Of a stretch of 64,000 bases of DNA, positions 1-64,000 are shown piece by piece. This stretch comes from Paenibacillus amylolyticus (lineage in GTDB: Bacteria > Bacillota > Bacilli > Paenibacillales > Paenibacillaceae). The position numbers and the translations under genes were made by a program. The stretch's first letter is position 1; each line of letters begins with the position of its first letter. The stretch spans positions 1,798,001 through 1,862,000 of the forward strand of contig NZ_CP121451.1 of the NCBI RefSeq assembly GCF_029689945.1, in the 5' to 3' direction. The notes beneath the pieces are model-generated. The model was not told the origin of the DNA. It did no database searches and worked only from the letters and a program-made list of their open reading frames with translations.

Positions 1-1
1 A

Positions 2-460
2 CTGGTTAAACCAAGCAAAACAACCTTCACCGACGTTTCGGAGAACACAAAATCGGATCGTTGGACCTATGAAGCTATTGAAACAGCAGCACGCGCAGGT
101 ATTGTTCAAGGACTTAGTGATGGGTTCTTTGGACCAGACCAGCCGGTTACACGGGAGCAGGCAGCTGTTATGATTGCGCGTGCGATGAATGCCAAGCTTG
201 CAGCTAATGACAGTAAGCTGACGGCTACGTTGGCCAAATCGTTCCTGGATTCAACTTCTATTGATTTCTATGCACGACCAGCTATTGTGGCGGTTACCAA
301 AGCAAAAATCATGGAAGGAAGCCCTGTAAACATTCCAGGTGCAGCCAAAACGCAATACCAATTCAATCCAAAAGGTAATATGACACGTGCTGAAGCAGCC
401 AAGATTGCTGTAGAACTACTTAAGAAGAGCACGAAACTATTCCCTAAAACATTGAGCTAA
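2..460 (+). CDS. SLH-domain surface protein, C-terminal end (5' truncated)
   Basis: The reading frame is open from the window edge to a TAA at 458-460, so only the last 152 codons are present. Two S-layer homology modules are visible: one holding FTDVSEN, AARAGIVQGLSDG, FGPDQPVTREQAAVMIARA, and a more divergent one holding AIVAVTKAKIMEG and MTRAEAAKIAVELL. SLH modules anchor proteins non-covalently to pyruvylated secondary wall polymers, so this is a cell-surface protein held in the wall. The upstream domains are outside the window and its function cannot be named. A hairpin terminator follows within 30 bases. Confidence 0.9.
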   Translation: MVKPSKTTFTDVSENTKSDRWTYEAIETAARAGIVQGLSDGFFGPDQPVTREQAAVMIARAMNAKLAANDSKLTATLAKSFLDSTSIDFYARPAIVAVTKAKIMEGSPVNIPGAAKTQYQFNPKGNMTRAEAAKIAVELLKKSTKLFPKTLS

Positions 461-486
461 TCTAACAGTGTTGAGATAATTTTAGG

Positions 487-526
487 AAGGACCTGTCCCT
501 TTTACTAAAGGGGTGGGTTCTTTTTA
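487..526 (+). terminator. Rho-independent terminator of the SLH gene
   Basis: An imperfect stem (GACCTGTCCCTTT against AAAGGGGTGGGTTC, with wobble pairs) is followed by TTTTT, just after the stop of the SLH gene. Confidence 0.7.
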
Positions 527-664
527 TCACTGTAGAGAAGCTTATATAGAATTCATTTATAATAGAAGAAATCTGTTTTTTACCAATAACTATTTTTGTA
601 ATTTGCTAGAGATTAAGATACAATAACGGTAAATACACAATGATCTAGAGGGTGAAGTTAGCTA

Positions 665-1006
665 ATGAAACCGATTTATTCGAGAGCCCAGCTGGGCTAC
701 ATGAAGGCAAAGACACAGTTCGAGAAGCAGGCAGTCATTCTGGAGAAAAAGTTGGAAGATACACGTAAGACAGAGGAGATCTCTCAGGAAGTTATGGAAG
801 GACTTGTACAGTCCACCGGCTTCCATGATGCTTATAACAGTCTGGTTCTGGCCGAGAATGAATTGATTGAATGGTCTCACACCACGATGAAGCATGAGAA
901 GACATACCGGGAGAACAGACAACCAATTGACGATATGTATCTGAGATTGAATAGTGATCCGAATATGCGTGCTCAGATTATTGAGTTGGCGATGAAGATC
1001 CGCTAA
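665..1006 (+). CDS. Small helical protein of unknown function
   Basis: 113 codons with a GAGGGTG ribosome site about 8 bases before the ATG and a terminator right after the stop, so a single-gene transcript is likely. The protein is almost all charged amphipathic helix (AILEKKLEDTRKTEEI and similar stretches), without signal peptide, membrane segment or cysteines, so it should be cytoplasmic. I do not recognise the family. A 117-codon reading frame on the other strand covers nearly the same bases but lacks a ribosome site. Confidence 0.8.
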   Translation: MKPIYSRAQLGYMKAKTQFEKQAVILEKKLEDTRKTEEISQEVMEGLVQSTGFHDAYNSLVLAENELIEWSHTTMKHEKTYRENRQPIDDMYLRLNSDPNMRAQIIELAMKIR

Positions 1007-1025
1007 GATAGTCACTTATTTAAGA

Positions 1026-1050
1026 AGAGGGCCTGAGGGCTCTCTTTTTA
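1026..1050 (+). terminator. Rho-independent terminator
   Basis: AGAGGGCC and GGCTCTCT form an 8-bp stem (one G-T wobble) with loop TGAG, running into TTTTT. Confidence 0.9.
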
Positions 1051-1348
1051 TTTTCAATTTTGTAGAATTTGTCGCTTCATTGTGGAAAATTACGGGTATA
1101 AATAAACGTCCACATCAATCCTTACGCAGACTGGATTCGGAGAATACGTCATGAATTCAACTTCACTAAAGGTTTTGAATCCGTTAAAGACCCGCACTGC
1201 ATCAATACATAAATAAATTCAAAACTTTTTTTTAGGAATCCGCAACTTTTTGAAATCTACTGCGTTTAAGATGTAGAGTCGAAAACATTGGGCAACTTAC
1301 CAAGAATGACCTCGTGAAGAATCTTGTCTATTTATTAGAAAAAATTGC

Positions 1349-1377
1349 TTTACGGCACGAGAGACCCATTGTATAAT
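1349..1377 (+). promoter_or_regulatory. Probable sigma-A promoter of the S-layer gene
   Basis: TTTACG, 17 bases, then a perfect TATAAT (1372-1377). It lies about 210 bases before the main start codon, giving a long untranslated leader of the kind known for abundant S-layer proteins. The rest of the 538-base gap 1051-1588 holds no gene I can support. Confidence 0.6.
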
Positions 1378-1496
1378 ACGTAAGGTAGGATTAGGAAACT
1401 ACTCTATTTACGTATGATTCTATCTTTTATTCTTGTTTACAAGTTTCTGTGATATGCTCACAGACATCATTTATATTAACTTGCTCATAACTCTGG

Positions 1497-1591
1497 AAAG
1501 GGGGTGCGACAATAGAATGAGGAATACGAGCGACCCTATTAAAGAAAATTCCAATGTTATGAACGCCCAAGGAGGAGACAAAAAGGTTATG
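1497..1591 (+). promoter_or_regulatory. Leader with two ribosome sites and two in-frame starts
   Basis: AAAGGGGGTG (1497-1506) precedes an ATG at 1517, and GGAGGAG (1571) precedes the ATG at 1589 that begins the signal peptide. A further in-frame ATG is at 1559. All share one frame, so the upstream start would add 24 residues in front of the signal peptide. Tandem starts of this sort are known for the Brevibacillus cell-wall protein operon. Confidence 0.55.
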
Positions 1592-4533
1592 AAGAAAATT
1601 TTATCCGTAGCACTGTCTACAGCAATGGCATTCTCAATGTTTGCATCTGTAGCATTCGGTGACACAGCAGTAACACCACAACAACAGTTTGATGCATTGA
1701 AAGCAAAAGGTATCTTCAATGGTTACCCAGATGGTACAGCTGGTCTGGACAAGAGATGACTCGCGCTGAGTTCGCAAAAGTTATCACTAAATTGCTTGGT
1801 CTGAAAGAGATCACTGGAACTCTTTCTTACAACGACAAAAACTACACAGCTAAGAACTGGGCTGTGCCTTACATCGAAGCAGTAACTGCTGCGGGTATCA
1901 TGGAAGGTAAAAACGTAGAGAAAAAAATCTTCGACTTCAATGGTAAAGTGACAGTAGCTGAAATGGCTACAATCTTGACTCGTGCACTTGATCTTGAAAT
2001 CCCAACTGAAACTAACAACAATGCAGCAGCATGGGCTAAAGGTTATGTTCAAGCAGCGATCAACGCAGGTCTGATCGACGCTAACGCTAACTTCTCTGGC
2101 AATGCTTCCCGCGAATTGTTGGTAGGTGCAGCTTACTCTATCGATCAAGCTCAAAGCTTGAAAGTAGAATCTTACACAGTAACTGAAGCTGGTAAAGTAG
2201 TTGAGTTCAAAATCAGCGACGGCGAAACTGTTAAAGTAACTTTGGATAAAGCTCTTGAAGCTAACAAAGAAACTGAAGTGAAATTCACTTACAAAGATAA
2301 AGAGTTCACTGAGAAAGTTACTTATGTAGTAACTACTGCTACTAAAGTTGAAAGTGTAACTGCTTCTAACCTTAAAGAAGTTACTGTAAACTTTGATGGT
2401 AAAGTAGACGAAGATACTGCAACTGATAAAGTAAACTACTCTTTGAAATCAGGTAAAGTAATCAAATCCGTAGCTCTTTCTGCTGATGCTAAAACTGCTA
2501 CTCTTTACCTGGAAGGTTCCCTTACTAACAACAAAACAGAAGCAGTAACAGTTTCTAATGTTAAAGCTGGGGACAAAACAGTTAGTGCTTCCAATGTTGA
2601 ATTCAACGTTTCTGACAACCAATTGCCAGAAGTTGAATCCGTTAAATCTTTGGGTACTAAATCCGTTAAAGTTGTATTCTCTGAGCCAGTTACTGACTTG
2701 AGACAATCCAACTTCAACTTGGATGGTAAAGAATACTTCGGTAAAGTAGACGTAGGTGCTAACAACCGTTCCGTAATCTTGACTCCATACAGCACCTCTT
2801 CATTGGCAGTTGGTGATCACAAACTGACAATATCTGGTGTTAAAGATTTCGCTGCATTTGTATCTTTGTCTAAAACTGTAGACTTTACAGTTGTAGAAGA
2901 TACTACAGCTCCAACAGTAGCATCTGCTGAAGCTACTCTTGAAAGTGTTACTCTGACTTTCTCTGAAGATGTAGACGTATCTACAATTTCGGCTTCTAAC
3001 GTTTACTGGAAATCCGGTAACGACAAAAAAGCAGCATCCAGCTATGAAGCATTGGCTGACAATAAATACAAATTCTACTTCGGTACTCAAGACAAATCTT
3101 TGCCGACAGGTTCTGTAGTAGTTTATGTAGATGCAGTTAAAGATTACTCTGGCAACCAAATTGCAAGTGGAACAACTGTTGTTGTATCCCCTTCAATTGA
3201 TCAAACTCGTCCAGAAGTAACTAAAGTAACATCCACAGATGAAAAAACTATCAAAGTTACTTTCAACAAAGCTGTAACTTCTGCTTCTGCAGTAGTGACT
3301 AGCAACTACACAGTAACTGATAAAGATGGTAAAGTGATCTCTGTTCAAAGTGCTAAACTTGATCCTGCTGATTCCAGCAACAAAACTGTATTGGTATCTT
3401 TGTACACTAATCTGTCTGCTGGTAACAACAATATCGTTATTAAAAACATCAAAGACGCTACTAAATTGGAAAACACAATGTTGGATTACAGCGGTGCAGT
3501 AAGTGTAGGTGATACTACACCTCCAACTATTGATTCCGAAGTTGTTAGTCAATCTGATCGTCGTGTAGTTATTACTTTCAGCGAAAAAATGGATCCTGCA
3601 TCATTGGCTGACTACAATAATTATTTGGTAGAAGTTGAAGGCACAACTCGTGTTCTGACTTCTAACATTGCTGACATTACTGTTCTGCAAGATGGATCTG
3701 CAGTTGCAATCAAATTTGCAGAAACTTTCAATGGTAAAACAGTTGCCTTCTCTAATGCTTCTGTAAAAACATTGACAATCCTTGCTGTTAAAGATGCAGC
3801 TGGTAACCCACTGAAAGAGTTCACAACTAGCACTGGCAACCAAGTTGATCTAGTTGCTGGAGTAACTAAAACATTAGGTTTCGCAGCTTACAAAACTGAC
3901 GCTACGAAAAATGCGGAGCTTGTAGATGCAAGAACAGTTAAAGTTAAACTTAATGCTGGAATCACTGATGCTTATACTGGTGCATTCTCTTACGAAGTTG
4001 CTGGTGTAGAACAAGTAGCTAGCGTTGAAACTAACTCAACTTCAGTTGTAACAGTTAAATTTAACAACGATCTCAAAACTGATGCAGCTGGTTTGGATCT
4101 GAAAATTGACCCAACTAGACTGGTTACAACTGCTGGATCTGCAGCTGTTGGTCCAGAATTGACTGTTAACACGACTAACTTGATTGACTCATTGGCTCCT
4201 AACCTTGTTACTGCTGATTCTTATGTAGTAGATAACGTAGCTAAAACAATCACGCTGGCATATTCTGAAGATCTGGTTGATGCTGGTGGTAACTTGAATG
4301 CTGCTGACTTTAAAGTAATTAGAGTATTTGATTACAAAACACTTGATGCTCGTACAGAGTACTCGGTTGCTGTAGTTGATAACACAGTAGTTATTACTTT
4401 GACAGACGCTGCAGGAAGAACTGTAGATTCTAACTATCGTGTTGAAGTTAAAGGTGCACAATATGTTAAAGATGCAGGCGGAAATGCAGTTCCTGATACT
4501 GCTGGAGAAACTACTGTAAAAGTAACTCCATAA
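1589..4533 (+). CDS. Major S-layer protein: three SLH modules plus Ig-like repeats (one frame break)
   Basis: Signal peptide (MKKILSVALSTAMAFSMFA, cut probably after VAFG), then about 160 residues with three SLH modules (GIFNGYPDG/MTRAEFAKVITKLLGL, AVTAAGIMEG, AAINAGLIDA), then about 780 residues of Ig-like beta-sandwich repeats marked by phrases such as DTTAPTVASAEATLESVTLTF, TRPEVTKV and TPPTIDSEV. The array would form the outer lattice while the SLH part binds wall polymer. Codon use is very biased (AAA, GAA, GTT, ACT, GCT), as expected of the most abundant surface protein. The frame breaks at 1751-1756: GACAAGAG should read GACAAAGAG (DKEMTRAEFA), one A short. I read this as a sequencing error because both halves form one SLH module. 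Confidence 0.92.
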
Positions 4534-4548
4534 TAATTTTTTAAAGTA

Positions 4549-4583
4549 ACAGAGGGCTAAACATTGCCCTCTGTTTTTTTTTT
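4549..4583 (+). terminator. Strong terminator after the S-layer gene
   Basis: A perfect 9-bp stem (ACAGAGGGC / GCCCTCTGT) with an 8-base loop, followed by nine or more T. Confidence 0.95.
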
Positions 4584-4708
4584 ATATCAATATTGTTTTT
4601 GGACTTTTAAGATAACCTTAAATGGAATTTTACAACAACATCGTAACTTTCTCCCCTTCCCAAACGTTTATACTATAAAGCAACAAGCAACTTATGGGAG
4701 GTTTGGAA

Positions 4709-7303
4709 GTGAATCAAAAGAAAATGTTTGTGAGCTTGCTCGCAAGTGCAATGTTGATCAGTTCAACCGCTGGCATCGCCATGGCAGCGAGCACAACCAA
4801 TAAAACGTCTGCCACCAGTTCAAATAGTAGTATATCGAAGAAAACAACAACGCAGAAAATTGTACATACACTCGGTAACCTGTCGGCTGTTAAAGTGACA
4901 GCACGAAGTTCCGTAAGATTAACAGATGTCAATATTTTGGCGCAGGACGATGGCAATGTGGTTACGTATACATTGTCTTACAAGAATAATGACAGCACCC
5001 CAATGATGATGCTCGATTACTGGAGCAAGGTGAAAACCAAGGGTGGAACATTGTTCTCGCCTAAACTGATCGCCAAAGATCAGGAAAAGAAAACCGTCGC
5101 GCCTGGATCAACCGTTGAGTTGACCTATGTTATGAAAGTAGGTCGCGAGGTGAAACTCAGTGATCTGAACTTCCTCATCGTGAAGTGGGATTTCAGTCAA
5201 GCTAACTATGAACGTACGCTGGGTAAGTTTAACGTGCCCGCATCCTATAGTATCACCACACCGGTAGGCAAACCGAAGACAGTTCGTCTGAGCGATTCTG
5301 CTGTGAAGGTGAAAGTATCAGGTATTAAAGTGTTTCCAGGTGAAGATAAGAAACAGTATGTGAAAATTGGCGTGAATTTAAACAATATCAGTTATAAATT
5401 GCTTGAAAACCCGAATATCAAATGGATTTTGCGTACGCCAAGTGGTACGAACTATCCGTTAACCCCGGATAAAGACAGCACGAGTGTCAGTATCCAAGCC
5501 CAAGCTAATAAGGCTCTCAGTCTGATGGCATCTCTTCCTACGTCAGTGAAGCTGCAAAAGTCTGAGTTGTTGCTGGTAGAAGAGCAGGGTGAAGAGAAGA
5601 GTGTTCTGCCCGTTGCTGCACTGCAATTGCCAGAGGCTAGCAAGACGAATGTAGAGGTTGCTGCCAATCAACCAAACATTATTTCTGTTGAAGGACAACG
5701 TCTGTCCACATTGCTTGAATCTGCCAAAGTAAGAATCGACGATGGTGAGTATAGTCTTAACCTTCAAATGAAGCTCAAGAATGAAGGCAAGAAAGCCATT
5801 AAGGTGCCGACATATACCTTCGAGGTACGGAATACAGACGGAACAGTCTATCCGATTGAAACCAAAGCTTTGGATGCATTGAAGTTGAACCCGGGTGATA
5901 TCAAGACGATTAAGCTGAATGCAACCCTTCAGGGTGATGGGGATACCAAAAAGATTAAGCTCTATGTAATGAGTCCGGTGGACAAAAATGAAAGTACAGA
6001 GTCAACAACAGCTTCTTCTCCAACTAATGGGTTTGTTTTCTCTTATCCTGTAGGTGTCTATGCAATCCCTGAATCGGTATCCAGCGGAGATGGATTAACG
6101 ACCGAAACAGTCATTAAGAATAACAAAGGTACATTTGGTGTGTCTTTTGGATCGTTACAGCGGTTGCCTTGGCTTGATAGTGATATTATTGCGGCAAAAG
6201 TGACCATTCGTAACGCAGGTAACAAAACAGTCCAACTTCCTGAACTTGAAGCAATGTTTATGATTGATTCTGCTGAGATTGAAGGAGACAAGAAGCTAAT
6301 TTACACACAAAGTGGCAAGCTACTTGGAGCGGGCATGACAACCGAGGCGTACCTTTTGACCAAGATCCCTTCTGAATTACGTATCTCTCGTCTGGAGCTT
6401 AGTCTAAACGAGAAAATTAGTGAAGAAGAAACGAATGAGTGGATCACGCTCAATACGTCTGGACTGATTTCACCGGTATCTTATGTTGGAAGCGGCAAGA
6501 CATACACATCGGGTACGGCGGATAAAGAGACCGAAATGGGTGTACGAAGAACGATTCGTTATCCAGGAACGTCATCGGACATTGTATATACCGAATTCGA
6601 AATGACGAACAAATCACTGCGTCAAAGTGGGCTTGGCAAACTTGTAGGTTACTTCAAGACATCGGATGGCCAGTATTACAGAGTAACTGCGAAGCAAGCA
6701 GAGCGTCTGCCTGGACCGGGCCAGAAGTCGATTGTTACGTTCTGGGCTAAGATTCCGAAGTCCACTACCTTCTCAGACTTGCGCCTGATTGTGGGCGAAG
6801 GTATTGCAGATAGCAAGTTTGTAACGGGTGAAGGGGAAGCGACTGCATATGTGAATGCTCTGGCATTCGAAGTGCCGCCAACCTCCATTAGTGTTCAAGG
6901 CTCGTTAACCAATATTGATCTCTATCCTTACTCTTGGACTGCCAACAGTGTGAGAGCATATCTGGCAGGCAGCTCATCTGTACAGATCGAGATGAATTAC
7001 AGCTTATCCCGTAATGAAGAGATTGAGATGGGTGAGAACGAGCATAAGTTAATCCTTACAATGACGGATCAAGCAGGCAAATCATATGAGAAAGAGTTAA
7101 CTTTGGGAACCGATCTGAAATTGGGAACCAACCAGACACTGAGCTGGAGCGTAGAAGACAGCTTCTTCGAGAAGCTTCGCGGTGGTTCGTATCGCTTAAG
7201 CGTAGATGATCAGTTCCAGGGACAACGTCTTCGTCTTGCGGAACAAAGCTACGGATATGACCTGACCAAACTTCCGAAGGAAGAACCCGTCGATATAAGA
7301 TAG
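4709..7303 (+). CDS. Large secreted protein of unknown function next to the S-layer gene
   Basis: GTG start at 4709, chosen because GGGAGG (4696-4701) stands 7 bases before it; the ATG at 4694 lies upstream of that site. 864 residues. A clear signal peptide (KKMFVSLLASAMLISS, cleavage near AMAAS) is followed by beta-rich repeats resembling stacked immunoglobulin-like domains, each with conserved phrases such as VTYTLSYKN, LNLQMKLKNEGKKAIKVP and KVTIRNAGNKTVQLP. No SLH module, membrane anchor or catalytic motif is visible. The repeated 'conserved change on neutral background' beta pattern suggests a structural or adhesive surface protein. It has its own terminator; an upstream promoter is not convincing. 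Confidence 0.8.
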   Translation: MNQKKMFVSLLASAMLISSTAGIAMAASTTNKTSATSSNSSISKKTTTQKIVHTLGNLSAVKVTARSSVRLTDVNILAQDDGNVVTYTLSYKNNDSTPMMMLDYWSKVKTKGGTLFSPKLIAKDQEKKTVAPGSTVELTYVMKVGREVKLSDLNFLIVKWDFSQANYERTLGKFNVPASYSITTPVGKPKTVRLSDSAVKVKVSGIKVFPGEDKKQYVKIGVNLNNISYKLLENPNIKWILRTPSGTNYPLTPDKDSTSVSIQAQANKALSLMASLPTSVKLQKSELLLVEEQGEEKSVLPVAALQLPEASKTNVEVAANQPNIISVEGQRLSTLLESAKVRIDDGEYSLNLQMKLKNEGKKAIKVPTYTFEVRNTDGTVYPIETKALDALKLNPGDIKTIKLNATLQGDGDTKKIKLYVMSPVDKNESTESTTASSPTNGFVFSYPVGVYAIPESVSSGDGLTTETVIKNNKGTFGVSFGSLQRLPWLDSDIIAAKVTIRNAGNKTVQLPELEAMFMIDSAEIEGDKKLIYTQSGKLLGAGMTTEAYLLTKIPSELRISRLELSLNEKISEEETNEWITLNTSGLISPVSYVGSGKTYTSGTADKETEMGVRRTIRYPGTSSDIVYTEFEMTNKSLRQSGLGKLVGYFKTSDGQYYRVTAKQAERLPGPGQKSIVTFWAKIPKSTTFSDLRLIVGEGIADSKFVTGEGEATAYVNALAFEVPPTSISVQGSLTNIDLYPYSWTANSVRAYLAGSSSVQIEMNYSLSRNEEIEMGENEHKLILTMTDQAGKSYEKELTLGTDLKLGTNQTLSWSVEDSFFEKLRGGSYRLSVDDQFQGQRLRLAEQSYGYDLTKLPKEEPVDIR

Positions 7304-7338
7304 ATGGATAGATTCAAATAATCGTTAGATTTGTCCAC

Positions 7339-7376
7339 AAAACCTCGTTTCCACCCCAACGGAAACGAGGTTTTGC
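7339..7376 (+). terminator. Terminator with perfect 14-bp stem
   Basis: AAAACCTCGTTTCC pairs exactly with GGAAACGAGGTTTT around an 8-base loop. The A/T ends make it able to work in both directions. Confidence 0.92.
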
Positions 7377-7434
7377 TTGTCGCATCCCTATTTTTTCTCT
7401 ATAGTTAAAGTTAATAGATTACCAGAGGAGGAAA

Positions 7435-8009
7435 ATGATTCACATGAAACCTTATATGAAAGTATCCCTTGCGGCGCTAGCGATCGGTGTTGGCGTGTGG
7501 GTTGGGTCGGTATACAGCAATACAGCCATCGGTGCAGGGACAAGCCAGCCAGGGACAGCAGACGATCCGGTTGTAACGAAGAGTTATGTAGATCAGCAGA
7601 TTCAAAAAGCATTGGGTGGCGGTGTTAGCACGGGTTCTGGCAACTCATCCGGTAGTAACTCAGGCTCTACAGGAACAGGGAACACGGGTAGCACAGGTGG
7701 AGATACTTCGCTTCCTCCACTGGTCTCAGGCGCATCTAATGCCGTTGAGATCGTAACCGTGAAGCCGGGTCAACAGCTGATCGGCAAATCTGGCGCGGAG
7801 TTCATCGTACGTAGCGGCAAGGCTGTGATCGTCAGTGAAGGTACGAATGGTGTAGCGGATCTGACGGACGGGATTGACCTGACGAATGGACAGGCAGCGC
7901 CGACCAATCACCTGCTCTCTTTTCCAAGGGATGGACGGGGATTGCTGTATTGGAAGGGAACAAATATAGCCTAACCGTAATGGTTCGTGGTGGATATACT
8001 TTGAAATAG
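7435..8009 (+). CDS. Small exported Gly/Ser-rich protein (one frame break)
   Basis: AGAGGAGG at 7424-7431 serves either the ATG at 7435 (very close) or the one at 7444 (12 bases), both in frame. The protein has an N-terminal membrane or signal segment (VSLAALAIGVGVWVGSVYS), a short coiled segment (VTKSYVDQQIQKAL), a low-complexity Gly/Ser/Thr linker, and a C-terminal beta domain beginning VTVKPGQQLIGKSGAEFIVR. The frame breaks in the G-run at 7937-7940: adding one G turns the ending into GRGIAVLEG...VMVRGGYTLK with a stop at 8007-8009, the expected end for this type of Bacillales domain. About 191 residues when repaired. Function unknown; likely membrane-anchored and extracytoplasmic. Confidence 0.7.
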
Positions 8010-8157
8010 GTTTTGCTTCTGTTAAAGGAATTATTCATTCTTCATCCATTTCATTTGCTCAGATTAACCAGTTCTAACAAACATTAATACGGCTAGCCAG
8101 CCTTGTTCCTGCTCAATCTATAACTGTTGATAATTAATTAATGGAGGTGCAGGAACT

Positions 8158-8430
8158 ATGGCTAGAAGTAATCGCAAAGTGGTACCCGAAAGTCGTCAAA
8201 TGCTGGATCAGATGAAGTATGAGATTGCTGCAGAGTTTGGCCTCAATGTGGGGTATGGTGGCAGAGGATTGGCTGGTGCGGATACAGAATTTGGATCTGA
8301 ACTGGGTGAAGTGAGTGATCACTCTTATGGGCAATATAAAGGGTGGGGACATCTGACTTCCCGCGAGAATGGATCGGTTGGTGGAGAGATCACCAAAAGG
8401 CTAATTCGTCAGGCAGAGCAGCACTTATAG
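8158..8430 (+). CDS. Alpha/beta-type small acid-soluble spore protein
   Basis: GGAGGTG precedes the ATG. The protein has the family core: [10 protein letters not shown] near the N-terminus, containing the site cut by the germination protease GPR, and [18 protein letters not shown] near the C-terminus. These proteins coat spore DNA, force it toward an A-like form and protect it from UV, then are degraded at germination for amino acids. At 90 residues it is longer than the usual 60 to 72; the extra stretch (about residues 32-66, rich in Gly, Asp and Tyr) lies between the two conserved blocks. Expression should be forespore-specific, but I did not find a convincing sigma-G promoter. Confidence 0.93.
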
Positions 8431-8454
8431 GGCATTTTTCTTACCCCGTTTTGT

Positions 8455-8483
8455 TTGACACGTCTTGACAAATACGTTAAGAT
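8455..8483 (+). promoter_or_regulatory. Probable metK promoter
   Basis: TTGACA at 8455-8460, a 17-base spacer, then TAAGAT. A second TTGACA at 8465 has no good -10 partner. Transcription would start near 8490 and give a leader of about 195 bases. Confidence 0.6.
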
Positions 8484-8489
8484 GGCACT

Positions 8490-8686
8490 TGAGGTATGCA
8501 ACCTTTTCCACTAGGGAAAGGTTGATTTTCGTTTGAGGCAATTACCTGAAAAATCCTTATCTTCGTAACTCCGGACCTTGGGTCCTTATTCCATTTCGGA
8601 AAAGCTTCGAGGGTACAGTGAACGAATCGCTGTCATGTTTTGTTCGGGCAATCGCCATACTACTAGTTATGGGAGGTTGAAACTTC
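8490..8686 (+). promoter_or_regulatory. Structured metK leader, type unknown
   Basis: The leader contains a hairpin at 8499-8524 (CAACCTTTTCC against GGGAAAGGTTG) followed by ATTTT, and a short GGACC/GGTCC hairpin near 8573. In many Firmicutes metK is controlled by a SAM-I (S-box) riboswitch, but the S-box core sequences are not visible here. It may be another SAM-responsive element, an attenuator, or unstructured. Confidence 0.4.
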
Positions 8687-9889
8687 ATGTCTATTAAAGG
8701 CCGGCATCTATTTACATCGGAGTCTGTAACTGAAGGACATCCGGATAAAATCTGCGATCAGATCTCAGACGCCGTATTGGACGCGTTTCTTGCAAACGAC
8801 CCCAATGCTCGTGTAGCTTGCGAAGTTTCCGTAGCCACAGGCTTAGTGCTTGTCATCGGTGAAATCAGTTCAGCTTCTGAATACGTGGACATTCCGTCCA
8901 TCGTTCGTAATACAATTAAGGATATTGGCTACACACGTGCCAAGTTCGGTTTTGATTATAACACTTGTGCAGTTCTGACTTCTCTGAATGAGCAGTCTGC
9001 TGATATTGCCCAAGGTGTTAACGCAGCGCTTGAGAATCGTGACCCGGAACAAGTTGCTCGTGAAACAGAAAACATTGGTGCAGGTGACCAAGGTCTGATG
9101 TTCGGTTTTGCAACGAATGAAACACCTGAACTCATGCCTTTGCCAATCGCACTGTCCCATCGGATCGCACGCCGTCTGGCGGAAGTGCGTAAGAACGGTA
9201 CGTTGGAATATCTTCGTCCGGATGGTAAAACCCAAGTAACGATTGAATACGACGGTGACAAGCCGGTACGTGTGGATACCATCGTTGTGTCTACTCAGCA
9301 CGCTGAAGAGACTACGCTTGCGCAGATCCAAAAAGACATCAAAGAACATGTCATCTTGCCTGTCGTTCCAGCTGAATTGCTGGATGAGCAGACTAAATAT
9401 TTCATCAACCCGACAGGACGTTTCGTTATTGGCGGACCTCAAGGAGATGCAGGCCTTACTGGACGTAAAATCATCGTAGATACCTACGGCGGTTATGCAC
9501 GTCACGGCGGTGGTGCGTTCTCTGGTAAAGATCCGACAAAAGTAGACCGTTCCGCAGCCTATGCGGCTCGTTACGTAGCGAAAAACCTTGTAGCTGCAGG
9601 TCTTGCAGACAAAGTGGAAATCCAGCTCGCGTATGCGATTGGTGTAGCCAACCCGGTATCGATCAACGTGGATACATACGGAACTGGCAAAGTCAGCGAA
9701 GAGAAATTGGTTGAGCTTGTGCGCAACAACTTCGATCTTCGTCCGGCTGGCATTATTCGTATGCTGGATTTGCGTCGCCCAATCTACAAACAAACAGCAG
9801 CATACGGTCACTTCGGCCGTACAGACCTGGATGTACCTTGGGAGCAAGTGGATAAAGCAGACCTTTTGAAAACTCAAGCAGGTCTGTAA
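8687..9889 (+). CDS. metK: S-adenosylmethionine synthetase
   Basis: 400 residues, full length, with GGGAGG 12 bases before the ATG. It joins methionine and ATP to make S-adenosylmethionine plus phosphate and pyrophosphate, in the cytoplasm, as a tetramer needing magnesium and potassium. Family motifs are all present: [19 protein letters not shown] at the N-terminus (ATP and metal site), [10 protein letters not shown] near residue 117 (methionine loop region), and [19 protein letters not shown] near residue 270 (phosphate site). Codon use is biased and the gene has its own promoter, leader and terminator, fitting an essential housekeeping gene. Confidence 0.98.
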
Positions 9890-9918
9890 TTAGCTAATTG
9901 CATAGTGATCTTCTACTG

Positions 9919-9955
9919 AAGCCCTTTATTCCAATATGGAATCAGGGGCTTTTTG
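9919..9955 (+). terminator. metK terminator
   Basis: AAGCCC...TTCC / GGAA...GGGGCTT stem with a small internal mismatch and loop AATAT, followed by TTTTT. Confidence 0.9.
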
Positions 9956-10082
9956 CATCTTTTTACAAAACAAAACACCATACATTTCCATTTTATTAAT
10001 TGAAAATCTCTCTTTGACCGACATAAATATAGAGGTCTGTAGATCAGACAATTAGGAAAATTGAGATGAGGGGGAAGGTTGG

Positions 10083-13000
10083 GTGTTTGTGAGAAAAATG
10101 GCCCGTAAGGGATTAGCTAGTCTTATGATTTTGATGTTAGTCACTCAAGGGATACTCGCCGGATGGGTAGGAGTTGAGTCCGCATATGCCGCTGATGAGT
10201 TAACGGAAAAAGGAATTCGCACAACGTCACCTGCTGTGAACGAACAACAGGCGAGTGGATCAGCACCACTGACAATTGATTTTATTAAGCCAGTAAAGAA
10301 AATCGACACTTCTACTGAGGAAATTACTGTTTACCGAGTTCAGGATGACTCGGTTGTAACAAATGTTTCCGTAGCGAATGCAGCTGTGACTGTCATTGCA
10401 GATGATGCAGCTACTGATGCTTATCTGGGGAAACGTGTGCAAATCCAGCTTCCTGCAGCTCTGCCTGGAGGGTCATTCTATGTTACGATTGGTAGCCAGT
10501 CTTTCGTATATGGGGACGGTCAACCGGTTGAGGGATTGAATAAAGAGTGGACATTCCGAACATCAGGAGTTAGTACAGCTCAATTAACTGGGCAGTCTCC
10601 TCTTAACGCAGCTGCGAATGTATCTCCTTCAGCCAATATTCAACTAACTTATGATCGGGCAATGAAGGTCGGTGCAGGCAAGCTCCAGATCTATCGTGGC
10701 AGTACATTATTGGAAGAGATTGATGCCAAGTCAACCCGAATTAGTTTCAATACGGCGAGAACCACGGTAACGATTGACCCAGTGAACAATTGGGCGAATA
10801 ACAGCACGATTTACATAGCAGTTCCGGAAGGTTTTTTGCGTGATGACCTGAACAATGATACGGGAGCCATTCAACGAACGACGTGGGGGTTCAATGTAGT
10901 ATCCGATCCCACAGCATTAACCGTATCCAGCCTGTCTCCTGTAAACGGAGCAACAGGCGTATCACTCACGAATGAGTTTACGTTGACATTCAACAAAGAC
11001 CTGGACCGGAATTTTACTAGTTCAGCTACGGTTAAGAATGCAAACGGTGGGATTCTGGCTACGACGACATTAATTAGTACGTCCAACCCGAGACAGTTGC
11101 GCATTATTCCGCAAACGACTCTGACAAGCAACACAACGTATACAGTCGATATTCCTGCAAATGTGTTCCGGGATCAGACGGGGAATCTGTTTACGGGTCT
11201 GAATGGAACCACATCGTGGACCTTTAGAACGTTGACCGTAGACACAACACCACCTGTACTGAAAACAGCCAAAATGTACAGCAATACGATCATTCGATTA
11301 ACGTATGATGAGTTGCTCTCCAGTATTGATCCGTTTGCTTCCAGCTTCACAGTGACGGTTAACGGAGAGAACCGGAATGTAAGTTCTTCCTATGTTTCAG
11401 GAGACAGTGTGTATGTTGTTCTGGATACTGGTGTAGCCGTAGGTCAGGTTGTCCGCATTGCCTACGCACCGGGAACAGGAACACGTAAAATTCAGGATTT
11501 GTCTCTAAATGCGGCTCCTGCATTCGGAGCTAGGGATGTAGAGAACAGTCTCGATTCCATTATGTCGAAACCGCGCGAAGGTACAGCTTATTACAATACA
11601 ATCAGTCTGTATTATCCAGAGACCGTTTATATTAGCTCCAGTGATGCGGTGAGACAATTCAGTGTTACAGCAGACGGGTCAGCGGTGGGCATCAGCAGCA
11701 TATCCACCAATAACAGTTCGTTGGTGACGCTTAATCTGAGTCGTTCCATTCAGAATGGGGAAGTGGTACAAGTATCATACGCACCAGGATCATGGCCAGT
11801 GAAAGACAGTCGTGGTCAAGCTCTTGCTGGATTCAACGGGTTCTATGTACGGAACAGTATTGATACGAAACCACCTGAGTTCAAGAGTGCAGAAGTGAGT
11901 GGTACGACGATGTGGATCAGATATAATGAGCCGCTGAGCCGTACGAATAAGCCACTCAAGAGCCAATATTCCGTATTGGTAGATGGTAAAGCTGTATTTG
12001 TCAATGATTCCGAGATTGAGGATGATTTGATTACATTGACGCTAGCCAACACCGTTGCCAGTACTCAAAACGTAACCTTTTCTTATGTGCCAGGCTCCCT
12101 GCGGTTAACCGACTTAAACAACAATCCTGCAGGATATGTTAATCTGGCTCCAGTAAAATATACCTTTGGTAACGGGAAAATATTGTCGGCAACTCTTCAA
12201 GGGGACAAAGTATATATCAACTTTAGAGATGTACTTCAGGCTCAAACGGCTCTAACAGCTTCACAGTTTAGTGTGCAGCTTGGAGGGACAACAACGAATG
12301 TTCTGAATGCTTCCATATCGGGCTCGATCGTGACTCTTAATCTTTCGAACTCGGCAACAGCAGGACAGACAGGTACGGTGAGCTATACTCCGGGAGCAGT
12401 TCCGCTGCGAGATGCGTTGAACAATACCATTACAGCGTTTGGACCGCTTCCCCTGCAACAAAATGGCAGTAGTTCAACAGGCAACCAGACGAACAGCCGG
12501 CCTTCCTGGCTTACAGAACAAGACTCGTCAAGTTATGGACAAGCTTTGCTTGTGATGAGCACGGATACGGCAGCTACAGCTTCGATGATGTCACGCAACA
12601 ATCGCTCTACTCGTCAGTTCAATGTAGACGGTGCGAAGCTTTTACAGGCCTTCCAGTACGCAACAACGACTGGCAAAACAACACAACCTGTTGTATTTGA
12701 AGTTCCTGCCAGTGAATCTTCCGCTTATGTAGGGTTCCCGCTTAACACATTGGCTCAGGTTGCATTAAGTAACCGTACAGGTTCAATTGGTGTCAAATAT
12801 GGTGATCGTCTGTGGATGGTCCCATTATCCAATCTGGATGTATCCGCAATGAGTCAATCTGTAGGGGAAACACAACCAACACCGATGCCTCCTACTTCTA
12901 TGTACAGGTGGAGACGGTTCCTGTCTCCAGTTCAGGAACGATCGACGGAATGCTGGCGGTTGCTGGAGCACAGAAACTTGGTAATGTTACAGACATCTAC

Positions 13001-13792
13001 CTCTCTGCATTTAGTGGAAATACGAATCAACGGGTAGAGCAGAATATCAAAAGCCAGCTCGCAATGCAGTTGCCTGTAAATACACCTACAGCAACTTCCG
13101 GGTTTACGTATATTGATCCGACTACACTGATTCTGGCGAATGTGCCGCATACGTTTGTGAGTACAACAGTAGGAGTGGTCGTTAAAGGACAACTGAACGG
13201 TAACCAGACCATCGTGCCTGTCACTCATTCCGTGAGTTATCAGGATACCTCCAGCCATTGGGCAGGTGCAGTCATCAAAGAATTGTCATCCAAATGGATC
13301 ATTGGGGCCACAAATGGCTCCTATTACGGACCTAATCAGAAAATAACACGTGCCGAGTTTGCCGAATTGGTAGCCAAAGGTCTTGGATTGAAAGGAGATC
13401 AGAATGCTGCACGTCGTTTCCGTGATATTCGTGGAGGAGATCTGACCAGTGCCTACATTGGTGCCGCGGCAGAAGCCGGCATTATTACAGGCAACACGGA
13501 TGGTACATTCAAACCGGAAAGTGAAATCACGCGTGAACAGATGGCTCTCATGATGGTTCGGGCGATGAGCTACGGTGGGAAAACGGTCTCACTTCAATCC
13601 TCTGCTACGTCGACATTGTCCAAGTTCAAGGACAGCAATAAAATTCAGTCCAAGGATTCTGTTGCCAAAGCAGTGCAAGAGGGAATTATTCAAGGCATGA
13701 CAGCGAGAACATTCGAACCCCAGGGAAACGCGACTCGCGCTCAGGCAGCAGTGATGTTGAAACGGGTTTTGGATAAGCTGGAATATCTATAA
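10083..13792 (+). CDS. Surface protein with Ig-like/SWM repeats and three C-terminal SLH modules (one frame break)
   Basis: GTG start at 10083 with GAGGGGG 8 bases before. Signal peptide ends near AYAADE. About 1235 residues after repair. The body contains Big_5-type Ig domains (TSPAVNEQQAS, SPLNAAANVSPSANIQLTYD, SPVNGATGVS) and then repeats ending in VSYAPGS or VSYTPG, the pattern of the SWM/flagellar-associated repeat. The C-terminus holds three SLH modules (DTSSHWAGAVIKEL, ITRAEFAELVAKGLGL; AAEAGIITGNTDGTFKP; VQEGIIQGMTARTFEP) that would anchor it to the wall. The frame breaks near 12875-12888; adding one base before AACACCGATGCC joins ETQP to NTDASYFYVQV. It is a second S-layer-associated protein with the SLH part at the opposite end from the gene at 1589. 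Confidence 0.88.
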
Positions 13793-13799
13793 ATTAATA

Positions 13800-13838
13800 G
13801 GGACACTTCAAGAGCTCATTCTTGAGGTGTTCCTTTTG
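13800..13838 (+). terminator. Terminator of the SLH gene
   Basis: GGGACACTTCAAGA pairs with TCTTGAGGTGTTCC (two wobbles), loop GCTCAT, then TTTT. Confidence 0.85.
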
Positions 13839-13849
13839 GTAATCCTGAG

Positions 13850-13957
13850 TTTAAACGATCGCCACATGAATTGGTGAAAAAGGTATTAGAAAGTCGAAAC
13901 CAATTATCATTACAGAGGTACTATAGTGATATTGAATTTGTGGTAGAAGACTTTTGA
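13850..13957 (+). other. Possible short coding remnant
   Basis: A 35-codon open stretch ending in TGA reads like protein (SPHELVKKVLESRNQLSL, then YYSDIEFVVEDF) but has no start codon or ribosome site. It may be the tail of a decayed gene. The rest of the gap 13839-14227 shows only the terminator-like hairpin below. Confidence 0.2.
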
Positions 13958-13985
13958 GTTAATAGGACATAGTTGAATCATAAAT

Positions 13986-14030
13986 GGACTTCTGTTGTGC
14001 TGACTCGTGCACAGACGAAGTCTATTTTTT
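13986..14030 (+). terminator. Terminator-like hairpin in intergenic gap
   Basis: An outer stem GACTTC/GAAGTC with an imperfect inner stem is followed by ATTTTTTT. It lies downstream of the possible coding remnant, as if a lost gene had ended here. Confidence 0.5.
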
Positions 14031-14227
14031 TGATTAGTTGAACTACATACTAGAAACGTGTGAGTCGATTAACCAATATATGCCTCAATCTTGGCTGTGG
14101 GCGTAACTTTTTCCACAAAAAGCAGTCTATTAATAGAAGAGTATACTAGAGATCTCGCGATCAGTTGCCTGCTTGGCAGTGTTGGGATGTCTAAGATTGA
14201 TATACAAGATGGAGAGACGTTTCAGAC

Positions 14228-16951
14228 ATGCTGGGGAAACATGGGAAACAGCTGGAAGACGTTAAGAGCAGTAAGGTGAAGAAATGGGCAATTGTGACGC
14301 TGGCGGGTGTGATCTGGATTGCACCGGTGATGAGTGCGGGCGGACAGATGTGGTCAGGTACTTCGTGGCAATCGGTGGCCGCAGCGGCATCTACGAATAC
14401 AAGCAAGTTGAGTGAGGAGATTCTGACTTCGGGTGCGAAGCTCATGAAATACAGATATACAACAACACGTTCCGGTTCCAAGGTCAACGTATTGGCGGAT
14501 GTGATCCAGGTGGATCTGCAGAACCCGTATGTGAAGCTGGACGTGATGACAGGCAAGGGCGGTAATCTGAACAGTAAACAGAGCACAGGTGCCATGGCGA
14601 AGGAAAATGGTGCAGTAGCTGCTGTAAATGGCGATTACTTCAATGTATCCGGGGAGCTCGCTCCGATTGGTGGACAGGTCTCCGATGGCGTACTGGTCTC
14701 CACCCCTTCCGAATTGTCGGGCATGTATGCCCTCACAGTGACCAAGGACGGCAAGCCGATGATCGACGAGTACTCTTTTGATGGAACGGTGAAGGCCCAG
14801 GATGGTTCAACCTTTGCTTTGCGTGGGATAAATAAAGAGGATTATACGGTAGAGTCGGGCGCGGTGAAATATAGTCATGCCAACTCGATGTATATTTATA
14901 CACCGGCTTGGACGTCCACCAAACGCCCGAATGACCCTTCCACAACGCCGACAGAGGTTCTCGTGCAGAACGGAGTCATCACCCAAATCTCGGATAAAAA
15001 AGCGTTAAACATGACGGTGCCGCAGGATGGGTACATTTTGCGTGCGCATGGAACAGCAGCGACATGGATCATGAGCCATCTCTCCGTTGGCCAAACCTTG
15101 GATGCGGATTACAAGCTGAAAGCCAAAACAACCGGGCAATCGGTTGATCCAAGTAATCTGGAGATGATGATTGGTGGTCACACCATTTTGGTGAACGGTG
15201 GTAAGGCAGCTTCCTTCTCCCGGGATATCGCAGCGTCCGGCATTGGTGGTATTCGTGCAAGAACGGCAGTAGGTTACTCTCAGGATGGTCGGTATGTCTA
15301 CATCATTGCAGCGGAGAAAAACAGTAACAGCAGCGGGATGTCGCTGACGGAACTGCAATCCTTTATGACCAGTGTAGGTGTCTGGAAAGGCATGAACCTG
15401 GACGGTGGTGGCTCCACCACAATGGTTACACGTCCGTTAGGTGAGCAAACCGCCGGTCTGACATTCAACACAGAGTATGGCACGGAGCAACGTCAGGTCG
15501 TAAACACGCTGGGGGTGTTCTCTACGGCTCCAGCAGGTAAACTGAAGGGCTTTGCCGTGAGTGGCAGCCAAACGTTGCTGGTGGGACAAGAGGGCAAGTA
15601 CACAGCCAAAGGATATGACACCTACTACAACCCGATCGCAACAGGCGATATCAGCATGTCCTGGAAGTCCAGCAACAACGGCATCGTCAGTGTCAGCAAC
15701 GGCACGATCAAAGGCGTGAAGCCAGGTACAGCAACGCTGACGGCAACCAGCAATGGAGCTTCATCCTCCATCAAAGTATCGGTACTGGGTGGAAGTGAAC
15801 TCGCTTCCCTGACAGCAGGATCGGGCCTGGGTTCGCTCAAAGCGGGCACAACGATGTCCATTCCGGTAACGGCCACGACGAAGAGCGGACAAAGTGTGAC
15901 GGTTCCGGCCGATTCGCTGACATGGGAATTTATCGGGTTCAAAGGTAAAGTGACGGCTGACCAATTAACCGTATCCTCCGTCAATTCTGGTGCACAAGTG
16001 GGATATGCGATTGGTCGTTATGATGGTTACAGCACAGTCGTTGTGCTCTCGGCTTCTGCAAGCGAAACAATCTGGGAAAACTTCGAAAATGTGAATTATC
16101 CGATCAACTTTACAACGAATGCAGCGGGTGTGACCGGTTCGGCAAGCGTTACGGCAGGAACGGGTGAGAAAGCCGGCTCCAACGTGTTGCAACTCGGTTA
16201 TGATATGACTGCGGGTAAAGGCAAAATGTATGCTTATGCGCAACTGAATGGTTCCACAGGTAGAGAGGTATCTGCTGCGGCGACATCGATGTCGATGGAT
16301 GTTATGGGAGATAAGAGCCTGAACTGGCTGCGTGCCGAATTCACGGATGCCAATGGCAAAACCGTATATGCGGATCTCGCCAAGGCGATTGACTGGAATG
16401 GCTGGAAGAAGCTGAGCGTGGACCTGAACGGACTGAACATTGCCTTCCCGGCGAAGCTGAAGCGGGTCTATGTGGTGAATGTGGAAGAGGGCCAGGATGA
16501 GCGTGCGAAATCAGGTACGGTTGCTTTTGACAACATCGCATTCACGATGCCTTCCAAATCCAGTGAAGTTGGATTGCCTACAGGGACAGCTTCGCTTGTA
16601 CTCGGACAGAAGTCGATGACGGTGAACGGCACCAAAAAGGCTATTGATGCAGCACCAGTCTTGAAAAATGGTACGACCTATGTACCCATCAAGCATGTTT
16701 TGGATGCTTTTGGTGGTCAGGCAAGCTGGGACAGCAAAAATCAGCGGATCACAGTATTACGTGGGAGCAAGCTGATTGATCTGGTTGTTGGGCAGAAAGA
16801 ATTCATTCTGAATGGTAAAAGACAGAGCGCAACTGTTGCACCATACGTAACGGGTGGTAGGACTTTAGTCCCGCTTAGACTCGTTTCCGAGCAACTTGGA
16901 CTGACTGTAAAATGGGAACAGAAAACGAAGACCGTTACCATCTCATCGTGA
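14228..16951 (+). CDS. Exported NAGPA-type phosphodiester glycosidase with Big_2 and stalk domains
   Basis: 907 residues. An N-terminal membrane/signal segment (WAIVTLAGVIWIAPVMSAGG) is followed by a phosphodiester glycosidase (NAGPA/DUF2233) domain at about 60-430, with AAVNGDYFN and the signature MNLDGGGSTTM. Such domains split sugar-phosphate diesters or modify wall polymers. Next come a Big_2 domain (TAKGYDTYYNPI...GTATLTATSNG), a beta-sandwich, carbohydrate-binding-like domain (EDEF-like: WENFENVNYPINFTTN), and two copper-amine-oxidase N-terminal 'stalk' motifs (ALKNGTTYVPIKHVLDAFGG-like; GGRTLVPLRLVSEQLGL). Likely an extracellular wall-modifying enzyme. No frame breaks. It stands alone, upstream of degSU with only 47 bases between. 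Confidence 0.85.
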   Translation: MLGKHGKQLEDVKSSKVKKWAIVTLAGVIWIAPVMSAGGQMWSGTSWQSVAAAASTNTSKLSEEILTSGAKLMKYRYTTTRSGSKVNVLADVIQVDLQNPYVKLDVMTGKGGNLNSKQSTGAMAKENGAVAAVNGDYFNVSGELAPIGGQVSDGVLVSTPSELSGMYALTVTKDGKPMIDEYSFDGTVKAQDGSTFALRGINKEDYTVESGAVKYSHANSMYIYTPAWTSTKRPNDPSTTPTEVLVQNGVITQISDKKALNMTVPQDGYILRAHGTAATWIMSHLSVGQTLDADYKLKAKTTGQSVDPSNLEMMIGGHTILVNGGKAASFSRDIAASGIGGIRARTAVGYSQDGRYVYIIAAEKNSNSSGMSLTELQSFMTSVGVWKGMNLDGGGSTTMVTRPLGEQTAGLTFNTEYGTEQRQVVNTLGVFSTAPAGKLKGFAVSGSQTLLVGQEGKYTAKGYDTYYNPIATGDISMSWKSSNNGIVSVSNGTIKGVKPGTATLTATSNGASSSIKVSVLGGSELASLTAGSGLGSLKAGTTMSIPVTATTKSGQSVTVPADSLTWEFIGFKGKVTADQLTVSSVNSGAQVGYAIGRYDGYSTVVVLSASASETIWENFENVNYPINFTTNAAGVTGSASVTAGTGEKAGSNVLQLGYDMTAGKGKMYAYAQLNGSTGREVSAAATSMSMDVMGDKSLNWLRAEFTDANGKTVYADLAKAIDWNGWKKLSVDLNGLNIAFPAKLKRVYVVNVEEGQDERAKSGTVAFDNIAFTMPSKSSEVGLPTGTASLVLGQKSMTVNGTKKAIDAAPVLKNGTTYVPIKHVLDAFGGQASWDSKNQRITVLRGSKLIDLVVGQKEFILNGKRQSATVAPYVTGGRTLVPLRLVSEQLGLTVKWEQKTKTVTISS

Positions 16952-16962
16952 TATGGTATGAT
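16935..16962 (+). promoter_or_regulatory. Candidate degSU promoter
   Basis: TTACCA, 16 bases, then TATGAT with a TG extension (TGG before TATGAT), overlapping the end of the upstream gene. Confidence 0.4.
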
Positions 16963-16998
16963 ATATACCGGAAACGATAGAAATGGAGTCGAACAAAC

Positions 16999-18159
16999 GT
17001 GGATTTACAAGCCGATGCCATAGACCGCGTCATTAAAAACGCCATACAAGTCATGGAAAACAGCAAATATCAAATGTTCGAGATCATGGACGCAACTCGC
17101 GATGAGCTGAAGACACTCAACGAGGAGTTAAAGTCGGTGCTGAAGGAGACGGCGGAAACGATCGAGAAAGTAGATCAATTGGAGCTGAACTACCGCCGTT
17201 CCCGGATCCGGCTGACAGAGGTTAGCCGCGACTTTGTCCGTTATTCCGAGCATGATATCAAGCAGGCGTACGAGAAAGCAACACAGCTGCAGCTGGATCT
17301 GATGATTTATCGTGAGAAGGAAATGTATCTGAAGGCCCGTCGGGATGATCTGCAGAAGCGTGCCAAAAATGTGGAGGCTTCTGTAGAGCGTGCCGAGACC
17401 ATTGGTTCGCAGATGGGTGTTGTACTCGAATACCTGTCAGGTGAACTGGGTCAAGTGACCCGGATCATCGAATCTGCCAAGAATCGACAAATGATTGGTT
17501 TGAAAATAATTTTGGCCCAGGAAGAAGAGCGGAAACGTATTGCTCGTGAGATTCATGACGGGCCTGCGCAGATGCTTGCCAATCTAGTGCTTAGGACGGA
17601 AATTGTAGAAAGAATGCTCATTAAGCAGGATTTTAAGATGGTCCAGGCCGAAATAGTAGATTTGAAAGGCCAGGTTCGTTCCAGTCTTGAAGAAATGAGA
17701 AAAGTTATTTTCAATCTGCGTCCTATGGCACTGGATGATCTGGGACTGATTCCAACGCTTCGGAAGTACGTGCAGGATTTTGAGGTAAAAACGAAAATCC
17801 GGTCGCTTTTTGAAACAAGAGGTAAAGAACACCGTTTATCTTCCGCAATGGAGGCAGCGATCTATCGCCTTGTGCAGGAAGGTCTATCAAATGCTGCAAA
17901 GCATGCTTATCCCACGTATGTTGTAGTGGAAATTACATACCAGGCTCAGCTCGTCAAAATTGTCGTTCAGGACAATGGGCTTGGGTTCAAACCGGAGCTT
18001 CTTGCGAAGAAAAGCAAGGATCATACCCACTTCGGTCTGATTGGGATGAGAGAACGGGTTGAACTGTTAGAAGGAAGAATAGAGATTGAATCCGGAGAAA
18101 ATCAAGGAACCAAAATAGTGATTCATATCCCGACAAACGTGGATAAGGGAAAGGAGTAG
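16999..18159 (+). CDS. degS: Sensor histidine kinase DegS
   Basis: 386 residues starting at GTG with GGAG upstream. Like Bacillus DegS it has no membrane segment: an N-terminal sensor/coiled-coil part (residues 1-180, VIKNAIQVMENSKYQMFEIM) is followed by a HisKA_3 phosphoacceptor helix (REIHDGPAQ, His about residue 186) and a HATPase_c domain (EGLSNAAKHA and DNGLGF...GLIGMRERVELL). It is a cytoplasmic kinase that phosphorylates DegU and so switches between motility, competence, exoenzyme and biofilm programmes. It is four bases upstream of degU and certainly co-transcribed. Confidence 0.97.
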   Translation: MDLQADAIDRVIKNAIQVMENSKYQMFEIMDATRDELKTLNEELKSVLKETAETIEKVDQLELNYRRSRIRLTEVSRDFVRYSEHDIKQAYEKATQLQLDLMIYREKEMYLKARRDDLQKRAKNVEASVERAETIGSQMGVVLEYLSGELGQVTRIIESAKNRQMIGLKIILAQEEERKRIAREIHDGPAQMLANLVLRTEIVERMLIKQDFKMVQAEIVDLKGQVRSSLEEMRKVIFNLRPMALDDLGLIPTLRKYVQDFEVKTKIRSLFETRGKEHRLSSAMEAAIYRLVQEGLSNAAKHAYPTYVVVEITYQAQLVKIVVQDNGLGFKPELLAKKSKDHTHFGLIGMRERVELLEGRIEIESGENQGTKIVIHIPTNVDKGKE

Positions 18160-18163
18160 CAGG

Positions 18164-18889
18164 ATGATGGAAAACCGTGATACTGGTAAAGCATCGATTA
18201 AAGTTCTTTTGGCTGATGATCATCAGCTGTTCCGTGAGGGACTGAAACGCATTTTAAACATGGAGGACGACATTGAGGTCATCGGCGAATGTGGCGATGG
18301 TATTCAAGTGCTCGAATTCTGCAATCAGGATAAACCTGATATCGTATTGATGGATATTAACATGCCGATTGAAAATGGGGTTGAAGCAACGGAGAAATTG
18401 CGTGAGCTGTTCCCTGATGTCAAAGTCATTATCCTGTCCATTCATGATGATGAAAGTTATGTATTTGAGACGCTTCGTAAAGGGGCTAACGGATACTTGC
18501 TGAAGGATATGGAGGCCGAGTCTCTGATCAATGCGATTCGTTCCGTGCATGAAGGACATGCATTCATTCATCCAAAAGTAACGGGCAAACTGATCATGCA
18601 GCTGCGTCGTATGACGTATCTTAATGAAACAGGGGCAATGAGTGAAGGAGCTTCGAAGGAAGCAGGCGTCAAATTTGTCGCTGGCGACAATAACCCGCTC
18701 ACACGTCGTGAGGCTGAAGTGCTTCGCTTGATGGCAGAAGGCAAGAGCAACAAAATGATTGGTGAATTCCTGTTCATCAGTGAAAAAACAGTAAAAAACC
18801 ATGTCAGCAGTATTCTGCAGAAGATGGAAGTGGACGACCGTACACAAGCGGTTATCAATTCGATTAAATATGGTTGGGTTACGCTCTAA
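18164..18889 (+). CDS. degU: Response regulator DegU
   Basis: 241 residues: receiver domain ([13 protein letters not shown], phosphoacceptor Asp64 in LMDINMP, Lys in LLKDME) and a NarL/LuxR-type helix-turn-helix at the C-terminus ([33 protein letters not shown]). Phosphorylated by DegS; in Bacillus the unphosphorylated form primes comK and the phosphorylated form drives degradative enzymes. AGGAGTAGCAGGATGATG places the start. A gap of about 350 bases to the next gene holds no gene I can support. Confidence 0.97.
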
Positions 18890-19244
18890 TACCTTATGTT
18901 TTGAGTAAAGCAGATTCTTACGGTAAGTCAGTCCATTGGTTGATTCAACCTTGACGTAGTATAGATTGGTGTTCACTCGCGCCCTTTCCAGAATGTTGGA
19001 TTGGTCTGCGGGTTAATGGACTTTATCACTGCACATGAGCAAAGCGTAAGGTTATGCGGAACATATGTTCAAGCTTAGGCGTGAATGAATGACCTGGCCT
19101 GTCTTTCTTCGTCCGGTGTCGATCAGCGTGGAATATGAGTGATAGGAAGTGCAAGTGTAACCCTTCAGGAAGTACGGCATATACTGCTGTATACAGGGAT
19201 GTTCGCCATGGGTGAGCATGACCTTCCGAGGAGGTGCAGTTGCC

Positions 19245-19622
19245 ATGGTTGCTCATCTGACTATGATTCTGCTCATATACTTCCTGGCGGCAATGGCCGT
19301 TCATGCCATGCACCAGCGCCATCTTTCCCGTCCGGAACCTGAAGGTTTCGAGCAGATCCTGCTCATCCCTTCCAATCAGGCAGGGCGGATCGAGGGCATT
19401 GTAAGAGCACTTTGCCGGGAATTGTTATACCGTGGAAAGAGCTTCAGATTAACCGTTGTTGCGGATCGTACAGAAGCGGAAACGATTACGATTATTGAAA
19501 AGCTGATGCAAAGGCAAGGCATGGAGACATCGTATCTGTCTGCTGTCCCAGCTGATATTGAACGGGTAGCACAGACCGATCACACGTTTCGACTGATTGA
19601 TTTGCGTGAGTCAGAGCATTAA
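19245..19622 (+). CDS. One-pass membrane protein of unknown function
   Basis: The ATG at 19245 is chosen because a near-perfect GAGGAGGTG (19228-19236) lies 8 bases before it. 125 residues: one N-terminal membrane helix (LTMILLIYFLAAMAVHAM), then a cytoplasmic-looking alpha/beta domain (GFEQILLIPSNQAGRIEGI; FRLTVVADRTEAETI). I do not recognise the family. Its place between degU and comFA is common in Paenibacillus-like layouts, but a role in competence cannot be claimed. Confidence 0.75.
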   Translation: MVAHLTMILLIYFLAAMAVHAMHQRHLSRPEPEGFEQILLIPSNQAGRIEGIVRALCRELLYRGKSFRLTVVADRTEAETITIIEKLMQRQGMETSYLSAVPADIERVAQTDHTFRLIDLRESEH

Positions 19623-19673
19623 ATCATCATGTGAACGGGAAATGGGATTAGCATTTCGCAGATTTACAGTGAA

Positions 19674-19703
19674 AAGATTACAGCAGAAGCTGTAGTCTTT
19701 TTT
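19674..19703 (+). terminator. Terminator
   Basis: AAGATTACAGC / GCTGTAGTCTT (one mismatch), loop AGAA, then TTTTTT. Confidence 0.88.
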
Positions 19704-19898
19704 GTAATTGTAGCCAAGTCTGCTTTTAAATTAAAAATGGGTTTTTATGCAATCTATGGTTATTGCCTGGGTTTGAGGAGTTCCTGATCACAGAAATAAG
19801 ATTTTCGAAGTCAGAACTCTTAATTTAAAAGTATAGACGAACAGGATTGGAAAAAGTTTCGCAATTTTATAGAAAGATTCTGGTTATTAGAAGAATTG

Positions 19899-19904
19899 TA
19901 TAAT
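19899..19904 (+). promoter_or_regulatory. Orphan -10 element upstream of comFA
   Basis: A perfect TATAAT with no strong -35 element at the right distance. A transcript starting near 19911 would run straight into the terminator at 19986-20029 without passing a gene. Confidence 0.3.
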
Positions 19905-19985
19905 GCGTGCCTAAACTTGTGATGTGGAGATTCAATTGCTATAGTGATAAGTAGATTAATCATAAGAAGATGGAATATGGACATG

Positions 19986-20029
19986 AAGCACATGCGCCGG
20001 CGAATAGCCGGGTTGGCATGTGCTTTTTG
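19986..20029 (+). terminator. Strong terminator just upstream of comFA
   Basis: AAGCACATGC / GCATGTGCTT enclosing CCGGC / GCCGG, followed by TTTTT. It ends only 35 bases before comFA, so it may act as an attenuator for comFA or end a short RNA. Confidence 0.88.
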
Positions 20030-20064
20030 GCGTTCGGATTAAATTATGATGGGGAGGAGTGTAA

Positions 20065-21951
20065 ATGAAGGTTGCCTTATATGTGTGCCGTTTAGGAGAA
20101 GGATGGGGCATGGTGTTATCACTCGATATTCGTGTGGATGTGACTTGGTGGCTAGAGGGAGCAAGTGGGCGACATGTGCTGCGCTGGTTGCTGTTAGGTC
20201 ACGCGTTGCCGTTAAGTCAGGCCTCCTGGTTGGTTGAACATTTTGAGATGGAACGAGGTATGGATCAGTGGGGCCAGCACGAATGGCAGAGTTATCTTGT
20301 ACGGAAGCTGGATGTGTATGAGCTGGCCTCAGGGGAAGTTGAGGCGAGAAAAGGTATAGCGGGCACAGCGGCGAGTTTCGCTGCGCGTCGCATTCAGGTA
20401 GGCGGGATGCCTGAGCCGTATCCCGCCGGGCAGTGGGCTCAGCTGGAGCGGGACGCAGCCCTGCTGGCTGAGCGGATCAGCGGCCGCCAATTACTGGCGG
20501 CCGAGGCGGAGGCGTTGCTGGCGGATACCGCCCAGCCGCCAAGGGAGTGGCGCGCGGCTGCAGCTCGCGCGCTTGCACGGGCGGCTGAGTATCACAGCCG
20601 CCCTCGAAGGGCCTGCCACGCGCCGTCGGCACGCGTGGCTTGGACGCGCGCGGAGCGCGCCCCGCTGCCACCGCTGTGGCAGCGAAGCCAGGCAGCGCGT
20701 GCCCTGCGCTGCCTGCGGCCTGGCGGCGTGCGCCTACTGCGAGGCCTGCCTCGCGCTAGGGCGCAGCCGTGCTCGTGCGCTGCTGCTACGCAGTGCAGCG
20801 CCAGGTGCCGTGCCAGTACGCGGCGAAGCACCGCGTGGCACGGCCTTGGCCCCCACCGGCGGCGGGCTCGCACGGTGGGGGCTTAGCGCAGCGCAGAGCG
20901 CGGCAGCAGCCGCGGCGCTCGCGTTTTGGCCCGGCCGCCTGCAGGGGATGGGCCGGGGCGGTTCTTGCTGTGGGCCGTGACCGGGGCCGGCAAGACAGAA
21001 ATGATTTTCCCCCTGCTCCAACATACATTGGATCGTGGTGGACGAGCGCTGGTCGCTACCCCTCGCAGGGATGTGGTGCTGGAACTGGCTCCGCGTCTGG
21101 CGAAGGCGTTTCCGAACACCTCGCTCGCTACCCTTTACGGAGGCAGTGACGAACGTTGGAAAGATGCTCAACTCACGCTCGCGACCACACATCAACTGAT
21201 GCGTTTTTATCAGGGATTTGATCTCGTCATTATCGACGAATTGGATGCTTTTCCGTACCATAACGATCCCATGCTCGCTCACGCGGCGGCATCCTCCTGT
21301 AAACCGAACGGTAATTTCGTATATCTATCTGCTACACCGCCAGCTCGGCTGCAAAGGGAGGCGGCACAGGGCAGACTCACTCATGCGAAAGTTCCAGTAC
21401 GTTTCCACCGTCATCCGCTGCCTGTACCAAGATTGATCAAGATGGCTACAGTGGCACAGTGCATTCAAAGACGACAGCTGCCAGCTGTCATTAAAAATAA
21501 CATCCAAATCTCATTACAGCGTGATGCCCAGGTATTTGTGTTTGTGACACGTATTGCCCAGATTGAGGCGTTTGTGAATTTGATGCGCCGTACCTTTCCC
21601 GGAATACATATCGAAGGAACTTCATCTCAGGACCCTGATCGCGCCAGCAAAGTTACAGCCTTTCGTGAACGTACCATTCGTCTGCTCGTAACGACAACGA
21701 TTCTGGAGCGTGGCGTGACCATTCCGCGGAGCGATGTCTTTATATTGGATGCAGACAATGGGCTCTTTGATGAAGCTTCACTGGTTCAGATGGCGGGCAG
21801 AGCAGGACGTTCCATGGACGACCCGGCGGGTAGAGTAGTTTTTGCATCGTCTCGTCGGACACGCTCCCAGGTGAAGGCCGTTGCCCAGATACGGAAAATG
21901 AACACCATCGCTCGTCGCAAAGGCTACCTGCATCCGCCATCACAGACATAA
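20065..21951 (+). CDS. comFA: Late competence DNA helicase ComFA (two frame breaks)
   Basis: GGGAGGAGTGTAA precedes the ATG. ComFA is a membrane-associated superfamily 2 helicase that helps pull single-stranded DNA into the cell with ComFC and DprA. Seen: a four-cysteine zinc motif (CHRCGSE...CAACG...CAYCEAC), Walker A (AVTGAGKTE), Walker B (IIDELDAFP), LSATPP, motif V (LVTTTILERGVTIP) and motif VI (QMAGRAGRS). The reading frame changes between about 20600 and 20640, and changes back in the T-run at 20922-20925, where one extra T gives AFLARPPAGDGPGRFLLWAV. The segment 20390-20970 is strikingly GC-rich and Ala/Arg-rich compared with both flanks, which may have caused the reading errors. Confidence 0.9.
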
Positions 21952-22062
21952 TTGTTATCTGTCTAGATATATGAACTAACATCCATATTTCAAAGTACAC
22001 ACAGCGTATAGATCCCTACATACCATTAGACTCCCCAGAACAGTTAGGAGGTTTCCATCATT

Positions 22063-22389
22063 ATGTTCAACTGGCTCAGCAACATCACCGATCACGCGCA
22101 GCATCTTACCCAACGCCTTCATCACCTGCTCGCCCCACCGGGAGCAACTTGTCTGACATGTGGCACTCGCGCGATTCTTTCTCCAATCTATCCAGGTATA
22201 TGCCCACGTTGTGTGAGAAAGATTCCATGGATTCGTTCCATTCGCTGTCTGCGTTGTGGTCGGGGCGTAGGATGCCCGGACTGTTCTCGTCCACACATGC
22301 AAAACCGTTCTTTTATCCTCAACCGCAGCGCCGTCCAGTACAACCCTCTTATGAAAGAATGGATTGGCATGTACAAACACACAGTGTGA
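22063..22389 (+). pseudogene. comFC: comFC, N-terminal part only, cut by the prophage
   Basis: GGAGG precedes the ATG. The first 105 residues match ComFC: two zinc knuckles (CLTCGTR...CPRCVRK and CLRCGRG...CPDC) and the entry to the phosphoribosyltransferase domain (SAVQYNPLMKEWIGMYKH). After MYKH, where ComFC family members continue with the PRTase fold, the frame meets TGA within three codons and the prophage begins. ComFC is needed with ComFA for DNA uptake, so this lysogen should be transformation-deficient unless the prophage leaves. The 3' part should lie beyond the right end of the prophage, outside the window. Confidence 0.9.
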
Positions 22390-22395
22390 TGATAG
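22366..22395. other. Left attachment site (attL) within comFC
   Basis: The ComFC match stops at the codons for MYKH (GGCATGTACAAACAC) and unrelated sequence follows, 18 bases before the recombinase gene ends. The exact crossover bases cannot be set without attR or an empty site. Confidence 0.6.
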
Positions 22396-22406
22396 ACTCT
22401 TTTTGA

Positions 22407-24034
22407 TCACAGGTCTTTCCAAGTTATATCAAGGTTAAAGTAGGGGTTTCGTCTAAACCCGCGCCCTGGCTTGTCGAAATAAACACATTCAATAATCTCT
22501 TTTAAAAGATCATTTTTATCTTTAGGGGATTCTAGGTGTTCGAAGGTATCAACTACGTTTTTCAAACGTGGGATAAAATTGTTCTTTTTAGCAGCTTTAT
22601 TTTTTTCAGCATTTAGATCTTCGCTGGTTTGTTTGAATTGTTCGTTAAGCTCGTCAATCTTCTTGGAAATCGTGGATTGTCGTTCAAGGAATGTATCCAG
22701 AGTATAAATTTCCTGCTCTAAATAATCATGTGCATTAGCTAATTGCTTTTTTGCTTTTACAATCAACTTATTTAAGTTACTCACTTTTGTCTCCAAATCT
22801 TCAATGATGTCTTGCTTAGACGCAGTTATGAAGTTAGGATCTGCTATTACTTCGGCATAAACTCCTTCATCTGTTTAACCAGTTGTTCTTCTACATAGAT
22901 ATAGGCTATTGAGTGATTTTCTTTACAGTTCAATACTGGACAAATAATTTGGTGCTTATTTCTTGGTTTAGAATAGTTAATAGAGTAATTCATCATATTT
23001 CCACAATAGTGACATTTAAGCAATGTGGCCATCGGATTTCTGAAAACCGTATTCCGTTTGTTTTTTGCAGTATTGTTTTCGTTAATTCTTCTTTGGACTT
23101 TTATGAAATCGTCTTCAGAACAGAGCGGAATATGGGTGTCTTTTGTGACCGTCCAATCTTCTTTAGGGATCGGAATTATTTTATATGAACCATCCTCAAG
23201 CTTTATATACTTTTTTTTGCCGGACACATATACTCCTGTGTAAACCAGATTCTTGAGCATTCGATGCACATTTTTATAATTATATGAACTACTATTCAAA
23301 GGGAAAACCGTTTCGGTTGTCAATCTATCTAAGATAGTCTCCATTTTTTCACCATCAGCAAACCATTTAAAAATGTTGCGGACAATTTGGTGGTGTTCAG
23401 GATGAGGATACAATTTTAAATTAGCCATATCAGATGGGGTTTTCTCGTACTCCAGAATAAGATGTGGATAGTTAGTTTTGAAATCGAGCCCTTTAATATA
23501 CCCAAATGGAGCATGAGTCCAAATATAGTTTCCTCTGCTGGCAGATCGTTTTCTACCGTCCTGTAATCTTCGTTTTGACTGTTTATACTCGTATCGAGCA
23601 CCCATTCCTTTATAATCCATGTACAACTCATCGGCTTCATCTTGCAAATCGACAATTTTGTACGGGGTTATGATATAAGCATTTGATTCTTTGAAAGCTC
23701 TTTCTATTCGACCTTGATCTATCTTGTCGCCACGTCCTAGACGATCCTCGTCCATAACGCCAACCCATTTGATTTCACCACTTCTAAGCATTTCCAGAGC
23801 CTTTTGCATTTTTGGTCTCTCGGCAATAAATTCCCCACTCACTAGCTCTTCAAAGAGATCTACAACATGAAGTTTATACTTCTTTGCCATCTCCAGAAGT
23901 GCAATCCTATGTTTTTCTAAAGTATCATATGGTTTGCCATTAGCAGCAGCTTCTTTTTCAGCTTCAATATCTTTTCGTGATTTTCTTGAATATAGCAAAC
24001 CTGGTAGCCCTTCAAGATTTATCATTATAAACAT
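22407..24034 (-). CDS. Large serine recombinase (phage integrase; one frame break)
   Basis: About 542 residues after repair. Resolvase domain first: LLYSRKSRKD puts the catalytic serine at residue 19, followed by the conserved VGVMDEDRLGRGD. The Recombinase domain comes next (APFGYIKG, IFKWFADGEKMETIL), then a zinc ribbon (CHYCGNMM...CPVLNC) and a C-terminal coiled coil (VSNLNKLIVKAKKQL). It integrates the phage by joining attP and attB through a serine-DNA intermediate. One base missing near 22852-22855 splits it after EFMP; restoring it gives EFMPEVIADPNFITASKQ. It lies beside attL, as usual, and is transcribed toward comFC, in line with the repressor. Confidence 0.93.
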
Positions 24035-24039
24035 CCTTT

Positions 24040-24767
24040 CTAAAATCTTCGTCTAACTTCAATTACCTTACCTAAGATTTCAACTTGGTCAGCAGGAACG
24101 AGAGAAGGTTCCATTTTAGGATTTGAGGGCATAAGAATGCACATCTCTCCTTGGCACTTTACTCGTTTCAATGTTGCCGTCTCTCGATTGACTGCGACGA
24201 CAGCTATATCAGAAGAAGTAACTTCTTGCTGTGAAATGCAAATTACGATATCCCCACTCATAATCATGTCACCGATCATGCTGTCACCTTTTACATTCAG
24301 CGCAAAGGCCTTGTTACCTCTAGTTATTGCTTTATCAACGTATTCGATATCTTCTGCTAACTCAATACGATCAATAGGCTCACCGGCTGCTATAGAACCA
24401 AGTAGAGGTATTTGTGTAATACGATCTATAGGAAGGCTACCAGATTGAGCATCTTTTACTCGAATGGCACTTTCATATTCTCTTCTTAACTCTTCAGCTT
24501 TAATCAATCTAATTAGTTGATTATGGAGTTCGTGTGGAGCTCTTTCCATTAACGCAGCAAGTAGCAGTTCCTCAGGATTAGTATTTATAGCTTTTGCAAT
24601 TGCGCGAGTCAACTCATCAGTTGCAGGGTTTTTTACTTTTCCGTTTTGTAGCCTACTTATGTACCCCTTACCAACCCCAAAGCCATCTTTTTCGATTTTT
24701 TCAGCTATTTCTTCAAGTGTACAACCAGATTCTTTTATTCTTTTTTCAAAAGTTCAAAATAATTCAT
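24040..24767 (-). CDS. CI-like phage repressor, HTH plus S24 peptidase (one frame break)
   Basis: About 242 residues. The N-terminal helix-turn-helix (CTLEEIAEKIEKDG, VGKGYISRLQNGKV) is out of frame with the rest because the T-run at 24741-24746 lacks one base; adding it gives a start at 24767 (MNYFELLKKRIKES). The C-terminal half is a LexA/S24 self-cleaving domain: cleavage site Ala-Gly in SIAAGEP, catalytic Ser in GDSMIG and Lys in TLKRVK. Such repressors hold lysogeny and are inactivated when RecA filaments form, linking induction to DNA damage. It ends 5 bases before the recombinase and is probably co-transcribed with it. Confidence 0.9.
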
Positions 24768-24789
24768 TCCTCTTAATAGCCTCCTTTTC

Positions 24790-24930
24790 GATATCAACAG
24801 TATACATGTGTTTAACTGATAAGTAAACAAATTATTATTGTTATAGCTTGACGTAAACTTTTGCTGTGTTACACTAAGACTACAACAAAAGTTTAACTAC
24901 TTGTTTAACAAGTGGTTTTAGGAGGTGAAC
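24790..24930. promoter_or_regulatory. Divergent operator/promoter region between repressor and early genes
   Basis: Early promoter TTGACG (24848) with a 16-base spacer and TACACT (24870). Several related GTTTAA-type half-sites surround it (GTTTAACTGATAAGTAAAC near 24811, GTAAACTTTTGCTGTGTTAC near 24853, AGTTTAACTACTTGTTTAAC near 24890), the likely binding sites of the CI and Cro proteins. Confidence 0.65.
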
Positions 24931-24934
24931 ACAT

Positions 24935-25233
24935 ATGAGATATGCCAATATCCTTTCTAACGCAATTGCTGACAGTGGTATGACTTATTCACAAATATCG
25001 ATGAAATGCGAATCAAATGGAAAAAACTCTCTAGAGCATATCTTTCACTTTTATGTACAGGTCATAAACCACCAGCCACAGATGAGACAAACAAAGTTTT
25101 AGCATCAGTGCTAGCATCTTTGGATTTTAGAGAACTCACAGTAGCTAAGTACAAAGAAATTTTGTCGCCGGAGACTTTTAATATTATTTGCACACAGGGG
25201 GCGAGGGCATGCGAAGAGTCGAAGACATCCTAA
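24935..25233 (+). CDS. Cro-like small regulator, first early gene (one frame break)
   Basis: AGGAGGTGA precedes the ATG. The frame breaks in the A6 run at 25021-25026; adding one A gives a protein of about 99 residues, starting RYANILSNAIADSGMTYSQI and going on KLSRAYLSLLCTGHKPPATD, which looks like a helix-turn-helix with a short tail. Its place opposite the CI repressor suggests the lytic-switch protein. I do not recognise a precise family, so Cro-like rests on position and fold impression. Confidence 0.65.
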
Positions 25234-25580
25234 CTGATATGCAGGCGTTGGGCTTATCGCCAGAAACGATTGACTCAGATATTTTGGCGATGCAAAGAGA
25301 TATTCTGGTTCATGTTGTAAGTATTGATGAACGTATGAGTGATGAACAAGTGAGAGGGGCATTTAAGTTTGTAACTGAATGTCACAAGCGTCATCCAATT
25401 GATCGACCTGTTTCCATCAAACTAAATGATTCAGGTGGAGTTATTTTAAATCGCGGAAGCATAACAAACTTGGATGCTTCTCAAGTAGCCGAAAAGCATA
25501 AAGCAAGATTACTAGCAAGAGAACCATCTGCTATGCATTTAAATCGATTACTAACGTTACAGAGTGAAGAAACGGGCTGA
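25209..25580 (+). CDS. Early phage protein of unknown function
   Basis: Start ATG at 25209 after GGGGGCGAGG; it overlaps the previous gene by 25 bases. 123 residues, mostly helical (VEDILTDMQALGLSPETI; DEQVRGAFKFVTECHKRHP). No known motif. Confidence 0.7.
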   Translation: MRRVEDILTDMQALGLSPETIDSDILAMQRDILVHVVSIDERMSDEQVRGAFKFVTECHKRHPIDRPVSIKLNDSGGVILNRGSITNLDASQVAEKHKARLLAREPSAMHLNRLLTLQSEETG

Positions 25581-25613
25581 TTAATTTTAAGGCACTATTA
25601 CTAAAATCAACAA

Positions 25614-25625
25614 TGTACTGGAACA
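25614..25625 (+). repeat. Copy 1 of 12-base box TGTACTGGAACA
   Basis: The same 12-mer occurs at 26337-26348 and, with one change (TGTATTGGAACA), at 26361-26372. The first copy lies upstream of the gene at 25654. Confidence 0.5.
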
Positions 25626-25653
25626 GGAAAGAAGAACTACAGGAGGTATGCAC

Positions 25654-25818
25654 ATGTCCGAAAATTTATTCCTGAATTGGTTTGCATGGGTCCATCTACA
25701 AAGTCTTATCGCATTCCGTGATAGCGGGCAGACATTGGAGGCCGGAAACGATTGGTTGGATAAAGAGATATCTGATTTGAAAACGGATCTTGGAATAGAA
25801 GAGGTGAAGCAGGCATGA
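25654..25818 (+). CDS. Small early phage protein
   Basis: 54 codons, ATG after AGGAGGTATGCAC. Begins MSENLFLNWFAWVHLQSLIA; its stop overlaps the next start (ATGA). Function unknown; the coupling and strong ribosome site support it as real. Confidence 0.65.
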   Translation: MSENLFLNWFAWVHLQSLIAFRDSGQTLEAGNDWLDKEISDLKTDLGIEEVKQA

Positions 25819-25952
25819 CGGATCATCAACGATTGAAGCAACGCATCAGTTTCTTGCAACAGATGCAGGCTACCGAACCGGAAACATCGAGTTGGTTTGA
25901 CGAATCTCTCAGCCAGCTCATCAACGAGGAAAGCAATACAGTAACCGATTAA
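25815..25952 (+). CDS. Small early phage protein
   Basis: 45 codons, overlapping the previous gene at ATGA, ribosome site inside it (AGAGGTGAAG). Acidic helical peptide (QRLKQRISFLQQMQATEPE). Function unknown. Confidence 0.6.
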   Translation: MTDHQRLKQRISFLQQMQATEPETSSWFDESLSQLINEESNTVTD

Positions 25953-25975
25953 GGGGAGATAGTAGTCGCCCTGAA

Positions 25976-25995
25976 GTCGTATCAAGACAGAACCC
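25976..25995 (+). repeat. Left arm of a 20-bp inverted repeat flanking an XRE gene
   Basis: GTCGTATCAAGACAGAACCC matches the reverse complement of 26261-26280 at 19 of 20 positions. The minus-strand regulator at 26013-26237 lies between. Confidence 0.75.
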
Positions 25996-26012
25996 CCGGG
26001 CTAAGTATTAAA

Positions 26013-26237
26013 TCAGGTTCTGCCTAAGAGGTAATCTCCAGACACGTCAAGAGCATCGGTGAGACGAACAAGGTTCTTGTGTCTGGGTTCAAACTTCCCG
26101 TTCAACCAACGTTTCACTGTGGTGGGTGATACGTTGGCGATCATAGCTAAAGCGACATGGTCTAAATTTCGTTCTTCCATAGCGGCCGTCAACCGCTTGG
26201 AGAACTCAGAATCATAAAAAAAGAAAATGAAAAACAT
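26013..26237 (-). CDS. Small XRE-family DNA-binding protein
   Basis: 74 residues from ATG 26237, with GGAGTGTG 5-6 bases upstream. Clear helix-turn-helix: HVALAMIANVSPTTVKRWLN, and the ending SGDYLLGRT typical of XRE regulators. It is read against the early operon and is enclosed by 20-bp inverted repeats, which may be its operators or the ends of a small inserted unit. Confidence 0.8.
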   Translation of the reverse strand: MFFIFFFYDSEFSKRLTAAMEERNLDHVALAMIANVSPTTVKRWLNGKFEPRHKNLVRLTDALDVSGDYLLGRT

Positions 26238-26260
26238 GCATCACACTCCATTCGCCCGGA

Positions 26261-26280
26261 GGGTTCTGCCTTGATACGAC
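26261..26280 (-). repeat. Right arm of the 20-bp inverted repeat
   Basis: GGGTTCTGCCTTGATACGAC, partner of 25976-25995. It sits immediately upstream of the XRE gene start, where an autoregulatory operator would be. Confidence 0.75.
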
Positions 26281-26336
26281 AACGATAGGACACTAACAGT
26301 TTAGCATATTTTAGGAAATCGATAGACAAGCAACAT

Positions 26337-26372
26337 TGTACTGGAACATTAATGCAACGGTGTATTGGAACA
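26337..26372 (+). repeat. Two tandem TGTAYTGGAACA boxes
   Basis: Copies begin at 26337 and 26361, exactly 24 bases apart, upstream of the gene at 26407. Possible regulator binding sites. Confidence 0.5.
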
Positions 26373-26406
26373 GTGGGAAATAGAACTTTGATAGGGAGGT
26401 GAAGAG

Positions 26407-26715
26407 TTGAATAATCAGCGGCGGGAACTACGCAAACGGCATAACGAACTTTGCAGAAAAATTATGGATGCAACAGACGAGAAGCAGCTTAAGCAATTGC
26501 AGGCGGATCGGAAGAAGATCGAGGAAAAGTTACAGCGTGCTGAAGGCGGTCCGGTTGTAGCGAAGAGTAAGCAGAAACTAAAGCGGCATATCGGGAACTG
26601 CCCTCTATGCTTCCGGAAAATCGAATACGGAGAGAGTTATGTTCAGGCAGGCAAGCTGACATTCTGTAACGATCGTCACCATAAAGAATACATTTCACTT
26701 ATTAACGAAAAATGA
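26407..26715 (+). CDS. Coiled-coil protein with a zinc-finger-like end
   Basis: TTG start at 26407 after AGGGAGGTGA. 102 residues: a basic coiled coil (RELRKRHNELCRKIMDATDE), then a C-terminal CPLCFRKI...FCNDRHH pattern that could bind zinc. Unknown early phage function. Confidence 0.65.
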   Translation: MNNQRRELRKRHNELCRKIMDATDEKQLKQLQADRKKIEEKLQRAEGGPVVAKSKQKLKRHIGNCPLCFRKIEYGESYVQAGKLTFCNDRHHKEYISLINEK

Positions 26716-26740
26716 CCACGCCTGGTCCGCGTAGTCATTA
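26711..26740. repeat. Inverted repeat after the zinc-finger gene
   Basis: AATGACCACGC / GCGTAGTCATT around a 7-base loop with no T-run, so more likely an RNA processing or pause structure than a full terminator. Confidence 0.5.
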
Positions 26741-26810
26741 GTGAAACAATTTTCAAAAATTATTACGGCAATCATAACAAATTTCATTTAACAAGACAAG
26801 GAGGTAAGCG

Positions 26811-27259
26811 GTGGACATTAACGATTATCTCCGTGAACTGAACACTTCACGTACGAGTGCGGAACAGATGGACGAGTATGTCAAGCAGATTAAGCGGCTC
26901 AGAAAGAGGCTACGGAGTACGACGAAGATTCTCCTGGTGGAATGATTGAGATGATTCGTCTGCTCACAGATGCACATACGCTTATGGGACGAGTCTCTGC
27001 CCAGAAGGAAGGGGATTACGCAAAGATTCATGTATTGCGTGACAACGTCGATGCTGAGGCCAGAGCGACAGCCAAGCGCGGTGAGAAGGAAGTAGCGGCT
27101 GCTCGTGCAACTGCTGAACTCCGCATGATTGAAGCTGATGCGCTGGAGCAAAAGGCTTATTGGAAGAACGAGCTTAATTCGGTGAAGGAAAAGATTTATG
27201 AGCTGCGCCTACGGGTGCGGATTGAAATGCATATAACAGGAGGCGGAGTACATGGCTGA
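26811..27259 (+). CDS. Coiled-coil early phage protein (one frame break)
   Basis: GTG start after AAGGAGGT. The first frame stops at 26945, while the frame from 26942 continues to 27259. Adding one base in AGAAAG (26901-26905) joins them as KRLRKEATEYDEDSPGGMIEM, a natural acidic linker, so I treat this as one gene of about 149 residues. Highly charged helices with an Ala-rich repeat (KEVAAARATAELRMIEADAL). Function unknown. Confidence 0.6.
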
Positions 27260-27635
27260 GTTTGGTTTGAATCCAGTTCCTAAGCCTAAGCATAAACGTC
27301 GTAAGCTTACTCAGGGACAGCACACGGCTATTACAGCCAAAGTGAACAAAGAAGTATACAGACGTTCCAGTGAGGCGGGATACACGAAATGTGAACGTTG
27401 TGGTTGCAGTGTGCCACGGTACCGCTTTGAACGTGCACATATGATCAATGCAAGCCAGTATGGAACAGGACGCGCACCATGGAACATTGTCGTTTTGTGT
27501 GGTCCTAAAAATGCTTCTGATACTTGTCATAATTGGTCAGATGAAACGGCTGATGGTCGGGCTTGGAAAGTGGACAAGCAGGCTGAACTTTACATTTATT
27601 ACACAGTAGGAGACGGCAAGCAATTTTGGAAGTAG
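27252..27635 (+). CDS. HNH-like nuclease or zinc-binding recombination protein
   Basis: 127 residues. CERCGCSVP and later HMINASQYGTG...CHNW form a Cys/His pattern like HNH endonucleases, preceded by a basic N-terminus (KPKHKRRKLTQ). The genuine HNH with head packaging is at 37815; this early copy may process replication intermediates. Confidence 0.55.
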   Translation: MAEFGLNPVPKPKHKRRKLTQGQHTAITAKVNKEVYRRSSEAGYTKCERCGCSVPRYRFERAHMINASQYGTGRAPWNIVVLCGPKNASDTCHNWSDETADGRAWKVDKQAELYIYYTVGDGKQFWK

Positions 27636-27733
27636 GACATGCCTAGGATGTCCGCAAGATGTCCAACGGACATCCACTGGACAGTGTGCGGATGTCCTTC
27701 CCATGTCGGATTGAAGGCGGTGGAAATCTAAAA

Positions 27734-28830
27734 ATGTTATGGATAAAAAGCTACGTAGCGACAGACAGAGACCCCAAAACAGGCAAGCTTTGCCGCCGTA
27801 CAGGTATGGATAGGCCGACTGCGGTAGGGGCATTGCACATGTTTTGGTGGTGGGCGGTAGACTGGGCACCAGATGGGGACATAAGCGAAATCGAAGCAGC
27901 TGACATTGCTGATGTGATGCATTTCAAAGGAGACCCGGAGGAGCTAATTTCTGCTCTAAATGAAGCTGGATATATCGAAGAAACCGAGGCAGGGCGCGGG
28001 ATTGTTAACTGGATGGAGATAGGCGGAAAGATCATTCAGAACAAAGAAAAAGACGCTGCTCGAAAGGCTGATAAGCGAGAAGAGGAGAGGAAAGCAAAAG
28101 CTTCCTCTACCCCTGTCCCTAAGAAGTCCAAAGGAAGTCCAACGGACATCTCAACGAAATCCGATGCAGAGATAGAGATAGAGAAAGAGATTAAGAATAA
28201 GAAAGATATAAAAGATATACCCCCAGACCAAGAAAAAGAGCCAAACCCAGATCCAAACCAAGATCAAGGTCAAAACCCGAAATCCGAACAGACCGCCGAA
28301 AGCTCGGCCTCGCCGGATTCGCAAACGGGCGAAAAACCGGAAAAAGGTTCCCGAAAAAAAGTAAAGCGGGTCTACGAAGAAGGAAACACGTTTCTGAAAA
28401 TGGCGAATTATCTGAAAGAAAAAATTGATGGATTCGCGGAAGCGGAAGGTGTTTTGCACTTGACGAAACGCTCGAACATGCAGACATGGGCAGATGATTT
28501 CCGGCTGCTGGTCGAAGTTGACGGCCAAGAAGACAAGAATCTCATTCGTGATGTGATGGACTGGCTACCGAAAAGCGTGTTTTGGCGGAAAAATGTACTA
28601 TCTGGCAGTAAGTTCAGGGAAAAGTTCGGTACTTTGGTTTTAGAGATGCGCTCGGATAAGGCAAAAGGCGGAAAGGGTTCCGGGGGGCGGGCGGCGGCAA
28701 GCCTCATAAGCCAGTTATTCCAATCGTTTCAAATGAATCTGGTAAGGATGAAGGACCGTCCGATGAAGAGTATGCCGAAATGATGCGTAATGCAGCAGCT
28801 ATGCAGGCCGCAAAGGAGGGTGAACGCTAA
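27734..28830 (+). CDS. DnaD-like replication initiation protein (one frame break)
   Basis: The ATG at 27734 is preferred over 27659 because the protein sequence proper starts MLWIKSYVATDRDPKT. An N-terminal winged-helix-like domain (TAVGALHMFWWWAVDWAP; EELISALNEAGYIEE) typical of phage replication initiators is followed by a long hydrophilic linker and a C-terminal domain (WADDFRLLVEVDGQ, VMDWLPKSVFWRKNVLSG). The G-run at 28681-28692 lacks one base; restored, the end reads GGKPHKPVIPIVSNESGKDE to a TAA at 28828 that overlaps the next ATG. It should load the host helicase at the phage origin. Confidence 0.75.
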
Positions 28831-29690
28831 TGTCCAATCATCGATGGTTAAACCGACAGGAGGCACAAAATTGCGGCATTCCCGTGTTTGTTCCGAAGGA
28901 AGAGGAGATCAACGGTGAATGGATCATGGGCGGACGCTGGAATATGCCCCGGCCAATCGGTGACATTTTGCTGACGTATAGCCGTTGCGCGGCGCTGGGG
29001 ACTCCTGTTGCGGATTTCGAACAACCTGCGGGTTACTGTTACAAACGGAACGCCAGGGATCAGTACCGTTATGTTCCTCTGTTCTCCAGAGCCATGGAAG
29101 AATTGGACTTGGACAAGATAACCCCCGCTGAAAAGAGATCCATAGAGGTGCGGCAGACATACGCCGGATATGGGTTGCGGCGGGTGATCAAGCCGGGGGC
29201 CGTGCTGATCTGTCTGAGCTGCGGCCAGGACATGACAAAATTTATTAATTCACATCACACATGCCCCTACTGCGGGTTGGGCGGGGAGCAGTTGACTATA
29301 TCGAAACGGATCGAAGTGGATTACGAATTGAGAGGGGATATGAACATGGAACAAGCAGTTTCCAAGTTGAAAGCTGAAATGGATGGAACAGGGACGAACG
29401 CCTATATCAAGTTGATCGGTGATTTCCTGATTAAACACATTCAGGTGAACCCTGGTTCCGCTGAACAGGTAATGGCTGCTGATAAGACGATTGCCAAAAG
29501 CTTGCTTGCAATGCAGGCAGAAGCCAAGAAAAAGGCGGTTGGCGGCATGGCTCTGTTGACGGACGAGGAAGGTTACACGATTGTACTGAAGTATTTCGGC
29601 ATAGAGGGCGATGTCGTGATAGAGAAACAAGAACCGGCAGCGAAACAACCTGATCGTAAATTTGAAGTGTCGCTTGATGAACTTTTGTGA
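28830..29690 (+). CDS. Zinc-ribbon domain fused to a PcfK/AcrIIA9-like domain
   Basis: 286 residues, start overlapping the upstream stop (TAATG) with AAGGAGGGTG. Residues 1-170 contain a zinc ribbon (CLSCGQDM...CPYCGLG) and unrecognised sequence. Residues 171-286 (EQAVSKLKAEMDGTGTNAYI to LLTDEEGYTIVLKYFGIEG) look like the PcfK family, which includes the Cas9 inhibitor AcrIIA9. An internal ATG (29340, 29346) follows GAGAGGGG, so the second part may also be made separately. The next gene is PcfJ-like, the usual neighbour of PcfK. Family assignment is from memory of the motifs and is not verified. Confidence 0.6.
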   Translation: MSNHRWLNRQEAQNCGIPVFVPKEEEINGEWIMGGRWNMPRPIGDILLTYSRCAALGTPVADFEQPAGYCYKRNARDQYRYVPLFSRAMEELDLDKITPAEKRSIEVRQTYAGYGLRRVIKPGAVLICLSCGQDMTKFINSHHTCPYCGLGGEQLTISKRIEVDYELRGDMNMEQAVSKLKAEMDGTGTNAYIKLIGDFLIKHIQVNPGSAEQVMAADKTIAKSLLAMQAEAKKKAVGGMALLTDEEGYTIVLKYFGIEGDVVIEKQEPAAKQPDRKFEVSLDELL

Positions 29691-29702
29691 GGAGTGATTA
29701 AT

Positions 29703-31271
29703 ATGGAATACGAGAAATTTATAAGCCATTTTCCTGAAATGATCAGTAAAGCTCTTGTTCGTTATGTGACGGATACGGTTTTGGCACAGAGTAGGTATCT
29801 ATTCATTCGAACTTCAAAAGTTGCAAAAGGGATTCAATCGGCATATTGCACCCATTGTCAGAAGCAGCATTTTCCGGATATCAAGCTGAAGCACAAACAG
29901 GATGAAAAGGTAAAGTGTCCACACTGCAAATCTATGTGTGAGGTAAGGGCAGCGGGTTTGGGAAGAAGTCGTATGGTTGATAAGGCTGTTTTGGTCTGGT
30001 ATGAAAAGTCGGTCATAGACCCTCAAGCTATTATCGCTCGTGTTATTGATGTGAGAAGAGACTACAGCGGGAGCTATCTGGATGTGAAAACCGAGTATTG
30101 TTCCTCGCATCAATATCTTTTTCTGCCAGGAAGCAGCACGTTCTTCACATATGGTAAGCAAGCGAAGTCAGTCCATTCAGCATTCGATAGATACTTTTCT
30201 GGCTACGGTAATTATCCGAAATTTATGTCAACTGCCAACATCCGGAGAGCAGTTAAAGGTACTCCTTTCCAGTATTCAACTTGGGAGACATATACAAAGT
30301 ATAAAAACCACCGTTATGTTACTGACATGACAGAGTTTTTCGATATGGCTGCACGATATCCTTGTGTTGAGTACTTGACTAAATCAGGCTTCGATAATCT
30401 TGTATGGGCGAAACTCTACAAAGATGCTACCTATGGGGCTGTGAATTGGAGAGGAAAGAATCTTCAAAAGGTTCTGCGTTTGGATAAGGCAGAACTGAAG
30501 GAGCTTCGTCAGAGCGGCCTTCGTTTGACGGCCTTACAGTTGAGATTTTACCAACGTTTCAGATCAAAGGGGTTACCTGTCAGTTTAGAGGACGCGAAGC
30601 TTCTAGGAGATTTACATGTTGGACAGGAAAATTATCTATACAAAACCGCTTGCGAGTTTGCGCCTGAAGCTACTGTTCTTAAATATCTTCTAAAGCAGTT
30701 GCAAAAGGAACATTATACTTCTGAATACCGAGGATTATATAGCGTTCTGAATGACTGGAGAGATTACCGGGGCCAGTGTGAACAGTTAGGAATGAGTTTG
30801 AAAGAGGATCGTTATCTCTTACCTAATGACCTTCATAGGGAACATGCGAAGCTCACCAAAAGAATTAGGATTAAACGAGACGAGGAAGTTGATCGTCAAA
30901 TCAAATCAAGGTTGGCCAAATTGAAAAAATACGAATTTCATCACAATGGTCTCCTGATCCGCGCAGCTGAATCATCGGAAGAATTGTTTGAAGAAGGTAA
31001 GGCGCTTAAACATTGTGTAGGGGGATACGCAAATAGATATGCAGCAGGTGAAATGTTATTGCTAGTGATCAGACGGGCCAGCGATCCGGATAAGCCATTT
31101 TACACCATGGAAGTTAGAGAACACAAAGTCATGCAGTGTAGAGGGTTAAACAATAAGTCTATGACCACCGAAGTTAATGAATTTGTTGATCAATTCATAG
31201 CTAAGAAGCTTTTAAATAAAAAGCGTACTCGCGTTGAAGTTACACAATTACATGAGGGGGTAGCAGTATGA
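29703..31271 (+). CDS. PcfJ-like protein
   Basis: Start ATG 29703 after GAGGAGTG. About 522 residues. Zinc motifs near the N-terminus (CTHCQKQH...CPHCKSMC) and the PcfJ C-terminal signature (LFEEGKALKHCVGGYANRYA, LLVIRRASDPDKPFYTMEV, CRGLNNKSM). PcfJ/PcfK pairs occur on plasmids and phages; their biochemical role is not settled. No frame break. Its stop overlaps the next start (ATGA). Confidence 0.8.
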   Translation: MEYEKFISHFPEMISKALVRYVTDTVLAQSRYLFIRTSKVAKGIQSAYCTHCQKQHFPDIKLKHKQDEKVKCPHCKSMCEVRAAGLGRSRMVDKAVLVWYEKSVIDPQAIIARVIDVRRDYSGSYLDVKTEYCSSHQYLFLPGSSTFFTYGKQAKSVHSAFDRYFSGYGNYPKFMSTANIRRAVKGTPFQYSTWETYTKYKNHRYVTDMTEFFDMAARYPCVEYLTKSGFDNLVWAKLYKDATYGAVNWRGKNLQKVLRLDKAELKELRQSGLRLTALQLRFYQRFRSKGLPVSLEDAKLLGDLHVGQENYLYKTACEFAPEATVLKYLLKQLQKEHYTSEYRGLYSVLNDWRDYRGQCEQLGMSLKEDRYLLPNDLHREHAKLTKRIRIKRDEEVDRQIKSRLAKLKKYEFHHNGLLIRAAESSEELFEEGKALKHCVGGYANRYAAGEMLLLVIRRASDPDKPFYTMEVREHKVMQCRGLNNKSMTTEVNEFVDQFIAKKLLNKKRTRVEVTQLHEGVAV

Positions 31272-32236
31272 GCCAATTAGCCATCCGCACTATCGAGACA
31301 ATCGCCATTGAGATTAACAGCATCAAGGACCAGACGAAGAAGATTATGATTCACGGTTCCATTGAGATCGGTAGACGTCTGACCGAAGCAAAGGAAATGA
31401 TGCCGCACGGTGAGTGGATGAATTGGCTTGCTGACCAAGTTGATTATTCCCAATCTACAGCAAACAATCTCATGAAATTATTTAAGGAATACGGCACCGA
31501 CCAACTCACGCTCTTTGGAGATAATGCAGACTCCCAAGCGCTTGGAAGTTTGAGCTATACGCAAGCTGTAGCCTTACTTGGAATCCCTGCTGAGGAACGG
31601 GAAGCATTCGTTCAGGAAAATGATGTTGATAGTATGTCGACTCGTGAGCTGGCGGAAGCGGTTAAGGCTCGGAAGGATGCCGAAAAAGCTCAGAAGGCAG
31701 CAGAGAAAGCACTTAAAGAAGCTCAGAAGGCAATGGAGAAGGAACAGAAGATCCGCCAGAAGCTGGAGACACAGCAGGCGGACCATGCGTTGATTGTTGA
31801 ACGGCTCCAAGCCCAAGCAGAGGAAGCGGCAGCAGCTGCGGCTAAGGCTGAATCTGGTGAGGATGATGGACAAGCTGCTGCGCTCCAAGAAGCTCTCGAG
31901 GAAGCACAACAGCAACATGCTGCATCATTGGCACAGATTAAGCAGCTTGAACAGGAACTGAAAGCCAAACCTATTGATGTTGTTCCTGCCACTATTGAGA
32001 TTGAGAAGGTTCCGGCAGAGATCGAGGCTGAGTTGGAAGAGTTACGTAAGAAGGTTGCCCAGGGTACAGGGGAAGAAGCAGCTATATTCAAAACAAGCTT
32101 CAAGACTCTTGGGGATGCATTCGATAATTTGTTAAATGCACTTGATGTAGTTCAGAAAACAGATGCGGACATGCATGAGAAGTACAAGGGTGCTGTTAAG
32201 AAGCTAATAGCAAGAATGGATGAACAATTGGCCTGA
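31268..32236 (+). CDS. DUF3102-type coiled-coil protein
   Basis: 322 residues. The N-terminal part (IHGSIEIGRRLTEAKEMMPH, WLADQVDYSQSTANNLMKLF) fits DUF3102, an HTH-like domain of phage and plasmid proteins. The middle is a long Glu/Lys/Ala coiled coil (AEKAQKAAEKALKEAQKAME). Probably a DNA-binding accessory protein; role unknown. Confidence 0.75.
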   Translation: MSQLAIRTIETIAIEINSIKDQTKKIMIHGSIEIGRRLTEAKEMMPHGEWMNWLADQVDYSQSTANNLMKLFKEYGTDQLTLFGDNADSQALGSLSYTQAVALLGIPAEEREAFVQENDVDSMSTRELAEAVKARKDAEKAQKAAEKALKEAQKAMEKEQKIRQKLETQQADHALIVERLQAQAEEAAAAAAKAESGEDDGQAAALQEALEEAQQQHAASLAQIKQLEQELKAKPIDVVPATIEIEKVPAEIEAELEELRKKVAQGTGEEAAIFKTSFKTLGDAFDNLLNALDVVQKTDADMHEKYKGAVKKLIARMDEQLA

Positions 32237-32260
32237 AAGGACCCATCCCCCGCTGAGGTA

Positions 32261-32521
32261 GTGAAGATAGAACGGGCATTAATCCCCCTGATCAGATCAG
32301 GATGTGAGGTAGAGCGGATCAAACTTGTTGTCTCTGTTGATACAGACATTGCACATCACAGGGAGATCCGCACAGCCTGCGGGATGCTGAGGGTGGCACC
32401 TGACGTTTTCACGCCTAAAGGGGTGTCATATCTGATAGAGGATTCATGGAGGCGTACACGGGGGTTTGCGTGGGTCTCTCGAAATACTAAACCACTGCCC
32501 ACCGAACCTTATAAGGGGTGA
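32261..32521 (+). CDS. Phage protein of unknown function
   Basis: GTG start after GAGGTA, 86 residues (VERIKLVVSVDTDIAHHREI, SYLIEDSWRRTRGFAWV). Conserved-looking basic protein without known motif. Confidence 0.55.
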   Translation: MKIERALIPLIRSGCEVERIKLVVSVDTDIAHHREIRTACGMLRVAPDVFTPKGVSYLIEDSWRRTRGFAWVSRNTKPLPTEPYKG

Positions 32522-32526
32522 TAGAC

Positions 32527-32907
32527 GTGAAATACAATCTTGTTCTGATAGATAACAGATTGGTCATTGATATGAACGTGAATGATGTGTTGGAATTCAA
32601 GGCTGATGGTTACACAGGTCTGCCAGAAAAAATAGAACTGGACGTAATGGGAGAAGCGGATGTAATCGGCGTTGTGGAACTTTCGGATGAACAGGTTGCC
32701 AAGATCAAGGCAGAGTACCAAAACGGCGGAGAATGTGCCTGGTGCGGCGAGATAGCATCTGAATTGAGTTACCCACACTTCCATGACTTCGCAATTGGCA
32801 AACGGATGTGTAGGAATTGTTGGGATCATGACCGTGAAGTGTATAAGGGGTCATGTGGGGATGACATCGGGGAATTCAAACCAGTGGGGGAGGAAGAACA
32901 GTCATGA
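32527..32907 (+). CDS. Phage protein with zinc-knuckle pattern
   Basis: The GTG at 32527 is chosen because AAGGGGTGA ends 6 bases before it. 126 residues; two Cys pairs (CAWCGEIA and CRNCWDH) suggest zinc binding. Acidic C-terminus. The stop overlaps the next start. Confidence 0.65.
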   Translation: MKYNLVLIDNRLVIDMNVNDVLEFKADGYTGLPEKIELDVMGEADVIGVVELSDEQVAKIKAEYQNGGECAWCGEIASELSYPHFHDFAIGKRMCRNCWDHDREVYKGSCGDDIGEFKPVGEEEQS

Positions 32908-33368
32908 AGGCTATAACAATAATTCAACCGTGGGCGACTCTGATCGCCATTGGAGCAAAACAATATGAAACGCGCAGCTGGCCTACCAAGCATAGGGGTG
33001 ATATTGCTATCCATGCCGGGAAGAAGATTGACAATGAGGCCTGCAAGGAGCCTGAAATCCGTGCAGCACTGGAACGGTATGGATACACAGTAGACAATCT
33101 GCCTACAGGCGCGGTTGTGGCGACAGCTAGATTAACCAACTGCTTAAAATCGGTGGACACATGGACGGATGGTTACGAGTTGGAGGGCAATAGATTGGTT
33201 TACTCTCCAGAATACGAATTTGGAGACTTCACACCCGGTCGGTATGCATGGGAAATGTCGAGTGTTCAACGTCTTAAAGAACCGAAAGCAGCTAAAGGGC
33301 AGCAGAGGATTTGGGCTTGGGTTCAGGAAGGAGAGGGGAACCATGAACAAACTGGAATTGTTGAATAG
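32904..33368 (+). CDS. ASCH-domain protein
   Basis: 154 residues, ATG overlapping the previous stop. The N-terminus has the ASCH signature: IIQPWATLIAIGAKQYETRS and GDIAIHAGKK. ASCH domains have an RNA-binding PUA-like fold; bacterial members include amidohydrolases acting on acetylated cytidine. Phage copies are common, and a role in RNA or modified-nucleoside metabolism is plausible. Confidence 0.8.
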   Translation: MKAITIIQPWATLIAIGAKQYETRSWPTKHRGDIAIHAGKKIDNEACKEPEIRAALERYGYTVDNLPTGAVVATARLTNCLKSVDTWTDGYELEGNRLVYSPEYEFGDFTPGRYAWEMSSVQRLKEPKAAKGQQRIWAWVQEGEGNHEQTGIVE

Positions 33369-33621
33369 TTTACCTGTCATAGACACTGAAGCTTCAGGTG
33401 GAGAACTGGAATTTGTTTTGGTGGAGTACTCACCTGAGACAATCGCAGTGTTACAGCAAATCGGCCTATCTAATGCAGATATCGATGAGTGGAAAACAGA
33501 CGAAGGTGATTGTATTGATATTTCAGCTATCGGTTTTGATGCTGGCGCTAAATGGTTCCAACAGAGCAAGGGCGGATTTCTTGACTACACGCCAGATGAT
33601 GCGCCTGAATGGGCTAAATAG
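33343..33621 (+). CDS. Small acidic phage protein
   Basis: Start ATG 33343 after AGGAGAGGGG. 92 residues, strongly acidic (EFVLVEYSPETIAVLQQIG; DEGDCIDISAIGFDAG). Unknown function. Overlaps the ASCH gene by 26 bases. Confidence 0.65.
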   Translation: MNKLELLNSLPVIDTEASGGELEFVLVEYSPETIAVLQQIGLSNADIDEWKTDEGDCIDISAIGFDAGAKWFQQSKGGFLDYTPDDAPEWAK

Positions 33622-33792
33622 ATGAGCCCTATTGAATTTGAATTAGGGGATACAGTAGAATGCCCGGTATGTTGCCGGGTGTTCACCATAACCCGCATCG
33701 ATGACGAAGAGTTGGACGATTCAGATCTATATTTTGAACATGTAACAATGTGTGATGGAGGGGAACATCATGGCAAGAATCAGATATTTTAA
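33622..33792 (+). CDS. Small Cys-rich phage protein
   Basis: 56 residues starting one base after the previous stop. CPVCCRVFTITRIDD and a later H..MC suggest a zinc knuckle. Unknown function. Confidence 0.5.
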   Translation: MSPIEFELGDTVECPVCCRVFTITRIDDEELDDSDLYFEHVTMCDGGEHHGKNQIF

Positions 33793-33957
33793 AAGTGAGT
33801 TGGCGGGGAACTGGTTGAGTTGTTCGAAAGTAGCCATCCAGCCCGAGCCATTGCCGATATAGCGGATAAGAAACGTGTCCAGCGAGATCAAATCATTACT
33901 CAGATACCTGAGAGCGTGTATAAGGAGTTGCAGCAGTCTGAGGCGGTGGGGAAATGA
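33770..33957 (+). CDS. Small helical DNA-binding-like phage protein (one frame break)
   Basis: ATG 33770 with GGAGGGG upstream. The G-run at 33805-33808 lacks one G; repaired, it gives about 62 residues: GELVELFESSHPARAIADIA, then KKRVQRDQIITQIPESVYKE, to the TGA overlapping the next ATG. Unknown function. Confidence 0.55.
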
Positions 33958-34658
33958 CAGCACCGACATTAGAGGACGTAAGAGCGAAGTTGGATACACT
34001 TGCGAGGGAGCGGTTCGAAGAATCCGATTATGAATTGTTCTGTGCTCTGCTTCACCAGCTGGACAAGTATAAAGCTTTGGCTGATAGCAACAGAGAGGCT
34101 ATGTATAGTCAAGACAAGGAGTTTTCCCAACATTCGGAGATCCAGCAAGCAGAAATAGACTCGCTTCGTCGTAGTGTTGAATACTGGCAAAAGAAATGCA
34201 CGTTATTGTTCGTGGAGAATGACAGGTTAGTAAATGATTCGGGGAAGGTGCAGAGCATGGGGGCGGTGATGGTCCAAATGGAATTGATACCAAGCGCGGA
34301 TGAAAGAGACATTGCCCAACTGGTCAAACTGTTGACTGATGATTACCATCAATGGTTGGCATCTATGAAAGTTTTGAGTAAAATGCCTGTATTGACTCCA
34401 GACCAAAAGGCCAAGTATGAAACGTATCAAATGCAGGTCGATGTAGTGCAGGCCGCTATAGATGTCATCATGGATAAAGAGGCGCGGGATATCATCATGC
34501 ATCAGTACATCAAATCGACCCGCCGCAAGTACACAGTTGCACTATTCCAGGGTCGCGGGCTAAGCGAGCGCACAATTGATAGACGGATCAGCAAGGGGTT
34601 ACTGAGCATAGCCAACACTCTCAAGGATTGCGGAATGCTTTGGCCCTCCGAAAAGTGA
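33954..34658 (+). CDS. ArpU/RinA-like late transcription activator
   Basis: 234 residues. Long central helices are followed by a C-terminal sigma-region-4-like helix-turn-helix (YTVALFQGRGLSERTIDRRI, SKGLLSIANTL). Position just before the packaging genes and the C-terminal HTH fit phage late-gene activators such as ArpU and RinA. Family call by fold and position. Confidence 0.65.
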   Translation: MTAPTLEDVRAKLDTLARERFEESDYELFCALLHQLDKYKALADSNREAMYSQDKEFSQHSEIQQAEIDSLRRSVEYWQKKCTLLFVENDRLVNDSGKVQSMGAVMVQMELIPSADERDIAQLVKLLTDDYHQWLASMKVLSKMPVLTPDQKAKYETYQMQVDVVQAAIDVIMDKEARDIIMHQYIKSTRRKYTVALFQGRGLSERTIDRRISKGLLSIANTLKDCGMLWPSEK

Positions 34659-34905
34659 CGGTAAATTGACGGTATGTTGGCAATCGAATGACGGTGAAAC
34701 AGCAATACACTAGGCACATAGAGAGGTTAAGTCCTCTCCGGTGTGCCCAGTGCCCGTTATCGCGCTTGGACTCAACCATATTGAGTGACCCGGCAAGAGT
34801 CCCAGGACATCTTGCAGATGTGGCGGTATGGACGTGGGGAAAGCGGGTAAAATCACCGCATTTAATGTGACCTATTGGATATCCGGGTTCGATTCCTGGG
34901 AAGGT
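34659..34905. other. Intergenic gap with cloverleaf-fragment-like sequence
   Basis: No supported gene. Near 34876-34903 CCGGG-TTCGATT-CCTGG looks like a tRNA T-arm, but no acceptor or anticodon arm fits around it. A probable target of the late activator. Confidence 0.4.
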
Positions 34906-35385
34906 CTACTTATTTAATAGATCGTAAAGATCCGCTTCGGCTTCAGAGTCTTTCTTTAGCCTGTCTATAAACTCTCTATTGCTACCCTTGTTTCTATATT
35001 TATAAGCTCGAATACCGCATTTAATTAGCCATACAATCGAAGAAATTCCAATCAGTATAAAAACTGCCTTCCACGAATCTGCGGAAACGGTTAAGAATGT
35101 TTTGAAATCGGCCGCTACTAAGGAAGCGATTACCGCCAGAAGTATGGACAGTGGCGTAATCCAATCGCGCTTCGAGTGAAGGTATTTTTCTTGGTCTATC
35201 AGTGCTAAATTGATTTTGTCTGTAGTAGTAATAATAATGTCTTGATTCAGGTTCTTATGTACCCTGTTGTCGCCAATGAGTTCCTGATTAATTTGAAATT
35301 TCTGTTTCATTGGTTCATATATCGGCCTAGTTGTTCGCGCATGAGTTTTAACAATAGCCTTTCGATTTGGGGGCGTAGCGGACAT
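34906..35385 (-). CDS. Two-helix membrane protein of a minus-strand cargo module
   Basis: The ATG at 35385 is chosen because GGAAGGTGAG stands just before it. 159 residues: a hydrophilic N-terminal half (FQINQELIGDNRVHKNLNQD), two membrane helices (WITPLSILLAVIASLVAADF and AVFILIGISSIVWLIKCGI), then a charged cytoplasmic tail. AT-rich compared with its neighbours. It starts one base after the partner gene at 35387 ends, so they form an operon opposite to all late genes. Function unknown; effector-like shape. Confidence 0.7.
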   Translation of the reverse strand: MSATPPNRKAIVKTHARTTRPIYEPMKQKFQINQELIGDNRVHKNLNQDIIITTTDKINLALIDQEKYLHSKRDWITPLSILLAVIASLVAADFKTFLTVSADSWKAVFILIGISSIVWLIKCGIRAYKYRNKGSNREFIDRLKKDSEAEADLYDLLNK

Positions 35386-35386
35386 A

Positions 35387-35758
35387 TCACTCACCTTCCT
35401 TAACATTTCTATAGAAAGTATATTGGAATATCTTGCTTTTGGACTCGGTAATTGAATTCAACCTGAAATTAAAAAATAGTTTTTTATTATCAAGGGTACC
35501 AATTGGGATTGGCTTTGAGTTTCCTGTTCCGAAAGGGCTATCAAAGTTATAAAAAAACAAATTTATTTCTTCTGCCTCTTCATCGAATTCTGCATCCAAG
35601 TCTGTACTGTCATCGTTATCAATAAAGACCATGTTAACTTTCAACTTGAATCCTGCCTCGAGTTCCACTATAAACTTGAGGGGATTCTCGTCGTATGTAA
35701 TTAGTGTTCCGGAGGATAGGATCTCTGTCTGTCCAGAAAGGATTTTAGTCTTTTTCAT
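35387..35758 (-). CDS. Beta-rich cytoplasmic partner of the membrane protein (DUF6864-like)
   Basis: ATG 35758 with GGAGG 7 bases upstream. 123 residues, beta-rich and acidic (LKFIVELEAGFKLKVNMVFI, DSPFGTGNSKPIPIGTLD, IFQYTFYRN). It resembles the family I know as DUF6864, small proteins found beside membrane proteins in mobile elements; not verified. Probably the sensor or antidote of the pair. Confidence 0.65.
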   Translation of the reverse strand: MKKTKILSGQTEILSSGTLITYDENPLKFIVELEAGFKLKVNMVFIDNDDSTDLDAEFDEEAEEINLFFYNFDSPFGTGNSKPIPIGTLDNKKLFFNFRLNSITESKSKIFQYTFYRNVKEGE

Positions 35759-35791
35759 CAAGGAACCTCCATTATTTAAGGGGATGATTTT

Positions 35792-35917
35792 TTGTTTGCT
35801 GCAATGGTCGCGATGTTATTATCCTCAGCTTTAGGCTTTCATATTGTAATAGTTAGTCTAAGAGAATGTAAATATAGAATCGAAAAGGAAAAGATATTGA
35901 ACAGGTTAAGGCGCTGA
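35792..35917 (+). CDS. Small hydrophobic peptide, toxin- or holin-like
   Basis: 41 codons from TTG 35792 (or ATG 35804), with AAGGGG about 8 bases upstream. One membrane helix (AAMVAMLLSSALGFHIVIVS) followed by a strongly basic tail (KYRIEKEKILNRLRR); the stop lies inside a terminator hairpin. This is the shape of type I toxin peptides such as the holin-like family. No antisense RNA gene was identified. Confidence 0.4.
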   Translation: MFAAMVAMLLSSALGFHIVIVSLRECKYRIEKEKILNRLRR

Positions 35918-35932
35918 CAAAGCGTCTTTTTT
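35910..35932 (+). terminator. Terminator ending the small peptide gene
   Basis: GGCGCT / AGCGTC (one wobble), loop GACAA, then TTTTTT. The remaining gap to 36297 has no other gene. Confidence 0.7.
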
Positions 35933-36219
35933 ATTTTTTAGGAAGCGAAATAAACCCTTGATACAACTAAGAAATTTCAATCCATGCCAGTTATGCAAAT
36001 ATATAGATATGAATAACTCATCAGAAAAGATTTGAAGGTGCAAATATGTGAGGTGGTAATTAGGGGAATTTTGAGCGGATGCCCTGTTACCTTTTATCCT
36101 AGCAGGATTCAGCTATGTTGTGGCCTGACTGTTCTAAGAGCGTTAACCGGGTGACTCTTCTTTTGATCAGGGAGGCCATACTGGTATAGTAAGAAATTTT
36201 AAAAAAATGTTGAAAATTA

Positions 36220-36275
36220 TGGTATATTGCTTGATTATTAAAGGGACAAAAAAAATATTACAGGAACATTTGTTC
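36220..36275 (+). promoter_or_regulatory. Extended -10 promoter and SOS (LexA) box of the RexAB-like pair
   Basis: TGG-TATATT (36220-36228) is an extended -10. GAACATTTGTTC (36264-36275) matches the Firmicute LexA box, GAAC-N4-GTTC, about 25 bases downstream of the start point and 23 before the gene, a position suited to repression. Confidence 0.5.
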
Positions 36276-36297
36276 TGACATTGATCGGGTGATATAA

Positions 36298-37140
36298 TTG
36301 AAAAGAAAATTTTTAGCGGCAAAAGTTAATATTAATGAGGGGATTTTCAGTGATGACGTTAATTATTTGATCAGACTCATTCCAGAAGTCATTCTTTCCT
36401 ATCCGGAACTCCATTCAAATAGATCACCTTGGGTCTGGTGCTTTGGAGAATTGGAAACCGATAAAGAACGCAAAGTTATATGGGGGAATTTCGTAAAGAA
36501 AAGAAACGACCAGATACTTATCTACGAGGGGTCAAAAGCGAGTTACCAAGATATTGAAAATGTGGCTTGTCAGAGTTTTTTTCTCTATAATTCAGAAACG
36601 GAAATTCTCGTATTTGAAGAGACTGGAGATATAAATCGAGAGTCATTTATGTCTGCATTCGAACGTATTATTTATAAAGGGCACATTGAGATAGGGGAGA
36701 TCTCAGTACAACTCGTGCCACTCAAAAGTGTAATAAAATCAAAGATTGATGATATCGAGGTTCTAACGAAAATTGAATTCGACTTGATACATCCAAACCC
36801 AATACATCACGATTCGTATAAAGATTTAGATGATATCATAAAAAAGGAACAAGCAACTCGGTTGAAAACAACACTCGAAAATCAGAATGGTTTAAACAAA
36901 GAGGGTCCATTCATCCAAAGTGGAATTGAGATGGTATCCAAAGGATACGGTGACGTCAATGCATTTGGTTATTCCAGAGTTCAAACATACGGTAAGAGGA
37001 AAAGAATTAGGAAAAATCAGCAACGAGTGAGATCTAAAGATGAGGTGCAAATGACTTTCGCAGAAAAAGATATAGAAAAGAATGAATTAGTATCTAAACT
37101 CACGACGTTTGCTAAAAAAATATCAAGTATGCTTTTATAA
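36298..37140 (+). CDS. RexA-sized cytoplasmic protein of a candidate abortive-infection pair
   Basis: TTG start at 36298, weak ribosome site (GGGTGAT). 280 residues, AT-rich. The N-terminal half is alpha/beta (VNYLIRLIPEVILSYPELHS, GNFVKKRNDQILIYEGS, FFLYNSETEILVFEETGD), then IEFDLIHPNP and a basic C-terminus. No membrane segment. It seems related to families I know as DUF4747-like; unverified. Followed by a four-helix membrane protein in the same operon, the same order and sizes as lambda rexA-rexB. Confidence 0.55.
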   Translation: MKRKFLAAKVNINEGIFSDDVNYLIRLIPEVILSYPELHSNRSPWVWCFGELETDKERKVIWGNFVKKRNDQILIYEGSKASYQDIENVACQSFFLYNSETEILVFEETGDINRESFMSAFERIIYKGHIEIGEISVQLVPLKSVIKSKIDDIEVLTKIEFDLIHPNPIHHDSYKDLDDIIKKEQATRLKTTLENQNGLNKEGPFIQSGIEMVSKGYGDVNAFGYSRVQTYGKRKRIRKNQQRVRSKDEVQMTFAEKDIEKNELVSKLTTFAKKISSMLL

Positions 37141-37151
37141 AGCGAGTTGAG

Positions 37152-37691
37152 ATGATGCATAGAGATGAGCGTATAACCAGAAAGACCACAACTTTTATGG
37201 GTTTACTAAAGATCACTACGTTTAAACCCTTTTTTATAACACCAGTTTTTTTTGTTTCTTTTGTTTTGGCCGTTGTGTTTTATTATTATTTCAAGGACGT
37301 AACAGATTTCTCAAGTTTAACAGAGTACATTTCAGAAACAGTCGCTTCAATATCGGCTACACTATTAGGTATAGTAATAGCTGGCTTAGCAATCTTAATA
37401 TCTTTGACCCAAGGTAAGCTACTATCTCTGTTCCTACAGAAGAACATACTCCAAAAATTTTTGTTTCCATTCTGGGTATTTACTGGAGCATGGGCGTTAT
37501 CAACTTTAATCTGTATTTGTGTGAAACTTTTCGTGTATTTTGACCCTAAAGTATTACTGTATGTCTTTACAACGGAAGTTTTTGTGTTTGTATATGCTCT
37601 GTTAGGTACAGTCAGTCTTATGGGTCATGCGATACGTTTTGGCTTATACATCGCTCAAATCACAGATGTAATTGATAACGATACCAAATAG
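37152..37691 (+). CDS. Four-helix membrane protein, RexB-like partner
   Basis: 179 residues, 11 bases after the previous stop. Four membrane helices: about 27-47 (FFITPVFFVSFVLAVVFYYY), 62-86 (VASISATLLGIVIAGLAILI), 103-128 (FPFWVFTGAWALSTLICICV) and 133-160 (LYVFTTEVFVFVYALLGTVS). Short ends, no enzymatic motif. Own terminator follows. As RexB forms a membrane channel opened when RexA senses infection, a similar effector role is possible but unproven. Confidence 0.6.
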   Translation: MMHRDERITRKTTTFMGLLKITTFKPFFITPVFFVSFVLAVVFYYYFKDVTDFSSLTEYISETVASISATLLGIVIAGLAILISLTQGKLLSLFLQKNILQKFLFPFWVFTGAWALSTLICICVKLFVYFDPKVLLYVFTTEVFVFVYALLGTVSLMGHAIRFGLYIAQITDVIDNDTK

Positions 37692-37701
37692 TTTATGAGA
37701 T

Positions 37702-37737
37702 AATAAACCGTTGAAGTCTTTGCGGTTTATTTTTTTT
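37702..37737 (+). terminator. Terminator of the RexAB-like pair
   Basis: AATAAACCG / CGGTTTATT with a 12-base loop, followed by eight T. Confidence 0.85.
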
Positions 37738-37814
37738 ATATAGTCGTCCCTTTGAAGAGAAAATTCTTTATAAACGTAAGTAGATCCATCCTTATTGGGG
37801 AAGGGAGTGAAGAC

Positions 37815-38210
37815 ATGTCAATTAAAATTAAGCGCCCATGCAATCACCCAGGATGTCCTGAGATATCATGTGTAGCTTACTGCGTCCGGCATAAGAAGCA
37901 GAGAGCCAAAGTGATAGACCAGAGGCGAGGCACATCGACACAGCGTGGTTACAATGGCCAGTGGCGAAAGGCCAGGGAAGGATACCTGCGCAAACATCCG
38001 ATATGTGTCGAGTGTGATGCAGGAGGCCAAGTCACAGCAGCTACAGTAGTAGACCACATTATCCCACACAAAGGTGATGATTCTCTGTTCTGGGATTCAA
38101 GCAACTGGCAAGCACTGTGTAAGAGATGCCATGACATCAAGACAGTCACCCAAGATGGTGGGTTTGGTAATGATGTGAGGCAACCCAAGCAAAGGAGTGA
38201 TAATCCATGA
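37815..38210 (+). CDS. HNH endonuclease of the packaging module
   Basis: ATG 37815 after GGGAGTG. 131 residues; CNHPGCPE...CVRH zinc motif near the start, then basic RGYNGQWRKAREGYLRKHP, and the HNH core with CVECDAGG, VVDHIIPHKGDD, NWQALCKRCHD. HNH proteins next to terminase are required for cos cleavage in many HK97-like phages. Confidence 0.88.
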   Translation: MSIKIKRPCNHPGCPEISCVAYCVRHKKQRAKVIDQRRGTSTQRGYNGQWRKAREGYLRKHPICVECDAGGQVTAATVVDHIIPHKGDDSLFWDSSNWQALCKRCHDIKTVTQDGGFGNDVRQPKQRSDNP

Positions 38211-38497
38211 AGCCTAAGGATTATAATGACGAGTTGGAACAGGAGTATGCCAAGCAGCTGAAGACGCCTGACTATGATGCATGGGTGTTGTTCTCTGTGA
38301 AGATCAATCGACCGCTGAGAGAATACATGGGCAGCATTAGATACGACAAGAGCAAAAGAAAGGATTATCAGGCTGCTACATATGCGCTTCAGCTGTGGCA
38401 TGAATTCACTTCAAAACTGCGCGGCGACCCTTTGACAGAAAGGTTTGTGACGCGAGTAGCCGAATTGCGGTTCGATATAAAGAAACTGCTCAACTAA
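38207..38497 (+). CDS. Packaging-region phage protein of unknown function
   Basis: 96 residues, overlapping HNH by four bases (ATGA). Helical (DYQAATYALQLWHEFTSKLR). Located between HNH and terminase; function unknown. Confidence 0.65.
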   Translation: MKPKDYNDELEQEYAKQLKTPDYDAWVLFSVKINRPLREYMGSIRYDKSKRKDYQAATYALQLWHEFTSKLRGDPLTERFVTRVAELRFDIKKLLN

Positions 38498-38523
38498 AGT
38501 CATTCATTGAATGGCTTTTTTTG
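38497..38523 (+). terminator. Terminator-like hairpin
   Basis: AGTCATTC / GAATGGCT, loop AT, then seven T. Confidence 0.7.
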
Positions 38524-38579
38524 TTGAACAGACACACGTCACCAGACGGTCAGAAACGGCCTTCTAAGCCCCTTAATAA

Positions 38580-38756
38580 AAATGAAGGCGAATGACTGCG
38601 TGAATCCCCAAAGGGGCAGGGGGTATCAGGAATTTCGTACGGCGGGGTGAAAAACCGGCTGGGGCGTCTCGTGTAAAAAAAATTCCCTAAATGAAATTTC
38701 GGAATTAGGGTCGGTGTTGGATTTAGCTTCCAGAAAAACAGAAGGGAGGAGGTGTC
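38580..38756. other. Candidate cos/packaging region
   Basis: The gap 38524-38756 upstream of the small terminase has no gene and has GC-rich blocks (CCCCAAAGGGGCAGGGGG, TACGGCGGGGTGAAAAACC) unlike the surrounding DNA. HNH-plus-terminase phages normally carry cos here. Confidence 0.4.
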
Positions 38757-39291
38757 ATGGCGAGGCCGCGTCAACCGATTGACTTATTGCTGTACAAGGG
38801 ACAGAAGAATCTGACCAAGCAAGAAATTGAGGAACGGAAGTCCGCCGAGATAAAAGCACCATCCGATAAAATACGAGCACCATCATATTTGCCAAAAGAT
38901 TTGCGCCGAGATTTTAAGAAGATTTCGGATGAGTTGATTGCGATCGGTATCATGTCCAATCTGGATGTTGATGCCCTATGCAGGTATCTGATTTCCCGAA
39001 AGCTCTACCTTCAAGTTACAAACGAGCTGCTGAATCGAAAGCCCAATTGTGCAGTATGAACAATCGGAAGATGACAGCGTGGACGGTGAGTTGATTCCAG
39101 GTACAAAAACGGTAGAGATTTTCAGTAGTATTTATGCTGACCTTACGCTTAACCAGGACAAGTTTTTCAAACAGTGCCGTCAAGCTGCAAGTGACTTGGG
39201 CCTCACCATTTCTTCGAGGTGCAAACTGGTTGTGCCGAAGAAAGAGGAAAAGGGGCCGACAGAGTTTGATGAAAGGTTCGGGGATGTGTAG
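38757..39291 (+). CDS. Terminase small subunit, P27 family (one frame break)
   Basis: GGGAGGAGG precedes the ATG. About 177 residues. Begins MARPRQPIDLLLYKGQKNLT, with APSYLPKDLRRDFKKI and later YADLTLNQDKFFKQCRQAAS, the layout of P27-type small terminases that recognise the packaging site. Frames join around 39030-39045, where one surplus A in CGAAAG would explain the break (NRSPIVQYEQSEDD). Stop overlaps the large subunit start. Confidence 0.85.
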
Positions 39292-41022
39292 TGATCAAGC
39301 AATATTTGATCGACTATTCTCGAGATGTAATTGACGGGCATGTCGTAGCGTGTCAGAAACACATATGGGCGTGTATACGATTCATAAAGGATATCGGTCG
39401 GGAGAACACACCTGATTTCCCTTACGTTTTCGATGAAGACAAGGCCATGCGATTTTTCGAATGGATGAACCTATTCCGTCATACAAAAGGGCCGCTTCAA
39501 GGGCAAAGGATTGTTCCGCATGATATCCAGTATTTCATCTTTGGAAACATCTACGGATGGGTTAATGTGGACACAGGTTATCGGCGTTTCAGATACGCAT
39601 ATTGGCAGGTCGGGCGCAAAAACGCCAAATCCCAAAGTCTGGGCGTTGTGGCTTCTTATGAAACAGCCGCTATGGGCGAAGGGATGGCAGAGGTTTATTG
39701 CGCTGCTACAAAGAAAGACCAGGCCAAAATTGTTTGGAACGAAACTAAAGTAATGATCGAACGGTGTCCGGAACTTCGAACCAAGTTCAAAACCACATAT
39801 GGCGTGATTCGACATCTTAAAAGCGAATCGATCATGAAACCACTCAGCAAAGAGGATGGGAAAAAGGGTGATGGTTACAACCCTCAATGCGGGATCGTGG
39901 ATGAATATCACGCTCATGAAACAACCGAAATGTATGACGTTATTGATTCAGGGATGATCTCACGGACTCAGCCTTTGATGATGATCATCACAACGGCTGG
40001 TGAGAACTTAAATAGCCCTTGTTATCGTATTGAGTATGAAATGGTTTCACGTCTTTTGGATCCGAGCGATGAGGGTACAGAGAATGATGACTATTTTGCG
40101 ATGGTCAATGAGTTGGACAAGGACGAAGATGGGAATCTGATTGATGACATTGCAGATGAGAAGGTATGGGAAAAAGCCAATCCTATAGCTGCATCCCATG
40201 AAGTGGGTAGGGCAAGCATTCGGAAAAGGTTGAAAAACGCACTGAATGCGCCTGAGAAAATGAATGATTTCTTGACCAAGAACATGAACATTTGGGTCAA
40301 TGGCGGCGAGAAGAAATACATGCGAATGGATGCATGGGCTGCTTGCGGTACAGAAGAAATGCAAGATGTTCAAGGAATAGAGGCTTATGTCGGCGTGGAC
40401 ATGTCCATGAAAACCGACCTTTCATCCGCAGTCTTTGAATTCCAGCTTCCAGATGGGCGTTTTCTTGTTCGGCAACGTTCTTTCATTCCGGGTGACACGT
40501 TGGAAAGAAAAAGAAAACCGATAAAGTTCCTTATGATCTCTGGATCAAAAAGGGATGGCTTGAAGTAATTCCTGGACCCGTTGTGGATCAAACATATATT
40601 GAAAATTGGATCGTTAAAGCGTCTGAGGAATGGGCATGCGCGATTAAGGAAATATGCTATGACCCATACCAAGCCACACAGTTTGCTATTCAGATGTCTG
40701 AGCGTGGTTACGAGATTGTGGAGATCCGGCAAGGGATACAAACGTTGTCCGAGCCAATCAAAGGCTTCAGGGAATTGGTCCTTCAAAAGAAAATTGTTCA
40801 CGAGAAGGATCAGTTGTTAACCTGGGCAATGAGTAATGCAGTTTTAAAGGTTGACCAAAAGGAAAACGTATTGCTGGACAAAGCGAAGTCCACCAATCGG
40901 ATTGATCCGGTAGCTGCAACCATTGATGCGCACGTCCGGCGATTTTCGCGGAACCGAAAATGGATGTTTCTGAGTTTGCGAACGAAGATATGTTGAAACA
41001 ACTGTGGGGTGATGGAAATTGA
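39291..41022 (+). CDS. Terminase large subunit (two frame breaks)
   Basis: GTG start overlapping the previous TAG. About 577 residues. ATPase: Walker A variant in WQVGRKNAKSQSL, Walker B in GIVDEYHAH, then ITTAGENLNS. Nuclease domain: AYVGVDMSMKTDLSSAVF provides the first metal-binding Asp. Powers DNA into the head and cuts it. Breaks: an A missing near 40508-40517 (restores TDKVPYDLWIKKGWLEVIPG) and a base missing near 40937 (restores AIFAEPKMDVSEFANED with a TGA at 41020). Confidence 0.92.
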
Positions 41023-41216
41023 ATAGAATCGTAACGTTCCTGCGCGACTTTGCGGAGGATTATTTGTTGTTGCTGGGTGTACTGCTTATCAACCTAGCAA
41101 CTTATCGGATCAGCGTTACGGCGGGGCTATACTGCACAGGAGCATTTTGTTTGGTTGCGGGTGTCCTTGTGGCTTTTATGGCTAGATTACCACCGCGCCG
41201 GACAGGGGGTGATTGA
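41019..41216 (+). CDS. Small two-helix membrane protein between terminase and portal
   Basis: TTG start overlapping the terminase stop, GGGGTGATGG upstream. 65 residues with two membrane helices (DYLLLLGVLLINLATYRI and LYCTGAFCLVAGVLVAFMA). Similar small proteins occur at this point in many HK97-like phages; role unknown. Confidence 0.7.
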   Translation: MNRIVTFLRDFAEDYLLLLGVLLINLATYRISVTAGLYCTGAFCLVAGVLVAFMARLPPRRTGGD

Positions 41217-41219
41217 TAA

Positions 41220-42514
41220 ATGTTTTTTAGGAAGGTACTCGAACAACGAAGCGTGGCGACAGAAGTTGGACTGAATGACCGAAAATTTCTGGAGATGCTT
41301 GGCATTGATTCAGCTGGGGCTAATGTGCGCGGAAAAGGCGCTATGAAGATTGAAACAGTATACACATGCATCAAAATATTATCCGAAACCGTGGCAAAAC
41401 TGCCACTAAAGATATACCAATCGGATGAAAATGACATTACAAAAGGCACGAAGCATTACCTGTATCCGCTTCTTAAGCTGCAACCTAACCCGTTAATGTC
41501 TTCCATCAACTTTTTTAAGGCGCTGGAAGCTTCGCGAGCCTTTGGGAATGCCTATGCCAATATTGAATTTGATCAACGAACAGGCAGGGTAATTGCCCTG
41601 TGGCCCTTGGATAGGGAAAAGGTGACCGTGATTATTGATGACATTGGTTTGCTGAACACTCGGACCAGATTGTGGTACCAAGTTAATGTGGGTGGAGAAT
41701 TGAGGAAGATCCCAGCACATGAGATGCTCCACTTCTTAGGAAACGTCACCCTGGATGGGCTTGTTGGGGTACCAACCATGGAGTACTTGAAAGGGACGGT
41801 AGAGAACGCGGCTTCAGCCGGGAAATTCATTAATAACTTCTACAAAAATGGCCTTCAGACCAAAGGTTTGATTCAATACACGGGCAGTTTAGACGAACCA
41901 GCAAAAAAAGTGTTCCGAGAACAGTTCGAATCCATGTCATCAGGTTTGAAAAACAGTCATCGGGTGTCGCTGTTGCCATTCGGGTATCAATTTACGCCGA
42001 TCAGCATGAGTATGACGGATGCCCAATTTCTTGAGAATACGGAACTGACCATTCGGCAGCTGGCTGCGGCATTTGGAATTAAGATGCATCAACTGAATGA
42101 TCTGGATCGGTCCACGCACAGCAATAACGAGCAACAACAACAGCAATTTTATACGGATACCATGTTGCCAATCTTGACCACATATGAACAGGAGATTACA
42201 CGGAAGCTATTTTTGGACAGTGAAATCGATGATGGTTATTTTGTGCGCTTCAATGTGGATGCTGTGCTGCGTGCTGACTTCAAGACGCGTATGGACGCTT
42301 TGGACAAAGCTGTTAAAGGTAGCATTATGTCTCCTGATGAAGCGAGGGCAAAAGAAAACTTGCCACCGATGCCAGGGGAAACAGATTGTACGCTAACGGC
42401 AATGTGATCCCACTCGAAAATGCAGGCATTCAGTATAAGAAAGGGGGTGAAGGAACTGGAAAAGACGATGCCAAAGCCGACAAAGGAGACAAGAGCTCTC
42501 CCGGTAGCGCTTGA
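41220..42514 (+). CDS. Portal protein, HK97 family (one frame break)
   Basis: Starts 3 bases after the previous stop. About 431 residues. Typical phrases: VYTCIKILSETVAKLPLKIY, ASRAFGNAYANIEFD, LAAAFGIKMHQLNDLDRSTH. Forms the dodecameric ring for DNA entry and tail joining. The G-run at 42375-42378 lacks one G; repaired, the C-terminus continues GNRLYANGNVIPLENAGIQY to a TGA at 42512 and overlaps the protease gene. Confidence 0.92.
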
Positions 42515-43076
42515 AATTCGCGCTGATGAAGAAAACGGCAAACGGACCATAACCGGTTCAATCAAATACGATACTGATTCCAATGAGATGCGAGATTGGT
42601 ACGGAGATACATTCGTTGAACAGATTGCCTCCGGGGCATTCACGGACAGTATCAAAAATCGTGGGGTTGTTGGCTTGTGGAGTCATGATACTTCCCAAGT
42701 GCTTGGGAATACCAAGTCAGGCACATTACGTCTGAACGATGGTTCAACTGAACTGCGCTTTGAGTTGGATATCCCGGATACAACCGTGGGGAATGACGCT
42801 TGGGCTTTGATTCAACGTGGTGACGTGGACGGGATGTCATTTGGAATGAAAGTGACAAAGGATAAATGGTCCAGCGAAAAACGAGATGATGGAACAAAGG
42901 TCTACAAGCGCAGCATCTTAAATGCCGATTTGTTTGAGATCAGCCCTGTTGCTTTCCCGGCATATCCAAGCAATGAAGTTACAGCGAGGTCCTTGGATGA
43001 TTTCAAGGCTGAAGAGGCGCGCGAATCAATGCGTATGGAGAAAGAATTACTTGAAATGGAGCTGGAACTAATATGA
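42468..43076 (+). CDS. Prohead protease, U35/HK97 family
   Basis: About 202 residues from ATG 42468 (a GTG at 42447 is possible). Catalytic His in GLWSHDTSQVLG and Ser in VDGMSFGMKV, with FEISPVAFPAYP. Cuts the scaffold part from the capsid protein during head maturation. Overlaps the portal end and is followed by the capsid gene. Confidence 0.9.
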   Translation: MPKPTKETRALPVALEIRADEENGKRTITGSIKYDTDSNEMRDWYGDTFVEQIASGAFTDSIKNRGVVGLWSHDTSQVLGNTKSGTLRLNDGSTELRFELDIPDTTVGNDAWALIQRGDVDGMSFGMKVTKDKWSSEKRDDGTKVYKRSILNADLFEISPVAFPAYPSNEVTARSLDDFKAEEARESMRMEKELLEMELELI

Positions 43077-43120
43077 GGTCGGCTTTTTTGTTTGCCCAAA
43101 TAAATGATGAGGTGATTATT

Positions 43121-44317
43121 TTGACAAAAGAACTGCGCGCCTTACTGGACGCAATCGAAAAGAGAAAGACCGAAGTTCGTACAATGCTTTCCGAAGACAA
43201 GAACACCGAAGCTAGAAACGCAATGGAAGAATTGCGCAAAATGCAGGACAAAGCAGAAATCCTTCGCAAATTGGAAGAAGAAGAAAACCGGAGCCTGGAT
43301 AACTCCGATGGTCAACCGCTGGGAGATCCGGAAAAGCGCGAGATGGCTGAATTGGAATGCGAGTATCGTGGAGTTTTCATGAAGGGTCTTCGCCGTCAAC
43401 GTATTACGTCCGAAGAACGCAATCTCATTACGACTTACGAAAAAGAAGTTCGGGCCGTTATGCATGAAGGCGGGGTATCTGGCCAACCGGATGGCGATTC
43501 TTCTTTAATCGTGCCGCAGGATATTCAAACTCAAATCAATCAGTTTACACGTCAGTTCGTTGACCTCTCAGCATTTGTCACAGTCGAAGAAGTGAGCACC
43601 CTTTCAGGATCACGGGTTATTGAGAAAGATGCAGAGTTTGTGCCGTTTCCTGAAATCGGTGAATTTGAGAATATCCCTGAAACCGATGTTCCCAACTTTA
43701 TCAATCTGACATATGCGGTTAAAAAGCGGGGCGGCATTCTCCCGATCACTAACGAGCTTTTGAGTGACAGCGACCAAAACATCCTTCGTTATATCATTGG
43801 ATGGATTGGTAAGAAAGCAGTCGCTACAAGGAACTTCTTGGTGTTGAATCAACTTAACACGCTTACCAAAAAGCCGTTAACAGATCTTGATGCCATTAAA
43901 GCCGTTCTCAACCTCACCCTTGATCCTGCAATCAGTGAACGAAGCAGAATCATTACGAATCAGCACGGATACGCTTGGATGGATGAGCAGAAAGATGGAA
44001 ATGGACGTTACTTGCTGCAAGACGATATTACTGAGCCAGGAAAGAAAATCTTCAAAGGTAAGCCAGTTACAGTTGTTTCTAATCGACAGCTGAAGACGGA
44101 CACAGTCAACGGGCTTGCTCCATTTATCATTGGAGATACGAAGGAAACCACCGTCCTGTTCAGCCGGAAGTTTTATGAATTGGCAAGTACAAAAGAAGGC
44201 GGAGATGCATTCAAACGAGACAGCACAGATCTTCGCGCTATCATGCGTCAAGACATCAAAACTTGGGACGAAGATGCCGCTGTATACGGTCAACTGGACG
44301 TTTCGGCAATCGTTTAA
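43121..44317 (+). CDS. Major capsid protein, HK97 fold
   Basis: TTG 43121 chosen from TGAGGTGA upstream. 398 residues. The first 110 or so are coiled-coil delta domain (LLDAIEKRKTEVRTML, NAMEELRKMQDKAEIL), probably removed by the protease; then LIVPQDIQTQINQFTRQFVD, VKKRGGILPITNELLSDSD and the end DLRAIMRQDIKTWDEDAAVY. No frame break. Confidence 0.93.
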   Translation: MTKELRALLDAIEKRKTEVRTMLSEDKNTEARNAMEELRKMQDKAEILRKLEEEENRSLDNSDGQPLGDPEKREMAELECEYRGVFMKGLRRQRITSEERNLITTYEKEVRAVMHEGGVSGQPDGDSSLIVPQDIQTQINQFTRQFVDLSAFVTVEEVSTLSGSRVIEKDAEFVPFPEIGEFENIPETDVPNFINLTYAVKKRGGILPITNELLSDSDQNILRYIIGWIGKKAVATRNFLVLNQLNTLTKKPLTDLDAIKAVLNLTLDPAISERSRIITNQHGYAWMDEQKDGNGRYLLQDDITEPGKKIFKGKPVTVVSNRQLKTDTVNGLAPFIIGDTKETTVLFSRKFYELASTKEGGDAFKRDSTDLRAIMRQDIKTWDEDAAVYGQLDVSAIV

Positions 44318-44338
44318 GGCGGGATAACCGCCTTTTAT
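44316..44338 (+). terminator. Terminator-like hairpin after capsid gene
   Basis: AAGGCGG / CCGCCTT, loop GATAA, then TTTATT. Likely partial, lowering expression of later genes relative to capsid. Confidence 0.8.
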
Positions 44339-44359
44339 TCTTTTCTTGGAGGGAAAATA

Positions 44360-44662
44360 ATGGCTAAAGCAACTGCAAAAATTCTGAAATATCCCGTTTT
44401 AGAGGTTTTCCGGGATAAAGAAACAAAGAGGAAATATCCGGTTGGTTCGGAGTATGAGACAGATGATCAGGACCGGGCCGAGTATCTCAAAGAATTCGGA
44501 TATCTTGGCGAACCTGTTACTGACGATTCCAAACAACCGGAACCCATCACACCGGATTCAGGGAAGCCGTTGGAGGAGGAAATGACGGTGAAACCGGATG
44601 ATAAAAATCCTGATCCGGCAGAGCCTGAATCCAAAACCAATAGTAAGGCAGACAAGGAATAG
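44360..44662 (+). CDS. Head-region phage protein, acidic tail
   Basis: 100 residues after GGAGGG. Basic start (KATAKILKYPVLEVFRDKET), then a low-complexity Pro/Asp/Glu tail. Possibly a capsid accessory or decoration protein; no family recognised. Confidence 0.65.
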   Translation: MAKATAKILKYPVLEVFRDKETKRKYPVGSEYETDDQDRAEYLKEFGYLGEPVTDDSKQPEPITPDSGKPLEEEMTVKPDDKNPDPAEPESKTNSKADKE

Positions 44663-44664
44663 TC

Positions 44665-45227
44665 ATGCTGGCAACCGTCAGTAGATTAAAAAAGATGCTC
44701 TATATCCCTGACGCAGACAGCAGCCAGGACGATGAATTGTTGTTCGTCCTAGCTGCTGCGTCTGATGCCATTGAGGGACACTGTAACCGTGAATTCGGAA
44801 AAGGTTCATACACGGAGCGCCGCAGCGGAACGAATTCCAAGCATCTGGCCCTGCGAAATTTTCCGATCCATGAAATCACCGAAATCACGGGCCCGCATGG
44901 TCCGGTTGTGGGGTACACGGAATTGGAGGACGGCATACTGTTCCGTCAGGAAGGATGGCCGCAAGGAGAATATAACCTTTTGACCGCCTATATTGGCGGC
45001 TATGACCTTCCAAGTGACGACCCTACCGCTAACACTTCCACACTCCCAAACACGCTGGAAATGGCATGTTTGATGCTTGCTAAGATGATGCATACCGGGC
45101 AGTGGGGTAAGTTGTCGGAAAGAATTGACGGCGAATACACGGCTACGTTCCAAACAGCGGAGCGAGAACCGACTTGCCACCAGCCATACAGGCGCTGTGT
45201 GACCGTCACGTTTGGAGGTTGGGATGA
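44665..45227 (+). CDS. Head-tail connector, gp6-like (one frame break)
   Basis: About 187 residues. Helical N-terminus (VSRLKKMLYIPDADSSQDDE, AAASDAIEGHCNREFG) as in HK97 gp6-like connectors. One base missing near 45177; restored, the end reads TDLPPAIQALCDRHVWRLG with TGA at 45225 overlapping the next start. Confidence 0.85.
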
Positions 45228-45538
45228 TGTACCGAGATGTTGTCAAAATCACGCGGCAGGCGGACGACAGTGATCCGTGGGCAGGAGGGTCTTCAGGAAA
45301 TCAGCCGGATGTGTTCCGGGCGCGGGTTACATTCGAAACTCAGCGGGTCATAAGTGACAATGGGCAGGAGGTAACCAGTTCTGTCCATATTCGCATGCCT
45401 GGAATAGTCCCGGTGGGATATGGCGATGAAGTGACATTCAAGGAACCGGACGGAACCGAAAAGACCAAGAAAATAATTTCTTACAAGGTTCCGCGTAATC
45501 TTGAAGGGCAGTTCATGATGACGGTGGTGCATTTATGA
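45224..45538 (+). CDS. Head-tail adaptor / closure protein
   Basis: ATG 45224 (or 45227) with GGAGG 6 bases upstream. About 104 residues of beta-type protein (VRIKITRQ-like start MMYRDVVKITRQADDS; VHIRMPGIVPVGYGDEVTF). Position and length fit a siphovirus stopper. Confidence 0.7.
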   Translation: MMYRDVVKITRQADDSDPWAGGSSGNQPDVFRARVTFETQRVISDNGQEVTSSVHIRMPGIVPVGYGDEVTFKEPDGTEKTKKIISYKVPRNLEGQFMMTVVHL

Positions 45539-45938
45539 GTATGGAATTAAATGCGGGCGCCTTCCTGAAGCAATTGGATTTGTTGAATGAACGTGCATTG
45601 AAGGCGGCTAAACGCGGGGTGCAGAAAGCAGCTGAGGAATTGGGAAATGAATCGGACAAGCTTGCGCCAAAGAAAAAAGGGAAATTACGTCAGTCCCGGC
45701 GGGTCGAGGTAGAAACCAAAACTGGTTTGAGGATCACAGCGACAGTATCCTATTCAGCGATTAATCCCATGAAATCAGGATATCAGTTCAATTACGCTCT
45801 GTATCTTCATGAGGTGGCTGATTTTGATCCGACCACAGCGGGAACCGGCCGAAATTTTTGGAGCGTCCATTGAAAGCTAAATCCAGGCGTTTCATGAAAA
45901 TCATTGCTGATGAAGTTCGGAAGGAGATGCATTTGTAG
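45535..45938 (+). CDS. HK97 gp10-like head-tail protein (one frame break)
   Basis: Overlaps the preceding stop. About 134 residues. AAKRGVQKAAEELGNESDKL followed by PKKKGKLRQSRRVEVE is the gp10 pattern. One base missing near 45847-45850; restored, the end reads PKFLERPLKAKSRRFMKIIA to a TAG at 45936 overlapping the next GTG. Confidence 0.82.
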
Positions 45939-46314
45939 TGATCAAACCCAAGCAGTTCGCTGACATGCTGCAAGCTGAGAAACCTTTCAGATATTACGTC
46001 AACGAATTTCCATCAGGCGCGCCAGACGCTGCGGCTTGGGTGCGCCTGACGGGCGGTTATCCTCCGTCTGATTGGTCGCCACGTAAAAAGCCATCTATGC
46101 AGATCCTGGTACGTGGTCCAGAGAAGAAGCGGTCCGAATTGAACAGCATGCCTATGAACTGTACGAACACATGCATCAACGCCAGGAGTTTTATGCAGGC
46201 GATAGCTTAATACGAGAATGCACAGCCGATCAATCGAATCCGCTCTATGTGGGCAGGGACGAAAACGATCGGCTTTTATATTCTCTAAATTTTACATTGG
46301 TGGTGATGGGATGA
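45938..46314 (+). CDS. Tail completion / minor capsid protein (one frame break)
   Basis: GTG start overlapping the preceding stop. About 125 residues. VRLTGGYPPSDWSPRKKPSM then, after adding one base near 46118, REEAVRIEQHAYELYEHMHQ and VGRDENDRLLYSLNFTLVVM, a standard tail terminator layout. Confidence 0.75.
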
Positions 46315-46496
46315 GGAAAGTGGAGCTGACGAAAAGAGACATTCAAGTCAATGTAGGCACGAAAGATAAGCCGGATTACAAAACAGCTGGTGATACTGTC
46401 GAACTGACTAATGAATCGACGGCGAAGATGATTGAATTGGGATACGGCAAGGAAGTTAAAGAAACAAAATCTACCGCGAAAGAGGGTCAATCCTAA
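46311..46496 (+). CDS. Small tail-region protein
   Basis: ATG 46311 overlapping the previous stop. 61 residues (KVELTKRDIQVNVGTKDKPD). Likely tail-tube accessory; function unknown. Confidence 0.6.
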   Translation: MRKVELTKRDIQVNVGTKDKPDYKTAGDTVELTNESTAKMIELGYGKEVKETKSTAKEGQS

Positions 46497-47029
46497 TGGC
46501 AGGAGTAAATGCAGAAAAAATCAAGCTAGGACCATGCAAGGTTGTCTTCGGCGAAGGTGCCGATCAAGTTGAATTTGGAACAACCAAAGGCGGAGTGGTG
46601 CTCACCTATGAAGAAGGGTCCAGAGAAGTGACGATGGATCAGACGGGCACAACGCCGTTGAAAGAGATCATTACGGGGCGCAACGCTAGTGTTGCGGTGC
46701 CTTTTGGTGAATACGATTTGGATAAGTTGTTGGCAGTCCTGCCGGGTTCCCGATTGGCCGTAGATGCAACAGACCCTACAAAGAGAAAAGTTGTGGTCAA
46801 TGCAACCAAGGTTATTGATCTGTTGAAATACGCGAAGAAAATGACGCTGATTCCATTGGCAGAAGGAACAACGCCGGATGATCATATTACACTTCCTATG
46901 GCGGCTCCACGTGCCAATTTGAACTACACGTTCGATTATGACAACGAATTGATTACCAATGTCACATTCAAAGGATTCCCGAACGAAAACGGCGACCTGA
47001 TCGAATTCGGTGATCCAGACGTAGCCTAA
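46496..47029 (+). CDS. Major tail tube protein
   Basis: 177 residues, start overlapping the previous stop (TAATG). Beta-rich with GGVVLTYEEGSREVTMDQTG and ANLNYTFDYDNELITNVTFK. Position before the chaperone pair and length match siphovirus tail tube subunits. No frame break. Confidence 0.85.
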   Translation: MAGVNAEKIKLGPCKVVFGEGADQVEFGTTKGGVVLTYEEGSREVTMDQTGTTPLKEIITGRNASVAVPFGEYDLDKLLAVLPGSRLAVDATDPTKRKVVVNATKVIDLLKYAKKMTLIPLAEGTTPDDHITLPMAAPRANLNYTFDYDNELITNVTFKGFPNENGDLIEFGDPDVA

Positions 47030-47045
47030 TACCACATCAGACAGG

Positions 47046-47068
47046 GCGGGGCCAAAGGCTCCGCTTTT
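47046..47068 (+). terminator. Terminator-like hairpin after tail tube gene
   Basis: GCGGGGCC / GGCTCCGC (one wobble), loop AAA, then TTTT. Confidence 0.8.
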
Positions 47069-47086
47069 CGTCATGAAGGAGGACCT

Positions 47087-47491
47087 ATGTTTCCATTCAG
47101 AAAGCAAACGATGACGGCAACAGATCACGTTTATTTTGGTGAAAAACGTGTAGAAATTCCACGCCTGAGTGTAGGTAAGTGGGAAACGATGATTGAGCGC
47201 ATTGAAACTCTTCCGCAAAATATCGTAGCAATGTTTGCAGCGCGGGATACAGAGATGTTCTGGCCAACAGTCAATGTAGGCGTCCGGTTGGCTATGGAGG
47301 AAATCGTAACGCTCGTTGCTGTACTTGCTGACATTACAGAAGATGAAGTCAGAGAAGCGGATCTGATCCAGTTGCACGATTTTATCAAATTAACTGTCGA
47401 GCGTAACAACCTGGATGAAGCTGCAAAAAAGTACCGCACCGCAGTCCTGTCGGTATGGAAAAAAATCGAGGGCGCAATCCTGCCGAGCTGA
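47087..47491 (+). CDS. Tail assembly chaperone (G-like)
   Basis: 134 residues after AAGGAGG. PRLSVGKWETMIERIETLPQ and helical remainder. In lambda and most siphophages the gene between tail tube and tape measure makes a chaperone, with a -1 frameshift product that includes the next frame. Here the run of seven A at 47459-47465, ten codons before the stop, is a suitable slip site. Confidence 0.75.
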   Translation: MFPFRKQTMTATDHVYFGEKRVEIPRLSVGKWETMIERIETLPQNIVAMFAARDTEMFWPTVNVGVRLAMEEIVTLVAVLADITEDEVREADLIQLHDFIKLTVERNNLDEAAKKYRTAVLSVWKKIEGAILPS

Positions 47492-47793
47492 CGTTAAAAA
47501 ACTGGATACTGGAAGCGTCCCTGCTGCTTGGGGTGACGCCCAGAGAACTGCGGGAAGATTATTGCATCTTGGATTTGCCTATGTTGCTGTTCCGGCAAAC
47601 ACAAAAGATTGCAGAGGAACGATTGGCCCAGCTCCATATTGTCATGGGTCCAAACATGACCGAGGAAAGTTTCAAAGGACTGGTAGAAATGTTGGGTTGG
47701 CCGTTACAAGAGGGCCAAGAGAAGAAAGAAGAGTTTGACGCCGCCGGACTGCGGTCCCTGCGCGCTCGGCTAGAAGGGAGGAAGGATGGCTGA
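47455..47793 (+). CDS. Tail assembly chaperone, second frame (T-like)
   Basis: Open in the -1 frame relative to the previous gene, with no ribosome site before its ATG. Conserved-looking: ELTLKNWILEASLLLGVTPR, LDLPMLLFRQTQKIAEERL. Most likely translated as an extension of the first chaperone. Because many indels exist here, one missing A at 47459-47465 making a single fused gene is an alternative. Confidence 0.7.
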   Translation: MEKNRGRNPAELTLKNWILEASLLLGVTPRELREDYCILDLPMLLFRQTQKIAEERLAQLHIVMGPNMTEESFKGLVEMLGWPLQEGQEKKEEFDAAGLRSLRARLEGRKDG

Positions 47794-50700
47794 GAATGAA
47801 AACATTGGTGGCATAGAGGCAAAGCTCGGGTTAGATGCAGACGGCTTTAAAAAGGGTATAGAGGAAGCCAAGCAGGACATGAAGAAAATGACGGACGAAT
47901 CCAAGAAGTTTAATCAGGATTTTCGCTCTGTCTCTAAAAGCCTGCGTGATGTCGGTGTAGATTCCAAGGAGATCCGGAAGATTAAAACCGAGCTTCTTGC
48001 TTCAAAACCGGAAGTGTTTGAAAAGCAATTGAAGAATGTTGAGTCTCAGTTACGTGCGATTGGGGCGAGCAGCTCACAAATCGGCAAAGTCAAAATGCAG
48101 ATTCAAGAGCAAGGTACGGCATTGGATTCCACAAGCGGCAAGCTCTCCAAGATGAAAGTTGAATTCGATGAAAACGCCAAGTCGGCAAGTAATCTCAGCA
48201 AGGAGATTGGTACGGCTGGTATCGCTTATGCTGCATATGCGGCTGCTGTCGGTGCTGCACTAACCAAAGCGGTGGACTTATCTGCTCAGTTCGAACAGGC
48301 TATGGCAAAAGTTAAGGCGATCAGCGGAGCCACAGCGCGCGAGTTCGAGAACCTCAGGCAACAAGCTATCGACCTGGGCGCGACCACAGTGTTCAGTTCC
48401 ACACAAGCGGCAGAGGCACAATCCTTCCTGGCTATGGCTGGTTTCAAAACCAAGGAGATTATGGAAGCCATGCCGGGCGTGCTGTCGCTTGCGGCTGCGG
48501 GACAGATGGAGATTGCCCGCACGGCCGACATTGCTTCCAACATCCTAACGGGTTTCCGGTTGTCGGCGGATCAAACTACAGGCGTTGTAGACGTGTTGGC
48601 TAAAGCAATGACGTCCAGCAATACAAACATTGAACAATTAGGATACGCCATGAAATATGCGGCTCCTATCGCAGCATCGCTCGGCATGAGTATTGAAGAA
48701 GCGGCTGCGGCTGTGGGTGAGTTGTCCAATGCAGGTATCCAAGGTGAGATGGCAGGTACACAGCTCCGTGCAATGCTCCTGCGGTTAACCACACCGACCA
48801 AGGAAGCGCAGTTTTATATGGACAAGCTCGGCGTGACCACGAAGGACGCCGCGGGGAACATCTTGCCGTTTGCAAATATCATCGGGCAGTTCGAGCAGGC
48901 GTTTAAAAAACTGAATCAATCCCAACAAGCCCAGGTTGCTGCATCCATTGCTGGAACAGAAGCCGCTTCGGGCTTTTTGACGTTGATTAATACAGGACAG
49001 TCACAGCTTGAAAGCTTCACCGCTGAGTTGGAGAATTCAGCAGGCGCAGCTGACAAATTAGCTGAAACACAAATGGATACACTCAAAGGATCGATCGAGG
49101 AATTTAAGTCAGCCATGGAGGCTGCGGCAATAACTGTTGGTGACAAATTCGCGCCGACGGTACGAGCGGTTACAGACGTAATCGCAGAATTGATCTTGTC
49201 ATTTACAACGCTGGATGCAGGTACGCAAAACGCAATCATTACCTTTGTAGCAGTTACAGCTGCGGTTACTGGCGTTACGCTGGTTGTGCGCACCCTACGA
49301 ATAGCCTTGATTGCCTTGCAGGCATCTTTCCCGCCTTTACTTGCGATATCCGCCATCGTAGGCGTTGTGGCTGCGGGTTCGCTTATTTCAAAGGGAAGTC
49401 CGATGAAGCAACGGCTTCGGCTGAACAGTTCGCCCAGGCTCAGGCCGAGGTTAACGAAGTGCTGAACAAGTCTCCTTTGCAGCGGACGGTGCAGGACGTG
49501 CAGGATCTGCAAGACAGGACGGAGCAGCTTAACACGGTTTTGGAAGAGCGAGCTGCGCTACAAACTCGGTTGAATGAGATCGAGGCCCTTCAAGCGGACC
49601 ACATGGGCACACCACAACTCTTAACGGAAATGCTGGAGATCAACGACCAACTCGCGGAGATGGACGACAAACTCCGTAGCATGGGCTATGACGGCGTGGA
49701 GCAAGCACAGATTAAGCTGGAACAGATGAAAGACACCATTGAGGAATCCGTCCGGCGCTGCTGAAAATGAAGGAAGCTGAAATCACAGACCTGGGAGCCA
49801 AGTACCAGAAGGTCGAAGCGATGGAAAAGCTTTCTGCCCGATACAAGGAACTTGCTTCAGCTCAAACGCTGGATGCTTCCCAGAAACAAGAGCTTATCAA
49901 TACAACGGAGCAATTAAAACGGCAGTATCCAGATCTGAATGCACTTCAAGATGAGTCTGGCCGGATCACGATCAAGAATATCGGAATCATTGATGATCAT
50001 ATCAGCGCAGAACGCAGTTTCATTGATATGTCGGCCAAAGCAGCAAACGCCTATCTGTCACACCTTGAAGCCATGGCAAAGGCAAATAAGGCTTCTGTGG
50101 AAGCTCAAATCAAAAACTTTGAAGCACTGGCCCGGGCCATGAGCGCTGTCAGCAAAGCCAACAATACGAACCCAATGTTCAAGAATAAAGTAACCGGGAT
50201 TGGTGGCGTGAGTGCAAACCCGACATTTGAGAATTTCGCTAATGGCGGTGTGGATGAACAACTTACTGGCCTATACGACAAACAGAATATTGCTGCCCAA
50301 AATCTCTTGGAGGTACAACGGGCCAAAGATTCCCTTACTTCAGGGGATGCTTTCAAACCAGTCTCCGGCGGCGGAATTGATTTATCAAAACCCGAGAAGG
50401 AGAAGAAAGCCAAGGCAGCCAAAGCGAAGAAAGAGAAGAAAGGGAAGTCGGATGCTGAACTTGCTGCAGAAGCTCGTAAGAAAGCATTTGATGCCGATCT
50501 TGCTACGGTTCGCTATCAGGCGGATATGTATGATTGGTCTGCTGAGAAACAAATTGAGGCATATAACAAGGTTGCCGCTAAGCATAAGCAGCATTTGAAG
50601 GAGACGGTAGAAGACCAACGCACAATGAATCTCCAAATCAAACGACTTCAAGAGGACAGTACGAAAGCTCGGTATGACTTCTCTTCGGAGTGGATCGACA

Positions 50701-52133
50701 AGGACCAGCGCCGCATGGAAGAGGCCGGGAAGTCTGAGGTGCAGATGGCAACAGCCAAGCTCAATGCCTGGACACGTGTTCGCGACCGATACAAGAAAGA
50801 TTCTGACGAATACAAAAAGGCTGATGAGCAGGTATACCAATCCAAAAAGGAATTGACGCGGCAGCTTGAGGCGGAACAGAAGAAGCAATATCAAGCGTCT
50901 TCAGAATGGATCACCAAGGAAGAACGTCGCATGGAGGATTCGGGGAAAACAGAGCAAGAAATTTTGCAGATGAAGCTGGATGCCTGGACGCGGGTCCGGG
51001 ATCGGTACAAGAAAGATTCCGAGCTATACAAGCAAGCCGACGAACAAGTGTATCAAGCGCGAAAAGCATTGCTTCAGCAAACGCAAAAGGATACTGAAAC
51101 ACTGCTTAAAAAGCAAAAAACCGCTGTTAATGATGCCAAAAAGGCAGAACTAGCGGCGATTGACGAGCGCAAAAAGGCGTATGTAGATGCTCAGAATGAA
51201 AAGATTAAGGCGATTGACGATCTAATCAAGAAAGAGCAGGAAGCCAATAGCGATGCGGATTATGAAACAGAGCTTGCGAAGAAACGGGCGAGGGTGGATC
51301 TTCTCAGTACGGCAGTGAGTCCGGAAGGAATCAAAGAGCGAAACGATCTGATAGCTGAGATTGAACGTATGCAGCTTGAGCATTCGCGAGACTTGCGCAA
51401 GAGGGATTTGGAAGATCAGAAGGACAAGCTCCAGGACGAGAAATCAGAACAGGAACAGGCATTTGAGGATGAAAAAACTGCAACGGAATCCCGTTATGAT
51501 GCACTAGCTCAAGTTTTCGAGGATCACGGCGAAGACGTCAAACTCATCGAAAGTGCTATTCAAGATTTCCGAGTCAATGCAAGCAAGGAAGCTAATGCAA
51601 AAATCCTGACTGACCTGGATGCCTTTCTGAGCCAGTATCAATCCAAAATGACTACAGTATCCAGTCTGACCGGGAACTCGCAACAGGCGTTAGATTTGCA
51701 GGAGTACAACGCGAATAAGGATGCTTACGACGCAGCCAAGGCAGCAGGAAACAAAACTGAAATGCAACGTTTGGCTCAGCGAAATCAGTCCATACGTGAT
51801 TTGTACGGGATTGATAAGGACACAGGTAAGCTTCCAAGCTTTGATGTGGGCGGCGTGATTCCGGGTCCTGCCGGACAACCCATGCAGGCGGTCGTTCACG
51901 GTGAGGAAGCTTTATTCAATCGGCATCAGCTCAATAATTTGTTCCGATTGCTGGATGTTCCGAAACTCACTATCAAACCCGAACAGGCTCAGGTTCCTGC
52001 TACCCAGGTAACCAACCATATTGACTTGTCCACGGATACTGTGGTCCTGGAGGATAAAGCCGACATGGATATGTACAGCAACGGCAAAGAACGTCTGGCG
52101 CGTAGCCTTCAACGGTTAGGGATGAAGGGGTGA
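47786..52133 (+). CDS. Tail tape measure protein (two frame breaks)
   Basis: AAGGGAGGAAGG before ATG. About 1449 residues, the longest gene. N-terminal TP901-type domain (FEQAMAKVKAISGATAREFE, FSSTQAAEAQSFLAMAGF, TAGTQLRAML-like stretches), hydrophobic segment near residues 480-535, then long coiled coils including two near-identical blocks (SSEWIDKDQRRMEEAGKSE and SSEWITKEERRMEDSGKTE). C-terminus FDVGGVIPGPAGQPMQAVVH. Breaks near 49381-49384 (restores YFKGKSDEATASAEQFAQAQ) and 49755-49758 (restores VRALLKMKEAEITDLG). Sets tail length and helps DNA entry. Confidence 0.92.
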
Positions 52134-52137
52134 GGAA

Positions 52138-52695
52138 TTGAATTATGACATTGATGTAAAAGTGAATGGGCAATGGATCTCGGAGATTGGCGCGGTACTG
52201 GTCGGGCGAACATTGCCCACCTTGCCTGAAGCTGAGGAAAACACGGTCAAGCTTGCTGGGAGAGATGGCGAACTGGATTTCGGAACAACATATGCCACGC
52301 GGCCACTTGAGTTGAGTTTCTATGTTTTGGGTGACCGGACCGAGTATCACGGCATTGTGAACCGGCTGGCGAACATTTTTCATGCCAAACGCGGGGATCT
52401 GGAATTGATCTTTTCCGACATTCCAGAAAAAAGGTACATGGCTCAATACCGGGGGGCGGTGGATTATGATCAATCATCCGTTAATCACCAGGTCAATTTC
52501 CCGTTCAAGATGTATGACCCTTTCCCTGAGTCTAGCGAGAACTTTGTTTTTGAGACAACGGTAACGAATACAGAAACGATCCGGATCACATCCAGAGGCG
52601 ACGTTCCAACGCCGCCAAAGATGGTACTGACGAATACAGGTTCGGCAACCATACAACGTTTGCGCTTAACCAATGAATATTTATTAGAGGGGTGA
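52138..52695 (+). CDS. Distal tail protein, Dit N-terminal domain
   Basis: TTG start after GGGGTGAGG. 185 residues. GRDGELDFGTTYATRPLELS and VNFPFKMYDPFPESSENFVF are Dit family phrases. The C-terminal galectin-like domain usual in Dit is missing; a gene with a similar fold appearance is at 55545. Confidence 0.8.
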   Translation: MNYDIDVKVNGQWISEIGAVLVGRTLPTLPEAEENTVKLAGRDGELDFGTTYATRPLELSFYVLGDRTEYHGIVNRLANIFHAKRGDLELIFSDIPEKRYMAQYRGAVDYDQSSVNHQVNFPFKMYDPFPESSENFVFETTVTNTETIRITSRGDVPTPPKMVLTNTGSATIQRLRLTNEYLLEG

Positions 52696-52700
52696 ACATC

Positions 52701-53140
52701 TTGGCGAATATCGGCAAGTTTTTAGCAACGAAAATCCTTAACGTAACAGCTCGCGGCGAACAATTTGTGTTTCCTGAAAAACTTTATGTAGCGCTGTATA
52801 CATCTAACCCGACATGGAATGACACGGGTCAGGAAGTGAGCGGGGCGCATACGCCCGGAAGGAAATTTTATTTGATGCACCGACTCAGGCCACTGTGAGA
52901 GAATACCACCCTAAAACTGGGGCCCTGAGCGATATTCAGAAGATGGTCATTAAGTCTTCAGCAGATGTAGCCTTTGATGTAGCTTCTGGCAATTGGGGCG
53001 TCGTTACGCACTTCGCTTTGAGGGACGCGGCTACTGGCGGGAATTTATATTACTTTGGTGAACTGGAGTCGCCGCGCAGTATTTTGAGCAATGACATATT
53101 TAAATTCTTGGCAAGCCAAGTTGAAATCCGTTTGAACTAA
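52701..53140 (+). CDS. Phage tail fibre-type protein (one frame break)
   Basis: TTG 52701 with AGAGGGGTGA. About 146 residues. ANIGKFLATKILNVTARGEQ, KLYVALYTSNPTWNDTGQEV, and HFALRDAATGGNLYYFGELE match a common tail family. G missing in the run at 52846-52849; restored it reads GGAYARKEILFDAPTQATVR. Confidence 0.8.
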
Positions 53141-53153
53141 GGAGGAATGACCT

Positions 53154-54968
53154 TTGCTTGAAACCATGTACCCAGCAGCGGCCAATAGCAGGCAAACCGA
53201 ATTGGCTGCTGCAATCAATGACACACAAACCAGCTTTACAGTATTGGACGGCTCCGTTCTACCTCCTGCACCGAACCAACTGACGCTAGGGACGGATGAA
53301 TCTGCTGAAACGATACTTTACACCGGAAAGAGCGGAAACGATATTACAGGCGTAACCAGAGGCTTTGAGGGAACGGCTAAATCTTGGGTTGCGGGAACTA
53401 AAATGGCGAGGTACTTCACTGCATACGATCATGATACATTCCAAGACAATATTACAGACCTTGACCAGCGATTGAACAATATCCCTGCACCGGAAGATGC
53501 ATCCCTAACACAGAAAGGGATTGTACAACTCTCCAGCGCTACCGAATCAGACGAGGAGGGCGAAGCCGCTACACCTAAAGCAGTGAACACCGTTCGTCAG
53601 TTGGTTGTATCTCAGATTGGGGATCTGGCCGAATTACAGACAACGGATAAAGACAACCTGGTTGATGCGCTCAACGAGGTTTTACGCATGTCGATGAGGG
53701 GAAAGAGATTGTCAAAACCGCCGTCATCGTCAAAGGGGGAACGGTAGCAGGGACTTCCCCGCATTCATTTCAGCAGCTTGCAGACGGGATCGACACCATT
53801 GAAACGTCAACGGTGATTAACGGACAGCAGCAAGTAACACGCACTTATGCGGAGACAATAGCTGCGAATGATCCTATTTACACGTCAACAGATTTTACGT
53901 CCATTCCAATTGCGGAAGCTCCTACCGGGGATGGTCAAGGTGTAGCGTACAGCAGCGATGGTGTGTACTTGGCCTTCGCACAGGGCAGCTCACCTTATAT
54001 AATCATTTATAAAAAGTCAGGCGAGAATTATATTAGGCTACCCGATCCAACGTTGAGACCAGCGAGTGTGACGAGGTCCGTATCCTTCACGCCAGACGGG
54101 GTTTATTTAGCATTAGGGCACTCAGCAATACCTTATGTGACCATTTACAAACGATCTGGTGACACTTTTACTAAACTTCCAAATCCAAGCAATCTTCCTA
54201 GTGATGATAGCCGAGGAGTTACATTCAGTAATAACGGTCTTTATTTAGCGGTTGTGGGCATAAACACCTCGGCATTAAACCTGTACAAAAGAAGTGGAGA
54301 TACTTTCACTAGAATCGCGATCACTACAGGACTACCAGCGGGTGCCCAAGTATATTGTGCTGCTTTTGGGGTGGATGATACTTATCTAGCTCTCGGATAC
54401 ACACTGGGGTCACCTTACATGGCAATTTACAAACGGACTGGTGATGTTTTTGAAAGGTTGCCCAATCCTTCCGTACTCCCAACTGGCTCAGTACTTGGAT
54501 TGGATTTCAGCCCGAATGGACTATACTTAGCGTTGACTCATATCAACGCTCCTTTTAACCTTATATAAACGAAACGGAGATGTTTTTGAAAAGCTCCCTA
54601 ATCCTTTAGTATTACCAGCTGATCAAGCGAGAGGTGTTAAGTTTGACCCAACAAGCGAATACCTTACAGTCTGTTATTCCTCTTTGTTAAATTACAAAAT
54701 ATTCAACGATACGTTTAACGCGCTTCCTAATCCGCAAACCTTGCCGCCACAAACGGTTTATAGCGCTGCTTATACACCTGATGGTTCTAATCTTGCTATA
54801 GCCCATCAGGGAGGAAATCGGTTGTTAATTTATGATGTTAAATATGACCGAGCTTATAAAAGTAATAATAACGCTGTTGACTTATTAACGTATAAAACTG
54901 GCATAGGATACGCCTTAGAGAGTGGAGCTGCCGGAGATACTAAAGACGTCATCATAATTTGGAGGTAA
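53154..54968 (+). CDS. Tail fibre with beta-propeller-like repeats (two frame breaks)
   Basis: TTG after AAGGAGG. About 604 residues. N-terminal attachment part (TLGTDESAETILYTG, ASLTQKGIVQLSSATESDEE), coiled region, then at least six repeats of roughly 40-45 residues, each like SFTPDGVYLALGHSAIPYV-TIYKRSGDTFTKLPNPSNLP, the pattern of a WD40/YVTN-like propeller. Probably the host-binding protein. Breaks: T missing at 53679-53682 (restores NEVFTHVDEGKEIVKTAVIV); a surplus A near 54563 (restores PFNLYKRNGDVFEKLP). Confidence 0.8.
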
Positions 54969-54973
54969 ACAAT

Positions 54974-55309
54974 ATGCCTAAGTTTTATTTGCAGTTGGAT
55001 GGAGACATTATACGTGATGTGATCACCTATCCATACAATGGGTATACGGAAGTAACAACTGAATCTGATTTATTGCCCATTGGAGTTAATGCAGGTTATT
55101 ACCGCTGGCAGGGTTCATTCCAACTGGATCAGGCGCTTAAGGATGAAGCAGAAAAGGCCAGTCGTCCGGCCGATTACGTTGAGCTGGAACAGCGGCTTAC
55201 GGCATCGGAAGCGCGTAATGAGCAGCTTGCAGCGGAAAGCAACGCCAATCAACTTGCCCTTATGGAACTGCACATGCTGGTCCTGAGCGTGTTGCCTGAT
55301 GAGGGTTAA
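54974..55309 (+). CDS. Tail-associated protein of unknown function
   Basis: ATG 54974 after GGAGG. 111 residues: DGDIIRDVITYPYNGYTEVT then a coiled C-terminus (VELEQRLTASEARNEQLAAE). Sits where XkdW-like or fibre chaperone genes occur. Confidence 0.7.
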   Translation: MPKFYLQLDGDIIRDVITYPYNGYTEVTTESDLLPIGVNAGYYRWQGSFQLDQALKDEAEKASRPADYVELEQRLTASEARNEQLAAESNANQLALMELHMLVLSVLPDEG

Positions 55310-55364
55310 ACTTGCTCGGTTGCTAATCCGTTGGGCTGTAGCGCTAATGAGAGGAGGTGACACT

Positions 55365-55496
55365 ATGTTAGCTGTATACGTAATGATGATTCATAAAGGA
55401 CTGATCAAGTTGGAGTCTGTACCAGTTCAAAGCCGCGATAAAGTGGCTGAAGCTCTGGAAGCAGCAGGAATGGACCAAAACGGAAATATCGTGTAA
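55365..55496 (+). CDS. XkdX-like small protein
   Basis: 43 residues from ATG 55365 after AGGAGGTGA. YVMMIHKGLIKLESVPVQSR resembles the XkdX family found after tail fibre genes in PBSX-like phages. Function unknown. Confidence 0.65.
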   Translation: MLAVYVMMIHKGLIKLESVPVQSRDKVAEALEAAGMDQNGNIV

Positions 55497-55499
55497 CAG

Positions 55500-55527
55500 G
55501 CGTTCCGAAATCGGAGCGCTATTTTTT
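55500..55527 (+). terminator. Terminator-like hairpin
   Basis: GCGTTCCGA / TCGGAGCGC, loop AA, then ATTTTTT. Confidence 0.8.
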
Positions 55528-55544
55528 ATGGAGAGGTGAGGGCC

Positions 55545-56066
55545 ATGTTTAACCGAGGGGCTTTTAACCGCATGGCCTTTAACCGCCAAATATCCGTATT
55601 CGTCTTTGGCCGGGCAGTTGCTGACATATCAGGATCTGCTGTAGCTGCTGCAACGATGGAAATGACGGGTTCGGCGGTTATAAATGTCAATGCGGGAGCG
55701 CAGGCCGATTTTGTTCGTGAAATCTCATTTGCGGCTGTCATGGATGTAACTGCTGGCACAAAGGCGGATTTCATTCGAGAAATTACCAAACGGGCTGTGA
55801 TGGATGTTGGTTTTGGTGCAGTCGCCAAGGGAAGTCGGTACCATGTGGAGTTTCTTGAATTCACTGGACCATTCCGGCCAGGCGACAAAATCGAAATTGA
55901 CGCCAAAACATTCCGGATTACTCAAAACGGAATCAATGCGGCTGGCCTCATGGAAGGTGATTTTTTCAATCTCAATGTAGGCGATAACCGAATCACATAT
56001 ACAGATCCAGAAACAAACCGTCAGGTGCTATTGAGAATCACGCACCGGGACCGGTTCTTGTATTAG
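55545..56066 (+). CDS. Tail protein with Dit-C-terminal-like domain
   Basis: ATG 55545 after AGAGGTGAGG. 173 residues. Short Ala-rich repeats (VMDVTAGTKADFIREIT) precede a beta domain (RPGDKIEIDAKTFRITQNGI, DNRITYTDPETNRQVLLRIT) like the C-terminal part of Dit proteins. It may complete the split Dit at 52138. Confidence 0.55.
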   Translation: MFNRGAFNRMAFNRQISVFVFGRAVADISGSAVAAATMEMTGSAVINVNAGAQADFVREISFAAVMDVTAGTKADFIREITKRAVMDVGFGAVAKGSRYHVEFLEFTGPFRPGDKIEIDAKTFRITQNGINAAGLMEGDFFNLNVGDNRITYTDPETNRQVLLRITHRDRFLY

Positions 56067-56076
56067 GAGGATGTCC

Positions 56077-58196
56077 ATGAAATACCTGAAGGTACTGGAC
56101 AAGGATTTAAAACCAGAGGGATACTTAACCCATGCATATGAAGTAGAACGGCGTAGACGGCTCAATTCAGATTATGAGCTGTCTTTTTTGTGCCCATGAC
56201 TTCGGATGACTACCGAGAGAAAATCAAGATCAAGGGCCATGTGATGGACGAGAACGGCCAGTATTATGTAATCCAAACGCGGGAACGTGTTCGGGATGGC
56301 AAGAAGCTTACGGCTCGAATTGTTTGCACTCACATCATGTTCAAGATGAATGAATTCAAAGTGCCATATGACCAGTATCTTGAAGAGGCGTATGGGGTTC
56401 ATATCAGCCAAATGATTGCCCGTCTCTCACCGATCATGAACAACAAGTACACATTTAAGATAGATGATGTATTTGAATTGCAGGACATCAAGGATTGGGG
56501 ACGTACAACGGCGCTGGAGGCATTCAACCATATCGTCAGATCCTATGGGGCCGAGGTGCGGGCGGATAACTTTACCATCCATATGCGCAAGCAAGTAGGC
56601 GAGGATAACGGCAAGCAGTACCGAATAGGCAAAGATATCATTCAGGATCAGTTCAAGGATGAAGGTAGCAACCTGGTTACCCGGATGTATTCGCAGATGA
56701 AAGATGGCCGGACGTTTATAGGCATGTCCACCGACTATCTGACGTCGGAAGAACTAAGCCTGCTTCAAGGCGTGCCAGGAGCGATTCAAAACGGAAAACT
56801 CACTGTGAACTATCTGATATCACCTTATGCGCAGTATTGGCAGAACACAACCAACGTTTTCTATGATGGCGAGATGATTGACCAGGATATCGAAGATCCC
56901 GAGAAGTTGCTAAAGGCTACCCGAGAGGAATTGCGTAAGAAAGAGATCCCGGAAATCGAGATTGCCATTAACGCAGCGGACATCCATAAGGTAGACCGGA
57001 TCGAGTCGCCGCCTGACATGGGGGACATCGTATACGCTTATGACCCAGAAATGGAAATGCCCAATATTGAAATGCGGGTTATGGAAATGACCGAGTATCC
57101 GTTTTCGATGGACAAGCATACACAAGTGGTTCTGGCCAACTTCAAGGTTCAGGATTATGACGATATCATAGCGGATCTGGAACGGTCCAAACGGATCATG
57201 AATGACTTACTATCTGGCGGCAAGATCCGGACGGATGTGTTTGAGACATTCGCCAAGCAGGCAGTAATTGATATCAACAATTCCAAAACAGAGATCATAT
57301 ACGATCAGAGAGGCATATTGCTTCAGAGCAAGGCGATTGCCCGGAACCAGGTCATTCTAACATCGGACGGTATTATGTTGTCTACAGACGGAGGGTTAAC
57401 GCCAAGGGTAGCGATTACAGCTAACGGTGTTGTGGCTGAGGCTATACGGGGTGTTCTGGGTGATTTCGTGTCTATGGTCATTGGTAGCGGCAACTTGGTT
57501 ACTAAGATCAACACGCAAGGGATCAGCTCAGGGCACAACGATTACAACCAAGCGCCATTCCGTGTGGATATGCAGGGCAATGTAGTTGCCCGTTCTATCA
57601 AGCTTACCGGGGAAATAGAAAATTCTGAGATGCTCACCTCTGTAATTAGAGCATCGAAGATTATCGGTAATGAGATCGAGGGCGGAACGATCACGGGGGC
57701 TTTGATTCGAACGGCAGCCAGTGGCCGGAGAATAGAACAGGACATCAACGGTTTTCGAACATACGATAATAACAACAGAAACCGGATAAGGATCACAACG
57801 GCTTCCAACGACGAAATTGCAGCTATATCATGGTACGGTTCAGGCGGTGCATTCGCAGGGGAGATCAACTCCTACCAAAATAGCGGTGGCTTGTCTATAA
57901 TCAGTAACGACCTTATTATCGGATCGAACAATACAGGGAATCCAATAAGGTTGCAAGGGGCACCAATCGTTGCCGGACCTGCTGAATTTCGCAGTTCAGT
58001 TATTTTCAATGGTTCAATTACGGGATTGGAAATGACTGACATAACGGGACTCCAAGCTGAATTAAGCTCTATATGGGCAGCTTTAAATAGCAAGGCATCT
58101 TCAAGTCACACCCATTCCGTTACACTGCCTACACACAACCATGGTATTGCAGGGGCGTCGAATTGGGGTGGAACCTTCACAACATCAGCTCCGTAA
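56077..58196 (+). CDS. Tail-associated lysin/endopeptidase (Tal-type; one frame break)
   Basis: ATG 56077 with AGGAGG 6 bases upstream. About 707 residues. KYLKVLDKDLKPEGYLTHAY begins the domain; T missing in T6 at 56184-56189 interrupts it, restored as LSFFVPMTSDDYREKIKIKG. Includes NNKYTFKIDDVFELQDIKDW, IIADLERSKRIMNDLL and His-rich end (SHTHSVTLPTHNHG). Forms the tail tip hub and spike. Confidence 0.85.
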
Positions 58197-58238
58197 TGTA
58201 TCATAATAGGAAAAATGACCCAATACGGAGGATGAGTT

Positions 58239-58805
58239 GTGAAAAAGTTTACTCACAAATTTGCGTACATTGCAGGCGGGATAATTATCGGAATTGTCTT
58301 TTCGACATCGGCGGGAGCCTTCGCTGATTCAGTTAAAAGCATGGTTGGGAAAAAGGTTACTGGGGAATATTCAGTTGTGGTTAACGGAAAAAGCTTATCC
58401 GATAAGGGCGCTGTGATTGATAGCAAGGCAAATGTTCCTGCAAGATCATTATCGGAGGCATTAGGAGCTGATGTATCTGTGTCCGGGAAAACTATCTATA
58501 TTACTACAGACGAAGGTGAGGAAGGGACGAGCGTCTCACCATCCACGCCTTCTTCAAGCAACGAGTACAGCGGCAGAAGTAAGGCCGATCTCGAAGGTGT
58601 GAAAAAAGTATTAATCGAAAAGATTTTAGAACCAACAAAATCCGGACGAGAGCTTTTGTTAAAGGAATTGGCCGATGCTGAGAAAAATGGTTCTGAGCAA
58701 GTTGTCGAAGCGAAGAAAAAACAAATTGCACTCTATGACGCTGATATCGAAAAGTATACCGCTGATCTAGAAAAGGTCGAAGCTGCGCTGGCAGAAATCA
58801 AATAA
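58239..58805 (+). CDS. Exported stalk-domain protein in the phage tail operon
   Basis: GTG after GGAGGATGA. 188 residues with a signal peptide (AYIAGGIIIGIVFSTSAGAF), one copper-amine-oxidase N-terminal 'stalk' motif (VPARSLSEALGADVSVSGKT), a Ser-rich linker and a charged coiled coil. Stalk domains are common in Paenibacillus surface proteins, so this phage protein may act at the host surface. Confidence 0.75.
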   Translation: MKKFTHKFAYIAGGIIIGIVFSTSAGAFADSVKSMVGKKVTGEYSVVVNGKSLSDKGAVIDSKANVPARSLSEALGADVSVSGKTIYITTDEGEEGTSVSPSTPSSSNEYSGRSKADLEGVKKVLIEKILEPTKSGRELLLKELADAEKNGSEQVVEAKKKQIALYDADIEKYTADLEKVEAALAEIK

Positions 58806-58823
58806 CATATTACCCACATGAAT

Positions 58824-58850
58824 GAGTCCGTTACCCACGGGCTCTTTTTT
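58824..58850 (+). terminator. Terminator
   Basis: GAGTCCGT / ACGGGCTC, loop TACCC, then TTTTTT. Confidence 0.85.
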
Positions 58851-58883
58851 ATGCCCACTTTAATTAATGGAGGTAGAAACACT

Positions 58884-59036
58884 ATGGACAATGAAACTTT
58901 ATCTAAATTAGAAATTAAAAACGGACAACTGCTGCTTGACGGCTTCCAGTTAAAAGGTGTGACTGAATACGAACTGAAGAAAAGCTCCGCCACAGAGCCG
59001 GCAGAGCTAACTTTAAAGATTACAGTAAGAGATTAG
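58884..59036 (+). CDS. Small phage protein
   Basis: 50 residues from ATG 58884 after GGAGG. LEIKNGQLLLDGFQLKGVTE is beta-like. Function unknown. Confidence 0.65.
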   Translation: MDNETLSKLEIKNGQLLLDGFQLKGVTEYELKKSSATEPAELTLKITVRD

Positions 59037-59037
59037 A

Positions 59038-59421
59038 CTACTTGAACTGAGAACTTATTACACTTGCTATCACTGAAGTGGCTATTTTGGTTATGGAATC
59101 CAACGAAACTGAACCTACTTTTTGGGCTATGCTTTTCGTTTTGCTCCAATTTTGTTCCGACCTTATGTTAGAAAGAAATTCATGCCCAGCGGGGGTAAGG
59201 TAGAAAATAATCGGAATCTGATGTAATCCAGTAAACCATTTTACTTTGTAGAAGAAGCCAGATAACTCGCATTGTTTGATGTGGTAGGTCACTTCATCAG
59301 GCGAATAATTGTTAAGTAATTCAAAATTAGATCCTGGTTCATAGGTCATTTGCTTGGTCAGTGAGGTATTTTCCTCAACGGTCAATAGAATATCCCTTAT
59401 TAAATCTGGATTTAGTTTCAA
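59038..59421 (-). CDS. DUF2513-type protein, minus strand in lysis region
   Basis: TTG start at 59421 with AAAGGAGGTG 5 bases before. 127 residues. KLNPDLIRDILLTVEENTSL is the DUF2513 start; DEVTYHIKQCELSGFFYKVK and IFYLTPAGHEFLSNIR follow, like a winged helix. These occur in prophages, often as lysogenic genes. Convergent with the gene at 58884. Confidence 0.8.
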   Translation of the reverse strand: MKLNPDLIRDILLTVEENTSLTKQMTYEPGSNFELLNNYSPDEVTYHIKQCELSGFFYKVKWFTGLHQIPIIFYLTPAGHEFLSNIRSEQNWSKTKSIAQKVGSVSLDSITKIATSVIASVISSQFK

Positions 59422-59498
59422 GTAAACACCTCCTTTCTGTCGGAGCATTATTCGACAAGCTTGGGGGTGTTTCCTTTTGCCTGGAAGGAGGTGAGCGA

Positions 59499-59687
59499 TT
59501 GAGAGCGACACATCAAGTAGTGATAACAGCTGATATTTCCCGGCCAGTTGAAGAAATTTCCGAAATCATTTCATTGTTCATTGGGATGCATCCAGCAGAG
59601 AGACAACAAGAGATTTTACAGGCAGTGGATCAGTTGGTAGGCGATGCTTTAGCGGGATTGGCAATAGATACAGTTTCAGATAAATAG
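59499..59687 (+). CDS. Small phage protein before the lysis genes
   Basis: TTG 59499 after AAGGAGGTGAG. 62 residues (ISRPVEEISEIISLFIGMHP). Starts near but divergent from the DUF2513 gene. Function unknown. Confidence 0.6.
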   Translation: MRATHQVVITADISRPVEEISEIISLFIGMHPAERQQEILQAVDQLVGDALAGLAIDTVSDK

Positions 59688-59696
59688 AGAGAGAAA

Positions 59697-60086
59697 GTGG
59701 GGGAATACATTTTGGAAGAAAGGGTGAGTGAAGTGCCAGATGAGAATTCCAAGTTGCTCACAGATATCCAAATCCAGCTTGCTCGCATTGAGAAAACTTT
59801 GGAAGTCGTTCCAACTCTGGCAACGGCTTTAGAATCAGTGCGAGAGATTGCGCGAAGTGCAGATCAATCTACCAAGTCGGCACACCACAGGCTGGACATG
59901 TTGCATACGGCTAAGGATATTGCAGAGGATGCGTTACGGAAAGCTGAGGCAGCTCTTGCTACCCAGCGGATACAAGCCGATGACCAGAAGTGGTTCAAGC
60001 GTACATTTTACGGGGTTATCATCGGAGCATCGGCTTCAGGGATTGTAGCCGCGGTTTGGGCAGCTATTAAATTAGGGGGAATGTAA
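59697..60086 (+). CDS. XhlA-type hemolysin/holin accessory protein
   Basis: GTG 59697 or TTG 59712. About 129 residues: a coiled coil (IQIQLARIEKTLEVVPTLAT; AKDIAEDALRKAEAALAT) then KWFKRTFYGVIIGASASGIV, one membrane helix. XhlA proteins work with holins. Confidence 0.85.
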   Translation: MGEYILEERVSEVPDENSKLLTDIQIQLARIEKTLEVVPTLATALESVREIARSADQSTKSAHHRLDMLHTAKDIAEDALRKAEAALATQRIQADDQKWFKRTFYGVIIGASASGIVAAVWAAIKLGGM

Positions 60087-60088
60087 AT

Positions 60089-60298
60089 ATGACAAATAAA
60101 TGGTGGCAAGCGGCAGGCGTTCGGGCAATTAAAACAGGAGCGCAGGTCGCTATTGGTGTTATTGGTGCAACTACTGTATTCGCAGAAGTGGACTGGCGTG
60201 TAGTGGGCGGGACAGTTGTATTATCGGTAATCACGAGTCTGCTTACCAGTTTGGCCGGATTACCTGAAGTAAACAAAGGAGATGGTATAGATGCCTAA
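60089..60298 (+). CDS. Holin
   Basis: 69 residues with two membrane helices (AIKTGAQVAIGVIGATTVF and VVGGTVVLSVITSLLTSLAG), ending LAGLPEV. Matches the r1t-like holin pattern. Overlaps the endolysin gene by 8 bases. Confidence 0.88.
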   Translation: MTNKWWQAAGVRAIKTGAQVAIGVIGATTVFAEVDWRVVGGTVVLSVITSLLTSLAGLPEVNKGDGIDA

Positions 60299-61019
60299 AG
60301 TATGGATTGACGCAGGTCATGGCGGTAAGGACCCAGGAGCTGTGGCGAATGGGCTGCAAGAAAAGGATATTACACTGAAGGTATCTCTCGGGATCAAGCA
60401 ACGTCTGGAGACGGAATATGAGAATGTTCAGGTTCTGCTTTCCAGATCAACAGATGTGTTCCTTGAACTGAAGGAGCGGACAAGCAAAGCCAATGCTGCG
60501 GGTGCTGACATCCTGGTATCCATCCATTGCAACGCTGGTGGGGGCAAGGGCGGGTTCGAGTCCTTCCGGTATAGTTCGGCATCCCAAAACAGCATCAAGC
60601 TTCAAAACGCATTACACAAAGCCATCACAGGCGAGATTGGCGGGATTGATCGTGGCATTAAGGCTCAAAACTTGAACATGGTACGTGAATCTAAGATGCC
60701 TGCCGTATTGACAGAAAATCTGTTTGTTGATGTTTCTGCGGATGCCGATCGGCTCAAACAAGCAAGTGTGCTCGATGCAATCATTAATGGTCATGTTCTC
60801 GGTATTGCTACACACCTGGGACTGATTAAGAAGGTGAAGGAACAAAAGCCAGTGACACAAGATAGAGACATTAACAATCCAAGCAAGTGGGCTGAGTCGG
60901 CCTGGACTGATTTAACTTCCAAAGGATACTTCGATGGTAGCAGACCAGGAGCACCGATCACGCGCGAGGAAATGGCGGTAGTCCTGAATCGTTTGCTTAA
61001 CAACATCGCCCAAAAATAA
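60291..61019 (+). CDS. Endolysin: N-acetylmuramoyl-L-alanine amidase with SLH-like C-terminus
   Basis: 242 residues after AAGGAGATG. Amidase_3 domain: WIDAGHGGKDPGA (zinc His10), LQEKDITL (Glu24), SIHCNAG (zinc His), and VLTENLFVD (catalytic Glu). The last 50 residues (SKWAESAWTDLTSKGYFDGS and APITREEMAVVLNRLL) form an SLH-like module, as in host S-layer proteins, probably for wall binding. Confidence 0.92.
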   Translation: MPKVWIDAGHGGKDPGAVANGLQEKDITLKVSLGIKQRLETEYENVQVLLSRSTDVFLELKERTSKANAAGADILVSIHCNAGGGKGGFESFRYSSASQNSIKLQNALHKAITGEIGGIDRGIKAQNLNMVRESKMPAVLTENLFVDVSADADRLKQASVLDAIINGHVLGIATHLGLIKKVKEQKPVTQDRDINNPSKWAESAWTDLTSKGYFDGSRPGAPITREEMAVVLNRLLNNIAQK

Positions 61020-61040
61020 TCCCAATCGCTTGGGAATACA

Positions 61041-61079
61041 AAAGGCCCTATCAGCACTTAGCTGGCAGGGCCTTTTTTT
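61041..61079. terminator. Bidirectional terminator after endolysin
   Basis: AAGGCCCT / AGGGCCTT with an inner CAGC/GCTG pair and TTTTTTT on the plus side; A-run on the other side can serve the minus gene at 61078. Confidence 0.9.
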
Positions 61080-61326
61080 ATTTGCTATTGTGTATAAGTG
61101 ATTCAAAGAAATCAATCGCTTCCTCGTCTGACATACCTACGATCAACCTGCATTTTGAGTCACCTTCCTGATCAGGTCCAACAAGTTCTTGAGCTTCATC
61201 CTTTTCGAAATCCTCTTTACTAAACCAAAATTCATGCGCATGAGTGGGAATTCCATTCTCAAGGTCAGGGATTCTACAACGAACCAACACCTTATCTTCA
61301 AGTTCACGTATGACTGTTTTGACCAT
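61078..61326 (-). CDS. Small acidic phage protein, minus strand
   Basis: 82 residues. Beta start (KTVIRELEDKVLVRCRIPDL) and acidic end (SDEEAIDFFESLIHN). Ribosome site weak. Probably a lysogeny-stage gene; function unknown. Confidence 0.6.
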   Translation of the reverse strand: MVKTVIRELEDKVLVRCRIPDLENGIPTHAHEFWFSKEDFEKDEAQELVGPDQEGDSKCRLIVGMSDEEAIDFFESLIHNSK

Positions 61327-61347
61327 GCTAACACAATCCTTTATTAG

Positions 61348-61551
61348 TTATTTGAAAATCTTTTTAATTACGCTGAATATATCAAATGAAGTCTCGTGGT
61401 ACACCTTGTTATATACTGCTTTCTTCGGGTTCCGGAGCCATCCCTATCCATGTGGCATTATGAGTCCGGACCGATGTATGATTTGACGCTTTATACTGGT
61501 CCTGGCTGACAATCGCTGCTTAAGCGATGGCTTCCAGAATCCGAATTTCAT
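61348..61551 (-). pseudogene. Small phage gene with in-frame TAG
   Basis: GGAGG precedes the ATG at 61551. The frame reads KFGFWKPSLKQRLSARTSIK...SGLIMPHG, then TAG (61444-61446), then in the same frame GWLRNPKKAVYNKVYHETSF to TAA. Both halves look like one basic phage protein of 67 residues. Either a Tyr codon was changed to TAG (mutation or error) or the stop is read through. Confidence 0.55.
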
Positions 61552-61563
61552 AATGAACCTCCG

Positions 61564-62142
61564 TTATTTCAAATTATCAATTGCGTATTGTGCTTCTTCC
61601 TTCGTGAATTTCTCGCCGTATTCAGATGTCAACTGATCGTAGATACCTGAATCTGACATATTCATGCTCTCTGCGTAATTTTGCGCTGATTTAAGTGCGT
61701 TCTCTTTCCAGTCAACCTGAATGTTATCAATAGCATATTGAGCAGCTTCTTTATCGAACTTCTCTCCGTACTCAGATGTTAATTGTTCATAAATACCCTT
61801 CTTTGACATGTGCATAATCTCAGCATATGTTTGTGCCGATTTCAAGGCTGCTTTATGTTCCCTAGGAACACTATTTGCTTCAGCTTCCTTTTTAGCTAAT
61901 TCCGCAGCCTCAGCTTCTTCTTTTGCTTTCTGCTCATCAGCAGCTTTTTGTTCTGCTTCAGCTTGTTCTTTGTCCTCTGTCGTTTGTTCTGTAGATACGG
62001 TTTCAGCTTTAGGCTGAGTTGCTATTTCGGATGCAGTCGCACTCGGCTCTGCTTCCTTATCACCCATATTACCAATTACTCCGATAAAGATTATGATACC
62101 TAGCCAAAACCACCACTTCTTATAAATTGGTTTCTTTTCCAA
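61564..62142 (-). CDS. Membrane-anchored protein with two Ltp domains (superinfection exclusion candidate)
   Basis: TTG start after AGGAGG. 192 residues: membrane helix (WWFWLGIIIFIGVIGNMG), Glu/Ala-rich coiled linker, then two Ltp repeats (ALKSAQTYAEIMHMSKKGIY and ALKSAQNYAESMNMSDSGIY, each ending with AQYAIDN). Ltp of phage TP-J34 blocks DNA entry of other phages. No lipobox cysteine is present here, so the helix itself must anchor it. Confidence 0.85.
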   Translation of the reverse strand: MEKKPIYKKWWFWLGIIIFIGVIGNMGDKEAEPSATASEIATQPKAETVSTEQTTEDKEQAEAEQKAADEQKAKEEAEAAELAKKEAEANSVPREHKAALKSAQTYAEIMHMSKKGIYEQLTSEYGEKFDKEAAQYAIDNIQVDWKENALKSAQNYAESMNMSDSGIYDQLTSEYGEKFTKEEAQYAIDNLK

Positions 62143-62217
62143 GGTATTTCCTCCTATGTATTTGATAGGATTAGTCTATCAGACCTAGGAAAATGTTTCT
62201 AGATTTATTTGAAACAA

Positions 62218-62313
62218 TTTACAAAACTGTCGAAAGAGGTTACTATACAACTATAAACCGAAAGCATCGGTGAAAGAGGCACTCCTGGCATTAAGCTGGA
62301 GTGGCTTTTTTTG
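62218..62313 (+). ncRNA. Candidate small RNA of about 60 bases with its own promoter and terminator
   Basis: TTTACA (62218), 17-base spacer, TACTAT (62241-62246). A transcript from about 62253 would hold CCGA/TCGG hairpin (62258-62270) and a terminator CACTCC/GGAGTG (62280-62303) followed by T7. No open reading frame with a ribosome site fits. Confidence 0.45.
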
Positions 62314-62324
62314 TTATTGATAAA

Positions 62325-62338
62325 AGAACATATGTTCG
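62325..62338 (+). promoter_or_regulatory. SOS (LexA) box
   Basis: AGAACATATGTTCG, a perfect palindromic Firmicute LexA box, 26 bases before the gene at 62364. Confidence 0.8.
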
Positions 62339-62363
62339 CATATAATAAATCCGAGGTGATTAT

Positions 62364-62657
62364 ATGCTTACGGATTATCAACGAAAGGTACTACGGATCT
62401 TATATAACTACAATAGTGGACGCAGGCGCCTGCCTACTGTGCATGAACTTACAATTAAAACAGGGAAGCATACGCCTGATGTTATGGCTGCTCTTGACGC
62501 TCTTATTGACGCTGAGTACATACATTGGGAAGACAAGTCAGACACCAGTAATCTTGTTATTCTGGAAGGCTGGGAAAGAGAATCGGAAAAGCCTAAGCTT
62601 CCCAAGGTACTGCCACCGGCGCAGTCAAACGATTTAAGTTACTGGACCCTATACTAG
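62364..62657 (+). CDS. LexA-like winged-helix protein
   Basis: GAGGTGA before ATG. 97 residues. TDYQRKVLRILYNYNSGRRR and PTVHELTIKTGKHTPDVMAA match the LexA DNA-binding domain, but the peptidase half is absent. May compete at SOS boxes or act as a prophage regulator. First gene behind the LexA box and followed by YolD. Confidence 0.7.
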   Translation: MLTDYQRKVLRILYNYNSGRRRLPTVHELTIKTGKHTPDVMAALDALIDAEYIHWEDKSDTSNLVILEGWERESEKPKLPKVLPPAQSNDLSYWTLY

Positions 62658-62683
62658 GACCCTATATTAAGGAGGTTTGCAAT

Positions 62684-63018
62684 ATGGCAAGCAAATTGAC
62701 GGCGAACGGCGTATACGAGGGATCGCGGATCATCCTTCCTGAACACAGGGAAGCGTACTTGGCTCAAGAAGCACTTCAAAGGCGCCGGGGAAACCGATCC
62801 TTGATGAACAAGAAATGCAGCTCATTGAGGATGCGATTTTTGAATCGTACCAGGAATGCAGATCGATCACGTTGACCGTGTTCAATCCGTTCGATGATGA
62901 AACTCTTCGTGGGGTTGTCACAGCGATTGATAAGCCAAACAGGAGAATAAAACTTGTACGCGGCGAAGAGGATTACAGTTGGCCTAAGATAGAAGAGATT
63001 ATTTCAGCTTCAATATAA
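62684..63018 (+). CDS. YolD-like protein (one frame break)
   Basis: AAGGAGG before ATG. About 111 residues. SKLTANGVYEGSRIILPEHR is the YolD start; one A missing near 62790 interrupts it, restored as RRRGKPILDEQEMQLIEDAI, then VTAIDKPNRRIKLVRGEE. YolD genes often accompany Y-family polymerases of the SOS response; no polymerase is visible before the window ends. Confidence 0.85.
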
Positions 63019-63028
63019 GAATAATTAT

Positions 63029-63060
63029 AATCCGTCAGGGCAGACTAGGCGGATTTTTTA
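63029..63060 (+). terminator. Terminator of the SOS operon
   Basis: AATCCGTC / GGCGGATT with an 11-base loop, then TTTTT. Confidence 0.8.
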
Positions 63061-63356
63061 TTGCTATAAATCATCCCAAAAACCTTCCTATATACTACCT
63101 CGCATATCCAGCTTTTATATTAAGATCAGAATACATTCGACAAAATAGTGTTCATAATCAGAACGTGAGTTCTACCAATATTGTTAGGAATACTTTTTAA
63201 ATAAAGTATATTCAAAGTTTCGAGAAGTTTATGAATGTAAAGTTTTACCTTCAGGACGTTCGACACATTGCGACACCATATGTCGTAGGAAAAAGGTATT
63301 ATTTTCATATATATACCTTATAATCTAATCCGTGTGTTTAAGGGAGGGGACAAGTC
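63061..63356. other. Regulatory gap before the last genes
   Basis: No gene. Contains GAACGTGAGTTC (63161, half-matching LexA box), a direct repeat CGACACATTG/CGACACCATA (63261-63280) and TATAAT at 63319. Confidence 0.35.
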
Positions 63357-63440
63357 ATGTACGAAGTAAATGTATGGCTAAACCATACAAATGCCCGTGG
63401 GGAGAGCCGACCAGGCTCAATGATAGATCAAATCGTATAA
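63357..63440 (+). CDS. Possible 27-residue peptide
   Basis: AAGGGAGGGGA about 6 bases before ATG, TATAAT 33 bases upstream. Reads YEVNVWLNHTNARGESRPGS. Overlaps the end of the XRE gene on the other strand. Peptide function unknown. Confidence 0.4.
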   Translation: MYEVNVWLNHTNARGESRPGSMIDQIV

Positions 63441-63632
63441 CTCTTCAACTTTGCAACCTAAGGCATGAGCTACAGTAAGCATAGCATCTGCGGACATCTT
63501 ATCCTGATTATTGGCCCAATTAGATATAAGGTGTCTGCTATAGCCAGTCAGTTTTACTAAGTCAGATTGTTTCATACGACGCTCTTTGAGAAGTATTTTA
63601 AGTCGGCATCTCCCACGGGAGACTTTGACCAC
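63417..63632 (-). CDS. XRE-family regulator
   Basis: GTG start after AAGGAGAA. 71 residues with HTH: LLKERRMKQSDLVKLTGYSR, HLISNWANNQDKMSADAM. Divergent from the gene at 63779, whose expression it may control. Confidence 0.8.
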   Translation of the reverse strand: MVKVSRGRCRLKILLKERRMKQSDLVKLTGYSRHLISNWANNQDKMSADAMLTVAHALGCKVEELYDLIYH

Positions 63633-63778
63633 TTTTGTAATTCTCCTTGATCTATAAGGGTGATTCGAGGCAAATTATAGCACGATGGGAAATTGGGGTA
63701 AACAAAAATACTTATATCTACCTTTCCAATACATTAGATAGATAACATGCTGCACGAGAATGGGGAGTGTGATTCGAA

Positions 63779-64000
63779 ATGATTAATAAGGCAGAATCCA
63801 TAGGTGAAGTATTTTTGATAGCATGGGAAAAAGGACTCCGTATTAATGTAGAAAAAAATGAGATCAGCATAAATTCATACGATGACTTAAGTGTTGATGA
63901 TCTACTTTGTGTTGGGTGGGATCAGGAAATCCACCAATAGAAGAAGACGATGTAGCGTTTATCGCGCAGTACATCCAGTTTAAGAAAATCTACTCATCAA
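63779..64000 (+). CDS. Unknown gene cut by the window edge (one frame break)
   Basis: GGGGAGTG about 10 bases before ATG. First frame reads NKAESIGEVFLIAWEKGLRI and stops at 63940; adding a G near 63914-63916 continues to the window end (SGNPPIEEDDVAFIAQYIQF). Unknown family. Confidence 0.5.

Follow-up and report, generated by a model that had tools for sequence, protein, structure and literature searches.

The window analysed here, a 64,000-nucleotide stretch of the Paenibacillus amylolyticus genome, contains a prophage in which two adjacent genes, A and B, form a compact unit with a likely promoter, a predicted LexA (SOS) box and an intrinsic terminator. The features of this unit and of the surrounding prophage are listed below.

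36200-37745, plus strand: whole movable cassette (promoter, box, genes A and B, terminator), as delimited by blastn
36210-36238, plus strand: likely promoter TTGAAA-N17-GATTAT, from a promoter scan, with hexamers and spacing kept in relatives L013 and L014
36264-36275, no strand assigned: predicted LexA (SOS) box GAACATTTGTTC, an exact GAAC-N4-GTTC
36287-36293, plus strand: likely ribosome-binding site GGGTGAT before the TTG of gene A, read from the sequence and kept in L013 and L014
36298-37140, plus strand: gene A, TTG start, 280-residue RexA-like protein
37152-37691, plus strand: gene B, ATG start, 179-residue RexB-like four-helix membrane protein
37702-37735, plus strand: intrinsic terminator with a 10-bp stem and a T run (folding, -13.2 kcal/mol, z -3.62)
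22847-24034: prophage integrase
24040-24612: LexA/UmuD-like repressor (phrog_4, phrog_811)
near 27659: prophage replication genes
33954-34658, plus strand: late transcription regulator bordering the cargo slot (phrog_21810, phrog_248)
from 37752 on: HNH endonuclease, followed by the small and large terminase
60291-61019: prophage endolysin

Genes A and B are separated by 11 nucleotides on the same strand. A preliminary description had presented them as a 280-residue protein and a four-helix membrane protein, with a promoter and terminator of their own, in the late region of the element, and each of these elements is in place. The pair lies between the late regulator (phrog_21810, function unknown, E 1.8e-26; phrog_248, transcriptional activator, E 1.3e-4) and the HNH and terminase genes, so that the term late region is correct. 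The terminator behind gene B is absent from the list returned by our terminator scan because its loop exceeds the limit of the scan; in the relatives L009 and L010 the terminator folds with z-scores of -2.26 and -2.29, the latter with another stem.

Two cargo units occupy the interval between the late regulator and the HNH gene, namely the cassette and an opposite-strand pair of genes (34906-35761, minus strand). The latter pair encodes a DUF6864 protein (PF21732, E 3.7e-28) and a 166-residue protein with two hydrophobic stretches recognised by eye; no mention of DUF6864 was found in the literature searched. The small and large terminase genes (38757-39291 and 39291-40996) each seem to consist of two ORFs in different frames, the second pieces being assigned by eye, which could reflect either decay of the prophage or assembly errors. 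Neither gene A nor gene B is truncated.

One line of evidence on the kinship of the pair is the predicted structure of gene A. Its AlphaFold2 model (pLDDT 84.9) was compared with 350,542 PDB chains by Foldseek, and the top match is lambda RexA (8twq), which also ranks first by VIA-align. Next by Foldseek is RdgC, a published relative of RexA. The order of strands and helices corresponds to the split-domain layout published for RexA (PMC11077077); by analogy with that protein, residues ~1-139 and 250-280 would form a split globular domain into which a second domain, ~143-245, is inserted. Gene A is thus predicted to be a cytoplasmic protein with the split RexA/RdgC fold.

At the level of sequence profiles, gene A has no match to PF15969 or PDLC02339 at E values up to 1 in Pfam and PADLOC; lambda RexA, used as a positive control, scores 1.4e-96 and 1.3e-108 against the same models. 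Because no sequence profile links gene A to RexA, we place the cassette outside the curated RexA/RexB families and call it RexAB-type by fold, partner, gene order and setting. The protein database lists the DUF4747 family (PF15931.11) for all 13 gene A homologs recorded there. With PF15931, hmmscan recovers 0/13 of them, and a search of the own genome with PF15931.10 is likewise empty, its controls being silent; the distant relative L037 stays under the cut-off, with 21.6 of 27 bits (E 1.6e-4).

A Kiwa-like identity for the pair was also considered. Kiwa joins a multi-pass membrane protein to a cytoplasmic protein, in the gene order kwaA-kwaB, and its overall plan is similar to that of the cassette. 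We nevertheless regard a Kiwa-like system as highly improbable: the fold match of gene A is to RexA, the gene order of the cassette is the reverse of kwaA-kwaB, and PADLOC, which to our knowledge holds models for both proteins, returned neither KwaA nor KwaB at E values up to 1.

Four hydrophobic segments are present in gene B, and AlphaFold2 models the protein as entirely helical (mean pLDDT 79.9). The PADLOC RexB model matches it weakly (E 0.0012, 17.1 bits) and matches 4/12 aligned B proteins, the best at 6e-5; the Pfam RexB model (PF15968) gives no match for gene B, and the distant relatives L037, L012, L002 and L003 match no RexB model. The RexB models also miss Sbash gp31 and CarolAnn gp43. 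Among PHROG families, the one annotated as a RexB-like exclusion protein reaches E 0.06 and is outscored by a family of unknown function (E 0.0031). Profile-profile alignment by hhalign of 15 B sequences with three RexB sequences scores 28.5 (E 6.6e-4, probability 27%, 48 columns), and an alignment of 43 B sequences scores 25.4 (E 0.0026, probability 12%); none of 10 column shuffles of this larger comparison scored above 17.6. In BFVD, a 165-residue Sbash protein ranks eighth with E 2.1, yet has the top query TM-score, 0.51, among the best 50 of 80 matches; Sbash gp31 has 165 residues (PMC6426606). Each of these lines is weak, and together they point one way, to a RexB-type membrane protein.

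Both genes are well conserved. Relative to L013 and L014, gene A shows dN values of 0.09 and 0.20, with dS of 0.84 and at saturation, indicative of purifying selection, and the corresponding dN values for gene B are 0.11 and 0.13. The best conserved parts of gene B are TM2, the central loop, TM4 and TM3. These data can be set against a division of labour like that of Butters gp30/gp31, for which a reversal of roles has been described (PMC7542560, PMC12894663): the cytoplasmic protein would be the antiviral effector, merely restrained by the membrane protein. For the present pair we find this quite unlikely, on data that separate the two arrangements less than clearly: B is conserved about as strongly as A, and this, with a conserved TM2 and central loop, fits an active membrane part somewhat better.

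The pair was traced through loci drawn from the window, IMG/VR, GTDB genomes, other genomes, and plasmid and phage records. Counting started from gene A, with homologs known solely as proteins standing outside the count, as do the eight reference-phage loci. The gene A profile matched 52 ORF rows, of which 33 remained once those identical over A residues 60-200 had been dropped; one retained locus, L068, has a gene A of only 145 residues. As partner we took the ORF with the most hydrophobic segments among those of at least 80 residues that start between -80 and +300 nucleotides from the stop of A. A membrane ORF lies directly downstream in 32 of the 33 loci, at -41 to +205 nucleotides, and in the sole exception, L060, the locus stops at the contig end. 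The partners have four hydrophobic segments in 26 loci and three in six, which may be a threshold effect. No such downstream membrane ORF follows any of 29 other ORFs of at least 200 residues in the window (both strands, ORFs called mechanically). The pair proposed in the preliminary description is therefore a unit in other elements too, and its RexA/RexB-like character holds as far as computation goes, on the evidence of the fold of A, the membrane partner and the conservation of the two together.

The distribution of this family is sparse and scattered, which is what mobile cargo looks like. Gene A was matched in 3/394 genomes of the family Paenibacillaceae (search A1) and in 6/392 genomes of the order and 6/398 of the phylum (search A3), the own genome being counted each time. 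Gene B matches occur in 4/394 Paenibacillaceae genomes; two of these, G190 and G358, have no gene A within 1.5-kb flanks, one B match being partial and weak and the other covering just 36 residues. A genome of the same genus, G100, has a related pair. Twelve of the gene A loci are in IMG/VR, and the named bacterial sources among the 33 are Bacillota.

Comparison of the window (26001-52000) with 15-kb stretches of two other phages by blastn (E 1e-8) yields a single long match to each, and this match is the cassette. It covers window positions 36200-37745 for the phage L009/L013 (81%) and 36200-37673 for the phage L010/L014 (72%), the remaining matches being pieces of ~65-120 nucleotides that fall mostly in the leader behind the late regulator. 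In L009 the cassette is flanked by direct repeats of ~250 nucleotides that are 86-89% alike (5864-6115 and 7752-8011) and include the 3′ end of the regulator gene. Two relatives with related late regulators, the number found, carry no gene A. In L079 (regulator 95% identical to the L010 one) similarity extends to L010:5956, and in L080 (regulator 67% identical to the one in the window) it extends to window position 34860. L080 also has no blastn match to the other cargo unit. An Enterococcus plasmid prophage (L037) has its pair in this slot too, with ArpU on one side, the terminase small subunit on the other and a tRNA-Trp ahead of the pair. Elsewhere it lies beside an integrase (L012, by eye) or on a Priestia plasmid. 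Prophage context, IMG/VR loci and homology limited to the cassette all indicate carriage by temperate phages and mobile elements.

These arrangements weigh on the proposal that the pair serves the prophage's own switch, with the RexA-like protein aiding lytic commitment, a role proposed for lambda RexA, B tempering it, and exclusion as a side effect. A role of RexA in the lambda switch has been published (PMC11077077), and the prophage encodes a LexA/UmuD-like repressor, so that SOS would induce prophage and cassette together. We consider this proposal unlikely. The cassette lies ~11.7 kb from the repressor (24040-24612 versus 36298) with its own likely promoter and terminator, is absent from L079 and L080 despite their related late regulators, and has homologs in settings as varied as those described above.

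Several other features of the late region were observed. Behind the cargo slot, with or without a cassette, there is a gene of ~182-186 residues that resembles a tyrosine recombinase by eye (L013:8414-8962, L014:7561-8109, L079:3904-4464) and that might take part in cargo exchange. In the leader behind the late regulator, Rfam epsC (RF01735) is detected in L010 (5747-5861), L079 (3616-3728) and L009 (7986-8100), with 92, 88 and 86 bits at a gathering threshold of 42. The family corresponds to EAR, an RNA that brings about processive antitermination in exopolysaccharide operons; placed at the start of the late genes of a phage, such an RNA could let RNA polymerase pass cargo terminators. A literature search on this point returned no matching paper. 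The leader of the window (34696-34910) aligns with those of L010, L079 and L080 minus ~25 nucleotides of its later part; it has no Rfam match and L080 has no epsC match, and the element may have been lost in the window. Three TGACGGT repeats lie right behind the regulator gene (34656, 34667 and 34689), and TGGCGGT-like repeats, seen by eye, occupy the same position in different genera (L037, ~2298-2330; L009, ~7900-7945). Both are candidate binding sites for the regulator at the late promoter.

Within the cassette leader, three islands are conserved among the window, L013 and L014: the promoter, the 12-mer GAACATTTGTTC and the ribosome-binding site. Both promoter hexamers and their 17-nucleotide spacing are kept in these two nearest relatives though much of the leader has diverged, including the surroundings of the box, and it is this conservation that speaks for the promoter; the scan itself is at shuffle level, with 8 promoter-like sites in the region versus 8.1 in shuffles. 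The GAAC-N4-GTTC box noticed earlier in the leader is an exact one. This sequence is the LexA consensus of Bacillota. It agrees with the boxes upstream of lexA in this host (L015), which are exact and have other spacer letters, and the host recA locus (L019) has a box with a single mismatch. That the box in the leader serves the phage's own repressor is a less likely reading, against which stand the boxes of the same kind at these two host loci.

As a bare motif the box is not enriched in the window, where 29 matches with at most one mismatch (6 of them exact) compare with 25.5 expected, and 23/100 shuffles reach 29. Its position tells more. In 4/33 loci an exact box stands no more than 300 bp upstream of the gene A homolog, whereas 200 dinucleotide shuffles average 0.09 such loci and never exceed 1; with one mismatch allowed, the figures are 8/33, 2.25 and 6. 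The four loci are the window, L009, L010 and L037, and because the first three are close kin they amount to about two independent cases. Gene A of L037 is only 18% identical in the alignment (23% by tblastn), and the box of this locus fills the spacer of TTGACC-N17-TATAAT. Such a spacer is a classic place for a repressor site. The other 29 loci have no exact box, from which it follows that most of the gene A family is controlled otherwise.

A chance pair of unrelated prophage genes beside a chance palindrome would accord with the window-wide motif count and with promoter-like sites at shuffle level. It accords poorly with a pair kept in nearly every locus, a box so much more frequent upstream of gene A than in shuffles, and homology limited to the cassette. 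This explanation is close to refuted, and we give it scarcely any credence.

Searches of the own genome place the box among other sites of its kind. The pattern GAACATNTGTTC occurs at 12 distinct places, compared with 4 hits for a reversed control pattern. One of these sites is that of the cassette, one precedes a UvrX-like polymerase gene by 54 bp (L028, named by eye), and two stand upstream of copies (L025 and L027) of a small gene whose N-terminal stretch looks LexA-like by eye; at the remaining sites no clear SOS gene could be named. As a sequence feature, a putative LexA site that would gate the cassette by SOS is well supported. Elsewhere in the window, the exact box GAACATATGTTC (62326-62337) precedes a 97-residue ORF (62364-62657) with a LexA-like N-terminal stretch, behind which lies a YolD-like ORF (both by eye). 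A similar ORF, also with GAACATATGTTC, is found near G000:C1:4126663 (L027).

Taken together, we think it probable that the cassette is an SOS-gated abortive-infection system of the RexAB phage-exclusion type, carried as prophage cargo and composed of a RexA-like sensor and a RexB-like channel. LexA would hold the cassette low in healthy lysogens, and derepression would follow from DNA damage or from an infecting phage that sets off the SOS response. Gene A, a RexA/RdgC-fold protein and probably a DNA-binding dimer, would act as the sensor and would activate gene B, presumably by contact. The four-helix protein B probably assembles into a channel, the opening of which would depolarise the membrane and so stop or kill an infected cell ahead of any phage production. 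The roles of A as sensor and of B as the cause of membrane leakage are proposed on the model of lambda, Sbash, CarolAnn and P. putida.

If LexA governs the cassette, A and B would both increase in an SOS burst. In lambda and in P. putida, an excess of RexA switches on RexB in cells that are not infected, and in P. putida membrane damage results (PMC12894663). These precedents suggest a possible, if doubtful, variant in which the cassette is an arrest switch triggered by DNA damage: LexA derepression alone would lift the RexA-like protein above the amount needed to open the RexB-like channel, with no specific phage protein as trigger. If true, Rex in this branch would be an SOS output, and cells would shut down when damaged by any incoming phage or when a competing prophage is on the point of release. 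Rex-type systems would then have been put under DNA-damage control at least two times independently, by LexA here and by CapKS elsewhere.

Whether as the phage-exclusion system that we favour or as such a switch, the cassette bears on a long-standing question. The mechanism by which T4 rII activates lambda Rex is still unknown, 70 years after Benzer, and the RexAB-like systems described number five by the count of the same source (PMC12894663). The branch reported here supplies 33 distinct loci, with named sources in the Bacillota, kin of the tractable Bacillus subtilis. Conserved contacts could be mapped from its diverged sequences, and some of the loci carry a defined switch site for DNA damage. 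A direct test thereby becomes possible of whether Rex is a sensor of specific phage proteins or whether dosage after DNA damage is enough.

Among systems with related names or plans, RexAB of Staphylococcus aureus was considered as a relative and rejected; it is presumably an AddAB-type nuclease that shares the name by coincidence. The papers on it, in the text accessible, concern DNA repair and SOS in S. aureus. The lambda pair itself (PF15969, PF15968) resembles the cassette in the predicted fold of A, the A-B order, the size of A, a membrane B and the prophage setting. The preliminary description had stated that order and sizes mirror lambda rexAB, which is right for the order and for A (280 versus 279 residues) and only roughly so for B (179 versus 144). 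Unlike lambda, the cassette has an A protein with no sequence-profile match and does not lie beside cI, having its own promoter and LexA box where lambda rex is expressed with cI.

Position beside the repressor, or expression with it, is not strictly defining, since it is also lacking in Mycobacterium phage Sbash. There, a cytoplasmic protein and a four-pass membrane protein, gp30 and gp31, have their own promoter and sit behind the lysis genes, away from the repressor as the cassette is (PMC6426606). Sbash differs in that gp30 has 372 residues and no sequence-profile link to the cassette, and the accessible text of that paper does not mention LexA control. Gordonia phage CarolAnn gp44/gp43 has the two-gene plan in common with the cassette, and both genes are required for defence; however, they are reported to be expressed with the immunity repressor, and gp44 has 370 residues and no sequence-profile link to the cassette. 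RexABpp of Pseudomonas putida (PP_5643/PP_5644) likewise combines a RexA-fold protein, which binds DNA, with a four-helix membrane protein, the effector, in a prophage (PMC12894663). Unlike gene A, RexApp has an HHpred sequence link to RexA (probability 98.19), and two genes separate RexABpp from a CI-like repressor upstream of it, no LexA box being mentioned in the text accessible.

Among the matches listed in our literature search, outside which most subscription papers lie, no LexA box directly on a Rex-type operon was found in print. The closest regulatory parallel is provided by the DUF4747/CarolAnn operons governed by CapK/CapS, systems that follow 17/443 capKS loci (PMC13373217, EMBO J 2026); the word LexA is absent from the main text of that paper. 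As in the cassette, a Rex-type operon stands there under DNA-damage control, but those operons are run by an adjacently encoded kinase and repressor, whereas the cassette would be run through a site for the LexA of its host.
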